From NCBI GenBank assembly GCA_027064085.1, contig JAMOQH010000179.1, positions 1-64,000 on the forward strand: a DNA stretch of 64,000 bases. The letters are read 5' to 3'. This document shows positions 1-64,000 of the stretch, in pieces (positions within the stretch are counted from its first letter, which is position 1; every line of letters begins with the position of its first letter). Below the pieces are notes generated by a model. That model saw only the letters and a list, made by a program, of their open reading frames with translations, did not search any database and had not been told where the DNA came from. This DNA comes from a bacterium (GTDB lineage Bacteria; UBP6; JAFGXH01). The translations under genes were made by a program, and so were the position numbers.

Positions 1-117
1 TTATAAAACTTCAACTACACTTTGTGTATTTTCCGTTTAAAAATTAACCAATTATAAAAATTGTTTAATTTTTTATATTTTTATAATGTTAAATAAATAG
101 ACAGAAATAATTAACTC

Positions 118-1467
118 CTAAGGAAAATAGTCAAATAGTATTTTATTGTTATCTATTGCATTTTGAACAGAAGAACAGCTTGAATCATAATTAGTTTTCT
201 TTAGCAAAAATTTGTTTTGAGTATAGTAATCGGTTTGATTAACATTAATCATAAAATATATTTCAGGAAATTCTTGATTTTCTTCTAGTTTTATAAATGT
301 ATAAAATGTAGAAACTTGGCTATCTGGATAAATAGCTTTAGCACAAGTGTTTATTTCATCTTTTAACTCTGATAATTCTTGAATAAGAGTATCATTTTTA
401 GAAGTATCTGAATAGTAGATGTATGGTATTTCTATCAATTGAACTTCTTTATCTTTATTAAAGCTAAAATTAAAAGAATGACTTGCTATAGAAATACCTT
501 GCCAATGAATAGGCATAAAATCTCTTATAAAGTCTGTTTTAATTTCTTTGCTCATAGCTAAATGTCCTTTCCAAAACCTTAAAGGAAGTATGTTGTTTTT
601 ATTATAGACCGGTAAAATATCTTCTAAAAAATTAGAATTTATAACGATATTTTTAAAATCTTTATTAAATAGTCTCATGTCTTCATCTGTATAATCTGCA
701 AGGCTAAATTCTATTAAATTTGGATGATTTTTAGATATTTTTATTGTATCTACACCCCATTCATTTTTTCCATTTGTTTCAATAGTGTAGTCACCACAAG
801 TGGTTGTGAATGTTTCTTTATTTGGTAATTTGCATTCAAGACTAGGTAAAAAACGATTTAGTAATTCTATAATAATTTCTTTTCTTGATGGTAAATCTTC
901 ATAAGATTTACTGCAATAATTATGTCTATAATCACATAAGTTTTCAAATTTATTATTAGGACAATCCGAATTTTTGCTACACTCTTTAGAACAATGTTTA
1001 TATCCATCACAAATTTTACCATTTCCACAGTCAGTATTGGTTTTACAAGTTGCTAAACAAGTTCTAGTTACTGGGTTTAAGTATTCATTTTCTCCACATG
1101 GGTGTTCTGTATAGTAAACTCCTATATCTACACATTTATTTTCTTTTTTTAAACATATTTCATTTTTACCGACACAATCTTTATCTGTTTCACATTTTTC
1201 AATACACTTATAATCAGTAGAACATATTTTGTTTTTAAATACAGAACAATCACCTTGTTCTTCACATGTATTTATAGCACAAATACCATGTTTTGTTAAA
1301 CTTGCATTGTCATTACATTTACAAAAAGCTCCATTACTTTTTTCAACACAAGTTCCTTCTATGCAACTTAAATCTTTACAAGTTTTTTTGTTTTCTGGTG
1401 TTTCGTTACCTCCACAAGAAATAAATATAGTTATTGTTACAATAAAAATTAATAATAATTTGTTCAT
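118..1467 (-). CDS. Cys-rich lipoprotein, unknown function
   Basis: Signal peptide plus lipobox (MNKLLLIFIVTITIFISCGG); N-terminal Cys-rich repeats (CKTNTDCGNGKIC, CSKNSDCPN). Confidence 0.85.
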   Translation of the reverse strand: MNKLLLIFIVTITIFISCGGNETPENKKTCKDLSCIEGTCVEKSNGAFCKCNDNASLTKHGICAINTCEEQGDCSVFKNKICSTDYKCIEKCETDKDCVGKNEICLKKENKCVDIGVYYTEHPCGENEYLNPVTRTCLATCKTNTDCGNGKICDGYKHCSKECSKNSDCPNNKFENLCDYRHNYCSKSYEDLPSRKEIIIELLNRFLPSLECKLPNKETFTTTCGDYTIETNGKNEWGVDTIKISKNHPNLIEFSLADYTDEDMRLFNKDFKNIVINSNFLEDILPVYNKNNILPLRFWKGHLAMSKEIKTDFIRDFMPIHWQGISIASHSFNFSFNKDKEVQLIEIPYIYYSDTSKNDTLIQELSELKDEINTCAKAIYPDSQVSTFYTFIKLEENQEFPEIYFMINVNQTDYYTQNKFLLKKTNYDSSCSSVQNAIDNNKILFDYFP

Positions 1468-1470
1468 TTT

Positions 1471-3126
1471 TTACTCCTCTATACAAGCAGGTGTTTGACC
1501 ATTAGCGTTACTAATATAGCCAGCTTCACATGTACAATAATAATCACTTCCTTCATTAACAGAATGACAAATAGTTTGATGTGCTTCTATAGTACATGGA
1601 TTAGGTGTACATGGGTCTTCTGAATGTGGGCTTACGGCATTTTCTACAGATTCATAAGTTCCATCATAGTCTGATTTGATTAATAAATGAAAAGCATTAT
1701 CAACTTGTAATAAAAATACTAATTCAGGACCAGTTTCAAATATAAAATATGCATATTTTGAATTAGTTTCATCTTCTGAATTATATTGAATTAAATATTG
1801 TTTTATTTGTTCATTTTGAATATTAAGTTCATCTATTAAGGTTTGATCTTTAATTTTAGGTTCTAATGGCAAAAAAGCAATTTCCATATAAATATATTCC
1901 ATAGATAAATTTAAAGTAAATAAAGCATTTGCTCCTAATACAGGAATTCCTCCCCATACTCTAGAATAATCAAGTCTAACTTGATTAACAAGTTTGTTTG
2001 TTTCTGTCCATTCATGATAGCCATTATATACTTCTGCTTTATAAAGTTTAAAATCATAATCTTTAAAATTTGTATTTAAAAAACTTTTTGTTTTAGCTTT
2101 TGCCATTTCAATTAAATTATCTCGTTCTGATTTGCTATTAACATTTGCAGAACGATGTTGATAATCATAGTTTTCGTTTTTTATAGAGATAATTGTTATA
2201 AAATGTTGAAATTCATGTCCTTTTTTAGAGTTAATATTATAATCTCCACAAGTTTTATCGAAAAATTGCTCTTCTGGAGCTTCGCAATTATCTATAGCAA
2301 ATTCTTTAATTATAGAATTTGTAGCTTTGCTTTCAGAATCAATTGTTTGAGTTAATTCTTTTACACAAGAATTATTTTCTGTATCACAAATATTACCATA
2401 GCTAAATTTATCATTTATACAATCTTGGTTTGTTTGGCATGGTGGTACACAATGCCTTTGAGTATCGCATACAAAATCAGTATTATATGGATAACAATCC
2501 ATATTTGTATTACAAAGATTCATACATTTAGGTTTTTGTTTATTGTCATCTCTTGAATAAATATCATAATATTTACCATCTTCACAAGAATTTAGCTCGT
2601 CTTCAATAGAAATACAATAATCTCTTTTAGTTTCTTTATAACAATATTCATTGTTTTCTATGCAATCATTATCAGCATCACAACTTGCAGTACATTTATG
2701 TTCAGAAGAACAAAATAAAGACTTAATATCGGGATGACCATTTTCATTAAAAATTACTAAACCAGAACATTCTTTACTTTTTTCACAATAATTTTCTAAA
2801 CAAGTAGATATTTTTTCTTCTTCACTATATTTATAAATATATCCTTCATCACATTTACAATAATAGGCATTGCCAAAATGTGGTACACAAACTCCTTTGC
2901 CACAATTGATATTTAATTTTTTACATGCATTAATCTGACAAACTCCTTCTTTATGGCTTCCTGTTTTGTCACAATAATATCCTTCACCATATCTTTTACT
3001 TTTTATACAATCATTATCTGCATAACAAGGTGGAATACATTTATCTCCATTACAATCTCCTGGAGAGTTTGATTCACAAGAATAAAAGCCTAAAAGAAAT
3101 AATATAATTAATAATAAATACTTCAT
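1471..3126 (-). CDS. Cys-rich/EGF-like lipoprotein, paralogous in style to the adjacent 118..1467 gene
   Basis: Lipobox (LLGFYSCESN); repeated C-x-DNDC / C-x-TNxDC motifs; C-terminal EGF-like CTPNPCTIEAHQTICHSVNEGSDYYCTCEAGY. Confidence 0.85.
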   Translation of the reverse strand: MKYLLLIILFLLGFYSCESNSPGDCNGDKCIPPCYADNDCIKSKRYGEGYYCDKTGSHKEGVCQINACKKLNINCGKGVCVPHFGNAYYCKCDEGYIYKYSEEEKISTCLENYCEKSKECSGLVIFNENGHPDIKSLFCSSEHKCTASCDADNDCIENNEYCYKETKRDYCISIEDELNSCEDGKYYDIYSRDDNKQKPKCMNLCNTNMDCYPYNTDFVCDTQRHCVPPCQTNQDCINDKFSYGNICDTENNSCVKELTQTIDSESKATNSIIKEFAIDNCEAPEEQFFDKTCGDYNINSKKGHEFQHFITIISIKNENYDYQHRSANVNSKSERDNLIEMAKAKTKSFLNTNFKDYDFKLYKAEVYNGYHEWTETNKLVNQVRLDYSRVWGGIPVLGANALFTLNLSMEYIYMEIAFLPLEPKIKDQTLIDELNIQNEQIKQYLIQYNSEDETNSKYAYFIFETGPELVFLLQVDNAFHLLIKSDYDGTYESVENAVSPHSEDPCTPNPCTIEAHQTICHSVNEGSDYYCTCEAGYISNANGQTPACIEE

Positions 3127-3137
3127 TTTTCCTCCTA

Positions 3138-6100
3138 CTAATATATTTTAATTGGTGTTATTGTATGTTTAATTAAATCATATTTTAAAATTGATGGTCT
3201 ATGTTGATTTTTTTGTTTAACATATTTAATTTTATAATTATTTAATTTATCTTTTTCTTTAAAATTTTGTAAGTCTCTTAATATTTTTTTAGCATTTATA
3301 CTTTCTTTAGTTTTATTTAAACTTCTAATACTTGATTTTACTGTAGTTGTTTTTTGGGTTATTGGGTCAAAACCTAAAGTAATAGAATTTGATTTAAGAA
3401 AATACCCTGTACCACTATGAAAATAAAAAGTAAATAATATTTCATTTATCATTGCTTTAGTTCTATTTCCCTCATAAGAAAATTCTTGTTCTAAACCGTA
3501 ATAAAGTTTTATATCTCCTAAAAATAAATCATCAAGTAAATGTTCTTCTTTTATAATTTCAATAATATCATAAGCTTTTGAGTATAAATCAACAATCAAA
3601 CTTGAATCAAGTTTTTTTTCAGGAATTTCAGGATTAAAGTTATTATTATTTATCTCTATTTCAATATTATTATTATTATCTGTAAAATAATACAAATTAT
3701 TTAATTTTTTATTTGCCTTAATGCTTATATTTTCATAATCAGATATAATATTTGCAATATATTCGTTTATATTGTTATCATTTTCATTAAATACAGGCCA
3801 ATTCTCTTCTGGTCTTGGAGTAACTTGAGTATTAGATGTTGCAGTATTTCCTATTATATCAGAAAATGCATATCCTCTGCTACCATTAGCATGGCTATAA
3901 TAGCAAAAACCATATTCTTTTAAATATTTTTTAGAGGGGTCTTTTTTAGGCCCTGTTTTAATCCCAAACCAATAATCTTTATGCATATATTCAGAACAGC
4001 TTCCGGGAGAAATAAAGCCTGCATTTCTTTCAGGATCATCACTATACATTAAAAACACCCAAGTTTTTCCTATAGGAAGTCTATCATAGATTAATCCTAT
4101 CCAAAATCTCATACCTGTATTATAAAAAGGACCATCATCCCAAAATGAATCTTTATAAAAACCACCAATTCCATGTAATCCGTTTGCAAATAATTCTCTA
4201 TAACCCCATATCGCTTCTTGGTCACTAGTTCCTGATTTTCCTAAACTCTGGCAACTTCCTGTTAAAAACCATTCTAAATCAGAATCGCCCAGTGAACCTC
4301 CAAATAGAGGATCTTGGAAGTTTATTCCAAAAGAGCCAGTATAATTAGGATTTGCCCCAGTGTTAGTTGTCCAAGAACCGTGAGAATCTTGTAAAATTAA
4401 ATCAGCCCCATCTAGGGTTTCTGCTTGTTTTTTATTTTCATATATTAAATCAGGAATAACCTCATTATCTCCTACTCCTGGATAAAAATATTCTCTTGTT
4501 ACTCCATTTTCACCATAAGGAGAGCTTTCGAAAAAACCCCAAGCGTATTCAGGAGTGGGGGTATTATTTGAACGAATTGCTTTAAATGTTGGTTTATACG
4601 GAATATTTTTACCTAGTATATTAATTTTATTAAGAATATCTTTATTTGAATAATAATCATTTCTGTCTAAAGTAATTTTATTATTGGAATTATTTATAAA
4701 TTCAGGATTAAGGTTCCCAACTATTTTAATAGATTTTATCTTATCTCCAGTGATAAGATTATCAGATAAATCTTCATCATCTTGCCAAATAACTTCTCTT
4801 TTACCTTTAAAGTTTTCTTTTGTAAATAATTCAATGTATCCTTTTAGTCCTTTTCCTTTTTCTAAATACTCAGAATGCCCATAATATTGAATAAATTTAT
4901 CGTAATTTTTAGGATTTATAAATAAAGCTCCCAATTGGTAATAGTGATTTAACCAATCGTTGTTTAATTCTAGTTCTGATGATGCTGTATCTGTATTTTC
5001 ATCTAAATAAATACACTCATTTCTTATAATTTCTGGATTTTCACCACTCATCATATCAGTGGGGCAATAATAAGCTTCCCAACCTTCATTGATTTTAATT
5101 TTTAAATTGCTGGATAGTGCATCATATTCGCAGTAATTCAAATGATTACTATTTCTTTCAGAGTTACAGGCATCAGGAAAGATTAATTGCTCATCTTTTT
5201 TTATAGATGAATAAAAATGTCTAGCAGGATAATCTTTACAAATTCCTTTTTTGCAATTATCTCCATTGCAGTATTCTTGATTATATAAATTTTCTCCATT
5301 AGATAAATCACAGTATTGGTCATAATCACACTGAGCATTGCTTAAGCATCCAGATTCACAATGATTATGATAAGTATTACAGATATAACCACTAGGACAA
5401 GTCTCATCTTGTTCGTTAATATTAGTATATTGGGTACAATAAATTTCTTTTCTACAATACCAATCATTGCCATTATTTTGACAACTATATCCCTGTTCAC
5501 AAATATCGCTATTGTATCCATAACATAACTTTCTATGAATTCTGTGTGTTTTATTGTCGCATTCATAAACTTCAGTATTGTATTGGCTGTTACAACTTTT
5601 TCCATTTAAATGAGATATTTCAACTCCACCATTTTCAATATCATAAGTTTTAAATTTATTATTGGTTTTAATATCAAGCCTAATTGATTTATATCCAAAT
5701 TTAGCTTTATTTACTTTATTTGGTACTATAAAACCCATTATTGTATTATAATATGAACCACTACCATTATCTATTGTTTTTTCATCAAAAATAAATGAAG
5801 TTGCATCAGTATTTGTTAAGTATCTGTCATTTTTAATATTGTAACTAGGCTCTATTGAATTAGTATTTAAATAAGTTCTGATATTATTACTGCTTGTTTC
5901 TATAGACCTAACTCTTAATATTGAATTATTTTGTAAGCCATTTATACTATAAATAATATGATTACCATTAAAGTTAGGCTCGTCATAAGTAATAACGTAT
6001 TCTTTATTTGCATAAAACTCATTAAAGGTATCTGTATTTAATTTAGCTTGAACAATAATTTTTTTTATTAATCCCATACCATGCCAACCGCTATTTTCTT

Positions 6101-7384
6101 GATATTTACATTCTTTTATATCATCGTTTTCATGTTTACATAAAAAAGCTTCCCAACCATCATTTAAATAATATAAAGCATGTTCTAGTTTATTACCAAA
6201 TTCACTATTGCTTACACAAATGTTATCTCCTGGAATATAAATTTTCCCTTTACTACAGTTACTCCATTCAGGGTTAAAGTTGTCATTAAAAGTGATATGA
6301 TTATTTATGTTATAGCAGTTATCATTATTATTACATAAATAAACTCCATTTCCGTTACTTTCATTTGAAGTCCTAGTAACTAATTTTACATATAATATAC
6401 TAGTCATATCAATACCATCGGGTAATTCAAATAAATAATCATCTGGGTTAGGATTTTGCTCTGCAATACTAGCCCATGGGTCAAAAGTAATTTCTTCTCC
6501 ATTAAAATTAATTAAAATTAATTTATAACTAATTTCAAACCTAATTTTTTTTAAGTTTAAGTTACTTACTATCCTATCTTCTCCTGCAATATAATAAGTT
6601 TCATTCATATAAGGTTCTGTTATTAACTCAAATGAATGTTCATCTTCAGTATAAAGTTTAAGATATTTCTTATTTGGATATGTTATTTTAAATTCTTCAT
6701 AATTACTAGGGGAAACTTTAATATACATTCCATATATATTTAAGTTATTTTTAGTTGTATCCCAGTTGTTGGCAGAAAAACAATTACAAACAGGATAGTA
6801 GGGGCTATCACAAATACATGCATCCCTTCCTTTGCTTAACTTAAATGATTTAATTATTCTATCTTCTGAATCAAGTTGATTATCTATCCAAAAATAAGCA
6901 GTTGAGTTACTATTTAGAAGAAATTGACAAAAACCATTTAAATTATTTTTACTACAAATTAATAACCCCAAATCGTTAGTAATGTTTTCAGGATTATTAC
7001 TCATACACAAAAGATGATTATTAAGTAGAGTATCATTACAACTTAATTTATAAATACTGTAAAAATTTTCATAGCCTACTGGTACAAGCCCATCACATGG
7101 GTCAAAGTTTTCACAACTTTTAGCTTGACAAGTATCTCCTTCTCTAATATACCCGTCTAGGCAGTCTCCACAACTCATAATACCATTTTGATAGTTGCAA
7201 GTACGATTCATAACCGTGCAACGGTTATTTGTTAAAAAACAGGGATTTAATATTTGCTGATTTGTAATGCTTAAATCCCCCCCCCCGCAATATGTATTCC
7301 ATCTCTATAGTTACTTAAATTAAAATGATAATTATTTAATTGTGCAACCAAAGAAAATGAAAATAATAATAATAATAACTTCAT
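3138..7384 (-). CDS. Large secreted EGF-like / beta-gamma-crystallin-like protein; as sequenced the 5' end (ATG 7384) is out of frame with the 1357-aa body because of a G10 tract
   Basis: ORF 3138..7211 plus upstream ATG at 7384 with SD GGAG and signal peptide MKLLLLLFSFSLVAQ; frames join if the G10 tract at 7277-7286 gains 1 or loses 2 nt; joined reading gives EGF-like CFLTNNRCTVMNRTCNYQNGIMSCGDCLDGY. Confidence 0.75.
7277..7286 (-). repeat. Mononucleotide tract (G)10 on coding strand, candidate phase-variation tract
   Basis: Direct reading: ttaaatCCCCCCCCCCgcaa in a very AT-rich context. Confidence 0.9.
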
Positions 7385-7528
7385 CTTTACTCCAAAATTA
7401 ATTTCAATAAGTTATATTACACTTAGATTTGAAAAATATCAAATAAATATTAAATATTTTTATAATGTTAAATAAATAAATTTATTTTTTACAAATAATA
7501 TAAATCCCACTGCTGTGGGTGGAGAGAA

Positions 7529-8047
7529 TTAATATTTAAACAAAGATAGAATGCCATAGTTTATAGCAAGATAATTCCACACTATTCCAATTAAAATCAT
7601 AGGTCCATAAGGAAGATATATCCTTTCTGCTTCCTTTTTTTTAAATTCAGAACGCTTAAAGAACATATTAAAAGAATTTGTTAGTGTTTTAAGCATTTGT
7701 CCTTTCCAAATTAAATATATAACAACAAAAAATCCACCTGCTATTCCTATATACATAACGGAAGTTAGAGTAAATAACCAACCTTTTAATGCTCCAACTG
7801 CTCCTAGTAATTTAACATCACCTCCACCAAGGCCAAATATCATAAATATTGCAACTCCAACAACCCAACCTATAGCTGAATTTTTTATTCCTGCAAATTG
7901 AAAAAACACAGCATTTAAAGCTAAACCGATAATAGCAACAGGAATAGTTAATTTATCATATATTTTTCTTGTTTTTAAATCTGTGATTACTGCAATAATT
8001 AGAGTTACGAACAATATAGTATCTATAGTAAGTTCTTTATAAGTCAT
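7529..8047 (-). CDS. Prepilin peptidase, A24 family (CpaA/TadV-like)
   Basis: Polytopic membrane protein with D-LKTRKI and GLGGGDVKLLGA motifs. Confidence 0.85.
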   Translation of the reverse strand: MTYKELTIDTILFVTLIIAVITDLKTRKIYDKLTIPVAIIGLALNAVFFQFAGIKNSAIGWVVGVAIFMIFGLGGGDVKLLGAVGALKGWLFTLTSVMYIGIAGGFFVVIYLIWKGQMLKTLTNSFNMFFKRSEFKKKEAERIYLPYGPMILIGIVWNYLAINYGILSLFKY

Positions 8048-8048
8048 A

Positions 8049-8525
8049 TTATGGAATTAATTTAATATCTAAATAAACACAAGCTTTATCTCCAATTCCT
8101 ATATTGTAGGCATCTTCCGGCAAAGGCTCTATTCCTAAAGAAGAACACTTTATTGCTTTTTGGCAGTCATGTCCTTTTTTATCTCCATTTTTATCTTTTA
8201 AAACCGCGTAAATAGTTTTTACACCAGGCATAATATTAACATTTGTTTTAGATAATATTATATCTTCTGTGCCTTCTGGGATTTTAAAATTAATTAATTT
8301 TTCTTCTTTTTCTGTAATAGAGTTATTTGTATTTAAAAAATCAGTGCATGTATTAGCAGTATTATTGTAAATCATTACTCCAATTTGCCCACCTCTATAA
8401 TTATCCAAAAAACCATTCATGTTAATTGTGGTATTAATTGGAATTAAGTTTTCTTCTTCATTTCCACAAGAAATAAATAAGGAACTAGTTACTATTAGTA
8501 ATATTAATATTAATTTGTGCTTCAT
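8049..8525 (-). CDS. Lipoprotein, unknown function
   Basis: MKHKLILILLIVTSSLFISCGNEE lipobox; start moved from 8549 to the ATG preceding the signal peptide. Confidence 0.7.
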   Translation of the reverse strand: MKHKLILILLIVTSSLFISCGNEEENLIPINTTINMNGFLDNYRGGQIGVMIYNNTANTCTDFLNTNNSITEKEEKLINFKIPEGTEDIILSKTNVNIMPGVKTIYAVLKDKNGDKKGHDCQKAIKCSSLGIEPLPEDAYNIGIGDKACVYLDIKLIP

Positions 8526-9375
8526 TAGGTGCTCCTTCTTTTGTATCACTCAACATAAAATATGCTCCACCACCTATTGCTCCAACTGCAATTATTGCAA
8601 CTGTTGTAATAAACCAAGTTGATTTATACCACTCCTTAGATGAATTATCATAATCATTTAATGCTCCTCCCGGAACATTAATTTTAACTGTTGCAGGAGA
8701 TTTTTTGTTTTTAATTTTATATAAAAGTTTTCCATCAATATCATATAATTCAAGATAATAATTAAGTTTGAAATCTATAGTTGGGTCGTTTAAAAATGAT
8801 AAATTAAAACTTGCTATATAATTTTTAGCTTTAACATCTTTTATTTCTATTTGGGAGTACTTTTTTTCACTGTCTTGTTTATATTTTAAAATAGCATAAC
8901 TAATATCTAAGTTAGGGTCATGCCATTCTACTTTTAAATTTATTCCAGCATTATAGGTTATTTTTTTTGTGTTTAATAAATATACCTTTGATTTTATTCC
9001 TGGAGTCCTAAGCCAAGTATTGTGATAATCCTTAAAGTAGTCTGATATTTTAGGAGTAACAGTTGTATAATCCAAATCAAAATCGGGATATATTTCAAAT
9101 AATTTTGAGTAATAGAATTCTGATTTATCATCATCTTGTTTTAATGTATAAGTAAAAGCTAAGTACTTAAAACAAGTTGCTTTTTCCATTCGGTTATTTG
9201 TTTTTTTTATTACTTTATTGAAGAGTTTTATTGCTTTGTCAAATTCAAGATTTTGGTAAAACTCAATTCCTTTTTGTAAATCTTTGTTTTTAAGATTTGC
9301 ATCATCAAAAAAGGCTGAGTTACCAAAAACAATAGAGCTAGTCATAAAAAATATAACAATAAACATGTATTTCAT
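8485..9375 (-). CDS. TPR-like protein with C-terminal transmembrane segment
   Basis: Signal peptide, helical TPR-like N-terminus, C-terminal hydrophobic helix; paralogous in layout to 47580..48395. Confidence 0.65.
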   Translation of the reverse strand: MKYMFIVIFFMTSSIVFGNSAFFDDANLKNKDLQKGIEFYQNLEFDKAIKLFNKVIKKTNNRMEKATCFKYLAFTYTLKQDDDKSEFYYSKLFEIYPDFDLDYTTVTPKISDYFKDYHNTWLRTPGIKSKVYLLNTKKITYNAGINLKVEWHDPNLDISYAILKYKQDSEKKYSQIEIKDVKAKNYIASFNLSFLNDPTIDFKLNYYLELYDIDGKLLYKIKNKKSPATVKINVPGGALNDYDNSSKEWYKSTWFITTVAIIAVGAIGGGAYFMLSDTKEGAPNEAQININITNSN

Positions 9376-9553
9376 ATAGAATCCCACATAAACAATGATT
9401 AATATTAAATTTTTTATCAAGAATTGTCAAGTTATTATAGATATAGAGTAAAACATAAGATACTGATTATTTTATTTATATAAAAAATCATTTCTTTCTT
9501 GACTAAAATCTAGATTTTTGATAGAAGATTATCAATTATTAGAAGAGAAAAAT

Positions 9554-9595
9554 GTTACAAGTTACAAGTTACAAGTTACAAGTTACAAGTTACAA
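9554..9595 (+). repeat. Heptanucleotide tandem repeat (GTTACAA)x6
   Basis: Direct reading: aat(gttacaa)x6gcagg. Confidence 0.95.
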
Positions 9596-9736
9596 GCAGG
9601 TGTATATTGCAGTGTATCTCAACGAGACAAAAAGCTTACTTTTATTTCTCTAAGAAAACGATCTCCTTCTTTAGGTAATATGTTAAAAGAATTAACGGTA
9701 AATTTAAATTTTAACTATTATAAAAAAGGAGAAAAA

Positions 9737-12700
9737 TTGAAAAAGTATCTAATTTTAATGTTTTTAATGTTTTCATTGCTTGCAATGGCTACTGCCACTG
9801 AAAGAAGTTTTTTTGAAAAAAAATTAAATAATATTGTGACTTTAAGAGTGCTAGGAGTAACACCAGCTAAGATTTGGGATGACTTAGGGGTAGGCCAAGA
9901 TGTAAATTTTTATTTTAATGAAGATTATGATTTATATGAATGTAAGGATTTTCAGATTAATAATGAATATTGTACTAAAATATATATAGATAATGACTTC
10001 CCATATCATATTAAAGATAGCTCGATAATTAAAGGATATGCCTATGTTTTTAATAATAATGATGTAATAACAAAAGAAAATAGTTATATAATTGCTAAAA
10101 ATTATGTAATTGATGAAAACTATAGTTATGATAAAGGAACAGGATTATTAATTGATAATGATTGTATCTATGATGATACAAATGATTGTATTATTTCTGA
10201 CGGCCAAATAAATAATATTATAGAAAATCTTACTCCTTTTTACAATAGTTGGAAATTAAAGGAAACGATCAATAATAATTACACTGAATTAATAAGAAAT
10301 ATCAATATTACGACACTTAATATTATTTCTGATTCAGAAAATCCATTTAAAGGTACTTCTTCTGTTCCAAAAATACCTTATAATGCAATAAGGGTAGCAT
10401 TAACTGCTAATATCCTAAATAATTTAAATATTGCTTTTGAAAGAAGTGATATAAATGGGGGCGGAAATATATATATTAACAATAATTCTGGTGAAGAAAC
10501 AGATTTTAGTTGTGAAATTTATAAGTTAATAGGACATGTTCCTTTTAATAATTTGTTTAATATGGATTTATGTGATTTAGAAAATACATTTAGTCACCCT
10601 GAAAATATACTTGGAGTTGAAAAAAGGGTTTTATATCAAAAAGTAAAACCCAAAGACAACTCAAATTTTTATTTTGATGATACTACTAAAATAATTAAGG
10701 AAAAAGGGTATGAAAACTCCATTGATACTGAATTAGAAAATTCTAATCCAATAAATCAATCATTAATTTCTAAGTTAACTAATGAGTGGAGTGATGATTT
10801 AATTGTTAACACTAATATTTTTACAAAAGCAACAAAGTTAAATATAAATACTTTTAGTTTCCTTACAAATAAAGATTATGCCAATCAAAATCTCTGGAAA
10901 TTGGTTTCAATAATAATAAATAGAACATTTCAATTTTATGAAAAAAAAGCAAAGGCAAAGGCAAGAATTAAACAATTTATGGAACTTAAAAGTATTGGAT
11001 TATTTTCAAATTATAGATGGCAAGAACTTGGCTTTAATTCATATAAAAATAATGTTAAATCTGAAATAGAAGTAGATGATTTGCTTAGTCTTTATGATAA
11101 CTTTTATGCACAGGATTTAAATACGATAACAGGAGATAATTATAAAAGAATATTTACTGATTCTAAGTACAATATATTGTTTTTAGCTAATTTATTAAAA
11201 AAATTAAACTTAAAAATGATTAATGGTAAGTTATATCATGATTATGATGCAGAATTTATAATCAATTTAATAAAAGTAGATAAAGAAAAAGGATATGAAA
11301 AGTATAGAGAAGAATTATTGTTAGAAAAAGATGCTATACTTGTTAATTTTCATGGAAGCAATGAGGAGTTTTTAGTATTATTTTTTAAACTGCAAACCTT
11401 AAATAAGTTAATTGAAGTATTAAAAACAAATGGGTTTAAAAAAACAATTCCTAATTTCAAGTCATGGTTAGAATATCAAACTAGTAATGGCATATATAAA
11501 GATATATATAGTCAGTTTTCTCAGGAATATATTGATATTTTGGTTAAAGTATTAGATTCTCCTAAAGACGAATCTATTTCATCTTTTAGAGAAATATTAA
11601 TTGATAGTTATGATAATTTAGTTAAAGAAAGTAGAATTGAGGAAAATGGTAATTATGAAGAATTGAGTGAGATTTATTCTAAATTAGAGAATATCGAAAT
11701 AATTACAAGTGATTATAGTAATTTAGATAATGCTGAAGAAATAGAATCAAATAAGAGTGAATATTTTCTTAAAAATTTAATGAATTTAAGAGAAATAAGT
11801 CCCGTTTCTTTCCAAAATATGGTATTAAGTACGAAAAATTTACTTTACAACAAAAATACAAATTTATATTTTATATATAAGCCTTATAAGGAAAATATAA
11901 ATACTTTGAATGCTAATGATGGCTTAAAGAGGCTATTAGTAAATAATATCATAATTACAGATAGTAATGAAGAGGTTTTTAATGATATTAGCTCTTATGC
12001 AAATTTTTCATATTATTTATCAAGTATTTTAATTTCATCACATCATTCAATATATGAAATAGCTGGAGAAATTATTAAAAATTTAAGTTTTTCAGAAAAA
12101 GAAGGTGTAAATTTTGATAAATGGGTTGACGCTTTAAATCAATATGGTATAACGACTGATGGTATTTGGAGCTTTTTTGGAGTTGACAGAGATTCTCTAT
12201 TAACAGAAAAAGAAGAAAAAAATATAGAAGTAAATAAACTTATAAAAAATTATGATTCATTAAATTTTATTGTAAAAAAATATTTAGGTTTAGAAACATA
12301 TTTATATTCTGAAAGCTACGATATAAGTTCCATGTTTTTTGACCCTATAACATCATTACTATTATCTAGAATCTTGGTGGAAAAAGGATATTATGTTGAT
12401 AAAGATGAAAATGGAAATGATGCAATTTTTGATATCAATGGAGAAATTATTTATTTGTCTTTGAAAGTTGATGATTTGATAAGAGAAGTTGGCGATAAAT
12501 ATAATTTATTTAATGATGATTTTGCTAATCTATTTTCAAATACCTCCCTCAATGCTTATTTGGGTAATAAAAATAATAATTCAGCTGACTTAGATAGAAT
12601 GATGGGGTTTATAAAATATTCATATACAAAAGATATACGGACAGGAGAAAGAAATATTAGTTTTACTTTTGGAGTTGACAATATTAGTGATAAATATATC

Positions 12701-13654
12701 TGGAGTAGAATTACTGGAGGTATAGGAGGCCGAGCTGGATTTTGGTCAGCTTTTGCTAAAGTTTCAATGAAATTTGGTATTCCTGGTATTATTCTTGGAT
12801 CTGTTGTTTCATATTTTGTAGGTGATTATATGGCTACTAGGCGAATAGAGAATGAAAGAAGAATCTTAAATGATTTGAGGATAAAACATAGCGGTTACAA
12901 TATTATTGATGATGTCGAAAATGAAAAATATATTAGGGAAAAACATAATGATGGTTGTGAATTTGCTGTAATACAAGATATATTGCATGATATGACTGTT
13001 AAGTCTAAGGAAATATATGATAAAGATAGAAAAACTTTGATTGTAACTTATAGCTTATTACAAGACGCCAAAGATTTTTTGAAATTGGCAAATAATCCCA
13101 AATCCAAAAAAAAGTATGAAGCAGATATTCAAGAGTTAGAGCAAAAGAAAACGGAATTAATTAAAAAAATAAATAAGGAAGAAAAAGTTTATAAAAGAAA
13201 TGTACAAAAAGAAAGAACTGCAGTTAATATAATCAAAAAAATAAAAGAAGAAGAAAAAGAAAAAAAAGAGAAATCAAAACCTAGTAAAATGTGTAGAGCG
13301 GATACTTATGATGAAAATTGTGATTCTGGAGTTGGACCTTCAGGAGACCCTAGATTGATATTAATAAAAAAAGGCGGATTAGGGAAAAAACTTCTTGAGT
13401 TGGCAAATAGAAGAATTGCTAATATACCGCATCAGGAATGTAATATAATAACAAGAACTTGTGGTAATACAATTGAAGTTACAGCAAATGAATTACAAAG
13501 AATGATTAAATCAATTGCGGATAAAGCAAGTAGTGATGATGGTAGTTGTGATTGGAGCCTATTAAATGGGTGTTCATATTTTGAGGGAGGTAATGGCGGA
13601 AATTCTAGTTATATCGATTTATTATGGGATCCCGTTCCTCCATTTGTAGAATAA
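9737..13654 (+). CDS. Large secreted protein of unknown function (~1305 aa)
   Basis: Refined start TTG 9737 with SD AAGGAG and signal peptide LKKYLILMFLMFSLLAMATA; late hydrophobic Gly-rich segment, coiled coil and Cys-containing tail. Confidence 0.75.
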   Translation: MKKYLILMFLMFSLLAMATATERSFFEKKLNNIVTLRVLGVTPAKIWDDLGVGQDVNFYFNEDYDLYECKDFQINNEYCTKIYIDNDFPYHIKDSSIIKGYAYVFNNNDVITKENSYIIAKNYVIDENYSYDKGTGLLIDNDCIYDDTNDCIISDGQINNIIENLTPFYNSWKLKETINNNYTELIRNINITTLNIISDSENPFKGTSSVPKIPYNAIRVALTANILNNLNIAFERSDINGGGNIYINNNSGEETDFSCEIYKLIGHVPFNNLFNMDLCDLENTFSHPENILGVEKRVLYQKVKPKDNSNFYFDDTTKIIKEKGYENSIDTELENSNPINQSLISKLTNEWSDDLIVNTNIFTKATKLNINTFSFLTNKDYANQNLWKLVSIIINRTFQFYEKKAKAKARIKQFMELKSIGLFSNYRWQELGFNSYKNNVKSEIEVDDLLSLYDNFYAQDLNTITGDNYKRIFTDSKYNILFLANLLKKLNLKMINGKLYHDYDAEFIINLIKVDKEKGYEKYREELLLEKDAILVNFHGSNEEFLVLFFKLQTLNKLIEVLKTNGFKKTIPNFKSWLEYQTSNGIYKDIYSQFSQEYIDILVKVLDSPKDESISSFREILIDSYDNLVKESRIEENGNYEELSEIYSKLENIEIITSDYSNLDNAEEIESNKSEYFLKNLMNLREISPVSFQNMVLSTKNLLYNKNTNLYFIYKPYKENINTLNANDGLKRLLVNNIIITDSNEEVFNDISSYANFSYYLSSILISSHHSIYEIAGEIIKNLSFSEKEGVNFDKWVDALNQYGITTDGIWSFFGVDRDSLLTEKEEKNIEVNKLIKNYDSLNFIVKKYLGLETYLYSESYDISSMFFDPITSLLLSRILVEKGYYVDKDENGNDAIFDINGEIIYLSLKVDDLIREVGDKYNLFNDDFANLFSNTSLNAYLGNKNNNSADLDRMMGFIKYSYTKDIRTGERNISFTFGVDNISDKYIWSRITGGIGGRAGFWSAFAKVSMKFGIPGIILGSVVSYFVGDYMATRRIENERRILNDLRIKHSGYNIIDDVENEKYIREKHNDGCEFAVIQDILHDMTVKSKEIYDKDRKTLIVTYSLLQDAKDFLKLANNPKSKKKYEADIQELEQKKTELIKKINKEEKVYKRNVQKERTAVNIIKKIKEEEKEKKEKSKPSKMCRADTYDENCDSGVGPSGDPRLILIKKGGLGKKLLELANRRIANIPHQECNIITRTCGNTIEVTANELQRMIKSIADKASSDDGSCDWSLLNGCSYFEGGNGGNSSYIDLLWDPVPPFVE

Positions 13655-13669
13655 TAAAAATTTTTATTT

Positions 13670-13692
13670 GGGCAGGACTTCCTGCCCTTTTT
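13670..13692 (+). terminator. Rho-independent terminator
   Basis: GGGCAGG-actt-CCTGCCC followed by TTTTT, directly after the stop of the 9737..13654 gene. Confidence 0.9.
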
Positions 13693-13704
13693 ACTGAGGT
13701 AAAC

Positions 13705-15240
13705 ATGAAAACAACCTATTTTCTTATATTTTTAACTATATTTTTAACTATATCTTGTGCAAAAGATAAAAAAGAAAACCCCGACAAAAAATGTAATGAA
13801 GGATTTACATATAGGAAAGATTGGGATAGTTGTATTGATATTAACGAGTGTAAAACAAATAATGGAGGTTGTGAACAAAATTGTACAAATAAAATTGGAG
13901 CTTTTGAGTGTAGTTGTAATGAAAAATTTGTTTTAAATGATGACGGAAAAACTTGTAGTGATGTAAACGATTGTAAAGAAAATAGTTGTAGAAATAATGG
14001 AAAATGTATTGATAAATTAGATTTTTTTATTTGTGAATGTTTTAAAGGATACTCTGGAACTAATTGTGAAGAATGTGCAGAAGGATTTGAATTATATAAT
14101 GATAAATGTTTACTTAAACCTAATAGTCTAGAATGGGGTAGTAAAGAATATGAAACTGATATTGCCGAAGATTTTGTAACTGATAGTAAAGGAAATATTT
14201 TTGTTATTGGTTATACCTATGGGGAGTTCGATAATAATAATAATTTGGGTCAAGAAGATTTTTTTCTAAGTAAAATTAATAAAAATTTTGAAATACAATG
14301 GACTAAACAATTTGGTTCATCTGAAACTGAACAAAACACTTCAATTGCAATAGATAATGAGGATAATTTATACATTGCAGGAGTGACAAATGGATCTTAC
14401 TTTGGAATTAGCAGTGGTAATAGAGATATTGCATTAACTAAAATAGATAGCAATGGTAATATTATTTGGAAAAATCAAGCAGGAAGTTCTGATGATGATG
14501 TTGTTTTTGATATCGCTTTAGATACTAATAAGAATATTTATATCGTTGGTTATAGATATAATGAACAACAAGAAGAAAAATTGTTATTTTTGAGAAAATT
14601 TAATAATTTTGGAGATGAAGTTTGGACAAAAGAAGAAGATATTGATGGTACTGAATTTTCATATCACCTTGCAATAGATAGTGAAAATAATATTTATATA
14701 GGAACAACTACTTTAGGGAATCTAGATGATACTGAAAATTTAGGAAGTGCTGATTTACTTTTAATTAAATATGCCGCAAATGGTAATAGGTTATGGGACA
14801 AACAATGGGGAACTGATAAATATGATGATATTTTAAATATTTTAATCAGCAATAATGAAATATATGTTACAGGGTTTATTAATGGGCACGAAAAACAATT
14901 TATGGGTGCAAGCGGAGATATCTTTTTAACTAAATTAGACGAAAACGGTAGCATTATATTTGATAAAACCTGGGCTACCGAAAATGATAAAAGAGGAACT
15001 GATATTATAATTTCTCCTGATAACAAAAATATTTATATCAGTGGATATACTTTAGGTGTGAACTCTGATATGGTATTAAAAAAAATAGATAATAATGGAG
15101 ACTTAGTATTTAGTAAAAGATGGTTTAGTGGAAATCAAATGTTAGTTTCGTTACTATTCAGTAATGAAACTTTATATGCTTTAGGTGTGATTTATCATTC
15201 ATCAGATTACAATCCCTTTTTATTAAAGTTTAATTTTTAG
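13705..15240 (+). CDS. Lipoprotein with EGF-like domains and SBBP-type beta-propeller repeats
   Basis: Lipobox (TIFLTISCAKD); Ca-binding EGF (DINECKTNNGGCEQNCTNKIGAFECSC); repeated 'D...NIY(I/V)xGxT.G' blades. Confidence 0.85.
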   Translation: MKTTYFLIFLTIFLTISCAKDKKENPDKKCNEGFTYRKDWDSCIDINECKTNNGGCEQNCTNKIGAFECSCNEKFVLNDDGKTCSDVNDCKENSCRNNGKCIDKLDFFICECFKGYSGTNCEECAEGFELYNDKCLLKPNSLEWGSKEYETDIAEDFVTDSKGNIFVIGYTYGEFDNNNNLGQEDFFLSKINKNFEIQWTKQFGSSETEQNTSIAIDNEDNLYIAGVTNGSYFGISSGNRDIALTKIDSNGNIIWKNQAGSSDDDVVFDIALDTNKNIYIVGYRYNEQQEEKLLFLRKFNNFGDEVWTKEEDIDGTEFSYHLAIDSENNIYIGTTTLGNLDDTENLGSADLLLIKYAANGNRLWDKQWGTDKYDDILNILISNNEIYVTGFINGHEKQFMGASGDIFLTKLDENGSIIFDKTWATENDKRGTDIIISPDNKNIYISGYTLGVNSDMVLKKIDNNGDLVFSKRWFSGNQMLVSLLFSNETLYALGVIYHSSDYNPFLLKFNF

Positions 15241-15249
15241 TAAAATCCG

Positions 15250-15588
15250 TTACAAAATTAAATACTTTTTTAACATTTCTACTTTCTTTTTACCTATTCC
15301 CTTAAATTTTTTAAAATCTTTGAATGTTTTTATGTTTTTCTTGTTTTTATATATCTTTTTAGCTAATTTATGAGAAATATTAGGTAAATCGTCAATTTCT
15401 TTTAAAGTGATTTTATTAAAATGATACTTTCCGGTGAAAATATACTCTTGAGATGAAATTTCTTTTGTTTCTAATGTTTTTGGGTATAAATTAAATAAAT
15501 AAGCTATTGTTATTAGCACTAAAATTAAAATGGAGAGAATTAAATCTTTATGGGCAAACTTCTCTAACTCTTTGATGACATTTTTCAC
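15250..15588 (-). CDS. Membrane-anchored helix-hairpin-helix (ComEA-like) protein
   Basis: N-terminal TM helix; HhH-like ISHKLAKKIYKNKKNIKTFKDFKKFKGIGKKKVEMLKKYL. Confidence 0.7.
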   Translation of the reverse strand: MKNVIKELEKFAHKDLILSILILVLITIAYLFNLYPKTLETKEISSQEYIFTGKYHFNKITLKEIDDLPNISHKLAKKIYKNKKNIKTFKDFKKFKGIGKKKVEMLKKYLIL

Positions 15589-16432
15589 AAGACCTCTTTT
15601 CTTTTACAGCTCTTTTACATATATTTTTTACTCTTTTATGTGGGCTTTCATCTTTTTTATGGCAACTCAAACAATCGTTTTCTGTATGGCAACTGACACA
15701 ATTGTTTATATTTTTATATGCAGCATTTCCGTGATTCCAATTTTTAGGGTGAATTCTGTATTTTCTATTTTGTTTTTGTAAATCACTAGTATCAATTCCT
15801 GATTTTTGATGGCAAGCCTTACAGTATTTTTCTTGTTTATGACAACTTGAGCATGAATTTAGATTTTTTTCATATTTATGAATAGTAATATAGTCAAGTG
15901 GGTGAAACTTTTCAGTTGAATTGAACTTTGATGATGAATTATGGCACTTTAAACAATATGATTTTTGGTGACACTGTAAGCAATAATTTTCGTTAGTTAC
16001 TATATGTTTAGTTTTATAATTAAATTTATCGTGTGACAATGGTTTATAGATTTTATTTTTATAGTGAGTTATAAATTTTTTATTATATGTATGGCAAGTT
16101 GCACAATCAGGTTTATTGCTATTCGTCTTTGGGTTATGACAGTTGTTACAAGTTTTCATTTTGGGTTTTGTTATCTTACTTGCATTAATTGTATGGCAAT
16201 TACTGCAAGAGAGGAATGTATGTAATTCGTGATTAAATTTAACTCCATTAGTACTTTTTAACTTAAAAACATATTTTTTATTATTATTTTTGTTCTGATG
16301 ACACTTTTCACAAGTTTTTTTATTGGTTTGTAGTACCTTTTGAGCATCTTTTATATTATGGCAACTTATACAACTTATATTTTTATGCTCAAAGTGGCTA
16401 AATGTTAAAAATATTAATAACCAAATATTCAT
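15548..16432 (-). CDS. Dodecaheme c-type cytochrome
   Basis: Signal peptide and 12 CxxCH motifs (CISCH, CEKCH, CSNCH, CNNCH, CATCH, CLQCH, CLKCH, CSSCH, CKACH, CVSCH, CLSCH, CEKCH). Confidence 0.9.
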   Translation of the reverse strand: MNIWLLIFLTFSHFEHKNISCISCHNIKDAQKVLQTNKKTCEKCHQNKNNNKKYVFKLKSTNGVKFNHELHTFLSCSNCHTINASKITKPKMKTCNNCHNPKTNSNKPDCATCHTYNKKFITHYKNKIYKPLSHDKFNYKTKHIVTNENYCLQCHQKSYCLKCHNSSSKFNSTEKFHPLDYITIHKYEKNLNSCSSCHKQEKYCKACHQKSGIDTSDLQKQNRKYRIHPKNWNHGNAAYKNINNCVSCHTENDCLSCHKKDESPHKRVKNICKRAVKEKRSCEKCHQRVREVCP

Positions 16433-16584
16433 ATACCCTCAAATAGTATACATTTAATATCATTATAGCATTTAATATTCAAGATAAATTAGAATAATCT
16501 TAGTTTTAATTAAAGATAAATAAAATTTTAATTGATAAAATTTAAAAAATACGGTATTTTTTATTAAATATTTTGGTTTCTTTT

Positions 16585-17931
16585 ATGAAAAAATTTAAAA
16601 TCATTATTTATTTATTGCTATTGCTAGAGTTAATGATATTAACTTCTTGCGTTTCTCAAAAGCCTAATTCTTATTTATGGAAAAAAGATTTTGATGGCCT
16701 AAAAAATAAAATCATTAAAAATCCTGATTTTGTTAAAAGGAAAGTTTGTAAGAATAGATATTGTTATTATTGGGACTATTACAGTTTGGTTGATTTACTA
16801 TCTATGCATAACTTTAAAGGAGAGATTGAAGATGGAGATTTATTAAAATTTTTAATTCAAAATGGTGCAGAAATTGAAAATAAAGATTTTATGAAAACTT
16901 ATTATGTAAATCCACTAAAAAGGGCATTAAGGGCTAAAAGAAATTATATAGCAAAAATATTAATTGAAGCTAGTGCGAATACAGAAGATGTTGATTATAT
17001 GCAAAATTCGGCATTAATGATAGCTGTTCAATTAAGAAATAATGAAGAGATTATTAAGTATTTAATAAGTAAAGGCAACAACTTAGATGCAACTAACAAA
17101 AGAGGATTTACCGCTCTAGAAAAGGCTGTTGCGTTAGATTCTAATGATAAAAATATAGAATTACTACTAAAAAATGGGGCTAATCATAACTTCAAACAAG
17201 ATATTCAAGTTGATTCAAGATATTTAAGCAATTTAAAGCTTTTGTTAAAGTATAATATTTCAATAATCTTAAATAATAATTATGACTATACTAAAAATAG
17301 GAGTACTATTAATGAAATAGTGAGAGCTTATGTCAAACCATTAAATGCAGATTTAACTCTTGAAGAAAGTGATTATCTAAGAACTATACACAAATTAATA
17401 CTACTTGATGATTTTGCTATGACTGAAAAAGCAATTAATTTATGTTTAATAAAAGAGCAAAATTGTAAAAGCTTTTTAAGTTCTTATACTTATTTAGGTG
17501 TATCTCCACTTATGATGGCTATTGAAAAAAATAATTATGAGTTATTGAAATTTTTACTTTGTAAAGGAGCTGATATAAATAAACAAAATAAATTAGGTAT
17601 GACTGCTCTTCATATTGCTATTTTACTAGAAAAAAAAGATGCAATTAAAATTTTATTAGAACGCAATGCAAATACAGAATTAAAAGATATTAAAGGTAAT
17701 ACTGCAAAAGATTTATATAAGCAAGTATTTAAATCTTCATTACCTGAATATCCTAAATTAGAAATTAAATGTTCTGAACCAGCAAATGAAGTAACTCCAA
17801 ATTTAAATAAAAATGAAAATCCTATAGAGTCAAAGCCTAAAAAAATAAATCCAAAAGAAATTAAGCCAAATAATAAAGATGAAAATGTTATTGATTTAAC
17901 TACAAGTGATGTTGAATCCCCAAAGTTATAA
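16585..17931 (+). CDS. Ankyrin-repeat lipoprotein
   Basis: Lipobox (LMILTSCVSQ); ankyrin repeats such as GVSPLMMAIEKNNYELLKFLLCKGADINKQNKLGMTALHIAI. Confidence 0.85.
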   Translation: MKKFKIIIYLLLLLELMILTSCVSQKPNSYLWKKDFDGLKNKIIKNPDFVKRKVCKNRYCYYWDYYSLVDLLSMHNFKGEIEDGDLLKFLIQNGAEIENKDFMKTYYVNPLKRALRAKRNYIAKILIEASANTEDVDYMQNSALMIAVQLRNNEEIIKYLISKGNNLDATNKRGFTALEKAVALDSNDKNIELLLKNGANHNFKQDIQVDSRYLSNLKLLLKYNISIILNNNYDYTKNRSTINEIVRAYVKPLNADLTLEESDYLRTIHKLILLDDFAMTEKAINLCLIKEQNCKSFLSSYTYLGVSPLMMAIEKNNYELLKFLLCKGADINKQNKLGMTALHIAILLEKKDAIKILLERNANTELKDIKGNTAKDLYKQVFKSSLPEYPKLEIKCSEPANEVTPNLNKNENPIESKPKKINPKEIKPNNKDENVIDLTTSDVESPKL

Positions 17932-17935
17932 TAAA

Positions 17936-18370
17936 TTATTCTTTACGAAATTCTCTATTGCTTACAATTTCATCTAATTCTTTTTTTTCATTGTACTTTT
18001 CAAGTTCTGTTTGAGTTTTAATGTGATTTTCTTCTAATTTTTCAAATTTTTTAAACTCTATTGTAGCATTTTTTATAATTATTTTTTGGCTTTCTATTTT
18101 TTTATCAATTTCTTGTATATTATTTTTATTTTCCTTTATTTCATCAGAAACTATATTTAAATTATCATTGTATAAATTAACCAATGAAAGATTAAAATTA
18201 TCATTGTATAATGCTCTTATTTTTGATTGTATGCCTATATATTGATTTTCTAATTCATTTATTTTCTGTAAAATACTTTTCTTTTCTTTTATCAACGTTG
18301 CTAATACTATTTCCTCTTTATCTTTTATGAGTTTTTTATATTTTTTTATTTCTTTGAATTGGAATGTCAT
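17936..18370 (-). CDS. FliJ-like coiled-coil protein (tentative)
   Basis: 144-aa coiled coil with FliJ-like size and layout, next to a flagellar rod-like gene. Confidence 0.45.
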   Translation of the reverse strand: MTFQFKEIKKYKKLIKDKEEIVLATLIKEKKSILQKINELENQYIGIQSKIRALYNDNFNLSLVNLYNDNLNIVSDEIKENKNNIQEIDKKIESQKIIIKNATIEFKKFEKLEENHIKTQTELEKYNEKKELDEIVSNREFRKE

Positions 18371-18377
18371 TATTACC

Positions 18378-18659
18378 TTAAGCTTTTGTATTTATAATCG
18401 TTCCGGTTAATTCATCGGATGTTTTTAGAACTTTGGCATTAGCTTTATAGCAAACTTCAGAAAGCTCCATTTTAAGAAATTCTTGAGTTAAATCTACTTC
18501 AGTGTTATTGGTTAAAGTTATTTTATCTTCTATATTTGTAATTAAATCGTCAGAGTTATTACTACTAGGTAAACCTAATTTAGAAATTTTATCTGCTGAT
18601 TTATTAAAATCATTTGTAGATTTTTGTATTCCTTGAATAGAACTATTGATACTTAACAT
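18378..18659 (-). CDS. Flagellar basal-body rod-like protein (FlgC/FlgBCF C-terminal type)
   Basis: C-terminal VDLTQEFLKMELSEVCYKANAKVLKTSDELTGTIINTK resembles the flagellar rod/hook C-terminal motif. Confidence 0.65.
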   Translation of the reverse strand: MLSINSSIQGIQKSTNDFNKSADKISKLGLPSSNNSDDLITNIEDKITLTNNTEVDLTQEFLKMELSEVCYKANAKVLKTSDELTGTIINTKA

Positions 18660-18763
18660 AATAACCTCCTCTATTAAACTATAACTTATTTTTCATAAAA
18701 TTCAATAAATTATTTTTATTTCTATTAAAAATATGAAATCTTTTCTTTTTTTGTAATATAAAC

Positions 18764-18792
18764 TTGACTAAGTTTATATGTAAAGTTATCAT
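18764..18792 (+). promoter_or_regulatory. Sigma70-type promoter for the 18821 gene
   Basis: TTGACT - 17 bp - TATCAT. Confidence 0.65.
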
Positions 18793-18820
18793 TATAAAGT
18801 ATTGTTTTAAGGAGTTGTGT

Positions 18821-21787
18821 ATGAATAAGTTAATTTTTTTCTTGTTTCTGTTGTTTTCGGTATTTTTTATTTCCTGCAGTGATGATCCGTCTGACCCCTG
18901 CGATAAATGTACTTCCGAGCAACGCTGTGCATCAGGAGTTTGTTTAAGTTATCATTGTTCGGCAGAGCATCCTAAAGGTGTTTGTAAAGCAGGAGAGCAC
19001 TGTGATGGAACTCAATGTGTTATATCTGTTTGTAGTGTAGAATATCCTAAAGGGCAATGTGCAAATGAAAATGAACACTGTGTAAGTGGTGTTTGTGAAG
19101 CTTATGAATGTAGTGCTGCTCATCCAAATGGAATATGCCCTAATGGTGAAGTTTGTTTGGCAAATCATCAATGCGGAGAAGTTGATTGTTCTGCAAATAA
19201 TCCAAATGGGCAATGTCAAAATGGCTATGTTTGTACAAATGAAGGCAATTGTGAACCTCTTCCATGTAGTGTTCAAGCTCCAAATGGAAAATGTGAAAAT
19301 ATAAATCAAGAATGTGTAGCTGGAACTTGTTTAGATAAAGACAGATGTACAGAAGATAACCCTCATGGTAGCTGTGCTTTACATCAAAGGTGTGTAGAGG
19401 GAACTTGTAAAGATATAGATTGTGGGCCTGGCAATCCAGATGGAGCATGTCCTGATGGTAAATATTGTGAAAGAGTTCTATCTTCTGGAGAGTGGACATA
19501 CTCTTGTAAAGATGTACCTCTTTCATGTACAGAAAATTCAGATTGTCCTGAAGAATATAAATGCGAAAGCGACAAATGTGTAGAGTATGTCTGCGACCCA
19601 GAATGTTCTCAATATCAAATTTGTAAATATGGTATTTGTCAAGATGATCCATTCTTTTGTAGTCCTGATAGTCAAAATGGTTGGTGTGAAGATGGTCTTG
19701 AATGTGTAGGTGGTTCTTGTCAAGTTCATGTTTTTAATCCTTGTGAAGGTGTTGATTGTGGTAACAATTATTGTATTGTAACAGATCCTAACAGTGATAC
19801 TGGTTATGAATGTGTAACAGAAAGCGAACTATGCTCTGAAAGTAATACAACTGGAAAGTGTAATGCTCCACAAGTTTGTAAAGATGGAGTTTGTTCAAAT
19901 CCTAATCCTTGTGATAACAAAACATGTAATGAGGGTGAAGTTTGTGACCCTACAGATGGAGCATGTGTTGAAAACTACTGTCAAGCACACCCTAACGCTT
20001 GTACTGAAGAACATACTATGTGTGTAAATAAATTTGGAGATACAGATAAGTTTTTCTGTCCATGTGAATTAGGATATGAATATAGTTATACAGAACAGAA
20101 ATGTAATTTAAGAAATGATGCTTGTACGGGAAAAGATTGTGGTGAAGGTATCTGTATTACTGATGATTGGGCTTCTGATGGTTGGTATTGTGAATGTAAC
20201 ACAGGTATGGAATATCTTGATGAAAATGTTAAACATTTATGCATAGACCCTGCTACTTATGATTATTGTACTAGTTGGGATTGTGGAGTTGGTACTTGTC
20301 AAGAAGTTACTGAAGATGATCATAAGTATGCAATATGTGATTGTCCCGATAATTTTATCTTTAAGTCTGAAGATAAAACTTGTGTTCCGGGTATAACATG
20401 TGGAAATACTATTTGTGATAACCCATTAAAGCAGTCTTGTGTAAATAATCAATTTTGTGAAGATCAGCTCTGTAGTGGAAACTTTCCTGAAGGAACATGT
20501 GGTAATGCTGAATCTTGTGTTCCATGTAATGAAACTGGTGACAATGATGGTTGTAATGGAGGTATGAAGTGTGAACTTACAGAAGAATGTAGTGCTTCTA
20601 CTTCTGCTGGTTATTGTATGGATGGATATTCATGTAGAATGGGTATTTGTTGTAAAGGTGGAAATTGTACTACAACAGATGCAACTTTAAAGCATATTAA
20701 TGAAACTTGTAATTTAGATACTAATAACTGTGTCAATGACGCAATTTGTGTTCCTACTCCAACAGGAGATGGCGTTTGTCATAAATTATGTGACCAAACT
20801 CAAGCAGACACTTGTAATGTACTAAATACAGGAAATACAGTTTATCATTGTGTTGGTAGAAATGTGTTTGATGGAATAAACTATGATAGAATTGGAGTTT
20901 GTGCAGTTGATGATAATTGTAATAAAACGAACAATGCTGGTTGTTATTCAAATCAGGTTTGTTTAAGTTTTAGAAGAACTAACTTTGATCAATGTTATGG
21001 ATTTGATGAAAATGCTACTCTTGGCTCATCTTGCTCAACAAGTACAGCTTCTATTGTTATAGATGACAATGGTCATACTAGACCTGGTTTTAATGTTGGA
21101 TGTGGAGAAAATCTATTATGTGTAGATGGAACTTGTGTGCCTAATTGTTCTAATAAACATAAATTTACTGATATTGATATTAATCTTTGTTATGATTCAT
21201 TTACTCAGAATTATAAAACAGATAACCTTAAAGTAAAAGACCAAGATAATTTAACTTTTGAGTCTGTAAAAAAACATACTGATATTTCAACTTGTGACCC
21301 TAGTAATAATACATGTAGTAATGGAAATTCTTGTATTAAGGTACAAAACAATGACTCTGTAAATGCTTCATCTAAGGATATTGGTTTTTGTAGCCAAACT
21401 TGTAGTTTTGATTCGGTAAATTATAAATCAGAATGTGGAGGTAGCGATGTTTGTTTTAAATCAGGAAATAATTCTATTTGTTTAGCCGCATCTGATTGTA
21501 ACCCTATTAATTCACAAGGCTGTGGTGAAAATGTTTGTTATCCTGTTACTTCAACTCTGAACTCTTGTATGACTCAAAGTGGTTTGGCACATATTGGTGA
21601 AGATTGTACTGGGATATCATGTCAGCAAGGATTGTGTGTAAATGGAATATGTGCTTATCCTTGTAGTATTGGAGATGATTCATCATGTGATGCAAATGCA
21701 GGAGAAAGTTGTCAGTCTACAACTGATGCATATTTAAATAACAGTTCTCATTTTGGTTCTCCATCAACTTATGGAATTTGTCAATAA
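18821..21787 (+). CDS. Cys-rich repeat lipoprotein
   Basis: Start ATG 18821 after SD AAGGAG; lipobox (FSVFFISCSDD); many C-x(3-5)-P-x-G-x-C...C-x(2-4)-C repeats. Confidence 0.9.
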   Translation: MNKLIFFLFLLFSVFFISCSDDPSDPCDKCTSEQRCASGVCLSYHCSAEHPKGVCKAGEHCDGTQCVISVCSVEYPKGQCANENEHCVSGVCEAYECSAAHPNGICPNGEVCLANHQCGEVDCSANNPNGQCQNGYVCTNEGNCEPLPCSVQAPNGKCENINQECVAGTCLDKDRCTEDNPHGSCALHQRCVEGTCKDIDCGPGNPDGACPDGKYCERVLSSGEWTYSCKDVPLSCTENSDCPEEYKCESDKCVEYVCDPECSQYQICKYGICQDDPFFCSPDSQNGWCEDGLECVGGSCQVHVFNPCEGVDCGNNYCIVTDPNSDTGYECVTESELCSESNTTGKCNAPQVCKDGVCSNPNPCDNKTCNEGEVCDPTDGACVENYCQAHPNACTEEHTMCVNKFGDTDKFFCPCELGYEYSYTEQKCNLRNDACTGKDCGEGICITDDWASDGWYCECNTGMEYLDENVKHLCIDPATYDYCTSWDCGVGTCQEVTEDDHKYAICDCPDNFIFKSEDKTCVPGITCGNTICDNPLKQSCVNNQFCEDQLCSGNFPEGTCGNAESCVPCNETGDNDGCNGGMKCELTEECSASTSAGYCMDGYSCRMGICCKGGNCTTTDATLKHINETCNLDTNNCVNDAICVPTPTGDGVCHKLCDQTQADTCNVLNTGNTVYHCVGRNVFDGINYDRIGVCAVDDNCNKTNNAGCYSNQVCLSFRRTNFDQCYGFDENATLGSSCSTSTASIVIDDNGHTRPGFNVGCGENLLCVDGTCVPNCSNKHKFTDIDINLCYDSFTQNYKTDNLKVKDQDNLTFESVKKHTDISTCDPSNNTCSNGNSCIKVQNNDSVNASSKDIGFCSQTCSFDSVNYKSECGGSDVCFKSGNNSICLAASDCNPINSQGCGENVCYPVTSTLNSCMTQSGLAHIGEDCTGISCQQGLCVNGICAYPCSIGDDSSCDANAGESCQSTTDAYLNNSSHFGSPSTYGICQ

Positions 21788-21799
21788 TTTAATATTATA

Positions 21800-21817
21800 A
21801 GGGGGTAAATTCCCCCT
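21800..21817 (+). terminator. Possible intrinsic terminator
   Basis: AGGGGG-taaatt-CCCCCT just after the 18821..21787 stop; weak downstream T tract. Confidence 0.5.
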
Positions 21818-21973
21818 GTTCTTGTAAATATTAAATAAATAAATCTTATAATTAATAGAATTGGTATAAATGAAATATTTATATTTTATTTATTTTGGAG
21901 AAAAATAAAAAAAAACTAAATAATTAAAAACAAAAATCCGATTGAGCTAATATGAATTTTCTTGAATAATAAT

Positions 21974-22002
21974 TTGACAGAAATTTCATTAGGTGTTAAA
22001 TT
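21974..22002 (+). promoter_or_regulatory. Sigma70-type promoter for the PqqD-like gene
   Basis: TTGACA - 17 bp - TAAATT. Confidence 0.6.
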
Positions 22003-22028
22003 GTTGTATATATTTTAAGGTGCTATTT

Positions 22029-22289
22029 ATGATAAAATTAAACGATAAAGTTACATATAGAAAAATAGAAGATAGTATTTTAATTATTACTCCATGGGAT
22101 AATGCAATGCATACCCTTGAGGATATAGGAAAACTAATTTTTGAGGCGTTAATTGATGCCAAAGAAAAAGGTGATATTTTACAAGAAATATTAGATAATT
22201 ATGATGTAGAATTAGTAGAAGCTAAAAATGATTTAGAGCAATTTATTGATTCTTTAATTGAAAAAGAAATTTTTATAGAGGAGGAATAA
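22029..22289 (+). CDS. PqqD-like / RiPP recognition element (RRE) protein
   Basis: MIKLNDKVTYRKIEDSILIITPWDNAMHTLEDIGKLIFEAL..., PqqD-like pattern of early beta strands followed by G-x-LIFEAL and a C-terminal helix. Confidence 0.7.
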   Translation: MIKLNDKVTYRKIEDSILIITPWDNAMHTLEDIGKLIFEALIDAKEKGDILQEILDNYDVELVEAKNDLEQFIDSLIEKEIFIEEE

Positions 22290-25200
22290 TGAATAAGTTG
22301 TTTATTTATTTTACAACACTTATTGCATTTACATTTGTCATTACTAGTTGTAGTAGTGGAAGTAGTAATAGTTGTAAAACTAGCGAAGATTGTGATAATG
22401 GTGAAGTTTGTGTTAATGAAGTTTGTAAAACGGATGAAACTAAAAGTAGTTTAAGTCTTATTGCTATTAATGATGGTGATTTTATTGATGGATATCGTTA
22501 TGATGAAAATGGTACTCTTGATGGAGTACAATTAACTATAAACGCAAAAGCTACTAATTTTAAAGATGGTACAGACATAAGTCTAGAAATTGCTACTAAT
22601 CCTAATAGTAAAGTTACAGAGAAGTTAAAAGTTTTAGATGATGGGACTAGCATAGTTAGTTTTAGTGATTTCACTTTAAAAAATGGACAAAATATGCTTT
22701 TGTTATCAGGTAAAGATAAATATGGCGAGTCTATTAATACAACAGTAACTATAACAGCTCAAGAACTTACTCTTGTAATAACTTCTCCAATAGAAGGAGA
22801 AACTCTTAAAGCTGCTGATGATCAAAATACTGAAGAATATTATATCCAAAAAGATGTTAAAGTAGATGTTAAGGGTTTAGTATCTGAAGATAATTTATTT
22901 GCGAAATTAGTTTTATTTGACGGAGAGCAAGCAAAATTTTCTTATGTGGCAGAGCCTAAAGATGGTGTCGCAGTATTCGAAAATGTTGATTTTAGAGCTG
23001 GAAATTGGAAACTAGTTGCTTCTATTGATACAAGAGCCAATTCTACAGTTAGCTCTACACCTGTTAATGTTATAGCAGAATCAACAGGCGATTGTGTAGT
23101 TAAAGTCTTTCCTGAAAATGGAACAGTGATAAATCAAAAATATTTAAAGGAACATAATATTGGTATTGATAATAAAATTCCCTTGAAAGTTGAATCAAAT
23201 TGCCCAGCTAATTTTAAAGTTAAATTTACTGTAAATAGTACTGAAATATACAATGGTATTCTTGTTCTTGATGGAGATAAAACTGTTGCAGAAACTTCAT
23301 TTGCTTTTCCTGAAGATATTGGTGGAGTAGGCTCTGAAGTAAGAGTAGACGTATCTGAAAATTTTGATGATACAAATGCTGATGGTGGTTTTATTGTTGC
23401 TACATATAATGTTGACACAATAGCACCTAACTTTGTTGAGGTAACAGAGCCTCTAGAAGATTCAATACTAAATACAGACACTGATTTAGATGGAGATGCA
23501 ACAAATGGTATTCAATTTTGGGTAAAAGGTAAAGTTGAAGGTTCTACTTCTAGTTTAAAAGTTTATATAGATGATTTAGAAAACCCTATTGGAGGAGTTC
23601 AAACTTATGATAATGCAATAGCACAAGATGGTACTTTTGATACTTCATTATTAGATAATAATCAATATACTAGTATTTCTGTTGGTGGAGAAAGAACAAT
23701 TATATTTGAAGCGGTTGATGAACATGGAAATAAATCTACTTTTAACAGAAAAGTAAATGTAATGTTGTCTAACCCTAATGAATTGTCATTAAGTTTTAGT
23801 GATAATAAATTGTTAAATCCAGATAATAAAATTAATATTAACACAGCTACAATTGGTGTTTTATTAAATAGGTTCTTAGAGGGTGTTTTGATTCTAAATG
23901 TAACCCTTAACGGAAATAGTTATGATTATACAAATAGCGTTAATATTGATGACCCTACAAATTTATTGGGATATTTTTCTTTTACTGATTTGAGTGACGG
24001 TAGGTATATAATAACTCCTAAATTCAAGGATACCAATAACTTTAACTACACCGGTGTTAATGGATATTTAAATGTTAAAACAGCTATACCGGTTTTTAGT
24101 AATCTAAATATTGTTCAAGATACTGACAATAATAATATTTTAAACATGGCAAAAGATGCAAATGCAACTTTAGAAGGGTTTCAAACTGATATTACTATAG
24201 ATACTGAAAATCTTTATTTAGATGATTTAGATTGCGAAAATGAATCAGATAGGGTGAAAGCAACTTTATATAAAATAAGTGATAATGGTGATGTTTTAAG
24301 TGAATCAGCTAAAGTTGCTTGTGATGGTAAAGTGAAATTTACTAATGTTACATTACCTGAGGGTAATTATAAATTATTTATAAAAGTAACTGATGGTTTT
24401 GGTAATATTGGAACTTTTGAAACTAGTGCTTTAACAGTAGATATAACACCTCCGGATTTAAATACTTTATTTTTAACTGCAACAACAAATTCTAATGAAA
24501 AGCCTGTTACAACAGACAGCTTGTTTTTATCTATAGATGATAAGGATAGTAATACCACAGGATTACAAAGTAATTTTAAGGCTTATTCTTTAGATTCTGT
24601 TTCAATTGAACTTAAATTTGATTCAATCGACCAAACTGAAGATGTTGTTAATGGAGTAGTTGATTTTGGCGACTTAACATTACAGAATGGTGCAACTAGC
24701 ATTGAATTAATCGCAACAGATAATGTAGGTAATATAACAAACAAAGAAATAACCAATGTAGTTGTAGATACACTAGTGCCTTCTTTGGAACTTTCTATGT
24801 CAAAAACAACTATAGATGATTCAGATGATGAAGATGATACAAGAGCAGGAATTCAATTTACGGTAACTATTAATAATATGCAAAATATTGAAGATGGACA
24901 AGTTATTTATATTCAAAAAAGTGTAGATGATGGTAATGGTAATATTACATGGAATAATGTAGCTCAAGTTCTTAAAGATGCGAATGATAGCAAAAATATT
25001 GTGATTACTCTTCCTCTTGGAACATATAAACTAAGAGCAATGGCTAGTGATGTTAATAACCAGGAAGGTTATTCTGCTGAAATTGATATGGATGTAACAT
25101 CTTCTAATTGTGCTATTGTTTCTGTGAAAAAAGGAAATTCTGAATTAGTTGCAGGTACAAACTTTTTTAATGCTAGCGATGTTGATGTAAATGGTAATGT

Positions 25201-27427
25201 TTCATTAATAATAACTTATACTGCATCATGTAATGTTTTAGGTGGAACAACTATTATAGCTAAGAAAAATGGTGCAAATGCAGCAAGTACTAATATAGAT
25301 ACAAGTTTAAGTTCAACTTTGGATATTCCTTTTACTGATGGCGAAAATATTTCATTATTATTTGAAATTAATTCCACTCCTGTTGGTTCATCTTCTTTTA
25401 CTATTAAGGTTGATACTAGTGCTCCTGCAATATCAAGAGTATTTCCAACATTATCAAGTATTACTTATGTTAATGCTAATAATACATTAATTGGAACAAC
25501 TGGTAATGAGGATAAAATTGGCGATTTAAATGATGCTTTACAAAATGCACAATTATCATTAACTGTAAAGGTTGAAGGGGCAAAAAATGGTTCAATTGAG
25601 ATGATTGCAAATGATGGAAGTAATGATGTGTCTATAGTAACCAAAAATAATATTGCCTCTAATGATGAAAATATTGTTTTAAGTGGAACAATTGCTGATA
25701 ATAAAACTCACGATTTAAAATTTAAGGTTACAGATGAAGCTGGTAATACAGTAACCACTTTATTATATAATGCAGTTGTTGATGTTACCAATCCTGGTAA
25801 TTTAGCAACTTTAGATTATGATGGAATGAGCAATACCGAAAGAAGAAAAGCTGAACTTAATTTAACATGGAATCAATCATCTACTGATGATGTGAGTAAA
25901 TATGTTATTAAATATTCAACAAGTTTGTTTGATGATACTAGTTTTGAAAATCTTGATGGAACAAATAATCAGGAAATTGTAATTAATTCACCTGATTTAA
26001 CAACTGCAAATTATCAAAAACTAATAACCTCATTAATTTTTCAAAAGAACTATACTTTTGGGGTAAGAGCTTATGATGAAGTTGGAAATGCAAGTAATAT
26101 TTTGATTCGTTCTACTGGAACTGATTTGAATTTATTATCAAAAACTTTAGATACATCAAGTTTTGATACTAATGATAGTATTTATAAGATAAAAGATGTT
26201 GGTGATATTAATGATGATGGATATAATGATGTTGTTGTTACTCAATATGTTGCATCGGGTTGGGACGGTGTAATTTATATTTTTTATGGAACTGGAGATC
26301 CCGATACTATTGTATCTCCACAGATTATCGAAGGAGTTGATGGAAGTTATGAAGGGCTTGGTTCAAGTATTACTTCTGGAGATTTTAATGGAGATGGTAA
26401 AACCGATTTGCTTGTAGGTTCAATATGGGCGGATTATTATTATGATTCAGGAAAATATTGTTATGGAGGTGGAGTATATGTTTTCTATAATCAGGGAAAT
26501 GGTACTCAGATTGATGCTTCAGATAAAACGTTAATAACAAACTCCAATCTTCATCCTGTTGCTAAATTAAGAGAGGAGGGGTCATATTACTATGGAAAAC
26601 TTGGAAAGTCACTTTCAGCATTAGGCAAATTAAATGGAAGTGTTTATGATAGTTTTGTTTTAGGACAAAGTTTTTCATCAGATGGTGGACGAGCTTTTAT
26701 AATAGAAGGTAGAGCTGGAAAGCCTTCATCAATAGATTTAGCTTCAGCATCTAATGTTGTGGAATTATCACATGATTTTGGAGTTAATAGTTATTTTGGA
26801 AACTCTGTTACAACTTTAGGTGATTTGAATAATGACAATATTGTTGATGTTGCTGTAAGTGACCCTGTAAATAAAAAAGTTGCTATTTATTATCTTGATA
26901 ACAACATTTATAGTAACACTACACTTATTGCAAAAGCTGATAATACGGGAGATGCAACAATTTTAGAAGCTACTGGAGAAAACTATGGTAGTGAAATTAT
27001 TGGCGACATTGATTTAAATAATGATGGTTATAAGGATTTGGTCGTTTCTGGATTAACTACAGGTTTGTTCTTATATTATGGTACAAATACCGGATTAGCT
27101 TCTGATTCAACATTTTCAAAGATAAATATACCCTCAGGAGGGATTGAAAATCATCCTAGTTGGAATAATAATTTCTCTGTTGCAGATTTAGATAATGATA
27201 ATAAGGACGATATAATTGTTGGAGAAAATAAGAAATTAAATATTTACCTAAGTAGAGTTAATAACTTTACGAATACATCAACACCTGATACCATCTTGGG
27301 TGAGAGTGATTTTGCTGTGGCTATTACAGGTACATTAAAAGCTTCTTCTTTTGATGTAAATGATGATGGGCTTAAAGATTTGGTTATTTGTGATATGGGT
27401 AGTAAGAATTGTTTTATTAAATATTAG
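22289..27427 (+). CDS. Giant lipoprotein with bacterial Ig-like repeats and C-terminal FG-GAP (integrin-alpha-like) propeller
   Basis: Lipobox (FVITSCSSG); repeated Ig-like modules; DINDDGYNDVVV, DFNGDGKTDLLV, DLNNDNIVDVAV, DLNNDGYKDLVV. Confidence 0.85.
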   Translation: MNKLFIYFTTLIAFTFVITSCSSGSSNSCKTSEDCDNGEVCVNEVCKTDETKSSLSLIAINDGDFIDGYRYDENGTLDGVQLTINAKATNFKDGTDISLEIATNPNSKVTEKLKVLDDGTSIVSFSDFTLKNGQNMLLLSGKDKYGESINTTVTITAQELTLVITSPIEGETLKAADDQNTEEYYIQKDVKVDVKGLVSEDNLFAKLVLFDGEQAKFSYVAEPKDGVAVFENVDFRAGNWKLVASIDTRANSTVSSTPVNVIAESTGDCVVKVFPENGTVINQKYLKEHNIGIDNKIPLKVESNCPANFKVKFTVNSTEIYNGILVLDGDKTVAETSFAFPEDIGGVGSEVRVDVSENFDDTNADGGFIVATYNVDTIAPNFVEVTEPLEDSILNTDTDLDGDATNGIQFWVKGKVEGSTSSLKVYIDDLENPIGGVQTYDNAIAQDGTFDTSLLDNNQYTSISVGGERTIIFEAVDEHGNKSTFNRKVNVMLSNPNELSLSFSDNKLLNPDNKININTATIGVLLNRFLEGVLILNVTLNGNSYDYTNSVNIDDPTNLLGYFSFTDLSDGRYIITPKFKDTNNFNYTGVNGYLNVKTAIPVFSNLNIVQDTDNNNILNMAKDANATLEGFQTDITIDTENLYLDDLDCENESDRVKATLYKISDNGDVLSESAKVACDGKVKFTNVTLPEGNYKLFIKVTDGFGNIGTFETSALTVDITPPDLNTLFLTATTNSNEKPVTTDSLFLSIDDKDSNTTGLQSNFKAYSLDSVSIELKFDSIDQTEDVVNGVVDFGDLTLQNGATSIELIATDNVGNITNKEITNVVVDTLVPSLELSMSKTTIDDSDDEDDTRAGIQFTVTINNMQNIEDGQVIYIQKSVDDGNGNITWNNVAQVLKDANDSKNIVITLPLGTYKLRAMASDVNNQEGYSAEIDMDVTSSNCAIVSVKKGNSELVAGTNFFNASDVDVNGNVSLIITYTASCNVLGGTTIIAKKNGANAASTNIDTSLSSTLDIPFTDGENISLLFEINSTPVGSSSFTIKVDTSAPAISRVFPTLSSITYVNANNTLIGTTGNEDKIGDLNDALQNAQLSLTVKVEGAKNGSIEMIANDGSNDVSIVTKNNIASNDENIVLSGTIADNKTHDLKFKVTDEAGNTVTTLLYNAVVDVTNPGNLATLDYDGMSNTERRKAELNLTWNQSSTDDVSKYVIKYSTSLFDDTSFENLDGTNNQEIVINSPDLTTANYQKLITSLIFQKNYTFGVRAYDEVGNASNILIRSTGTDLNLLSKTLDTSSFDTNDSIYKIKDVGDINDDGYNDVVVTQYVASGWDGVIYIFYGTGDPDTIVSPQIIEGVDGSYEGLGSSITSGDFNGDGKTDLLVGSIWADYYYDSGKYCYGGGVYVFYNQGNGTQIDASDKTLITNSNLHPVAKLREEGSYYYGKLGKSLSALGKLNGSVYDSFVLGQSFSSDGGRAFIIEGRAGKPSSIDLASASNVVELSHDFGVNSYFGNSVTTLGDLNNDNIVDVAVSDPVNKKVAIYYLDNNIYSNTTLIAKADNTGDATILEATGENYGSEIIGDIDLNNDGYKDLVVSGLTTGLFLYYGTNTGLASDSTFSKINIPSGGIENHPSWNNNFSVADLDNDNKDDIIVGENKKLNIYLSRVNNFTNTSTPDTILGESDFAVAITGTLKASSFDVNDDGLKDLVICDMGSKNCFIKY

Positions 27428-27440
27428 TAAGGAGATGAAA

Positions 27441-27560
27441 ATGAAAAAAAAGTATATAAAACCAGTTTTAGAAACAGAAGAGATACTTGAAAGAGTTGTT
27501 TTGGGTTGTTCATTACAAGAAGGAGCTTGTGACCCTAAAGCTGGTACTTCAACAAGTTAA
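27441..27560 (+). CDS. Putative RiPP precursor peptide (39 aa)
   Basis: SD AAGGAG at 27429-27434; MKKKYIKPVLETEEILERVVLGCSLQEGACDPKAGTSTS; leader-like KKYxKPxLE start and short Cys/Gly/Ser/Thr-rich tail. Confidence 0.65.
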   Translation: MKKKYIKPVLETEEILERVVLGCSLQEGACDPKAGTSTS

Positions 27561-27569
27561 AAGATGAAT

Positions 27570-28538
27570 TTAAATAAACCTCGCTAATTCTATTAAAAAA
27601 CTCCCTTTATCATTAATTGTTATTTTATTTAAAGAGTTATACAAAGAATGTTTTTTATTATAATGATAAACTGTAACAACATCTATAAAATATTCTGAAT
27701 TCATATCAAGTTTTTTATTAAATACAGAAAGTTTATCAAATGAGGTTAATATTTTAATCGTGTTTTTTAAAGTTTTTATTAACTTCATAAATGTATATGT
27801 ATCAAGCATTTTGTTTGAAATATCTTCAAATAGTAATGTCAAATATATTAATGCAATCTTTTCTATGGGCTTTAACAATACATAAGGATTTTTATTAATA
27901 AGAAAAGTATTTTCAAATCCTTTAATTAGATAATGATATCTAGGGAATTTATAGTTTTTTTGATAATAATTATTCCACATATTCCAATAGTAAAATATTT
28001 CATTTTGAGTTAATTTATAATTTTCTTTAAAAAATTCTATTAAATTTATATGATTATAATAATATCCTTCATAATCGGATAAATCATCTCTTGGAGTATA
28101 ATTATAAAAATCAAAACTAATATTTTTAGTTTGTTCAAAAAAATTATTTGTAGTAATGGGAGTTTCTCCGCTATCAGTAATAGAACAATCATAAAAATTT
28201 ATAGAAATAATATAAATATCATTTATTCTACCTAGAATTCTGTATGGGAATATATTACAAATATCAGGTTTCGCATATTTGCCATTCTCAATCTCTATAT
28301 GGCACTTTCCATCATTTCTTAATTGAGGGCATACTCCAAAATTTAGAATACTATGTTTTTCTTTAAAGCAACTACTATATTCTGATTTATATTTCTTATG
28401 AAGAAGGATTTTATCGTTTCTTGTACAACAATTTATTAAACAATTTTTACATGAATAATAGAAAAAAGAATCAGGAAATAAAAATTTAAATTTTCTACCA
28501 TTATTCTCTATTATTTTAAGCTCTTCAAGTTTTTTCAT
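27570..28538 (-). CDS. YkgJ-like Cys-cluster protein (putative Fe-S or Zn)
   Basis: CKNCLINCC ... CPQLRNDGKCHIE ... KPDICNIFPYR. Confidence 0.7.
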   Translation of the reverse strand: MKKLEELKIIENNGRKFKFLFPDSFFYYSCKNCLINCCTRNDKILLHKKYKSEYSSCFKEKHSILNFGVCPQLRNDGKCHIEIENGKYAKPDICNIFPYRILGRINDIYIISINFYDCSITDSGETPITTNNFFEQTKNISFDFYNYTPRDDLSDYEGYYYNHINLIEFFKENYKLTQNEIFYYWNMWNNYYQKNYKFPRYHYLIKGFENTFLINKNPYVLLKPIEKIALIYLTLLFEDISNKMLDTYTFMKLIKTLKNTIKILTSFDKLSVFNKKLDMNSEYFIDVVTVYHYNKKHSLYNSLNKITINDKGSFLIELARFI

Positions 28539-29335
28539 AATATTATATCCTTAAGTGGTTCGTTTAGATTAAAGCTTAATTCATCTACCGTAACATTATT
28601 ATAGATTTGATTGAGTATATTTAATATCAAATTATAAGTATATTTATCTGTATTATTATATCCAAAGATTAATTTTAGGATTTCTTGATAAAATTTTTTT
28701 TTATCAATATTTTTTAAATAATAATTTGATTTTCTTTTTAAGATAAAAATTTTTTTTAATTCTTTTTTAGGTAAAAAGTTTACAATATGTTTGGGATTAT
28801 AATTAAAAGGAGTAGGATAAATATAAAATTTTTCATTTAATTTTCTTATAAGGGTAATTTCATCATGAAGGATGGTACAGCCTTCAGATTTTAGTTTTTT
28901 AGCAAATGTTGATTTACCACTACCACTAATTCCACTTCCTACAATTCCATAATTATCATTTATAATAGAAGATGAATGTAGTAGTAATGCATTAAATTTA
29001 GGTAAAAAATTCAATAATATTGTTTTTATAATTAAAAAAAAATTATTTGAATCTTTATGTATTAAAAAATTTGCAGTATTTTCAATATAATTAATTTCAC
29101 CATGAATATCCCATTTTTTAATTATCATAATGTCATCATTTATATTGGTAATGAAATAATCCCATTTGCCATTAATAAGCTCGTAATCATCTATTTTTAT
29201 AAGTTTAACAAAAATATCATATTCTGAATTTTCTATAATAAAATCTTTTAATATTTGTTTCATTTTGTTATTAAATAATTGATAGTCAATTTCAAATGAT
29301 ATAATTATATTAGCAATAGATACCTGAAAACTCAT
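28535..29335 (-). CDS. HprK-like (HPr kinase-related) P-loop kinase
   Basis: NALLLHSSSI...GIVGSGISGSGKSTFAKKLKSEGCTILHDEITLI. Confidence 0.8.
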   Translation of the reverse strand: MSFQVSIANIIISFEIDYQLFNNKMKQILKDFIIENSEYDIFVKLIKIDDYELINGKWDYFITNINDDIMIIKKWDIHGEINYIENTANFLIHKDSNNFFLIIKTILLNFLPKFNALLLHSSSIINDNYGIVGSGISGSGKSTFAKKLKSEGCTILHDEITLIRKLNEKFYIYPTPFNYNPKHIVNFLPKKELKKIFILKRKSNYYLKNIDKKKFYQEILKLIFGYNNTDKYTYNLILNILNQIYNNVTVDELSFNLNEPLKDIIL

Positions 29336-29763
29336 AATTTTTTTTTCCTTTTGATTATCATTTTTATAATAGGGTGAAATGGCAGTATGTAATAATAGTA
29401 TATGTTTAATATGTGTGAATTAATTATTAAATTAAATTTATTTTTCTGTATTTTAAATAAAACACCAAAATAGTTATTTTCATTTATTTCATAAAAATCA
29501 TTATTTACATTATTGTCACCTTTTGTTATTATTTTATTATTTTTAATTTTGATAATTCTGTGTAGTATAAAATCATTCTTTTTAAAAAGAATAATATCCC
29601 CTTGTTTTAATTTATTAATATTTTTATATTTTATAAATACTTTATCACCCTTAGATATTAGTGGCCACATTGAACCACCGGTAGTTACATCAGTAATAAA
29701 TATATCTCCTTTTTTAAGAGATATTTTTAGTAATTCCTGTTTTATCTTATTTTTTTTAATGAT
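29332..29763 (-). CDS. S26-type (SipW/Sec11-like) peptidase; start extended upstream of the tracked ATG
   Basis: Frame continues upstream: KGDIFITDVTTGGSMWPLISKGDKV...GDIILFKKNDFILHRI...ITKGDNN; candidate ATC/ATT start at 29758-29763 after SD AAGAGG. Confidence 0.75.
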   Translation of the reverse strand: MIKKNKIKQELLKISLKKGDIFITDVTTGGSMWPLISKGDKVFIKYKNINKLKQGDIILFKKNDFILHRIIKIKNNKIITKGDNNVNNDFYEINENNYFGVLFKIQKNKFNLIINSHILNIYYYYILPFHPIIKMIIKRKKKL

Positions 29764-30725
29764 TTTGTTACCTCTTTAATGCCATTATTCTTAATTTTTA
29801 TAAATTTATCATTTAAAAACCTTTTGTAGTCATTTAAGTTGTCAAATGTATAGTAAAATAAAAAAATCTGATTAATTCTAAAATTATTAGTCATTATCAT
29901 ATTTTTTAAAATTAATTTTTCGTAAGTTTTCAAATTGATTAAATTTATGGGTACTTTCTTTAAATCAAGTTCATTTATTAATATATAAAATATTAAATAA
30001 CTAATTTTTTTTATTCTGAAAAGGTTTATCATTTTTAGGAGATAATTCCAATTAATATCCTCTTTTTTAATAATTAAATATAAATCTAGAAATTTTTTTT
30101 CTACATTGATAAAATAGTCATTGGATATCTGTATTATTAAAGCAATAAGCTGATGCTCGATACAGTTTTTTTCAAAAATAACAGAGTAATCAATATTAAA
30201 TTTTGCTTTTTGAATAAAGGCTATATGTAAGTCTAAACTAAGTTCATGTCCTTTATATTCTATCAAAAACTCATTTTCATAAAAACGATACTTATTTTTA
30301 TAAAAGGATTTATCTTTTTTATATTTTGTTATTTTAAAATTATTATCTATTAAATCTTTTACTCTGCTTAGTTGTTTTTCATCTATTAATAAATCAATAT
30401 CAGATAGAAATCTTTGTGCAATATTTTCATATATGTTTTCGGCAGTAAATGCTCCTTTATAGAAAAGATAATTAAGTCTATTTTTATTTAAAAGTGTTTT
30501 TAGCTCCTTTTTAAAGTTTAAAAGTATGATGTTTTTATATAAATTTGCTCTATATTCTTGATTTATTTTTTTATTTTCTAATATTTTTTTATTTATGGGT
30601 AAAAAATAAAACGAAACGCTTAATTTTTTGAATTGATAATATAAATCAGTTGTATAACCAATCTCCTTTTTTAAAACTTTTTTAAAATTACTATTTAAAA
30701 TACCATTTTTTAAGTAAAATATAAT
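29742..30725 (-). CDS. NTP_transf_5-like nucleotidyltransferase; start extended upstream of the tracked TTG
   Basis: Frame open to stop at 30735-30737; encodes YKGAFTAENIYENIAQRFLSDIDLLIDEKQ...LIEYKGHELSLDLH; only ATA/ATT start candidates after SD AAGAGGAG. Confidence 0.75.
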   Translation of the reverse strand: MIFYLKNGILNSNFKKVLKKEIGYTTDLYYQFKKLSVSFYFLPINKKILENKKINQEYRANLYKNIILLNFKKELKTLLNKNRLNYLFYKGAFTAENIYENIAQRFLSDIDLLIDEKQLSRVKDLIDNNFKITKYKKDKSFYKNKYRFYENEFLIEYKGHELSLDLHIAFIQKAKFNIDYSVIFEKNCIEHQLIALIIQISNDYFINVEKKFLDLYLIIKKEDINWNYLLKMINLFRIKKISYLIFYILINELDLKKVPINLINLKTYEKLILKNMIMTNNFRINQIFLFYYTFDNLNDYKRFLNDKFIKIKNNGIKEVTKSLKKIR

Positions 30726-30748
30726 TATCTCCTCTTAAAAACATATAA

Positions 30749-32101
30749 CTACTTGTTTTGAGCTCTAAATAATTTTTCTAATCTATCATACACCTCAATA
30801 GCTTTTGCCCTAACTTTATAATTGAGCTTTTTATTTGTAGTTAATGAGTATAAAAACTTTCTGTTTTCTATGCTTAAATCTTCTATTTTATTTAATGTAT
30901 CAAGTATTTTAACCTGTAATAAATCAGGACGAGCTAAAATATAGTCATCTGCACCTTTATTGGTTTGGCTAATTGTTGGACACATTATTTTGCTTTCATT
31001 GAAGAAATCTTCTTTAAGCATTTTTTGCCCAGTTAAAAGTTTTAATTTTGCAATACCGACAACAGCTAAACATTTATGCTCTAGTTTACCTTTTTTATAG
31101 AAATTTTGAAATAATTCTTCAACTTTTTTTCTTGCTTCTTTTGATGCAGGAGTAGTATTTGCCAGAATCCAAATCATTGTGGTGTAATCCTTGATATTAT
31201 CTTTTTTATTTATCATAGCATTAAAGCTTTCACGGCCATCAAATGCTGCAACTGTTAATAGACATTCTCTTGGGTAGTTTACTCTTTTACATTCTTTTTC
31301 TATTTCTTTTGCATATTTAAAGTTTACAGAAAATAAATTTCTTTCAACTTTTATTTGTTCTGTTAATAATTTTAAATCATCACCTTCAGTAAATCTTTTT
31401 TTGGCTTCCTCTTCGGCATCTTTTATAGATAAGTCATAAATAGCAGAAACAGCATCTGCTACAACTTCAGGAGATTCAGAATTTAAATATTTTTCTATAA
31501 ATGGAATATCTTTAATACTTCCTCTTTTTTTGATATACCATATACCCCATGATTTAACTTTATCATATTTTGTTGTTTCAACAGTTTTTTTTATTCTGTT
31601 TAACATTTCATTTCTGTATGTAGGGTCCTGAAGATGATATAAGGATTCTATTGCTTCAATTTGTTTTTTTTCATTATTATATTTTAATTGTGAAAATTTT
31701 AATCCTACTTTGTTGTAGAAATCAAATATATTATTACTAACTTTATTAAATGCAAAAATATTTGCTCCAATTATCAAAACAAGTATAATTCGGAATCTTA
31801 ATTTATAATCTTTAAAATCTTTTCTAGCAATTTGTTCTTCTTTAGTTAATCTTTGAATTAATATTTCTTCCTTTTTCCAATAAATGTCAAAAAATAAATC
31901 TCCAGTTAAAACAGCTTCAAAACCGCCTAATATAACTATAAGCAAAAACCAAAAGAGCATCATAAAGAAATAAATAGTGATACTTTGCTCTGATGATCTA
32001 ATCATATTCGCCATAAAAACAGTATAAATACCTAAAATAATATTTAATATGATTATTGAGATTATGTTTTTAATTTTTGTTCCTAATAATTTATTTAGCA
32101 T
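30749..32101 (-). CDS. Membrane protein with HEAT-like repeats
   Basis: N-terminal TM helices; helical repeats such as DIPFIEKYLNSESPEVVADAVSAIYDL. Confidence 0.65.
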   Translation of the reverse strand: MLNKLLGTKIKNIISIIILNIILGIYTVFMANMIRSSEQSITIYFFMMLFWFLLIVILGGFEAVLTGDLFFDIYWKKEEILIQRLTKEEQIARKDFKDYKLRFRIILVLIIGANIFAFNKVSNNIFDFYNKVGLKFSQLKYNNEKKQIEAIESLYHLQDPTYRNEMLNRIKKTVETTKYDKVKSWGIWYIKKRGSIKDIPFIEKYLNSESPEVVADAVSAIYDLSIKDAEEEAKKRFTEGDDLKLLTEQIKVERNLFSVNFKYAKEIEKECKRVNYPRECLLTVAAFDGRESFNAMINKKDNIKDYTTMIWILANTTPASKEARKKVEELFQNFYKKGKLEHKCLAVVGIAKLKLLTGQKMLKEDFFNESKIMCPTISQTNKGADDYILARPDLLQVKILDTLNKIEDLSIENRKFLYSLTTNKKLNYKVRAKAIEVYDRLEKLFRAQNK

Positions 32102-32168
32102 AAAATCCTCTTATAATACTAACTGTAAATAAGATATATCATAATGAACATAAAAGCAATAATAAATT

Positions 32169-34013
32169 TTACAAGAAAAAATCAAAGACTTTTTTTGCAA
32201 TCTCTTTATTTATACCCTTAACCTTTTTAAGGTCTTGTAAGCTTGCTTTTTTGATATTTTCTATACTTTTAAAATGTTTAAGTAAAATTTGTTTTCTTTT
32301 ACTCCCTATACCGTCTATTTTATTTAAAACTGATTGAATACCTGTTTTGGCTCTTAGTTTTCTGTGGTATTCAATTGCAAATCTGTGAGCTTCATCTCTT
32401 AATTTTACAAAAACAACTATTTCAGGGCTATTTTGTTTTAGAATGATTGCTTCTTTATTTTTAACTTTAAAAACTCTTTCATAGTATTGGGCTTTGTCTT
32501 TATCATTTGATTTAATTTTAGCTAAAGATAGTAAGTCAACTGTGTTTTCAACATTTAATTCTTCTAAAGCTTCATAAGCTGAATTTAGTTGTCCTTTTCC
32601 TCCATCTACTATAATTAAATCAGGAAGTAAATTTTCTTTAAGGCCAGATTTAATTCTTCTTGATATAACCTCTTTCATCGATGCATAATCATTTATGCCT
32701 TCAACTGTTTGTATTTTAAAATGTCTATAACCTTTTTTGTATGGCATTGCATTTCTAAATTCTACTTTTGAAGCAACAGGATTAGCTCCTTGAAAATTTG
32801 AATTATCAAAGCACTCTATTTTATTTGGTATATTTATTAAATTAAATGTGTTTTTAATTGTTTCAAGGAGGTTTTTATTTTTATTTTTTAGATAATATTC
32901 CTTTTCTAAACTTATTTGAGCATTTTTATTTGCCATTATCAATAAATCATTTAATTTTTGCATTTTTTTGTTGCTTTTAGGGTAGAAAAAATTAATTTCT
33001 TTATTACTTTCATTATTAAAGTATGTATTAAATAATTCAAAATTAAAACTTTCTTCAGGTAATAAGACTTCTTGAGGGAAGGCTGTTCTTTTGGAGTAGT
33101 ATTGCAATATTATAGATTCTATCATTTCAATGCTAGGAAACTTGATATTATTAAAAATTTCTACTTTTTTATCTATTATTAAGCCATTTCGTAATATCAA
33201 AATTGAAATGCTCAAACTATCATTTAAAACAGAATATCCTATTATATCTATATCTTTCTTATAATCAACTGAAGCTAAATGTACTCTTAAATAATATTTT
33301 AGCATCTTAATTTGGTCTCTTAGCTTTGCTGCTTTTTCAAATAATAAATTTTCACTAGCATTATACATTTCTATTTCTAATTCTTTGATTAGCTCATCAC
33401 CTTGTCCAGATAAAAATTTTTTAAGTTTACTTATTTCACTATTATAGCTATTTTCGGTAATTTCATTTATACAAGGTCCACTACATCTATGGATTTCATA
33501 CTCTAAACAAGCTCTTTTACTTGATTTTAAAACAGAATCAGTACAAGTTCTTAATTTGAATAACCTATTTAGTGTAGAAACTAAATTTCTTACTCTACTC
33601 GACTGAAAAAACGGACCTATATAAAAAGCTTTATCTTGTTTATTGTATGTTCTAACTAATTCCAGCATAGGAAAGTATGATTTTGTATCAAGTCTAATTA
33701 AAAGTTCTTGCTTGCCATCTTTATATACTATATTAAATTTAGGTTTATGAAGTCTAATTAAAGTTGCTTCAAGTTTTAATGCTTCTTCTTCTGTGTTAGT
33801 AATAGTAACTTCAATATCCGATAATATATCAGATAAAAACTTTATGAAACTTCTGTTGTCTCCTGATTTTTGAAAGTAATTTTTAACTCTTTTTTTTAAG
33901 TTTTTGGCCTTACCTATATAAACAATTTTATTATCTATATCTTTCATGATATAACAGCCTGGTAATTCTGGAATTGTTTTTATAATTTTTTCATGATTAA
34001 AGAGAGTTGTCAT
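32169..34013 (-). CDS. uvrC: Excinuclease ABC subunit C
   Basis: GIY-YIG-like GCYIMKDIDNKIVYIGKAKNLKKRVKNYF, UVR motif, C-terminal nuclease ECFDNSNFQGANPVAS and HhH. Confidence 0.97.
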   Translation of the reverse strand: MTTLFNHEKIIKTIPELPGCYIMKDIDNKIVYIGKAKNLKKRVKNYFQKSGDNRSFIKFLSDILSDIEVTITNTEEEALKLEATLIRLHKPKFNIVYKDGKQELLIRLDTKSYFPMLELVRTYNKQDKAFYIGPFFQSSRVRNLVSTLNRLFKLRTCTDSVLKSSKRACLEYEIHRCSGPCINEITENSYNSEISKLKKFLSGQGDELIKELEIEMYNASENLLFEKAAKLRDQIKMLKYYLRVHLASVDYKKDIDIIGYSVLNDSLSISILILRNGLIIDKKVEIFNNIKFPSIEMIESIILQYYSKRTAFPQEVLLPEESFNFELFNTYFNNESNKEINFFYPKSNKKMQKLNDLLIMANKNAQISLEKEYYLKNKNKNLLETIKNTFNLINIPNKIECFDNSNFQGANPVASKVEFRNAMPYKKGYRHFKIQTVEGINDYASMKEVISRRIKSGLKENLLPDLIIVDGGKGQLNSAYEALEELNVENTVDLLSLAKIKSNDKDKAQYYERVFKVKNKEAIILKQNSPEIVVFVKLRDEAHRFAIEYHRKLRAKTGIQSVLNKIDGIGSKRKQILLKHFKSIENIKKASLQDLKKVKGINKEIAKKVFDFFL

Positions 34014-36538
34014 TTATTTTTACCTTTAAGTAGAGTTACTTTTTGGTTTTTACGATATATTTGTATATTATCTAAGAGTAGTTTTCTTTTATGTATAAAG
34101 TTTTTTATGTTTATATAAAAATTTTTATATCTATTTATTGCGATTACTTTTTTGGGTAAGTAAAATGAGTCTTTTATTTGTATTTTATTGGAGTTGGCTC
34201 CTATAAATTTATAATTTTTATCTAAGAGTTCTATGTTTAATTCAAAATCTTCTTGGTATGCTGATTTGATTTCTATAGGGTTTAATATTTTACTGTTGTA
34301 TATATACTTTATTAAGTTAGGTGACTGATTAAAAAATGGAGAGAATAATTCTGAAAAATAGTTTTTAATTTTTAAAAATTCTTTATTTTCTAGTTCAAAA
34401 TAGTCTAGTGGAGTTTTATTAATTCCTTTTATGTATATAGTCATATTATTTCTTGTTTTTTTTATTTCATAGTCGATTAGGGATGTATTTTTAATTTTGG
34501 TATTAACATATAATTCTAGTATTTTTGCTATAACTTCCTCATTTTTATATATTTTTAGCATATTTCTAAGGCCTGTTGTATAAAAATCATTTAAAGTTAT
34601 ATTCATTTCAAATTCGGCATAATCTAAATCTTTTAAAATTTTATAATTTATTACTACTTTATTATTTTTCACAAAGTTTTTTAATATTTTTTCATGTCTT
34701 TTATATAAATATGCTCCTTTGTTATCTATTGTTATATATTCTTTATTTTTTAAGAATCTAGGAATAACTCCAAAGCCCAAATAGGGAGTATTTAAGTCTA
34801 AGTATTGATTTTTGTATTGAATGATGGGGTAGTTGAAGAGTTTATTGTTGTAAATATCATTTTTTATATGAAATATTAATAGTTTAGTATTTAATTTTTT
34901 TAATTTACTCCATCTGTAAAAAACTAAGGCTTTATTTTCTATCTTCTTAGAATATAGAAAATAATAAGCCTTTTTAATATCATTAATTTTATTTATTGAA
35001 TCTGGTATTTCTAAATATGATAAATTTTTATAAAAATAGTACCATTTAAGCCCTGTAGGAGCTTTTATTGGCACATTTATAACATAATAAGGTAAGAAGT
35101 CTAAAGTATTGGCTTCAAAAGGCATTTTAAAATATGCTTTTATGTTTTTAGCTTGATTTTTGTTTATTAAATTATAATTATGACTATTTATTAGCTTGTA
35201 TTTAATATTTTTACTAAATTTTATTGAAAAGCTTTGTATATTAAAATATTTTTCTGGTATGAAAATTATGTTCTTAATTTTTGATTTTGTATACAGCTCT
35301 ATAAGCATATTATTTTCAATTTCTTTTAAGAAAATTTCATTTTCTGTAAACTTTGTTTCTAATGGAGTTTTTTTACCATTAATTATGGAATATACTCCTA
35401 AAATGTCTACAGAGCTAGGTATTCTAAAGTAGTCAATAAATTTAGTTGCATCTTTTACTGAAATTAAATAGTGGATATATTGATAGTATTTTCCTGCTTC
35501 TTTTTTTACTACAATATTTTTTTCTATAATTTCGTTTTGCTGTATTTTTTGAGAGTGAGGCGTTGTTATAGGATAAGGCAACGCCTTATCCGTACTTAAC
35601 GCCTTATTCACATATAAGATCTTTTCCTTGTTTTTACTAAAAGCAGGGATGTATTCTTTATAGAAGTCTTGTGTTTCTCTTTGAGAATAATAATTAATGC
35701 ACCTTTTTGCCCATTTTGTTAGATATTTATAGGCTTCGTTAGGGAGGTTATTTAGTAAGTAGAAGTTATATAGTTTGTAGTTGGCTAAGGGTGTGTTTTC
35801 CTTTATTAATTCCTCTATTTCTAATTTGTTATTGGGTAGGTATACTTCTTCGTTTTTAATATTCACGATTGTATTAACTTTTTGTACTGTTATTTCAGAA
35901 GCTAATTCTAATTGCCTATTGTTTTTGTTTTTTACATCACAAGATGCTCCTTTAATGTAAATTAGTCCATTTTTTTTATTATTTAGTTTTAGCGATAATT
36001 TGAAATATTTATTACTTCCTTTTATTATGAAGGCATTTCCATTTGTTTTTTTATTATTTATACAAGATGAGTCAGTTAAGTCATTGTAAAGATATACACT
36101 GTGCTTGTGCTTAAATTTACAAGTTGTTTCTAGTATATAAAGACCCTTTTTAAGCTTTTGAGGCCTTTTAAATTTAATTAATGATGATTCATACTTATTT
36201 TTTAATAAATTAATAGGTAATTCTTCAAATAATTCAATATTTTTAAATTGATATATATTAAATTTATTTATTACTCCATATTTTTTATTTAATTTTTTAA
36301 TTTTTTTATTGTTTCCTGAGTGTATATAAAATTCATTGAGTAATTTTATATATAGAGGTTCTGAATTTCTATTTATGTACTTCAAATTCTCTAATTTATT
36401 AATATATTCTTTTTCATTTTTTATTAAAAATGGAGCTTGATAGTAGTAAAGTAAACTTTGATAGTCATTTTTTACAATATTTAAATCATCAGTAATTGTA
36501 TTTTGAGCTGTAAGAATTAAAAATATTAAAACTATCAT
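34010..36538 (-). CDS. Secreted DUF3857-like (transglutaminase-associated) protein
   Basis: Signal peptide MIVLIFLILTAQNTITD at refined start 36538; central DUF3857-like region and C-terminal strand-rich region. Confidence 0.6.
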   Translation of the reverse strand: MIVLIFLILTAQNTITDDLNIVKNDYQSLLYYYQAPFLIKNEKEYINKLENLKYINRNSEPLYIKLLNEFYIHSGNNKKIKKLNKKYGVINKFNIYQFKNIELFEELPINLLKNKYESSLIKFKRPQKLKKGLYILETTCKFKHKHSVYLYNDLTDSSCINNKKTNGNAFIIKGSNKYFKLSLKLNNKKNGLIYIKGASCDVKNKNNRQLELASEITVQKVNTIVNIKNEEVYLPNNKLEIEELIKENTPLANYKLYNFYLLNNLPNEAYKYLTKWAKRCINYYSQRETQDFYKEYIPAFSKNKEKILYVNKALSTDKALPYPITTPHSQKIQQNEIIEKNIVVKKEAGKYYQYIHYLISVKDATKFIDYFRIPSSVDILGVYSIINGKKTPLETKFTENEIFLKEIENNMLIELYTKSKIKNIIFIPEKYFNIQSFSIKFSKNIKYKLINSHNYNLINKNQAKNIKAYFKMPFEANTLDFLPYYVINVPIKAPTGLKWYYFYKNLSYLEIPDSINKINDIKKAYYFLYSKKIENKALVFYRWSKLKKLNTKLLIFHIKNDIYNNKLFNYPIIQYKNQYLDLNTPYLGFGVIPRFLKNKEYITIDNKGAYLYKRHEKILKNFVKNNKVVINYKILKDLDYAEFEMNITLNDFYTTGLRNMLKIYKNEEVIAKILELYVNTKIKNTSLIDYEIKKTRNNMTIYIKGINKTPLDYFELENKEFLKIKNYFSELFSPFFNQSPNLIKYIYNSKILNPIEIKSAYQEDFELNIELLDKNYKFIGANSNKIQIKDSFYLPKKVIAINRYKNFYINIKNFIHKRKLLLDNIQIYRKNQKVTLLKGKNK
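35571..35591. repeat. Perfect 9-bp palindrome (REP-like) inside a CDS
   Basis: GGATAAGGC-aac-GCCTTATCC with a second AACGCCTTAT copy at 35598-35607. Confidence 0.85.
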
Positions 36539-36574
36539 ATTTCTCTGTTTTACTAGGAGCTTAAATAATGAAAA

Positions 36575-36656
36575 TGCGAGAGGCGGGACTTGAACCCGCA
36601 TGGCTCGCGCCACACGCCCCTTAAACGTGCGTGTCTACCGATTTCACCACTCTCGC
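36575..36656 (-). tRNA. tRNA-Leu, anticodon apparently AAG
   Basis: GCGAGAGTGGTGAAATCGGTAGACACG-CACGT-TTAAGGG-GCGTG...GGTTCAAGTCCCGCCTCTCGCA; class II with variable arm; CCA not encoded. Confidence 0.9.
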
Positions 36657-36796
36657 ATGATTTATTACTAGTTTACCTGAGCAATAAATAGAAAGTATTT
36701 ATACAATAGAATTAATAAATTGTCAAGAATTAAGCTTGAAAAATTTGCTAGAGATGGTTTTTTAGATGATTATTTGATTAAGTTTATAAAAAAATC

Positions 36797-36825
36797 TTGT
36801 AAAAAAATTTAAAATTTGTTATAAA
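36797..36825 (+). promoter_or_regulatory. Sigma70-type promoter for yajC-secDF-recJ
   Basis: TTGTAA - 17 bp - TATAAA. Confidence 0.5.
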
Positions 36826-36868
36826 AGCAGGCCGTGTTTATTTTGAAATACCCTTTTCGGAGGAAAAA

Positions 36869-37198
36869 TTGTTAGAATTTATTGATTTGATAGTAAAAGA
36901 GGGAGCTACTCCCACACCACAAGGTAGTGCATTAGGTATGTTTATACCAATGATTGCTGTTTTTGTTATTTTTTATTTTTTACTTATAAGACCACAAAAA
37001 AAGCAACAAAAACAACATAGAGAAATGTTATTGACATTAAAAAAAGGAGATACTGTTATTACTAATAGTGGTATTTTAGGAGATATCTTTACTGTTGAAG
37101 AAAAATTCTTCGTGTTAAATATTGCAGAAAAGACAAAAATAAAAATATTAAAAACTCAAATTGCAACAAAATACTCAGAGGAGAGTAACAATGGATAA
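36869..37198 (+). CDS. yajC: Preprotein translocase subunit YajC
   Basis: FYFLLIRPQKKQQKQHREMLLTLKKGDTVITNSGILG. Confidence 0.95.
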   Translation: MLEFIDLIVKEGATPTPQGSALGMFIPMIAVFVIFYFLLIRPQKKQQKQHREMLLTLKKGDTVITNSGILGDIFTVEEKFFVLNIAEKTKIKILKTQIATKYSEESNNG

Positions 37199-39020
37199 AA
37201 ATTGGAAATTTAAAGTAATAATGACTGTATTATTGTCATTATACCTTGTTCTTTACACATTACCTACTTTTATTAGTGTTCCATCTTGGTACAAAACAGT
37301 TATAACTAGTAATAAGTTAAAATTAGGATTGGATTTAAAAGGTGGATTAAGTTTAGTTTATCAAGTAGAAGTTGATGATGCGATAATATCTAAATTGGAT
37401 ATGATTTCTGATGATATTAATACTAAATTTGAAAAAAATAAAATAGAACTCAAAGAAATGGCTCACACTATTGAGAATACTCAAGCGGTTACATTTGTTT
37501 TAAAAGATGACTCAAAAGCAAAGGAAGCAAAAGAATTTGCTCTTGCAACAAATTCAGCTCTTGTTTTAAAAGAAAGTAAAGATAATAGATATACTTTTAA
37601 ATTGGCTAAAAGAGAAATTGTTTCTTTAAAAAAAGATGCTGTTAATAAAGCTATTGATACAATAAGAAGAAGAATTAATACTATGGGTATTGGAGAGCAG
37701 GAAGTTGTTAGGTTTGGTGATGAATCAATGTATTCAATTGAAGTTAGGCTTCCTGGTTTAAAAGAAGAGGACTTTAATAAAACTAAAGAAATAATATCTA
37801 AAACTGCTCAATTAGAGTTTAAAGTTGTTGATGATAATGATATTGACAAGAAAACCGGAAAACGAGCTAATATTATGCAGACTTTAGCTGATGCTAATAA
37901 AGACAAAATGCCTAAGGATATCACTTATGTAAAATCATCTTATTTAGTTGAAAAAACTGGAGAGCAAGTTTCTGATTTATATTTTAGAACTCCTGATGTT
38001 GTAGAAGCTAATAAAAAGAAGAGACAAGAGATTTTACATAATCAATTAAAAGAATTAAAAGATTTTGTAAAAACTTTGAATTTACCTTTTACTCATAAGT
38101 TTGGTTATTCATTAAGAACAGTAGGAACCGTTAATTATTATAGAACATACTTACTAAGAAAGAAAACGGTTTTAACTGGTGAGTATATTTCAGAAGTTCA
38201 ATCTTTAGTTGATTCTAGAGATAACTCACCTTATGTAGCATTAAACTTTACTACAATAGGAGCTGAGATATTTGCAAAACTTACAGAAGAAAATAAACAT
38301 AGAAGAATGGCTATTGTTTTAGATGATTTAGTTGATTCTGCTCCTATTATTCAAGATAAAATTGCTGGAGGTAGGGCAAGTATTACTTTAGGGGCAGGAA
38401 CTTATCAAGAAAAGGTTAAAAAAGCAGAGATGTTAAAGGTTTTATTAAAGGCTGGTTCATTACCTGCTGCTTTAACAAAAGGTCAAGAAAGAAGAGTTGG
38501 TGCAACTTTAGGAGAAGCTTCAATCAGAGATGGTGAATTTTCAATGACTCTTGGAGCTATTTTTGTATTGTTATTCATGATGATATATTATAAAAAAGCT
38601 GGAATTATTGCAAATATTGCTTTAACTTTAAATATTTTCTTTATTCTATCAACAATGATTTTTCTGGGTGCGGCTATGACATTGCCAGGTATTGCAGGTA
38701 TTGTTTTAACTGTTGGTATGAGTGTTGATGCCAATGTTATTATATACGAAAGAATACGAGAGGAACTTGATGCGGGGAGGTTACCTATTTCTGCTGTTAA
38801 GTATGGATATGAAAAGGCATTTTCTGCAATTATTGATGCAAATATAACAACAATGATTGCTGCATTTTTATTATATCAATATGGTTCAGGTCCTGTTCAA
38901 GGTTTCGCTGTAACATTGATTGTAGGTATACTATCTAGTATGTTTACTGCCATTGTTGTTACAAGAATGTTCTTTGATCATGTAACAGTTAATAAAAAAG
39001 TTGAAAGCTTAAGTATATAA
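37191..39020 (+). CDS. secD: Protein translocase subunit SecD
   Basis: LGLDLKGGLSLVYQV, AVDTIRRRIN-type motif, C-terminal SecD/F membrane domain; refined start 37191. Confidence 0.97.
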   Translation: MDKNWKFKVIMTVLLSLYLVLYTLPTFISVPSWYKTVITSNKLKLGLDLKGGLSLVYQVEVDDAIISKLDMISDDINTKFEKNKIELKEMAHTIENTQAVTFVLKDDSKAKEAKEFALATNSALVLKESKDNRYTFKLAKREIVSLKKDAVNKAIDTIRRRINTMGIGEQEVVRFGDESMYSIEVRLPGLKEEDFNKTKEIISKTAQLEFKVVDDNDIDKKTGKRANIMQTLADANKDKMPKDITYVKSSYLVEKTGEQVSDLYFRTPDVVEANKKKRQEILHNQLKELKDFVKTLNLPFTHKFGYSLRTVGTVNYYRTYLLRKKTVLTGEYISEVQSLVDSRDNSPYVALNFTTIGAEIFAKLTEENKHRRMAIVLDDLVDSAPIIQDKIAGGRASITLGAGTYQEKVKKAEMLKVLLKAGSLPAALTKGQERRVGATLGEASIRDGEFSMTLGAIFVLLFMMIYYKKAGIIANIALTLNIFFILSTMIFLGAAMTLPGIAGIVLTVGMSVDANVIIYERIREELDAGRLPISAVKYGYEKAFSAIIDANITTMIAAFLLYQYGSGPVQGFAVTLIVGILSSMFTAIVVTRMFFDHVTVNKKVESLSI

Positions 39021-39031
39021 GGAGAGTAATA

Positions 39032-40468
39032 ATGATTAGAATAGTAAAAAAGGATATAAATGTTGATTTTGTATCTAAATATAAGTTGCTCATAAGTGTA
39101 TCAGCTATTGTTGTTGCATTAAGTTTAGTATTGGTTGCAATATTTGGGTTAAATTTTGGTATTGACTTTAAGGGTGGTACTAATATCGTTTATGAGTTTG
39201 AAAAGACACCAGAAGTTAAAACTGTTAGAAAAATATTAAAAGATTCTGGCATTAAAGCTGTTGTTAGTTCTGTTGATAAAGAAATTTCTATTCAAATATC
39301 TCAAAGTATTTCTTTATTTAGTAAAAAACAATTAGATGAAGTAAAAAATTATTTAAACACAGTGTATAAAGGTAAAAATCTAAAATCAATTAAGGACTAT
39401 CAAAATAGAATAAGATTAACTTTTTCAGCTCCTCAAAATGCAGATGAAATTTTGAAAACAGTAAAAGAATATAAAAATAAATTCACTGGAGATAAAAATA
39501 AATATAGGGTAAAAGGTATTAAGCATTTTGGTTCTGACGAAAAATCTAATGCTAAATTAAATACTCATAAATATGATATTTCATTTGAGCCTTTATCAGA
39601 TTATGTTACCGAAATAATAGAAGAAAAAACTAATTCAGGTGTATCAAAAAAAGAAGTAACTAGTTTTAAAAGTGATTTAGATTCTAAATTAAAATCAATA
39701 GGAATGATTAAGTCTAATATCGCTTCTGATGGAAAAACATTTGTTGTTTCATTTGATAAAGATAAGACTAGTAAAGAAATAGAAAAAGCTTTAAGTCATG
39801 ATAAGTATTTATTTACAATAGAAAGATTAGAATTAGGTGAAAATGCTAAAACTTTTGATTATTCTATTAAGGTTTCAAAAATGAAAGTTGCTTCATTAGA
39901 GCAGGTTGGACCTAAAGTTGGTGCAAAGTTAAAGCAAGATGGTACTTTGGCAATGTTTTATGCATTGATAGCTATTTTTATCTATATTGCATTTAGATTT
40001 GATAGTAAGTTTTCACCTGGAGCAGTAGTTGCTTTGGTTCATGATGTTTCTATTACATTAGGAATTTTTGCTTTAATGAGAATTGAATTTAACTTACCTG
40101 TTGTTGCAGCTCTTTTAACGTTGATTGGTTACTCCTTGAATGATACTATTGTTATCTTTGATAAAGTAAGAGAAGTAGCGGAGAATAATAAATTAAATAA
40201 AAAACATAAGCTTGAAACAAAAGAAGTTATTAACAGAGCATTAAATTCTACCATGAGTAGAACATTACTTACATCATTAACAACATTGGGTGTTGTTATA
40301 TCTATGCTTATTTTTGGTGGTGCAGGTCTTAGACCATTTGCCATTGCATTATTTATTGGTATCCTTGTAGGTACATATTCTTCATTATTTATTGCTACAC
40401 CAATCTATCTATACTTAGAAAAAAAATCTAAAGAGAAATTAACTGAATTAGAAGAAACAGAAGCATAA
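39032..40468 (+). CDS. secF: Protein translocase subunit SecF
   Basis: FGIDFKGGTNIVYEFE; GYSLNDTIVIFDKVRE. Confidence 0.97.
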   Translation: MIRIVKKDINVDFVSKYKLLISVSAIVVALSLVLVAIFGLNFGIDFKGGTNIVYEFEKTPEVKTVRKILKDSGIKAVVSSVDKEISIQISQSISLFSKKQLDEVKNYLNTVYKGKNLKSIKDYQNRIRLTFSAPQNADEILKTVKEYKNKFTGDKNKYRVKGIKHFGSDEKSNAKLNTHKYDISFEPLSDYVTEIIEEKTNSGVSKKEVTSFKSDLDSKLKSIGMIKSNIASDGKTFVVSFDKDKTSKEIEKALSHDKYLFTIERLELGENAKTFDYSIKVSKMKVASLEQVGPKVGAKLKQDGTLAMFYALIAIFIYIAFRFDSKFSPGAVVALVHDVSITLGIFALMRIEFNLPVVAALLTLIGYSLNDTIVIFDKVREVAENNKLNKKHKLETKEVINRALNSTMSRTLLTSLTTLGVVISMLIFGGAGLRPFAIALFIGILVGTYSSLFIATPIYLYLEKKSKEKLTELEETEA

Positions 40469-42201
40469 TGTTTAAAAGAACCAAATGGATTCTACCTCAG
40501 TATAATACTGAACTAATTGAAAACTTAAGTAAAACATTTAATATTTCAAAAATTGTGGCAAAAACCCTTTCTAATAGGGGAATAACTTCCATAGATGAAG
40601 CTGATAAGTTCCTAAATATAAGCCTAAGTAATTTACATGACCCATATAAACTATTAAATATGAATGAAGCAGTTGATAGAATATTAGATGCTTTTAATAA
40701 AAACGAAGTGATTTATGGGTTTGGGGATTATGATGTTGATGGTTTAACGTCATTATCTATTTTATATTTATTTTTAAGCAATGTTTATGATAAAAATAAA
40801 ATATTTTATAAAGTTCCTAACAGGTATAGTTCTGGATATGGTTTAAATAATGACATAATTAAAGAGATTTATGATAATGGTGGAAACTTAATTATAACCG
40901 TTGATTGTGGTGTATCAAATTATAATGAAATAGCTTATGCAAATTCATTAGGTTTAGATGTAATTGTTGTTGATCATCATCAAGTTCCTACAATACTTCC
41001 AGAAGCGGTGTCTATTTTAAATCCATATTTAGATGGAGATAAGTTTCCGTTTAAAAATATGGCAGCAGTTGGAGTTACATTTAATTTGCTTATTGCACTA
41101 AGGAGTAAGCTAAGGGAGAATGGCTACTTTAAAGAAAAAGAAGAAATTGATTTAAGAAATTATTTAGATATTGTTGCAATTGGAACTGTTGCAGATATTG
41201 TTCCATTATTTGATGAAAATAGAATCTTTGTAAAAAAGGGTTTTGAACAGATGGCCAAAACACAAAATTTAGGTTTAAGAGCTTTAATGGAAGTATCTGG
41301 CGTTGAAGCCCCAATTGATTCAAATAAAATAAGTTTTAAAATTGCTCCAAGAATAAATGCTGCAGGAAGATTAAGTGATGCGACAAAAGTTGTTGATTTG
41401 CTTACTACTGATAGTCCTGAAGAAGCCAAAAGAATAGCTATGGAATTAGATGAGGAGAATAAAAAAAGACAAGAAATTGAAAGAGGCATTTATAATGAAA
41501 TATTAAATTTGATAGATAATAAAAAAAATCAAGATACTGCCATTATTGTTGCAAATGAATCCTGGAATCCTGGAGTTATTGGTATTGTTGCTTCTAAGCT
41601 AGTTGATAGATATAATAGGCCAACTTTTTTATTTTCAGTAAGAGATGGTATTGGACGGGGGAGTTCTCGTTCTATTAATAATTTTGATTTACATAAAAAT
41701 TTATCCAAATTTGAAGAGTTGTTTATTAACTATGGTGGGCATAAGTATGCTGCAGGTTTGTCAATAAAAATGGAATATTTTGAGGAATTTAAAACTAAAA
41801 TGCAAAGGGAAGCAGATATCTTTTTTAAAGATCCCGATAATTTAATACAAGAAATTGTTATTGATGATGTAATTAGTCCTCAAGATGTAACTATTTCAAC
41901 ATATAATGAGTTAAAAAAGCTTGCACCTTTTGGGCATAAAAATCCAGAACCGATACTAGGAATGAAACACTTATTTGTAGAAGATGCTAAAATAGTAAAA
42001 GATAAACATTTAAGAGCAAACCTTAGTTTAAGTAAAAAATATTTTCAAACAATAGGATTTAACTTATCACATTTAATTAAAGAAACTTCATCTTATGTTG
42101 ATGTTATTTTTAGTTTAAATCTAAATGTTTGGAGAGGGTATTCTAAGTTACAATTAAATTTAAAGGATTTAAAAAAAGATGAAAAAGATAATTTTAAGTA
42201 A
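40468..42201 (+). CDS. recJ: Single-stranded-DNA-specific exonuclease RecJ
   Basis: GFGDYDVDGLTSLSIL; VVDHHQVP; RINAAGRLSDA; GGHKYAAGLS. Confidence 0.96.
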   Translation: MFKRTKWILPQYNTELIENLSKTFNISKIVAKTLSNRGITSIDEADKFLNISLSNLHDPYKLLNMNEAVDRILDAFNKNEVIYGFGDYDVDGLTSLSILYLFLSNVYDKNKIFYKVPNRYSSGYGLNNDIIKEIYDNGGNLIITVDCGVSNYNEIAYANSLGLDVIVVDHHQVPTILPEAVSILNPYLDGDKFPFKNMAAVGVTFNLLIALRSKLRENGYFKEKEEIDLRNYLDIVAIGTVADIVPLFDENRIFVKKGFEQMAKTQNLGLRALMEVSGVEAPIDSNKISFKIAPRINAAGRLSDATKVVDLLTTDSPEEAKRIAMELDEENKKRQEIERGIYNEILNLIDNKKNQDTAIIVANESWNPGVIGIVASKLVDRYNRPTFLFSVRDGIGRGSSRSINNFDLHKNLSKFEELFINYGGHKYAAGLSIKMEYFEEFKTKMQREADIFFKDPDNLIQEIVIDDVISPQDVTISTYNELKKLAPFGHKNPEPILGMKHLFVEDAKIVKDKHLRANLSLSKKYFQTIGFNLSHLIKETSSYVDVIFSLNLNVWRGYSKLQLNLKDLKKDEKDNFK

Positions 42202-42955
42202 TATATTATTAGTATTGTTTTTTATTGGTTGTTCTTCTTCAAGTGTTGAATATACTCCAGCGGTTATATATTTAAAGGCTCCTGAGGCAGTTATTATTAA
42301 TGGAAATAATAAAACATATTTTGAATTTGCGGTATCAGATTTAAATGAACTTGAGGGGACGATTAACTTAATCGTAACAGATTCTTCGGGGAATAAACTT
42401 TTAGATAAAAAATTAGAGAAATTATTATTTTCTACAGATGGAACAGTTATTTCTTTTTATAGTGATAAAATTAATACTTCTGATAAATTAAATTTTAATT
42501 TTAAAGTCTGTAATACCGAAAACTTATGTAGAGAACAGAGCTTTACTGGTATTGAGATTAATACAGCTAGTCAAAGTGATGAAATTGATATAAAGGGGAA
42601 ACTTATTTCAGATAATGATTCTTATGGTATCTCAATACATTTATCATCTATGATTAACAGTATTGCCTTAGATGATAATGGAAATTTTAGTATTGATAAT
42701 ATAAATAGTGGGAAATATGATTTATATACAAAAGGAAAGGAACTTAAAAATGGATTTTATAGGTACATTTATTTGAAATATATAAATTTTAATAAATCTA
42801 CAAATATTTTCTTATATATTCCTATTGATGAGAATGAAGAATATGATGAGCCATTAGTTAATTGTTCATATTCTTCAGGAAATAAAAATACTATTTATAT
42901 GGTCTTTTTCATGATATTTATGTTTGTAATATTGAGGAAAAACGAAAAAAGATAA
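42179..42955 (+). CDS. Lipoprotein, unknown
   Basis: Lipobox (LVLFFIGCSSSS); C-terminal TM helix. Confidence 0.7.
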   Translation: MKKIILSNILLVLFFIGCSSSSVEYTPAVIYLKAPEAVIINGNNKTYFEFAVSDLNELEGTINLIVTDSSGNKLLDKKLEKLLFSTDGTVISFYSDKINTSDKLNFNFKVCNTENLCREQSFTGIEINTASQSDEIDIKGKLISDNDSYGISIHLSSMINSIALDDNGNFSIDNINSGKYDLYTKGKELKNGFYRYIYLKYINFNKSTNIFLYIPIDENEEYDEPLVNCSYSSGNKNTIYMVFFMIFMFVILRKNEKR

Positions 42956-42973
42956 AAATTTATGTCTAAACAC

Positions 42974-43003
42974 TTGACAAAACAAAAAAATACAGTATAT
43001 TAT
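42974..43003 (+). promoter_or_regulatory. Sigma70-type promoter for dnaG-rpoD
   Basis: TTGACA followed by overlapping TATATT/TATTAT at 16-18 bp spacing. Confidence 0.7.
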
Positions 43004-43084
43004 ATTAGCTTTTTTTTGGGAGTATTGTGAGTCTAGGAAAATTTGGTAATTTTGATTTAATCATTAATATTTAAAAGTGAAACA

Positions 43085-44914
43085 TTGAGATATAAAAAAG
43101 AATCTATTGAAAATTTATTATCCATGCTTAATATTGTAGATATTGTTTCGGATAAATTAGAATTAAAAAAAAGTGGTGCAGGTTTTAAAGGTTTGTGCCC
43201 TTTTCATCATGAAAAGACATCTTCTTTTGTTGTTAGCCCTAGTAAAAACATATATAAATGTTTTGGTTGTGGAGTTGGAGGGGATCCCTTAAGTTTTATC
43301 ATGAACTATGAAAAATTATCATATATTGAAGCTATTGAATATCTTGCTGATAGGTATCACTATGATCTTGAACGAGAAAATTCTAATAATAAGGAAAGAA
43401 ATGATGAGTATGGAATTTTATATAAAATATTAGAAGAGAGTCGAAAGTTTTTTATAAACCAATTAAACTTAGAGAGAAGTGCTTTAAACTTTTATTTAGA
43501 GAAAAGAAACCTTGACGATTATTCTGTTAATGAATTTTCTATAGGTTTTGCTCCGGATTCATTTAATGCTCTTTATCATCATCTCAAAAGAATGAATTTT
43601 TCAGATGACATGCTGATTGAGGCAGGTGTTGTTACTAAAGGGAGAAATAATAAACTTGTTGATAGGTTTATAAATAGATTAATTTTTCCTATTTTTAATG
43701 AAAGAGGAAGGCCTATTGGTTTTGGAGGAAGGGTATTTAACGATTTGGATGCATCTAAATTTGGAAAATATATCAATTCAAAAGAAAGTAAAGTATATCA
43801 TAAGTCTGAAGTTTTATATGGTTTAAATTGGTCTAAACAAGAAATTAATTTAAAAAAAGAAGTCATTGTTGTTGAAGGATATTTAGATGTGATTGCTCTT
43901 TATAAATCGGGAGTTAAAAACATTGTATCTGCAAGTGGTACTGCATTTACGGATAAACAAGTTAAATTATTAAAAAAATATACTAATAAAATTATTTTAT
44001 GTTTTGATGGAGATGCAGCCGGAGAAAAAGCTGCTGAAAGAATGATAGCACCTATAATAAAAAATGATATTAACTGTAATGTTGTTGCTCTTCCGTTGAA
44101 TGAGGATCCTGATAGTTATGTAAATAAGTTAGGTAAAGATGTTTTTTTAGATTATATTAAAAATAATGAAGTTGATATTATTGATTTTTTTATAAATATA
44201 AATTTAAAAAAAGCTGTTTCTGAAAATGAAATTCTAAATAATCTTTTAGTGGTACTTTCTCCATTAGATGAAAATACGACAGTTTTTTTTATTTTAAAAA
44301 AATTATCTAAAAAATTTGAAATACCTCTTTCTACAATTACTAAGAGCTTTAGAGATATAAAAAATAAAAAAAACCTTAATAAAGATATAACTATCTCAAA
44401 TTTATTAGCTCAAAAGAATAGTGATTCAAGCCGTCTTAGCAAGATAATAAAAGATCTTGAGAGAGAATTGTTGTTGATTTTTTTAGAATATCCTAAGTTT
44501 TTAGATATGGAAATAATATATTTATTTAAGAACGAAGATACGAAAAAGGTTTTAAATTTATTATTAGAATATAATTACACCAAGGTTTTCATAAGTAAAG
44601 AAAACTTTTTAGATAGCCTTAGCTCTGAATTGTCTTTAAAACAAATTAATTATTTAAAGCTTACTAGACCTAAGTTTTTGGATGCTTTAGATGAAGAACG
44701 AATCAAGGATATTCTAAATGATTATCTTCGAAAACTTGACACTTTAAGAAATAAAAAGTACATAGAAGAAATAAAAAAAGAAATTATTAACATTAATGAT
44801 TTCTTTGAGGAGTTAGATAATGATGAGACTGAAAACCTTAAAAAAATAAAAAAAGCAGATATATCAGAGATAACTCATAAAATTAAACAAATAAAAAGCA
44901 TTAATTATCTTTAG
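43085..44914 (+). CDS. dnaG: DNA primase
   Basis: Zn ribbon [26 protein letters not shown]; Toprim [15 protein letters not shown] / [12 protein letters not shown]. Confidence 0.97.
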
Positions 44915-44922
44915 GAGGAGCA

Positions 44923-46626
44923 ATGAACAACCATAAATTTGGTTTTAGAGAAATGAATTTAGCTACTATAAGAAAAAATTCAGAAGTAGCATCAATGCTC
45001 ATTAAAAAAGAAGATATTCTAAAAAGTTTAGAAAAAGATAAGTCATTTGGAAGTGATTTAGACGACTCTAAATATGTAAAAACATCAGATCCTATCAGGC
45101 AATATTTAAAGAAAATGGGGAATATTGAACTTTTAACAAGAGAGCAAGAAATTATAATTGCTAAAAAAATAGAAGAAGGGGAAATTAATATCATAAGAGC
45201 TTTAATGAAAACGGATTTTATCATAAAAGAATTAGTAAATATTGTATTAAAACTTAAAAGTGGTAAATTAACAGTTAAGAATGTTTTAATGGATTGTGAA
45301 GATGTTGATATTGCTAATGTAGACATTGAAAAAAAGAATAAACAAGTTTTTGATTTTGTTGATAAGTTTTTTGATTTATTTAAACAAGTTAAAATAAAGA
45401 AACAGTATGTTGAAGATGAAAATATAAAAGAGAATACTGTTAAATATAATAATATAAAGAAAGAAGTTAATGGACATTATGAAGAAATGTTAAGATTATT
45501 TGTTGAAATGAAATTTTCTAAAAATACTATAAAAATAATGATATTAAAAATTAAAAACTTAAAACAACATATTGATAATGCTAGAAGAGATATCCTCAAT
45601 GCAGTAAGTTTAATAGAGTTTAAGTCAATTCAATATGAAAATGGTATTACAAAGTATGTAAACTTAAATGAAAAAAAAGCAAATATACTTAATAAAGTAA
45701 CAGAGTACTTATATATTTTAAATAATAGAACAGATAATGATAATATTGATATTGATACCTTAGAATTAATGCATAAAACAATTAGGGCTGCTGAATTTAT
45801 AACTAGTTCTCACATGATGTTAAGAAGAATTTATATGAGCTCAAGAATGACTCCGGAGGCGTTGAGTAGGCTTTACAAAGAAGTGGAGAGAAGTGAAGAG
45901 ATTACACAATCGGCAAAACAAGAATTGGTTCAGGCAAACTTAAGGTTAGTCGTTTCTATTGCAAAAAGGTATACTAACAGAGGATTACAGTTTTTAGACT
46001 TGGTACAGGAAGGAAATATAGGTTTAATGAAGGCTGTTGATAAGTTTGAATATAGAAGAGGATTTAAATTTTCAACTTATGCTACTTGGTGGATTAGGCA
46101 AGCTATTACAAGAGCTATTGCTGATCAAGCAAGAACAATTAGAATACCTGTTCATATGATAGAAACAATAAATAAATTAGCAAGAATTTCAAGAAATTTA
46201 TTTCAAGAGTTTGGAAGAGATGCGTCTGCTGACGAAATTGCAGGAAAGATGACTGTTAATGTTGAAAAGGTTAGGAAAGTTTTAAAAATCAGTAAAGAAC
46301 CGATTTCTTTAGAAACACCAATAAGCGAAGATGATGATAGTCATTTAGGTGATTTCATTGAGGATAAAAAAATTGGTTCTCCTTATGAAACAGTGCTTAG
46401 AAATGACCTCGAATCAAAGATTTCGGAAGTTTTGAGTGAATTATCAGCAAGAGAAGAGCAGGTTTTAAGAATGAGATTTGGAATTGGGGAAAAAACTGAT
46501 CATACTCTTGAAGAAGTTGGTAAAAGTTTTGATGTTACAAGAGAAAGAATTAGGCAGATTGAGTTTAAAGCTATTGAAAAGCTTAGACACAAGAAAAGGT
46601 CAAAAGTTTTAGTTCCATTTTCTTAG
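44923..46626 (+). CDS. rpoD: Primary sigma factor RpoD
   Basis: [54 protein letters not shown]; region 4 [19 protein letters not shown]. Confidence 0.97.
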
Positions 46627-46797
46627 GGCTACTACAACCATCTTATATAAATAGCTATTCTAATCTATTTTTATAAGCTGTTTTCCGTAGATTTTTAAGC
46701 CTTTTATAGAAAGTCTTAAAAATAAAAAAGAAATTAATTAAAAAAATTGATAAATATGAAAAACTATTATATAATTACCTAATTGCTAGGAGGTATT

Positions 46798-47568
46798 ATG
46801 AGAATTATTTCATCAGCTTTGACTGATGTTGGAAGAAAAAGAGACCACAATGAAGATAATTTCTATTTACATAAAGAGGAAAACCTTTTTTTAGTTGCTG
46901 ATGGAATGGGTGGGCATGCTTCTGGTGAAGTTGCTAGTAAAATTGTAGTGGAGACAATAAGAGATTTTTTTACAAGAACAAGTAAAGATCCTGATGCTAC
47001 ATGGGCATACAAAATGTATAAAGATAAAAAATACGAAGAAAATAGATTGATAGTGAGTATAGAAGAAGGTAATAAAAGAGTATATGAACACTCCATGAAA
47101 GTTTCCAAAGATAAAAAAAGAGGAATGGGAACTACAATTACTGCTGTTTTATTTGTTGAAGGAGGTGCGTATATTGGTTGGGTAGGGGATAGCCGAATAT
47201 ACCGAATTAGAAATAATAAACTAGAACAAGTATCAGAAGACCATTCACTTCTAAATGAAATGATAAAAAAAAATAACATGACAGAAGAAGAAATTGAGAA
47301 TTTTCCACATAAAAATGTTATTTTAAGGGCAATTGGCCTTAAGCCAAGGGTTGAAGTTGATGTTAAATATTATCCTCTTCAAGATGGAGATATTTTTTTA
47401 TTATGTAGTGATGGATTATCTGGCGAGGTAGTTGATGATGAGATTGAAAGAATCATAATTGAGGCTGATGATCTAGATGATGCTAATAAAAAATTAATAC
47501 AAGAAGCAAATAAAAATGGTGGAAAGGATAATATTACTGCTGCATTAGCACAATATTTTGAAAATTAA
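46798..47568 (+). CDS. PP2C-type Ser/Thr phosphatase
   Basis: RDHNEDNFYLHKEENLFLVADGMGGHASGEVAS; VGDSRIYRIR; CSDGLSG. Confidence 0.93.
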   Translation: MRIISSALTDVGRKRDHNEDNFYLHKEENLFLVADGMGGHASGEVASKIVVETIRDFFTRTSKDPDATWAYKMYKDKKYEENRLIVSIEEGNKRVYEHSMKVSKDKKRGMGTTITAVLFVEGGAYIGWVGDSRIYRIRNNKLEQVSEDHSLLNEMIKKNNMTEEEIENFPHKNVILRAIGLKPRVEVDVKYYPLQDGDIFLLCSDGLSGEVVDDEIERIIIEADDLDDANKKLIQEANKNGGKDNITAALAQYFEN

Positions 47569-47579
47569 TGGAGATTTAG

Positions 47580-48395
47580 ATGAAAAGAATAATATCTTTA
47601 GTATTAATTATGAGTTTTATGAATACAAGTCTTTTATTTGCGAATGACTATTATAATAAAGCTAGAAGGCTTTATGATACTGTTGAATACAATGAAGCTT
47701 TAGAAGCTTTAGAAGATGCAACTTCCCGAGAAGAGAATGATAAAAAAACATTAATAGAAATTTATTATTTAAAAGCTAAAATATATGCTATACTTGGAAA
47801 AGAGAAAGATGCTAAAAAACAATTTGTTAAATTATTGTTTTTGGACAATGAATATAAAATTTCAGAAGATGAATCGCCTAAGATAGTTAAATTTTTTAAA
47901 GAGACTAAAAAGAAGTTTATTGAATCCTTAACTGTTAAACTTAATACTCCTGAAATAATATTTGAAGCAGTTAGGAATGTTAAATATCAAAAAAGGGTAA
48001 AAATAAAAGCTATTATTTCAAGTATGAATGAATCAAGAAATGCAAAAATATACTATAGAAGAATTGGAAGTTCTAAGTATCTCCAATCTGATATTTATCA
48101 ATCAGAAGGAGACAATTTTGAAGGCAATATTCCTTTACCTTTAAATATAGATAGAGATTTTGCTCTTGAATATTATATAGGGGTAGTTGATTTTTCTGGC
48201 AAAATGATAGCTCATTATCCTTCAGCAGAAGAGCCTTTGATTTTATCAGTAACTTTAAGCAAAAAACAAGATAAAAAAAACTCTCCTGAAATATCAGATA
48301 ATAGCTCAATATTAAATGAATGGTGGTTTTGGACAGTAGTTGGTGTTGTTGTTATTGGAGCCGGTGCTGGAACTTATTTTGCAGTATCTAAATAA
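47580..48395 (+). CDS. TPR-like secreted protein with C-terminal TM helix
   Basis: Signal peptide, TPR-like N-terminus, C-terminal WWFWTVVGVVVIGAGAGTYF. Confidence 0.65.
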   Translation: MKRIISLVLIMSFMNTSLLFANDYYNKARRLYDTVEYNEALEALEDATSREENDKKTLIEIYYLKAKIYAILGKEKDAKKQFVKLLFLDNEYKISEDESPKIVKFFKETKKKFIESLTVKLNTPEIIFEAVRNVKYQKRVKIKAIISSMNESRNAKIYYRRIGSSKYLQSDIYQSEGDNFEGNIPLPLNIDRDFALEYYIGVVDFSGKMIAHYPSAEEPLILSVTLSKKQDKKNSPEISDNSSILNEWWFWTVVGVVVIGAGAGTYFAVSK

Positions 48396-48399
48396 TAAT

Positions 48400-49590
48400 A
48401 TGTTTAAAAAACTTAAACTAATTACTTTAATTTTAATAAAAATACTATATAGAAATGATTTAATAGATGATACTGATAAAAATACTTTAAAATTGATTTC
48501 TGAAAAAATTAAAAGTGCAACTACTGAGAAATCATTAAATAATATTTTAAAAGCTATTTTATTACTTGAACAAAGACTTTTAAATAATATTGAAACTCAT
48601 TTAAATATGAAATTAGAAAATAAAGTTATTTATGAATTTATTAAAAAAATAAGTGTTTTAACGAAAAATAATAAATTTATTAAAAAAATAAATAAAATAA
48701 ATGAAGAAAATATAAGTAATGATAATAAAGATTTATTGAGTTTATTTAAAGACTATACTGATTTTTTAGAAAAATATTTAGGTGATATAAATAAGCAAGA
48801 AATTAAATATAATGAAATTTCAGAAGTTTTAAATTCTATGTTTGAAATAATTGCAAAGTTACCTAAAACAAATAATGATTTTAAGGATAAATTATTTGAA
48901 TTAAAAGAAAAAATTGAACAGACAGATGATATAAAAAGTATTAAAAAATTAAAATCAACTCTTATGGTAATGATTGATGATATACAAATTGAAATATCAA
49001 GTTTTACTAAAAATATTAATATAGTATTAGAAGAAAATCTCAAATATGCTAATTTAAAAATAAAAGCACTTGAAAATAAGGTAGATAAAGTTGTTAAAGA
49101 TTCATATACTGATGCCTTAACTGGTGCGTTAAATAGAAAGTGGTTTAATGAAAATTTTAATGATTTCTTTTGGTTTGAAAAAAATAAGAATCATTTATTT
49201 GTGATTTTAGATATTGATTATTTTAAAATGGTTAATGATACTTATGGTCATAAAGCCGGGGACATTGCTCTTAAAAAAGTTGTTAAAAGGTTTAAAAATG
49301 TTTTAAGAGGTAACAGAGAAGATAAGGTTATAAGATATGGTGGTGACGAATTTATAATTGTTTTAGTAGATGTTAGAGAAAATGATGTTTCATCTATTCT
49401 TAATAGGTTGCTAGAGTCTATAAATTCAAAAGTAATAAAAGCAGGTGATGATGCAATGAATCTTACTATTAGTATAGGGGCATCTATGTTTACTGAAGCT
49501 GACAAACCTGAAAAACTTTTTGAATTAACCGATAAAAAATTATATATTTCAAAAGAAAATGGACGGAATCGTTTTACTAAGGATATTTAA
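48400..49590 (+). CDS. GGDEF domain protein (putative diguanylate cyclase)
   Basis: DALTGALNRKWF...RYGGDEFIIVL. Confidence 0.9.
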   Translation: MFKKLKLITLILIKILYRNDLIDDTDKNTLKLISEKIKSATTEKSLNNILKAILLLEQRLLNNIETHLNMKLENKVIYEFIKKISVLTKNNKFIKKINKINEENISNDNKDLLSLFKDYTDFLEKYLGDINKQEIKYNEISEVLNSMFEIIAKLPKTNNDFKDKLFELKEKIEQTDDIKSIKKLKSTLMVMIDDIQIEISSFTKNINIVLEENLKYANLKIKALENKVDKVVKDSYTDALTGALNRKWFNENFNDFFWFEKNKNHLFVILDIDYFKMVNDTYGHKAGDIALKKVVKRFKNVLRGNREDKVIRYGGDEFIIVLVDVRENDVSSILNRLLESINSKVIKAGDDAMNLTISIGASMFTEADKPEKLFELTDKKLYISKENGRNRFTKDI

Positions 49591-49592
49591 TT

Positions 49593-50561
49593 ATGTTGCT
49601 TTCATACAATAAACTTTTTTACATTTCAAAAGATTTATTATCCACAATTGATTTAAATATTTTAATGAATAAGTTGAATAGTTTATTTTATAAGTATCTT
49701 GATGTGCATTCTTGGGCAATTGTAATTAAACCACTAAACACGCTTTATGTATTTCATAATAATAAACTATTTTTTCTTGATAGCTATAATAGAGATATTT
49801 TTGATTGGATAGAGTTTGAAGATATGTTTTATGATTTTAGTCAAGATACAGATGGTAAAATATCTGATTTACTAAAACAAATATCAATAAAATTAAAAAA
49901 GAAGTTTATTGATGTTTTAGACTATAAAGAAATTTATTTTGAAGATAAAGATTTATGTAAGATTGAGATATATAATAATCGTGACTTTAATTTTAGGAAA
50001 AATAAAGAATTTTTTGAAATAGTAAATTTATCTATTTTAAATGTTATAAAATATAAAAAGCTTATTGAATTAAATAAGCAAGATAGTTTAACGGGGTTAT
50101 ATAATTATAAAGAGTTTTTTAAAATATTAAATGATGAAATACTAATTTCTAAAAAAGAGGATAAAGAATTTTCAATTGTATTTATTGATATTGATGAATT
50201 TAAACAAGTTAATGATATTTACGGGCATCTAACTGGTAGTCAAATTTTAATAGAGTTTGGAAATATTCTATTGCAGGATATCAGGCATAAAGATTGTATT
50301 ACAAGATATGGTGGTGATGAGTATCTTATTTTGTTAAGGGATACAAATAAGAAAGAAGCAGTGAGTGTTTCTAAAAGGTTACTAACTTTAATTAGGAATA
50401 ATAATTTTAGCAGTGAGAATAATGAAATTATTCATATCACTGCGTCAATGGGTATTGCAACTTTTCCTATAGATTCACAAAATAGTAAAGAATTAATAAA
50501 TATTGCTGATGAAAATATGTATATTGTTAAAAAAGATAGTAAAAATGGAGTAAAATGGTGA
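49593..50561 (+). CDS. GGDEF domain protein (putative diguanylate cyclase)
   Basis: DSLTGLYNYKEF...RYGGDEYLILL. Confidence 0.88.
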   Translation: MLLSYNKLFYISKDLLSTIDLNILMNKLNSLFYKYLDVHSWAIVIKPLNTLYVFHNNKLFFLDSYNRDIFDWIEFEDMFYDFSQDTDGKISDLLKQISIKLKKKFIDVLDYKEIYFEDKDLCKIEIYNNRDFNFRKNKEFFEIVNLSILNVIKYKKLIELNKQDSLTGLYNYKEFFKILNDEILISKKEDKEFSIVFIDIDEFKQVNDIYGHLTGSQILIEFGNILLQDIRHKDCITRYGGDEYLILLRDTNKKEAVSVSKRLLTLIRNNNFSSENNEIIHITASMGIATFPIDSQNSKELINIADENMYIVKKDSKNGVKW

Positions 50562-53221
50562 AAAGTTCTAATGAAATAAGAAACGATTTCTTAAAATATT
50601 TTAAAAGTAAAAAGCATGAAATTATAAAAAGTTCTTCTTTGGTTCCTAATAATGATCCTACACTAATTTTTGTGAATGCAGGTATGGTTCCCTTTAAAGA
50701 TATTTTTTTAGGTAAAGAAGAAAAAAATTATAAAAGAGCCACAAGTACTCAAAAATGTATGAGAGTTTCAGGTAAGCATAATGATTTAGAAAATGTAGGT
50801 AGAACGGCAAGGCATCATACTTTTTTTGAAATGCTTGGAAATTTTTCTTTTGGAGATTATTTTAAAGAAGATGCTATTAAGTATGCTTGGGAATTCTTAA
50901 CTGAAAAGATGGGGCTTGATATAAATAAATTATGGATAACTATCTATGATGATGATGATGATGCTTATAATATTTGGAAAAATGTAAAAAATGTAAAAGA
51001 AGAAAGAATAATAAGGCTTGGTGAAAAAGATAATTTTTGGTCTATGGGGGATATAGGCCCATGTGGTCCTTGTTCTGAAATACATATTGACCAAGGTGAA
51101 CACATGAGTTGTGGTGATAATTGTGGTCTTGGTACTTGTGATTGTGATAGATGGTTAGAAATTTGGAATTTAGTTTTTATGCAATATGATAGAGATGAAA
51201 CAGGTAAATTAACTTTACTTCCAAAACCTAGTATTGATACAGGAATGGGTCTTGAAAGGCTAACTGCAATTATTCAAGGTAAAGAAAGTAACTATGATAC
51301 AGATTTATTTCTCCCTTTGTTGAATTATATATCTAACTTAGTGAAGAAAGAATATAACCCTAAAAGTCAATCAGAGGATAATGTAGCAATGAGAGTAATT
51401 GCAGACCATGCAAGGTCAACAGCGTTTTTAATGGCAGATGGGGTTATTCCTTCAAATGAAGCTAGGGGATATGTTCTTAGAAGGGTTATGAGACGAGCTA
51501 TCCGTTTTGGTAAGAAATTAGGTTTTAAAGATAATTTCTTGTATAAAGTTTGTTTAAAAGTTGTTGAAAATATGGGAGATGCTTATCCTGAATTGCTTCA
51601 AAATAAAGAAACAATAGAAAAAATAGTAATAAATGAAGAGACAAGATTTAGAAAAACTCTTGATAAAGGTGAAAAATTATTAAATTCCAAAATAGAAGAG
51701 TTATCTAAACAAAATTTAAATACAATAGATGGGGCCACTTTATTTTTGTTATATGATGCCTATGGTTTTCCTATTGATTTAAGTGAATTGATTGCTCAAG
51801 AAAAAGGATTTACTATTGATGAAATAGGTTTTAAAAAAGCTTTAGCTGAACAAAAATCAAGAAGTAGGGCAAAACAAAAATTTATTCATAATAATAAAGA
51901 ATTTAACAATATTTTAGATTCTTTGTATAAAAAGCATGGAAAAACTGAGTTTTTAGGTTATGATTTACTTAAGTCAGATGGAAAGCTATTATCTATTATT
52001 GCAGAAAATGATAAAGTAATAAAAGAAGCAGTTGCTGACGATGAAGCTAAATTTATTTTAATTTTTGATAAAACACCATTTTATGCAGAAAGTGGTGGAC
52101 AAGTTTCTGATAAGGGATATATTGAAGGCGATAATTATAAGGCTGAAATACTTGATATTCAAAAAACTGCTCAAGGAGTATTTTATCATACTGTAAGATT
52201 AACAAGAGGAATATTAAAATTAGATAATAGCTATAATCTAAGTGTTGATGAAAAAAATAGAGATAATATCACTAAAAATCACTCGGCGACACATTTACTT
52301 CAAGCTGGTTTAAGAGCTGTTGTCGGAGAACATGTTCATCAGGAAGGTTCTTTTGTTGATTCTGAAAAATTAAGATTTGACTTTAATCATTTTGAATCAT
52401 TAACAGATGAACAAATTCGTGATATTGAAATTTATGTTAATAAATTAATATTAGAAAATGAAAAAACTATTATTACTCAAATGAATATAGATGAAGCTAA
52501 AAACTCTGGAGCAACGGCTCTATTTAATGAAAAATATGGAGATATTGTTAGAACAGTTAAGCTAACAGACAAAAGTTTTGAATTATGTGGAGGGACTCAT
52601 GTAAAAAGAACAGGAGATATTGGGCCTTTTAAAATAATTTCTGAATCTTCTGTAGCTTCTGGAATAAGAAGAATTGAAGCAATTAGAGGAATGAAAGTTG
52701 TAAAGCTTATTCAGAGGCAACATAGTAATGAAAAAAGGATTATTACTAAATTAAAAGCCTCGAAAGGTTCTTTTTTAGAGAAATTAGACTATGTAATCAA
52801 AAAAAATAAAGAATTAGAAAGAGAAATTAATAGTTTAAAGCAAGAAATTAATCTTTTAAAACTTTCAGGTGGTACTTCTGATAAAAAAGATAATGTTTTA
52901 GAAATAAATGGTCATAGTATAATATTTAATGTAGTAGCTGATTTAAATCCCAAAGAGTTAAAAAGTCTTGGAGATAATTTAAAACAAAAAAATAAAAATG
53001 CAATAATATTGCTTTTATCAAAATCGAAAAAAGGCTATATGATTGTTTTAATGAAAGGAGATTCTTTAAGTTTACATTGTGGAAAGATTCTTAAATCGCT
53101 TATGGCTGAAATAAATGGCAGAGGTGGTGGAAAAGAAAATATGGCTCAGGGAGGAGCAACACTAGATTTTAGTCCAGAGCAAATTAAAGAAAAATTTATA
53201 TCAATAATTGAGTCTTTATAA
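50555..53221 (+). CDS. alaS: Alanyl-tRNA synthetase
   Basis: NDFLKYFKSKKHEIIKSSSLVPNNDPTLIFVNAGMVPFKD; HSATHLLQAGLR; CGGTHVKRTGDIG. Confidence 0.98.
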   Translation: MVKSSNEIRNDFLKYFKSKKHEIIKSSSLVPNNDPTLIFVNAGMVPFKDIFLGKEEKNYKRATSTQKCMRVSGKHNDLENVGRTARHHTFFEMLGNFSFGDYFKEDAIKYAWEFLTEKMGLDINKLWITIYDDDDDAYNIWKNVKNVKEERIIRLGEKDNFWSMGDIGPCGPCSEIHIDQGEHMSCGDNCGLGTCDCDRWLEIWNLVFMQYDRDETGKLTLLPKPSIDTGMGLERLTAIIQGKESNYDTDLFLPLLNYISNLVKKEYNPKSQSEDNVAMRVIADHARSTAFLMADGVIPSNEARGYVLRRVMRRAIRFGKKLGFKDNFLYKVCLKVVENMGDAYPELLQNKETIEKIVINEETRFRKTLDKGEKLLNSKIEELSKQNLNTIDGATLFLLYDAYGFPIDLSELIAQEKGFTIDEIGFKKALAEQKSRSRAKQKFIHNNKEFNNILDSLYKKHGKTEFLGYDLLKSDGKLLSIIAENDKVIKEAVADDEAKFILIFDKTPFYAESGGQVSDKGYIEGDNYKAEILDIQKTAQGVFYHTVRLTRGILKLDNSYNLSVDEKNRDNITKNHSATHLLQAGLRAVVGEHVHQEGSFVDSEKLRFDFNHFESLTDEQIRDIEIYVNKLILENEKTIITQMNIDEAKNSGATALFNEKYGDIVRTVKLTDKSFELCGGTHVKRTGDIGPFKIISESSVASGIRRIEAIRGMKVVKLIQRQHSNEKRIITKLKASKGSFLEKLDYVIKKNKELEREINSLKQEINLLKLSGGTSDKKDNVLEINGHSIIFNVVADLNPKELKSLGDNLKQKNKNAIILLLSKSKKGYMIVLMKGDSLSLHCGKILKSLMAEINGRGGGKENMAQGGATLDFSPEQIKEKFISIIESL

Positions 53222-53233
53222 TAAAGGATAAAA

Positions 53234-53869
53234 TTGACAACTGATTATATTTTAACGGTTTTTATTACAATTTTTACTGTTGTTGACCCTCTTGGATTAA
53301 TACCTGTTTTTATACCTATTGCAGAAAACTTTAACAAGAAAGACAGAAAAAGACTTATTTTTATGTCTTTTCTTATTGCAACAATTATTGCTAGTATATT
53401 TTTATTACTTGGAAAGAAGTTATTTGGATATTTAGGTATAGAATTTAATGCAATTTATATTGTAGGTGGGATTTTATTGTTTTTAATTGGTTTAGATATG
53501 ATTTATGCTAGGCCAAGAAGAAGTAAATCCTCTCCAGAGGAAAAAGAAGATGCTATAGATGAAGAAGACTACAAAGAAGTTGCTGTTTTTCCTCTTGCTA
53601 TCCCAATGTTGGCAGGGCCTGGAACAATTGCAACTTTAATTATGTTTTCATCAAAACACCATACTACTGCCAATTTGGTAATTGTATTTTTGGCTATGCT
53701 TTTTGCATTCTTATCTGCTGTAGTTGCAATGTTATTTTCTGATAAAGTATTGAAGGTTTTGGGAAGAACTGGAATTAATGTTTTAGACCGGGTAGTTGGT
53801 CTTATTTTATGTTCTTTGGCTATACAATTTATTATAAATGCTATTGTTAGCATAATAAGAGGGATTTAA
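53234..53869 (+). CDS. MarC family membrane protein
   Basis: VDPLGLIPVFIP; AIPMLAGPGTIATLI. Confidence 0.9.
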   Translation: MTTDYILTVFITIFTVVDPLGLIPVFIPIAENFNKKDRKRLIFMSFLIATIIASIFLLLGKKLFGYLGIEFNAIYIVGGILLFLIGLDMIYARPRRSKSSPEEKEDAIDEEDYKEVAVFPLAIPMLAGPGTIATLIMFSSKHHTTANLVIVFLAMLFAFLSAVVAMLFSDKVLKVLGRTGINVLDRVVGLILCSLAIQFIINAIVSIIRGI

Positions 53870-54006
53870 CGGTTTCTTTTATTAAATTTATGTAAAATTC
53901 AGAAAAAAATTTAAAAATCCGATTAAAATAGACAAGTTAAGTTAATTATTTGACTATAATTCTTAATTTGTGCAATAATTTAATTGTTTTATTAGTAGGA
54001 GTGGAA

Positions 54007-55281
54007 ATGGCTATTGTTAGAAGTCATGGTGAAACCAATGTTGGGCGTAAAAGAAAGCACAATGAAGATAACTTTTTAATTGACAGTGATTTAAAATTAT
54101 ATATTGTTGCTGATGGAATGGGTGGTCATAATGCAGGTGAAGTTGCTAGTGAGTATACTATCAAAATAATTAGAAGAGAAGTTTTAAAAAATAAAGAAAT
54201 TATTCTTAAAACAATTAAAGCTGAAAAGGCTGGTAATCAAGGAGAACCTGAAGAAGCAATTAGGCTTGTTGAACATGCTATTCAGACTGCTTGTTATGAA
54301 GTGTTTCATATGGCTCAGGCAAATGAATCAAGAAAAGGAATGGGGACAACGGTGGTTGTTTTATTGATTGTTGGAGATAGAGCTATTGTGGCTCATGTTG
54401 GTGATAGTAGGGTTTATCTTGTAAGAAAAAATAAACTTCATCAAATAACAGAAGATCACTCTATGGTTCAAGAACAACTAAAACAAGGTAAAATAACAAA
54501 AGAAGAAGCAGAACACTCTCCTTATAAAAATGTTATTACTAGAGCAATTGGTATTTATGAATATGTGCCACCAGATATTATTTATTTAGAATTAGCAAGA
54601 GAAGATAGGTTTATGTTATGTAGTGATGGTGTTTATCCTTATTTTTCAGAAGATGAATTACTGAAAACTTTAATAACCAAAAAACCCCTAGATCAAATTT
54701 CTAATTTTATGGTAAACAAAGTTTTAAATGCTGGAGCACATGATAACTTAACGATTATTATTGCTGAAATAGTTAATATTAATACAAAAGTATCTCAAAT
54801 GGAAATTTCTAGTAAGTTAGATATTCTTAAAAAGATTCCTTTGTTTCAATATTTAGGTTATAAAGAATTAGTAAAAACTTATAGTATTATTTCTACTAAA
54901 AAATATAATGCTGGAGATATCATTATTCAGGAAGGTGATATAGGACAGGAGTTTTTTATATTATTTAAAGGTAAAGTTGCTGTTTTAAAAGGAGATGTTG
55001 AAGTCGCTCAATTAAATCCTGGAAGTAATTTTGGGGAAATGGGGCTTGTTGATAATGCACCAAGGTCAGCAACTATTAAAGCTTTAGATACATGTTATCT
55101 AATGGTTGTTGAAAGATCTAAGTTTTTTGAATTAATGAAAAAAGAGCCTAAGATTTCAGTTAAATTATTGTGGAGCTTCTTAAAGGTATTTTCTGCAAGA
55201 TTAAGAGCAACCACTAATGAATTATCTGAAGCTAAAAACACTAAAAAAGAAGATGATAATCTAGATCTTTTTGGTGAATAA
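54007..55281 (+). CDS. PP2C phosphatase fused to cyclic-nucleotide-binding domain
   Basis: KRKHNEDNFLIDSDLKLYIVADGMGGHNAGEVAS; C-terminal FGEMGLVDNAPRSATIKALD. Confidence 0.92.
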   Translation: MAIVRSHGETNVGRKRKHNEDNFLIDSDLKLYIVADGMGGHNAGEVASEYTIKIIRREVLKNKEIILKTIKAEKAGNQGEPEEAIRLVEHAIQTACYEVFHMAQANESRKGMGTTVVVLLIVGDRAIVAHVGDSRVYLVRKNKLHQITEDHSMVQEQLKQGKITKEEAEHSPYKNVITRAIGIYEYVPPDIIYLELAREDRFMLCSDGVYPYFSEDELLKTLITKKPLDQISNFMVNKVLNAGAHDNLTIIIAEIVNINTKVSQMEISSKLDILKKIPLFQYLGYKELVKTYSIISTKKYNAGDIIIQEGDIGQEFFILFKGKVAVLKGDVEVAQLNPGSNFGEMGLVDNAPRSATIKALDTCYLMVVERSKFFELMKKEPKISVKLLWSFLKVFSARLRATTNELSEAKNTKKEDDNLDLFGE

Positions 55282-55296
55282 AGTCTAAGGAGTTAT

Positions 55297-56775
55297 ATGA
55301 AACTATCTATAAATGTAATACTCTTAATTTTTTTTTTTATAGGAATATCATCTTGTAATGAAAAGGAAAACCCTCCTAATGATACTTGTTCACCAAGCAA
55401 TTTAAATGGTAAATGTGAAGATAATAAAACTTGTGTAAGAGGTAGCTGTATTTATGAATGCAATGATAATCTAGAGTGTCCTAAAAATTATCATTGTGAT
55501 AATAATGTCTGTTATGATACAACCAAACTATGTTCGCAAAATAATTATTTTGGTACTTGCTCTGAAAATAAAACCTGTGTAAAGGGTGTTTGCAGGAATT
55601 TAAATCCATGTTCTGCCTTAAATACAAATGGAATTTGTTCATCTGAAGATAGAATTTGTTATAATGGTATATGTGTTAATAATAATAATGAGTGTAAGCC
55701 TTGGAACACAAAGGGAGATTGTCCTGAAAATTATTATTGTGATAATGGAAATTGTGTTCATAATAAAGTAGAATACCCTTGTTCATTACAATATCCCGAT
55801 GGGAACTGTTCTTCTAAATTTGATTCATGTATCAATGGGATTTGTATGGATACTGAATATGCATGTGGTAAAAGTGAAATCGGAATAGATTGTCCAGCAG
55901 GTCAGTCGTGTAGTTTAGGGAATTGTATTTTTGACAATGCTAAGCTTTGTTCTGTTGATTATCCCTTTGGTTATTGTGAAAATAGTAGAAAAAAGTGTTA
56001 CGATGGCGTTTGTTATGATTTAAAAAACTCATGTTCTACTATTGATAAATTTGGAAAATGTGAAGCAAATGAAATTTGTGATGATGGACTTTGTGTTCCT
56101 GTTTTAGTTGAATGCAATGAAACAGTTTCTTGTCCTGATACTAATAGGCAAGAATGTAAAGAGAATAAATGTATTGATAAGCCTATTTTTTGTGAAGATG
56201 GTGCTTTAAATGGATTGTGTCCTGAGGGTAAAGCATGTGTTGATTCTGAATGTAAAGATATAACAGAAGATTGTTCTAGTAGTAATTTAACAGGAAAATG
56301 CAATGCGTTAAATTTAAAATGTATAAATGGAACTTGCCTTGATAGTTCACAAGAAGATATTTGCTCATCTTTTAATTTAAGTGGTAATTGTCCAAGTGGA
56401 ATGATATGCAATAGTGGAATATGTACGGGTAATGTTAGTCAGGGAGAAATTGGTAATCCATGTGTTATTGATGCTCAATGTAAATCAGAACTATTATGTG
56501 AAAAAACATTTCTAGATGGTTATTGTACAAAAGAATGTTCAGAAAGTACAGATTGTGATGAAAATTCATTGTGTTATATGCTTTCTGCTACCAAAGGATA
56601 TTGTATGGCTAAATGTTCTGTCAATATACCGAATAGTTGTTCAAGAAATAATTTAGAAGATTATATTTGTTATCCTATAAATGGTAATGATGGTATTTGT
56701 TTATATGATTGCAAATATAATAATTGTTTTGAAACAAATAAAACTTGTAATCCTGTAACTGGAATTTGTCAATAA
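55297..56775 (+). CDS. Cys-rich repeat lipoprotein, same repeat class as 18821..21787
   Basis: Lipobox (FFFIGISSCNEK); tandem CSxxNxxGxCxxNxxCxxGxC repeats. Confidence 0.88.
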   Translation: MKLSINVILLIFFFIGISSCNEKENPPNDTCSPSNLNGKCEDNKTCVRGSCIYECNDNLECPKNYHCDNNVCYDTTKLCSQNNYFGTCSENKTCVKGVCRNLNPCSALNTNGICSSEDRICYNGICVNNNNECKPWNTKGDCPENYYCDNGNCVHNKVEYPCSLQYPDGNCSSKFDSCINGICMDTEYACGKSEIGIDCPAGQSCSLGNCIFDNAKLCSVDYPFGYCENSRKKCYDGVCYDLKNSCSTIDKFGKCEANEICDDGLCVPVLVECNETVSCPDTNRQECKENKCIDKPIFCEDGALNGLCPEGKACVDSECKDITEDCSSSNLTGKCNALNLKCINGTCLDSSQEDICSSFNLSGNCPSGMICNSGICTGNVSQGEIGNPCVIDAQCKSELLCEKTFLDGYCTKECSESTDCDENSLCYMLSATKGYCMAKCSVNIPNSCSRNNLEDYICYPINGNDGICLYDCKYNNCFETNKTCNPVTGICQ

Positions 56776-56778
56776 GAT

Positions 56779-57006
56779 TTATTTCTCTTCTTTTTTTACA
56801 TAGAGTAATGTGTTTTCAAGTATTACAACATCTCCAGAATATACTTTTTTTCTTTTTCTAGTTTCAATTTCACTATTATATAGAACTTCTCCGTTTTCAA
56901 TAAGCATTTTGGCTTCACTTCCATCATTTACTAAACCTGCAAATTTTAATAACTTAAAGAGCTCTATGTACTCGCCTTTAATATTAATTTCTATTTTTTC
57001 TTTCAT
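56779..57006 (-). CDS. S4-domain RNA-binding protein (YbcJ/RlbA-like)
   Basis: EYIELFKLLKFAGLVNDGSEAKMLIENGEVLYNSEIETRKRKKVYSGDVV. Confidence 0.85.
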   Translation of the reverse strand: MKEKIEINIKGEYIELFKLLKFAGLVNDGSEAKMLIENGEVLYNSEIETRKRKKVYSGDVVILENTLLYVKKEEK

Positions 57007-57113
57007 ATTTTCTCCAATTTGAATAAATATTTATTATAGTATAAATTCATATATTTATCTAATAAAATTTTTTTTATAAATAATTTCGATTTACTGAGTT
57101 TTCTAAAAGAATA

Positions 57114-57142
57114 TTGTAAAAATAAATAGAATCTGTTATAAT
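57114..57142 (+). promoter_or_regulatory. Sigma70-type promoter for the glp operon
   Basis: TTGTAA - 17 bp - TATAAT. Confidence 0.65.
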
Positions 57143-57201
57143 TTACACCCTTAGGATTTGTTGAAACAAGTCATAATTTAATTATAGAGATAAGGAATAT
57201 A

Positions 57202-58857
57202 ATGCAAATTGATAATGAATTTCTTAACTATGACCTAATTATAATAGGTGGTGGAATTAATGGTGCCGGTATAGCAAGAGATGCTGCATTAAGGGGTATA
57301 AAAACAATATTAATTGAACAGGAAGACATAGGAAGTGGAGCTACTGGTGCTTGTAGTGGTATGATCCATGGTGGTGCAAGATACTTGATTTCAGACAGGG
57401 AAGTAACAAAGTTATCATCTATTGATAGTGGCTATATTCAATATATTGCTTCTCATTTAATATTTAGAATACCATTTATTCATCCAATCCCTAGCGATTA
57501 TCCAAATGGAAAATTATTTATTGAACAATTTGAAACATTTTTCTTTGCATATGACAAATTTCAACCTTACAAGAATGGTAAACAACATACTAGATTAACT
57601 CAAGAAGAGGTAAGTGAACTACATCCTGGAGTAACCAAAGACATACTTGGGGCAGTTACATTTGACGAATGGGGAGTTGATCCTTTTAGATTAGCACTAT
57701 TAAATGCTATAAGTGCAAGTGAAAACGGTGCAACTGTTTTAACCCACACTAAAGTTATTGATATTATAAAAGAAAATGATAAAGTAAATGGTGTTAAGGT
57801 TTTTGATAAACAAAGTAAGAGAATATATGAAATAAAAGGAAAAGTTATTGTTAATGCTGTTGGGTCTTGGAGCAATATTTTTGCTAATAAATTTAACTTA
57901 ACGATGAAAATTAGACCAGCCAAGGGTATTCATCTCGTTATAGCTAGAAGACTTTCTAATTATGCTGTTGGTGTTTTTGCAATTGATAACAGAGTAATAT
58001 TTATAATGCCACATAAAAATACAACAATAATTGGTACAACTGATGATGATTTTTATGGAGATCCAGGTGATATTCCCATTACCTCAGATGAAGTTAACTA
58101 TCTATTAGATTCTATTGAAAAGATAATTCCAGATATAAAAAAACATAGGATAATAAGGGCTTTTGCTGGGGTAAGGCCAACTGTTTATAATGAATATATG
58201 ATGGAAGATGATTTATCCCGAGATCATTTAATTATTGACCATGAAGCTATTGATAATATTAAAAATATGTATAGTGTTATTGGAGGGAAATTAGCATCAT
58301 TTCGATTTGTTAGTGAGGAGGTTGTTGATATTATATCTCAAAGATTATCTGTACATATAAGTTCAAAAACTTCACTAATTCCATTGCCAGGATCTGAAAG
58401 AAGTATTAATTTACAAGAGCTATCACACAAGTATAAATTATCATTATTTGTATTAAATAAACTATATAGTAAGTATGGTGATAGAATGTTGATTATTTTA
58501 AATATGATTAAGAGTGATAATTCTTTAAAAGTTAATATATGTAAATGTGAATCTGTAAGTGAGGCCGAAATAAGATATGTTATTAAATACGAACTAGCTA
58601 GAACTTTAGATGATATAAGAAGAAGAACTAGGTCTGGAATGGGGAGTTGTCAAGGTACTGGATGTACTTTAGCAATTTCTAGTATATTAAAGGATGAACT
58701 AAATTTAAGTTTTGAAGATGAAATGCTTGAAGTTAAGAGTTTTATTAAAGAAAGATATCATGGTAATAAGCCTATATTAAATAATAATATTTCTATACAA
58801 CAAATAGAGTTAAATATGGTAAATAATATGTTATTAACGGGATTAGATATTGATTAG
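57202..58857 (+). CDS. glpA: Anaerobic glycerol-3-phosphate dehydrogenase subunit A
   Basis: FAD motif IIGGGINGAGIARDAALRG; C-terminal BFD-type Fe-S region CKCESVSEAEI...GMGSCQGTGC. Confidence 0.93.
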   Translation: MQIDNEFLNYDLIIIGGGINGAGIARDAALRGIKTILIEQEDIGSGATGACSGMIHGGARYLISDREVTKLSSIDSGYIQYIASHLIFRIPFIHPIPSDYPNGKLFIEQFETFFFAYDKFQPYKNGKQHTRLTQEEVSELHPGVTKDILGAVTFDEWGVDPFRLALLNAISASENGATVLTHTKVIDIIKENDKVNGVKVFDKQSKRIYEIKGKVIVNAVGSWSNIFANKFNLTMKIRPAKGIHLVIARRLSNYAVGVFAIDNRVIFIMPHKNTTIIGTTDDDFYGDPGDIPITSDEVNYLLDSIEKIIPDIKKHRIIRAFAGVRPTVYNEYMMEDDLSRDHLIIDHEAIDNIKNMYSVIGGKLASFRFVSEEVVDIISQRLSVHISSKTSLIPLPGSERSINLQELSHKYKLSLFVLNKLYSKYGDRMLIILNMIKSDNSLKVNICKCESVSEAEIRYVIKYELARTLDDIRRRTRSGMGSCQGTGCTLAISSILKDELNLSFEDEMLEVKSFIKERYHGNKPILNNNISIQQIELNMVNNMLLTGLDID

Positions 58858-58869
58858 ATATAAATAGAA

Positions 58870-60180
58870 ATGAGAGTATATATGAAGGATAAAAAAGTTG
58901 TTGTAATTGGTGCGGGTATTGCAGGGATTACCGCAGTTATTAAATTAAAAGAGCTAGGTTATGAACCCATATTAATAACAAAAGGGGCGGGTTCTTCTGC
59001 AATGTTTTCAGGAAGTGTAGATATTGCATCATTAATTGAATCTAAACATTTAAAAGATATTAAAATCCCAGTAAAAGAACAAATAAAATTAGTACAAAAT
59101 AGAAATTCTAATCATCCATATAATAAAATTACTAATGTCTTATCTGTTCTCACAGAGTCTATTAATTTAGTTAATGATAAATTAAATTTAAATTTTACTA
59201 AACTAAATTTAAATAGGCCAAATTATATTATTCCCACTCAAACAGGATATCTAAAAGAATCGGCTTTAATTAAAACGCATAGTCTTGGTTTTGATTTAGA
59301 AAAAATAATGGAAAGTAATGATAATTATGGTATTTTAAATTTTACATTATTTAATAACTTTTTTTATGAGAATTTATTACATAATTTAAATTTAATAAAA
59401 AAAGAACAAAATTCTAAATCAAATTTTTTTATTATAAATTTTGATTTTTTAAGAAGAAGCACTGATGTTAATTTGAGAAATTTTAATTTTGCGAATATTA
59501 TAGAGGATAATAATTTATATATAGAATTAATAAATAAAATATCGGAGATTATAAAGCCAGAAAAAATTAATAATATTATTTCACCAGCAATTTGGGGAAT
59601 TGAAAAATATAATGAAATCAATACTTTTCTCAATTCTAAATTTAATATCATAGAGACACTTTCTAGTACTCCTTCTATTGAGGGAATTAGATTACAAAAG
59701 AAGATTAACCAATATATAAAAGATAACAATATTACTATTTTAAATGAAAAAGTTGTAAAATTTAAACATAAAAAGAGTAATGTTATAAGCATTACAACAA
59801 ACAAAAATAATGAAATTTATACTTCAGGTATTGTTTTAGCTACAGGTAAATTTATAGGTGGAGGAATTAATACTATAAATGGCTATTCTGAATCTATTTT
59901 TAATTTACCTTTGTTTTATAATGGAAAACCTTTATTTGAAAATTTTAAAGAGCCTATGTTTGAAAATGATTATTTTAAAAAACATCAAGCCTTTTCAATT
60001 GGCCTTAAAGTTAATGATAGATTTCAAGCATTAGGTATTGATAATAAAGTGATTTATAAAAATTTATTTGTTGCAGGTAATATTATTGCCGATTATAATT
60101 ATATAGCGAGAGAAGGTGGTTTTGGTGTTGCAATATCAACGGGGTATAAAGCTGCAAAATTACTCTCTCAAATTGTTTGA
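58870..60180 (+). CDS. glpB: Anaerobic glycerol-3-phosphate dehydrogenase subunit B
   Basis: VVVIGAGIAGITAVIKL; GlpB-like tail NLFVAGNIIADYNYIAREGGFGVAISTGYKAA; position after glpA. Confidence 0.85.
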   Translation: MRVYMKDKKVVVIGAGIAGITAVIKLKELGYEPILITKGAGSSAMFSGSVDIASLIESKHLKDIKIPVKEQIKLVQNRNSNHPYNKITNVLSVLTESINLVNDKLNLNFTKLNLNRPNYIIPTQTGYLKESALIKTHSLGFDLEKIMESNDNYGILNFTLFNNFFYENLLHNLNLIKKEQNSKSNFFIINFDFLRRSTDVNLRNFNFANIIEDNNLYIELINKISEIIKPEKINNIISPAIWGIEKYNEINTFLNSKFNIIETLSSTPSIEGIRLQKKINQYIKDNNITILNEKVVKFKHKKSNVISITTNKNNEIYTSGIVLATGKFIGGGINTINGYSESIFNLPLFYNGKPLFENFKEPMFENDYFKKHQAFSIGLKVNDRFQALGIDNKVIYKNLFVAGNIIADYNYIAREGGFGVAISTGYKAAKLLSQIV

Positions 60181-60185
60181 GGAAT

Positions 60186-60659
60186 ATGAATAGAAAAAAA
60201 ATTAATGCATATTTTGTAATAGTAATATTATTTTTTAAGCATATAATAAGGAAATTTATTTTTAGACTTAAAAGAAATGATATTAATAAGTTTAAAGAAA
60301 ACTATTATCCCGAATATTTAATTGAGTTACCAATTGAATCTTATAAACAGCTCCCCGAATTAGAAAATTGTATAAATTGTTCGTTATGCGATGCATATTG
60401 TTCAAAATTAACAATACTTCATAGAGATGGACTTCCAAAGCTTTCAGAAATGATACTTTCAAATTCATCTTCTTTAGAGGACTTTAGGTTTTCATATAAT
60501 GAATTAGAAGTTTTTAATGATTGTGATACTTGTTTTGCTCCATGCTTATCTGTATGCCCTAATGAATATCCAATTTTTGATTTAATAAAAATAATGAAAG
60601 CTTATAACACTGAACTAGCTGAAAAAATTGAGTTATTAGAGGAAAATAATGGAAATTAA
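60186..60659 (+). CDS. Short GlpC-like 4Fe-4S ferredoxin-type subunit
   Basis: CINCSLCDAYC and CDTCFAPCLSVCP; N-terminal hydrophobic segment; no CCG domains. Confidence 0.75.
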   Translation: MNRKKINAYFVIVILFFKHIIRKFIFRLKRNDINKFKENYYPEYLIELPIESYKQLPELENCINCSLCDAYCSKLTILHRDGLPKLSEMILSNSSSLEDFRFSYNELEVFNDCDTCFAPCLSVCPNEYPIFDLIKIMKAYNTELAEKIELLEENNGN

Positions 60660-61710
60660 AAATAAAGAAGAAAAAATAGATATAAAATCATTAACCTTAG
60701 AGGATATGAGGGCGTGGTTTATCGATATAAAAGAAAAGTCATTTCATGCAAATCAAGTTCATAGGTGGCTTTATGTTCAAAAAGTAAAATCATTTGATGA
60801 AATGACAAATCTATCAAAATCCTTAAGAGAAAAGTTAATTAAATATGCTTATATTAGTCAAATTGATGTTGATTTTATTGCTAGTTCAAAAGATGGTACA
60901 GTTAAAATAAGATATAAGTTAAATGATGGTGAGTTAATCGAATCAGTATTGATTCCTGATGGTAAAAGGCTTACTATTTGTATTTCATCACAAGTTGGTT
61001 GTGCTGTAGGTTGTGAATTTTGCTTTACTGCTAAAATGGGAATAAGAAGAAATTTAACAACATCTGAAATTGTTAACCAAGTTTTAATTGCTTCTGAAAT
61101 GGATAATGTTGAAATTACTAATATTGTTTATATGGGTATGGGTGAACCTTTAAATAATTTTGATAATGTTGTAAAATCAGCTAAAATATTTTTAAGTGAT
61201 AGGGGATTAAACTTTTCTAAAAGAAAAGTTGTAATATCAACAAGTGGCATATTAAATAATATTTTAAAATTGAGAGAAGAAGTACCAGTAAGACTAGCTT
61301 TATCTTTAAATTCATCTACAAATAAACAAAGAGATAGGTTAATTCCAATTAATAAAAAATGGAATATAGAATCCTTAATAGATGTATTAAAAAAGTTTCC
61401 TCTTGAGCCTAAAGAAAGTATAACGCTGGAATATGTAATAATTAAAAATATAAATGATACTCTTGAAGACGCTAAAAATGTGTTAAATATAGTGAAAAAA
61501 ATAGGAATTAAAAATATAAAAGTAAATGTTATTCCTTTCAATGAGCATGATGGTATTAATTTCTCTAGACCAAATGAAAAAAACATTGAAAAATTTCATA
61601 CTTACTTGTTTGAAAAAGGAGTAGATGTTCTTTATAGAAAAAGTCGTGGTGATGATATTGGAGCTGCATGTGGTCAGTTAGTTGTTCCTGAGTTAGTTGT
61701 TAAATTATAA
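60649..61710 (+). CDS. rlmN: Dual-specificity rRNA/tRNA methyltransferase RlmN (radical SAM)
   Basis: CAVGCEFCFTAKMGIRRNLTTSEIVNQV; YMGMGEPLNNFDNV; C-terminal RGDDIGAACGQL. Confidence 0.97.
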   Translation: MEIKNKEEKIDIKSLTLEDMRAWFIDIKEKSFHANQVHRWLYVQKVKSFDEMTNLSKSLREKLIKYAYISQIDVDFIASSKDGTVKIRYKLNDGELIESVLIPDGKRLTICISSQVGCAVGCEFCFTAKMGIRRNLTTSEIVNQVLIASEMDNVEITNIVYMGMGEPLNNFDNVVKSAKIFLSDRGLNFSKRKVVISTSGILNNILKLREEVPVRLALSLNSSTNKQRDRLIPINKKWNIESLIDVLKKFPLEPKESITLEYVIIKNINDTLEDAKNVLNIVKKIGIKNIKVNVIPFNEHDGINFSRPNEKNIEKFHTYLFEKGVDVLYRKSRGDDIGAACGQLVVPELVVKL

Positions 61711-61787
61711 TTTTAATAAAGTTGTGAAGTTGTTATTTCTAATTACTTATGTTAAAATAAATCTGTTTGTTTTTTTGTAGGATAAAT

Positions 61788-63251
61788 ATGAAATTTGTTA
61801 AATATTTTTTGTTTTTATTAATGTTTTTAATTATTTATTCGTGTGGTAAGGATGAAGCTAAAAAAATAAAAAAATCTCCCGAATTTGAAAACCTATATAA
61901 TAAAAAATTGAATGAATTAAAGAAGAATCCACAGTTCCTTATTGATAATCTTGAATTATTATACCTAAAAAAGGGAGTATATAACAATGAAGCTAATCTT
62001 CTAATTGAAAAAATACCTAAAAAATATAAAAGAATTATTGCAGTATTTAAATTAGTGTTTTCAATAGAAGAACCTAAAGAAATCCCTTTAGATAGAAGAT
62101 TCTTATCTGTATTATTAAAGTTTCAAGATAATCAAAAAGTATTAGATTTTATTGCTAAAAATTATTATAAAGCAAAAGATAATTCTTCAATAAGGGCTTT
62201 TTATACTTTATATGCCTTAAATTATAATTTTACAGAAGAAGATTATGAAAATTATTTAAAAGTTGATAGTCTTTCAAAATTTATAAAATTAAATTTTATT
62301 TTACAAAAATTAGATTATTGCAAAGATAATTCATGTAGTGAAAATATTAATGATAAAGAAAAGTTTTTAAATTTTTTAAAAAAAGAGTTATATCAATCTG
62401 AAACTAGAAATTATAAAAAAATAAAAAAGCTATATAAGGACTCTTTAACTTTAATAAAAAGATTAAAAAAAGAAGTAAAAAAAATTGCTAGAAGAAATAA
62501 AAAGTTAAAAAGAAGACGACGACTTAAAGGTAAGTATGAGGAAGAGCTAAGTAATAAAATAGATGTATTAAATTTTTATAAAAAAGAATTAATACCTAAA
62601 TTTAAATTATATTTATATTTTTATGGAAGGCAAAAAAGATTTCCTAGAAAAATAGATAAATTAATAGTTGTAGAAAATTTTTTGATAAATAATACAAAAC
62701 CTAATAAGAAAATATTTTATTTTATATTTAATAATATAAAATATAAACATTTTTCATATAGAATTAATTTTTATAGATATTTAAAAAAAATAAAATTGAA
62801 ATTAAGCAAAAGAGAGTTTAAAAAGCTTGAATCTCTTAGGTATTCAAAAGGATATGATCTTCTTAAGTATGGCTATTATAAGAGATATTTTCCTAAATTA
62901 TTTAAAAAATTAAATGTAAAAAAATATTTAGATGTAAATTTTATATACATAATTGTAAAAGATTTTGATTGGTATTTTCTAGAAATACTTAGAAAAAATC
63001 CTAAAAATGTTAAAAATTTGTCTTATTTTCAATATTATCCTGGCTTAATTATAGCTCAGAAAGATAAATTGTTTACACTATACACAAAAGATAAATTAGG
63101 ACATTATAAGATATCAGGAAACGAATCATTGATATATAATCTTTTGAAGATATTGTTAAAAGCAGATGTTAAACTAACAAAAGAGCAAATAGATACTTTA
63201 GAACCAATAAAAGTTATATATATAAAAGAAATATTAAAATTCTTTTTATGA
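61788..63251 (+). CDS. Lys-rich lipoprotein, unknown
   Basis: Lipobox (LMFLIIYSCGKDEAKK). Confidence 0.7.
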   Translation: MKFVKYFLFLLMFLIIYSCGKDEAKKIKKSPEFENLYNKKLNELKKNPQFLIDNLELLYLKKGVYNNEANLLIEKIPKKYKRIIAVFKLVFSIEEPKEIPLDRRFLSVLLKFQDNQKVLDFIAKNYYKAKDNSSIRAFYTLYALNYNFTEEDYENYLKVDSLSKFIKLNFILQKLDYCKDNSCSENINDKEKFLNFLKKELYQSETRNYKKIKKLYKDSLTLIKRLKKEVKKIARRNKKLKRRRRLKGKYEEELSNKIDVLNFYKKELIPKFKLYLYFYGRQKRFPRKIDKLIVVENFLINNTKPNKKIFYFIFNNIKYKHFSYRINFYRYLKKIKLKLSKREFKKLESLRYSKGYDLLKYGYYKRYFPKLFKKLNVKKYLDVNFIYIIVKDFDWYFLEILRKNPKNVKNLSYFQYYPGLIIAQKDKLFTLYTKDKLGHYKISGNESLIYNLLKILLKADVKLTKEQIDTLEPIKVIYIKEILKFFL

Positions 63252-64000
63252 AAAAACAAGTAATAATAACAACATCATTTCCTAAAGATAAAAATGATTA
63301 TAGTGGGTTATTTACATATAGTTATTTAAAACTTAATAAATTAGATTCTGTAGTTATTGCACCTCATGCTTCTAAGTTAAAAGAATTTGAACAGTGGGAT
63401 AATGTTAAAATCATAAGAGTAAAGTATGCTCCTGAAAAATTTGAAAAATTATTTTATAATTTAGGGGTACCTGATAACTTAAAAAATTCTTCTCTTTTAT
63501 CAATATTTGCTATTCCTTGGTTAATAAAATCATCATTAATAGCTTATAATCAGTTAAATAAAGATGATATTTTAATTACTCACTGGGCGTTTCCAACGGG
63601 TATATCAGGCGCCTTTTTAAAATTTATAAAAAAAGATATCATACATATAAATATTATACACTCTGCAGGTATTACAATTTTAAAAAATAAGAAATTAAAA
63701 TTTTTTACAAAATTTTTATATAAATATTCAGATAAATTACATTTTGTGAATACAGAGCATATAAAATGGTTTGAAGCTTTAATAAATAAAAAGTTAAATA
63801 AAGAAAAACTTATTTTAAAACCTATGCCTATTACTACTTGTATGAGTAAAACTATGGTTAATAATGTAGTAACTAATACTATGGAACAAAAAAAAGCTAA
63901 TCCTATAATAGGAGATAATAATATATTGTATCTAGGAAGAATTGTAAAAATAAAAGGCTTAGATTTAATGCTTGATGAGTTGAAATCAATAAAAAAAACA
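63248..64000 (+). CDS. Glycosyltransferase, GT4-like (partial, runs off window)
   Basis: ATGA overlap with previous gene; MKKQVIITTSFPKDKNDYSGLFTYSYLKL...ITHWAFPTGISGAFLK...ILYLGRIVKIKGLDLMLDEL. Confidence 0.8.
   Translation, partial: MKKQVIITTSFPKDKNDYSGLFTYSYLKLNKLDSVVIAPHASKLKEFEQWDNVKIIRVKYAPEKFEKLFYNLGVPDNLKNSSLLSIFAIPWLIKSSLIAYNQLNKDDILITHWAFPTGISGAFLKFIKKDIIHINIIHSAGITILKNKKLKFFTKFLYKYSDKLHFVNTEHIKWFEALINKKLNKEKLILKPMPITTCMSKTMVNNVVTNTMEQKKANPIIGDNNILYLGRIVKIKGLDLMLDELKSIKKT

Follow-up and report, generated by a model that had tools for sequence, protein, structure and literature searches.

A G10 tract at the frame break of a secreted-protein gene in an uncultured bacterium: a candidate slipped-strand switch

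Most known examples of slipped-strand phase variation come from host-associated pathogens. In Campylobacter and Neisseria, whose poly-G contingency loci include the Campylobacter phasome and meningococcal hmbR/hpuA, a run of Gs sits early in the coding strand of an exported-protein gene, a change in its length toggles the reading frame, and in the OFF state a stop codon follows right after the tract. Dozens of tracts are present in these organisms, and their switching has been demonstrated. In Campylobacter, tracts of at least 8 Gs switch, with lengths peaking at 9 and 10 (PMC6321876). Here, we describe a gene from an uncultured bacterial lineage with the same arrangement, including a coding-strand G10, in a 64-kb stretch of DNA (“the window”, meaning the whole stretch analysed). 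The locus differs from those of Campylobacter and Neisseria in several respects: its genome has a single OFF coding tract, which is a candidate switch; the genome encodes MutS; and the gene is part of an operon with flanking direct repeats and an empty-site allele. A literature search, which was not exhaustive, found no published report for this lineage.

The gene and all features of its locus are on the minus strand. A Shine-Dalgarno-like GGAG (7390–7393, by direct reading) precedes ATG 7384, and in the assembly the 5′ portion of the gene (7271–7384) consists of the start, a signal peptide, a linker, glycine codons and a TAA stop codon, with the 37-aa translation MKLLLLLFSFSLVAQLNNYHFNLSNYRDGIHIAGGGI. 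The frame breaks at a tract of exactly 10 Gs (7277–7286). A 1357-aa ORF (3138–7211) occupies a different frame, which stays open back through the tract to give 1382 aa. ATG 7384 and ATG 7211 are 173 nt apart, i.e., 2 mod 3. When tract length was varied in silico, 8, 11 or 14 Gs yielded a single ORF of 1414, 1415 or 1416 aa, respectively, and 6, 7, 9, 10, 12 or 13 Gs led to a stop after 36–53 aa. The earlier note had read the start, the stop after ten Gs, the second frame and the 3n+2 spacing in the same way; our reading adds one residue (I) before the TAA and a third joining length, 14, to the 8 and 11 given there.

At 26% GC, the chance of 1357 stop-free codons is ~1e-53, and no second lesion was found in them. 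A real gene almost certainly carries a frame break at 3138–7384, and the lack of any stop over 1357 codons points to an OFF state that is recent or reversible. ATG 7211 was rejected as an internal start, since the signal peptide and two Cys would be lost. Farther upstream are promoter-like hexamers (7414–7442), which are weak and not above chance, and a terminator-like hairpin (7506–7523) that is 3′ of the preceding prepilin-peptidase-like gene. A poly-G contingency locus is expected, among other things, to have at least 8 Gs within a coding region, a start and body that are joined by a 1- or 2-G change in length, and an otherwise intact body encoding a real protein; these three features were found here.

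An orthologue from the sister genus (G001; record JAFGXH01, MAG ZodW_Metabat.349) provides the clearest view of the unbroken gene. It is a single intact ORF that aligns to the window body (P0001) across 787 columns at 31% identity and across 471 columns at 26%. Its N-terminus (MRKVFAFLSFFLTGNIMLYADNIPVGDLIPVESVQTNTINPVGGVLNPC...) is a signal peptide followed by PVGGVLNPC, and its first Cys is residue 49; in the window protein, the first Cys would be residue 49 with 11 Gs and 48 with 8 Gs. Because signal peptide and body form one ORF in the orthologue, with the same first-Cys position, the tract is the exact point at which the window gene loses its frame. At the tract site, the orthologue has only GGTGGGG. 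The next gene in both genomes encodes a related Cys-rich lipoprotein (E 3e-7). Together, the intact orthologue, the first-Cys position and the shared neighbor bear out the proposal that the signal peptide and the giant ORF belong to one gene.

In a scan of genome contigs, P0001 alone as the query gave no matches; the alignment as the query recovered the G001 record and two matches confined to the Cys-rich module, which are not homologues. The body (3138–7286) begins with a Cys-rich, EGF-like segment and contains a DUF6345 (PF19872) region at 3960–4427, with DSHG and GSC motifs (His969 and Cys1012 of P0001), that scores 28.3 bits, over the curated cut-off of 26.9. H969-G970 and C1012 are invariant in the G001 orthologue, and members from G007, G009 and G011 retain SGHG and (A/S)C (by eye). 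These other members differ from the window protein in having mostly a signal peptide and a LamG rather than an EGF-like N-terminus, and no tract; the homologue on G009:C19 seems to be N-terminally truncated. A His-Gly and Cys dyad following hydrophobic strands, as in clan CD, can be seen by eye in the DUF6345 part, a hint that it may be a clan CD-like cysteine peptidase. AlphaFold models of residues 891–1382, made from one or two input sequences, had a pLDDT of ~30, too low to interpret, and a profile search for a relative in the PDB gave no significant match (best E 0.63). The product of 3138–7384 is best explained as a predicted secreted protein of ~1415 aa with a signal peptide, an EGF-like Cys-rich start and a DUF6345 region. 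The label “surface-type” in the earlier note fits the signal peptide and the Cys-rich start; a surface anchor is not detectable.

How unusual is the tract? The window has no other G/C run longer than 5, and shuffles predict 0.09 occurrences of G8 in it. In the 3.65-Mb draft genome, runs of at least 6, 7, 8, 9 and 10 Gs number 135, 35, 13, 8 and 2 (derived from overlapping match counts), which is close to a geometric tail, and extrapolating the decay predicts about 0.6–2.6 runs of at least 10. The expectation that G10 would be unlikely by chance in an AT-rich genome thus holds within the window and only modestly genome-wide. For the window the tract is unusual, and for the genome a run of this length is unremarkable; what stands out is that it lies at the only frame break. 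Inspection of the reading frame at all 35 runs of at least 7 Gs found every coding run other than the window G10 in an open frame (~18 distinct G7, six G8–G9 and one G12), with the noncoding runs being intergenic, at start sites or in tRNA. The window G10 is therefore the only gene-breaking run among the coding tracts of at least 7 Gs examined in the assembly. Because the other coding G8–G9 tracts are all in frame, there is no visible abundance of switched genes in this genome. The G12, on contig C175 (G000, locus L074), was rejected as a second case in this genome, since it is in frame and the contig may be foreign; it lies in a parallel-beta-helix-like exported protein, and the contig, which may be a contaminant, has a GC content of 0.33 and T9SS-like C-terminal tails.

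Homopolymers of 10 are error-prone, so the break could lie in the consensus sequence, with a G dropped by the assembler or through PCR stutter, a true majority length of 11 (or 8), and an intact gene. It is in keeping with this that 11 Gs would place the first Cys exactly where the orthologue has it. Against it are the other homopolymers in the assembly: the coding G7–G9 tracts, the G12 on C175, and the A/T runs of 8–11 within window ORFs are all in frame. General inaccuracy of the assembly was rejected on the basis of the ~18 coding G7 tracts and the many A/T runs. In addition, several contig ends share overlaps of exactly 127 bp, and we read the assembly as a k=127 short-read graph, which speaks against long-read homopolymer error; the consensus should then report the majority tract length. 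We consider a consensus artefact to be quite improbable. One of the in-frame A/T runs, a T11 (55328–55338), lies in the lipoprotein signal peptide of a 492-aa Cys-rich ORF (55297–56775).

The gene could also be read as it stands, if G10 caused RNA polymerase to slip, or ribosomes to shift by −1, so that some full-length protein was made. By frame arithmetic, a −1 shift on the tract does restore the frame. However, no convincing frameshift stimulator was found downstream of G10: the hairpin ~48 nt 3′ of the tract is weak (z −1.67) and too far away for a usual −1 stimulator. The G001 orthologue has no need of recoding. Recoding is therefore a highly improbable account of the locus.

The gene is the first of three in its operon. 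Genes 2 (P0002, 1471–3126) and 3 (P0003, 118–1467) both encode Cys-rich lipoproteins, with a relative of gene 2 being the gene that follows the G001 orthologue. A 25-bp direct repeat, TATTTATTTAACATTATAAAAATAT, flanks the operon upstream (7454–7478) and downstream (75–99), with a repeat-to-repeat distance of 7379 bp that spans the three genes. A DNA search with the region upstream of the gene matched the end of another contig of the same assembly, C6 (locus L155), over 99 identical bp (7454–7552). Past the 25-bp repeat, C6 runs straight into the groES-groEL upstream region, i.e., it is an empty site, with the neighboring prepilin-peptidase-like gene linked directly to groES, and its groES side is identical over 99 bp to positions 1–99, where the window contig ends and the filled site has its far edge. 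The filled site has one more copy of the repeat than the empty site, as is also the case for other accessory islands flanked by short direct repeats; the window operon is unlike them in that its three genes do not include an integrase or transposase.

These junctions suggest that the operon is probably present in some cells and absent from others that coexist in the sample, as a 7,379-bp polymorphism. Alternatively, all cells may have the operon, with C6 resulting from chimeric reads or a graph error at the repeat. The two shared stretches are 99 bp, not 127, so the contigs are dead ends of the graph, which counts in favor of an artefact. On the other hand, the 25-bp repeat is far below k, the joined flank is precise, and the genome has only three copies of the repeat, located exactly at the three junctions. 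The longest match shared by Markov-simulated pairs of these regions was 17 bp. An artefactual empty site is therefore unlikely.

Other genomes of the phylum offer precedents for poly-G tracts in exported proteins. LRR lipoproteins of G014, G010 and G019 (loci L088–L092, L141, L146 and L149) include 11 copies with G9–14 at one site, 3 of them ON and 8 OFF, and paralogues that have no G run are mostly full length. This family is a strong candidate for a phase-variable multigene family. It resembles the window gene in having G9–14 within the coding region of an exported protein, with the family mixed ON and OFF; it differs in being multigene, in having the tract ~55 codons past the lipobox, in belonging to genomes of 55% GC, and in encoding an unrelated protein. 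Another case is on G013:C150 (minus strand, locus L163), where a secreted-protein gene that combines EGF-like with LRR-like segments carries a G10 within its signal-peptide sequence and is OFF; with 9 or 12 Gs, at least 698 aa would lie in one open frame.

Several other repeats were seen. In G015 (L165 and L167), G11–12 runs lie directly 5′ of two lipoprotein start codons; with a G8 in the window genome (G000:C51, L003), these are 0–5 nt before start codons of lipoproteins or exported proteins, and they may tune expression. A ~50-G run at G010:C147:24055-24104 is probably a sequencing artefact. The window genome has only two (GTTACAA)n arrays, one in the window (9554–9596) and one on G000:C140 (about 21922–21970; L094). 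Both come directly after AGAGAAAAA(A)TG, roughly 180–200 nt upstream of a secreted-protein gene; the unit length is 7, which is not a multiple of 3.

We propose, leaning only slightly in its favor, that G10, which lies in the linker past the signal peptide, is a reversible slipped-strand switching locus. Polymerase slippage at the tract during replication would add or remove a G and so move the frame. Only lengths of 2 mod 3 would link the signal peptide to the body, with the gene ON at 8, 11 and 14 Gs and OFF at other lengths. The majority allele of the assembly would be an OFF allele, and OFF cells would make the 37-aa peptide. If the two 25-bp repeats recombined, the operon would be lost, giving a second path to OFF that runs in one direction only. 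The slippage rate, a return to ON and a benefit are the parts of this model that we infer. Evidence for switching comes from the intact orthologue, the stop-free body, the tract's position as the sole out-of-frame coding run of at least 7 Gs, and the precedents in the phylum; counting against it are homologues without a tract, in-frame G8–G9 tracts elsewhere, the presence of MutS and the near-geometric tail. The earlier suggestion of a phase-variable gene caught OFF therefore holds as far as the break is at the tract and the tract length is in the Campylobacter switching range; no second tract length was observed (the sister-genus homologue has no tract), and no homologue carries one.

The same observations could describe a dying accessory gene, with G10 being a fixed or drifting frameshift, the operon on its way to being lost, the empty site an end stage, and no return to ON. 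The empty site does coexist with the operon in the same assembly, and weak selection on the gene would account for the deletion allele equally well. No G run longer than 5 was found at the fetched loci of homologues in the phylum, which makes the tract private to the window genome and led us to reject the idea that DUF6345 genes have it in common; none of the other coding G tracts examined in the genome is OFF. Decay does not readily explain 1357 codons with no further lesion, a break exactly at the only long G run in the window, or the same architecture, likewise OFF, in G013. We regard a dying gene as somewhat unlikely, and the window locus as a credible slipped-strand contingency locus in an accessory operon, as read from its sequence.

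More broadly, and tentatively, poly-G slippage may be a general switch of EGF/LRR-type secreted proteins and lipoproteins in this phylum, a possibility to which we give less credence than to switching at the window locus. Here, it would be layered on a losable operon, such that ON, OFF and deleted cells could occur in one population. The traces of filled and empty sites in the assembly make the polymorphism directly testable in existing reads. If the proposal is correct, a poly-G switch in an uncultured lineage, together with the parallel cases in the phylum, would point to a use of such switches outside hosts as well, where their role might be, e.g., against phage or predators.

Follow-up and report, generated by a model that had tools for sequence, protein, structure and literature searches.

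A probable LPP-like peptide modification pathway with a giant FG-GAP lipoprotein as constant partner in an uncultured bacterial phylum and Myxococcota-type relatives

Two convergent groups of genes in a genome of an uncultured bacterial phylum raise the question of what is made from the 39-aa peptide encoded at the point where they meet, and by which enzymes. The window analysed here is the whole 64,000-nt stretch of contig JAMOQH010000179.1, and the gene order, the overlaps and the 39-aa peptide reported in its initial annotation agree with the ORF lists, translations and raw sequence. On the plus strand, a discrete 86-aa RRE protein of the PqqD family (22029–22289; PF05402, E = 1.6e-9), presumed to bind a leader, starts with the ATG at 22029, a longer GTG start at 21993 also being possible, and its stop codon, which ends at 22289, shares one nucleotide (TAATG) with the start of a gene for a giant lipoprotein of 1712 aa (22289–27427; FG-GAP_3, E = 2e-15, and a lipobox). 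Next comes the precursor peptide of 39 aa, MKKKYIKPVLETEEILERVVLGCSLQEGACDPKAGTSTS (27441–27560), with the ATG at 27441 correctly spaced from AAGGAG and a stop ending at 27560. The promoter placed ahead of this group fared less well: the string TTGACA-17-TAAATT, with a TG before the second hexamer, is indeed present (21974–22002, plus strand) and is the best-ranked promoter-like site in the region, but it is a weak candidate, as the 70 such sites counted there do not exceed the shuffle mean of 72.6.

The opposing group ends only 9 nt away (3′ ends at 27560 and 27570) and consists of four minus-strand genes that overlap at 28535–28538, 29332–29335 and 29742–29763. From the 3′ end, they encode an accessory Cys-cluster protein of 322 aa, weakly FliB/YkgJ-like (27570–28538); an HprK-like kinase of 266 aa (28535–29335); a SipW-like, archaeal/ER-type member of the S26 signal peptidases that is the putative leader peptidase (29332 to about 29763–29775); and an NTP_transf_5 nucleotidyltransferase with the motif RFLSDIDLLI (29742 to about 30728–30734; PF14907, E = 2.8e-20). 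The last two genes have no ATG, GTG or TTG ahead of their conserved residues, and instead show in-frame ATA, ATT or ATC codons after a good Shine-Dalgarno sequence, so that both adjoining genes apparently use non-standard starts (ATA/ATT for the nucleotidyltransferase and ATC/ATT for the peptidase, the start of the latter being uncertain). The four genes may belong to a longer operon as its last members, since a further minus-strand gene ends at 30749, upstream of the nucleotidyltransferase gene, and the minus-strand genes beyond it are tightly spaced up to 36613, including uvrC (32169–34013). The sole match in an Rfam search was a tRNA at 36575–36656.

The co-occurrence of this gene set in relatives, which the initial annotation had proposed to check, was borne out both within the host's phylum and in Myxococcota-type genomes, and it supports the putative assignment of the locus to the RiPP-type peptide modification and processing systems. 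Both genomes from the same family (L041 and L042) carry RRE orthologues within a cassette of RRE, giant lipoprotein and peptide genes, and in both of them the NTP_transf_5 gene adjoins the S26 gene, away from the cassette. In other families of the phylum the order is RRE, giant lipoprotein, peptide and HprK, often followed by a SPASM radical SAM gene and S26. Phylogenetic profiles, which cover 28 genomes, include one genus of 15 genomes in which the peptide, HprK and NTP_transf_5 are present in the same five and missing from the same ten, and in which four of the five peptide-positive genomes, but none of the other ten, also have S26 and the cassette RRE; in the profiled genomes of this genus the cassette, NTP_transf_5 and S26 lie on separate contigs. 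On an rpoB tree, built without G004, each gene has to change four to five times, and wherever a branch is supported no other gene changes in the direction opposite to the peptide; the tree holds three supported independent pairs, and three to five independent changes are too few for the profile test to reach 0.05. The inheritance together of kinase, peptidase and NTP-transferase genes that are unlinked points to a candidate minimal set for the pathway.

Outside the phylum, a genome-wide scan with the alignment of the giant lipoprotein returned mostly generic FG-GAP matches, HprK and S26 matches being found in only three of the 54 loci (L183, L184 and L190), which contain the same cassette. When the 377 genomes of the phylum-level group that includes the Myxococcales genome G063 were searched with a peptide HMM, 23 were positive, and among the 20 loci fetched from these 23 genomes HprK lies nearby in 19, the twentieth being cut by a contig end; the same 20 loci include a radical SAM gene in 15 cases, and S26, RRE and the giant lipoprotein in 13 cases each. 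Because it recurs in this way across genomes, the gene set of the window is far beyond chance, and it is one system. Gene order varies among the Myxococcota-type loci, four of which (L259, L263, L269 and L272) have RRE, HprK and radical SAM genes before the giant lipoprotein and peptide genes. Elsewhere, in G024 (L077, 990–4044), the HprK-radical SAM pair is duplicated.

Most of the proteins could be placed in families. In Pfam, PqqD, the FG-GAP repeats and NTP_transf_5 of the window score above cut-offs, as does Peptidase_S24, if barely (E = 2.1e-5). The S26 protein exceeds the cut-off of TIGR02228, the archaeal signal peptidase family (E = 7e-20), its Ser31 and His68 are invariant in nine aligned sequences, and its best PDB matches are SEC11C and SEC11A. 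The HprK-like proteins fall under every NCBIfam cut-off: the kinase of the window resembles the HprK-related kinases A and B in its P-loop region, but reaches only 35 bits against HprK_rel_B (TIGR04355, E = 6.6e-9) and 28 bits against HprK-related kinase A (TIGR04352, E = 1.4e-6), where each cut-off is 200. Its structure model nevertheless suggests the fold shared by HPr kinase/phosphatase and PEPCK (Foldseek probability 1.00), and His120, the Walker A Gly, Lys and Thr, and Asp158 are invariant in 16 aligned sequences.

Such a composition had been called unfamiliar, which no longer holds, as it corresponds to the core of the linear polyphosphorylated peptides (LPP) described from the lpp cluster of P. 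alginolyticus (Popov et al. 2026, PMC13381572). That core comprises an RRE, an HprK-like kinase, an archaeal-type S26 peptidase, an NTP transferase, a YxxP precursor and an MsbA-like exporter; in the experiments reported, the HprK-like kinase phosphorylated a core serine, namely residue Ser3 in the case of LppK, and the SipW-like peptidase cleaved in an RRE-dependent manner, while LppN was inactive in the host used by the authors (PMC13381572). Judged by family matches and motifs, LPP is the closest known system to the window cassette, which has the discrete RRE, the kinase with its conserved catalytic residues, the archaeal-type peptidase and the NTP transferase, along with a precursor that belongs to a set of peptides with a YxxPx[LIV] leader, a later [FLI]E[TR] and a variable C-terminus. 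The cassette is thus the LPP core without the MsbA-like exporter, of which a Pfam scan of 10 neighbouring genes found no example, with a shifted leader motif, in another phylum, and with a giant lipoprotein added. The LPP precursor motif is YxxPxVLxHQxIxFETxxS (PMC13381572), whereas the leaders of the window family have neither the HQ motif nor the +3 Ser, and their LER, FER or FET stands closer to the Tyr, by two residues, than does the FET of LPP; the position in the window peptide that matches the LppK target Ser3 is not a Ser. Further differences are the constant presence of the giant FG-GAP lipoprotein, a radical SAM gene in most relatives of the cassette, the frequent C-terminal Ser, and the hosts, an uncultured phylum and Myxococcota-type relatives, as opposed to Bacillota, to which LPPs are restricted according to the authors, who describe the biological role of LPPs as unknown (PMC13381572).

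We therefore consider it probable that the locus encodes an LPP-like RiPP pathway making a phosphorylated short peptide. What the analysis shows directly is a set of genes inherited together, the families to which their products belong, a leader motif, and catalytic residues that are conserved. The window precursor is one of 44 distinct peptides with a [YF]xxP leader and, in most of them, a later [FLI]E[RT]; its putative recognition segment is YIKPVLETEEILER (27453–27494, plus strand), with a YxxP motif whose Tyr and Pro do not vary, either among 17 aligned peptides from the host's phylum or in a cross-phylum set of 15. By analogy with LPP and with paeninodin and pseudomycoidin, the 39-mer would be bound by the RRE at its YIKPVL leader and presented to the partner enzymes, the HprK-like kinase would phosphorylate a core serine, the SipW-like peptidase would then remove the leader, and the NTP_transf_5 protein would probably add a further group to the phosphate as a cap. 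Cleavage might be expected near ...LER or ...VLG. Our preference for the C-terminal Ser39 as the most likely phosphosite, and for a capping step, follows from the precedents of paeninodin, the HprK-like kinases of which act on the C-terminal Ser of lasso peptides, and of pseudomycoidin, in which hexoses are added via a nucleotidyltransferase (PMC8498205). Ser is the last residue in 20 of the 44 distinct peptides and makes up 6.7% of residues elsewhere in the cores (binomial 1e-12, a value that ignores relatedness); more than half of the peptides, including all of those from genus g3, lack a terminal Ser though the kinase is present. If true, the pathway would extend phosphopeptide RiPPs beyond Bacillota.

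The same precedents bring up a lasso peptide cluster with added phosphorylation and capping genes, as an RRE, an HprK-like kinase and a nucleotidyltransferase recur in paeninodin and pseudomycoidin clusters (PMC8498205), and the window RRE is of the lasso type, with the lasso-peptide RREs TbiB1 and TfuB1 as its best PDB matches. Unlike those clusters, however, the locus contains neither a macrolactam cyclase nor a B2 leader peptidase among its genes and has an S26 peptidase in place of B2, as in LPP, so that a lasso origin, which we regard as highly improbable, is largely ruled out by the gene content of the locus. Relatives of the cassette also show weak similarity to the SynChlorMet systems (NCBIfam ScmC-ScmF), their HprK-like proteins matching ScmC, PqqD matching ScmD, and the radical SAM proteins matching ScmE or ScmF, but all of these matches are far under the curated cut-offs, and the window has no linked radical SAM gene.

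The role of radical SAM chemistry merits separate consideration. The initial annotation had seen no radical SAM enzyme, and none is linked to the cassette in the window; this is, however, not a property of the system, as most cassette-bearing relatives have a SPASM gene beside HprK and the host genome contains an unlinked candidate on contig C100. It may then be asked whether a SPASM enzyme encoded elsewhere in the genome acts in trans to install a thioether or another kind of crosslink on core cysteines as the main modification, phosphorylation being secondary. Every predicted core among the 44 distinct peptides does contain at least one Cys, and the C100 protein scores 265 bits against an HMM made from Myxococcota-type cassette enzymes only, above the 198–209 bits of the phylum's own cassette enzymes. 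On the other hand, SPASM proteins from other families that are likewise unlinked reach equal or higher scores, for which reason we list it only as a candidate orthologue of the cassette enzymes, and there was no strong SPASM match for the genus g3 cassettes or in the two same-family genomes. Taken together, a crosslinking enzyme acting in trans as the main modifier seems rather unlikely to us. On G011:C94 and G026:C5 (L282 and L283), radical SAM proteins with lengths near 500 aa share their open frame with a weak match to PqqD (L018 and L022), and are possibly RRE-radical SAM fusions of another system.

The product of the gene at 27570–28538, fourth in the overlapping operon, could in principle take the place that a radical SAM enzyme has in other lineages and tailor the core, methylation of the only lysine there being one option, in view of the weak match of its Cys-rich part to the flagellin lysine-N-methylase FliB (NF038110, E = 0.13). 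Yet the protein has no Pfam family match even at an E-value of 10, no homologue was found in the 60 other genomes searched, and its AlphaFold model is unusable (pLDDT 35), which makes such a substitution quite improbable. The earlier proposal of a YkgJ-like tailoring or redox partner is not upheld, in that a gene absent from 60 other genomes is not conserved and for this reason not core; as a core partner, it is ruled out.

The giant lipoprotein, in contrast, is a constant partner of the cassette. It consists of a lipobox Cys, an N-terminal motif with four Cys, an Ig-like region and C-terminal FG-GAP propeller repeats, and ten orthologues from three families of the host's phylum share invariant columns over the full length. 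In that phylum its gene sits between those of the RRE and the precursor, with the ORFs overlapping or almost so, and it recurs in Myxococcota-type cassettes. Such an arrangement, together with the lack of an exporter among the neighbouring genes scanned, could mean that the peptide is not a secreted product but serves the giant lipoprotein as a signal or tag, and that the enzymes attach or regulate this protein at the cell surface. This reading relies on co-location; nothing resembling a peptide motif was noted in the giant lipoprotein, there is no known mechanism of attachment, and we think it unlikely. Returning to the LPP-like pathway, the giant lipoprotein would perhaps serve as a surface acceptor or binding protein for its product. 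As a tentative and low-confidence extension, a phosphopeptide RiPP pathway present in at least two phyla might have a giant FG-GAP lipoprotein dedicated to its product, which would be mounted on this protein or bound by it and would act at the cell surface, not as a free secreted compound. Were the pathway confirmed, phosphopeptide RiPPs would gain in this lipoprotein a constant genetic partner, which may reveal the function of such peptides.

The cassettes of family f3 (L059 and L079) contain two precursor peptides each. In the host genome itself, a second PqqD gene on contig C10 (L046, 9833–12505) is followed by a gene the product of which starts with MNLNIAITGINATDNPGPGSSVVRGIR and by a gene for a PLP-decarboxylase-like enzyme, with the N-terminus MKERYESPIITKN of that enzyme resembling a YxxP leader fused to the protein. 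Products similar to those of this second PqqD locus are encoded in G001 (L045, 6829–9258).

Follow-up and report, generated by a model that had tools for sequence, protein, structure and literature searches.

We report that the 39-codon open reading frame (ORF) at positions 27441-27560 of the window (the whole 64,000-nucleotide stretch of bacterial DNA that was analysed) is, as judged by sequence comparison, a genuine gene for the conserved precursor of a short peptide, which is probably modified after translation. With a probability of roughly 0.7, it represents the precursor (A) gene of an undescribed RiPP family whose members would be guided by a RiPP recognition element (RRE), phosphorylated, possibly glycosylated, Cys-containing, cleaved by an S26-type peptidase and functionally linked with a propeller lipoprotein at the cell surface. 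The peptide gene with its FG-GAP neighbour and its set of enzymes fits no described peptide class, and this short ORF led to a candidate RiPP family that is coherent and spans a phylum of uncultured bacteria. The features of the locus are listed in Table 1.

Table 1 Features of the peptide locus (plus strand) and of the convergent gene row (minus strand) in the window
Feature	Position	Strand	Basis or remark
PqqD-like protein, discrete RRE	22030..22289	+	PF05402 E=1.6e-9, above cut-off
Giant lipoprotein, 1712 aa, with lipobox, Ig/fn3-like repeats and C-terminal FG-GAP propeller repeats	22289..27427	+	PF13517 E=2e-15, PF01839 E=1e-9
Shine-Dalgarno AAGGAG of the peptide gene	27429..27434	+	
Precursor peptide MKKKYIKPVLETEEILERVVLGCSLQEGACDPKAGTSTS	27441..27560	+	Homologues, profile, selection in relatives
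Proposed leader, residues 1-22	27441..27506	+	YxKPxL motif at residues 5-10
Proposed core CSLQEGACDPKAGTSTS	27507..27557	+	Predicted boundary; variable region of the family begins here
Cys-rich protein, CxxCxxxCC, YkgJ-like by eye only	27570..28538	-	Last gene of the convergent operon
HprK-related kinase, candidate precursor kinase	28535..29335	-	Fold, catalytic residues, co-occurrence
Solo S26-type signal peptidase-like protein, candidate leader peptidase	29332..29763	-	TIGR02228 61 bits vs cut-off 51.85
NTP_transf_5 nucleotidyltransferase	29742..30725	-	PF14907 E=2.7e-20, full frame; start ATT/ATA near 30725

The peptide gene starts 13 nt past the stop of the FG-GAP lipoprotein gene and is preceded by an ideal Shine-Dalgarno sequence at a spacing of 6 nt; in the latter, as in the 39-residue sequence, its coordinates and its position as an in-frame part of ORF 27360-27560, our analysis agrees with an earlier note on this DNA. 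Most of the first 27 codons of that mechanically predicted ORF lie within the FG-GAP gene, in another frame, and a gene caller taking the first ATG would therefore misplace the start of the peptide. In a six-frame translation of the 64-kb window, the peptide gene is the only ORF of 30-60 aa with YxKP close to its start.

Homologues were sought in 28 related draft MAGs, i.e. the genome of the window and 27 more of its phylum, and in an outside set of 358 genomes. With the window peptide alone as query, homologues (E about 1e-4) were detected in two genomes of the same family (G001 and G002), at the exactly equivalent place behind the orthologous FG-GAP gene. A profile built from 19 members gave matches in 14 of the 28 phylum genomes and in two of the 358 outside (Fisher 3e-16), and a 15th peptide-positive phylum genome (G025), in which the peptide lies between the FG-GAP and kinase genes, was found by eye. 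Hence, in 15/28 phylum genomes an orthologous FG-GAP gene is followed by a peptide homologue that has a Y-x-K-P leader and, in most cases, a tail with two Cys; conservation at homologous loci, the lack of which the earlier note had named as the result that would speak against it, is thus present. The order PqqD, FG-GAP, peptide is common to three families of the phylum. A kinase gene follows in one of them (f2), and in four genomes of another (f3) the FG-GAP gene is followed by a peptide with C-x6-C and then by genes for an S26-type and a radical SAM protein; the f2 and f3 type of FG-GAP protein is confined to genomes with the peptide and is encoded there at the peptide locus. Two further genomes (G015 and G020) have the PqqD and FG-GAP genes on contigs that end before the peptide position. 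No Pfam or NCBIfam model matched the peptides.

In G130, one of the two outside genomes and a member of another phylum, there were eight matches, and several of these are evident copies of a comparable Cys peptide with Y-x-K-P; those at L133, L141 and L145 read YxKPxIxSExxxEKTALxC...YEGC and one group adjoins a propeller-repeat protein. The second outside match is weak and lies in a 624-aa frame, and a match of the first search in G061 was rejected as lying inside a DNA methyltransferase-like gene. The f3 genomes also have a second Y-x-K-P precursor, with at least four Cys, behind the radical SAM gene (L027 6242-6409, L026 643-798, L025 5513-5677 and, on the minus strand, L107 1456-1605), and G024 and G013 have duplicated kinase-radical SAM pairs, each with its own Y-x-K-P peptide after or near it (L079 17989-20000, L108, L140).

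Within the peptides, Y5, K7 and P8 are invariant (19/19 members) and E13 is present in at least 90%; the motif of the window leader, YIKPVL at residues 5-10, agrees with the YxxPxL of lasso leaders. Five congeneric species share the first 24 residues, MKKNYQKPEIIEEIELDRKVVYAS (24/24 identical), although between any two of them 8 to 14 of 69 DNA positions are different, and their tails differ (ECVPTEDDPFKCD, ECVPTEDEPDKCD, NPDCDYTDPDAGC, EQYDPCKENPRNCGGSD and GPECNPGDPFDPCSGSGNN). For the leader codons of these congeners pS is 0.64-0.93 with zero amino-acid differences, and none of 5000 random placements of an equal number of differences kept the protein unchanged. Between G001 and G002 there are 12.2 synonymous changes per 26.7 sites and 10.8 non-synonymous changes per 96.3 sites. 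Read from these alignments, the leader is under purifying selection and the core is variable, which is the pattern of a leader and a core.

Ahead of the variable part most members have a small residue at -1 and a hydrophobic residue at -3, and the cleavage boundary is probably situated before Cys23 (between ERVVLG and CSLQ) and not before Gly22, so that the layout of the earlier note is kept with a shifted boundary. Apart from the window peptide, its C-x6-C spacing recurs in the main peptides of f3 and in one f2 species only; elsewhere the spacing ranges from x7 to x11. Most tails have two Cys, a single-Cys peptide being present in G024 and G013. The terminal TSTS is not conserved, yet all three members of the window's own family (f1) end in Ser, the site used by the Firmicutes kinases. 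No phosphorylatable residue occupies a constant core position across the family. If the core started as in Bradymonas, the window peptide and those of the five congeners would each have a Ser at position 3 of the core, which is the site used by BsfK; the phosphosite may be either this residue or the C-terminal Ser, both being compatible with the data.

Upstream, the PqqD gene is listed with a GTG start at 21993, and the ATG at 22030 is preceded by a Shine-Dalgarno-like AAGGTG; it occupies the equivalent position in the loci of the relatives. The start of the FG-GAP gene overlaps the PqqD stop, and PqqD, FG-GAP and peptide genes form one plus-strand row that looks like an operon. A second PqqD gene has an ATP-grasp and a PLP-decarboxylase-like gene as neighbours in the window's genome (L080 9832-12507, contig C10) and in G001 (L081 7325-10135); the N terminus of the PLP-decarboxylase-like protein (MKKKYERPVLIKNLNGFSNKFG in G001) resembles a YxxPxL leader fused to an enzyme.

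Ten bases past the peptide gene a convergent gene row ends (27570-30725, minus strand). Its last gene, which overlaps the kinase gene, encodes the Cys-rich protein, which matched nothing in Pfam, NCBIfam or PDB, had no homologue in the 98 further genomes searched and gave no usable fold model (pLDDT 35); being restricted to the window's genome, it is ruled out as a general part of the pathway. The fold model of the kinase matches HPr kinase/phosphatase with probability 1.00, its N-terminal 100 residues being unreliable, and the lasso-kinase residues H..G..G..GKS..D are present with conserved spacing: H120, GKS 140-142 and D158 are spaced as H148, GKS 168-170 and D186 of BsfK, and the last Asp is replaced by Glu. 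The frames of the S26-type protein and the nucleotidyltransferase run well upstream of the first ATG/GTG/TTG, past residues common to relatives, and both genes therefore probably start at ATT/ATC/ATA; for the S26-type protein the start must be upstream of ATG 29670 (ATT/ATC), since GGS-MWP with the putative catalytic Ser lies ahead of that codon. Their relatives use TTG and ATG starts. No dedicated exporter is present at the locus.

The enzymes of this row accompany the peptide across the phylum. Comparing 15 peptide-positive with 11 peptide-negative genomes (G015 and G020 were left out), the HprK-type kinase is present in 15/15 vs 0/11 (Fisher 1e-7), the NTP_transf_5 nucleotidyltransferase in 15/15 vs 1/11 (Fisher 2e-6) and the solo S26-type peptidase in 13/15 vs 0/11 (Fisher 1e-5), where the counts come from related MAGs and are not independent events, so that the p-values overstate independence. 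The co-occurrence includes unlinked copies: the nucleotidyltransferase-S26 pair is on another contig in G001 and G002, and the two genes are at separate places in G008. In one genus the components occur jointly in five positive species and are jointly missing from ten negative ones. The leader-core precursor layout suggested earlier is accordingly supported by the conserved leader, the variable Cys tail, the RRE (PqqD) gene in the operon and the co-occurring kinase-like protein, nucleotidyltransferase and solo S26-type peptidase.

A radical SAM enzyme accompanies part of the peptide family only, and thioether chemistry is therefore not general; with no radical SAM gene at the window locus, such an enzyme is ruled out as general maturase. 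In the window's genome the one related radical SAM protein (C100, E=1e-20) has an unrelated lipoprotein as its neighbour, and stand-alone relatives occur in other genomes as well.

For the chemistry, cleavage, export and biological role of the peptide we propose the following. The PqqD protein would bind the YxKPxL leader and pass the precursor to the HprK-type kinase, which would phosphorylate a Ser/Thr of the core, and the NTP_transf_5 protein could then add a nucleotidyl or glycosyl group onto the core phosphate. Since the S26-type protein is the sole peptidase in the set and the residues at -1 and -3 are small and hydrophobic, respectively, it is proposed to cut after the small residue ahead of the core, (V/L/A)-x-(A/G) followed by C/S. 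The two core Cys may form a disulfide, or another link in relatives with a radical SAM enzyme, and the mature peptide would act together with the giant FG-GAP surface lipoprotein made just before it in the same operon. More tentatively, and at somewhat less than even odds, we suggest a new RiPP class: a phosphorylated (perhaps glycosylated), Cys-linked peptide made in a fixed ratio with the giant FG-GAP surface lipoprotein and working on or in it, as a ligand or cofactor and not as a secreted antibiotic, with the tailoring enzymes of lasso peptides reused without the lasso. Because the candidate RiPP is tied to a giant surface lipoprotein across three families, a non-antibiotic role becomes testable.

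Other readings of the ORF were weighed. It is short and nested in a longer mechanical ORF, as a spurious frame in the intergenic stretch 3' of the FG-GAP gene might be, but its conserved position, Shine-Dalgarno sequence, synonymous bias and the specificity of the profile make this the least credible reading, and conservation together with synonymous bias rules it out. Hardly more probable is that the tail represents a short lipoprotein: VVLG followed by C resembles a lipobox, and f1 and f3 members have the hydrophobic -3 and small -1 residues and then Cys, but the head is charged and has no hydrophobic stretch that could serve as signal peptide before the lipobox Cys (best 12-residue hydropathy 1.18 vs 2.03 in the neighbouring real lipoprotein), and five species have Ser at this position. 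Instead of being processed into a product, the peptide could assist or regulate the FG-GAP lipoprotein as a small protein, a chaperone or pilot peptide. It always lies directly behind the FG-GAP gene, with a ribosome-binding site at or beside the FG-GAP stop that suggests coupled expression. The hypervariable tail behind a conserved head, the RRE, kinase, nucleotidyltransferase and peptidase that accompany it, and the second peptide copies sited away from the FG-GAP gene nevertheless make this an unlikely explanation.

The YxxPxL leader, PqqD, kinase and nucleotidyltransferase are all known from lasso clusters, and we also considered a class I-like lasso precursor with its ring closed between Cys1 and Asp9, the genes for cyclase and B2 protease lying at another site or having escaped detection; counting Cys23 as residue 1 puts Asp31 at position 9, where the f3 main peptides also have Asp/Glu. 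Against this, the B2 family PF13471 was unmatched (E<=0.01) in the window's genome, which is about 95% complete, and other genomes give only partial matches in frames of 310-660 aa, mostly about 470 aa. Moreover, the G001 and G002 cores contain no Asp/Glu at all and others none at 7-9, so that a ring-forming acid at core 7-9 is possible in the window peptide and absent in G001, G002 and the second f3 peptides, and no cyclase gene was seen in the window (no Asn-synthetase-like protein was recognised among its ORFs). With B2 absent from the genome and several cores unable to form the ring, we did not assign the peptide to the lasso class, a reading that we regard as improbable, and we retain that of a precursor of a separate RiPP family.

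Among known systems, the pairing of PqqD and radical SAM in the GeoRSP and SynChlorMet cassettes (TIGR04302/04303, TIGR04248-04251) is like that in part of the peptide family, and their models give several of the best, but weak, matches, all far under the curated cut-offs (e.g. 84.8 vs 400 bits, 22 vs 100). The HprK-related kinases A/B (TIGR04352, TIGR04355) belong to the same superfamily as the window kinase, which matches only part of the models, at 27.6 and 35.3 bits (cut-off 200 bits each). Leader binding and enzyme recruitment are functions of discrete PqqD proteins (RRE-Finder, PMC7470986). No description of a PqqD/FG-GAP/peptide operon was found in the literature searched, where FG-GAP together with PqqD, or with RiPP and precursor peptide, appears only in the Bradymonas lasso paper; next to the bsf cluster of Bradymonas lies an FG-GAP protein, which the authors of that paper left out of consideration (PMC10368454). 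There, in B. sediminis, the RRE accelerates phosphorylation of the YxxPxL-leader precursor by an HPr-kinase homologue (PMC10368454), and in Bacillus a kinase and a nucleotidyltransferase give the phosphoglycosylated lasso peptide pseudomycoidin (PMC8498205). The phosphorylated and phosphoglycosylated lasso systems (paeninodin, pseudomycoidin, bsf) share with the present one the YxxPxL leader at a similar distance from the core, the discrete PqqD-type RRE, and the HPr-kinase homologue with the same catalytic residues plus a nucleotidyltransferase. They differ in that here no B2 protease, cyclase or, at the locus, D transporter was seen, an S26-type peptidase replaces B2, the FG-GAP gene is inside the operon, and the cores, several of which lack an acid residue to form the ring, contain Cys. 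This comparison suggests that the kinase/nucleotidyltransferase pair of lasso peptides represents a general RRE-guided tailoring module, which also works without lasso formation.
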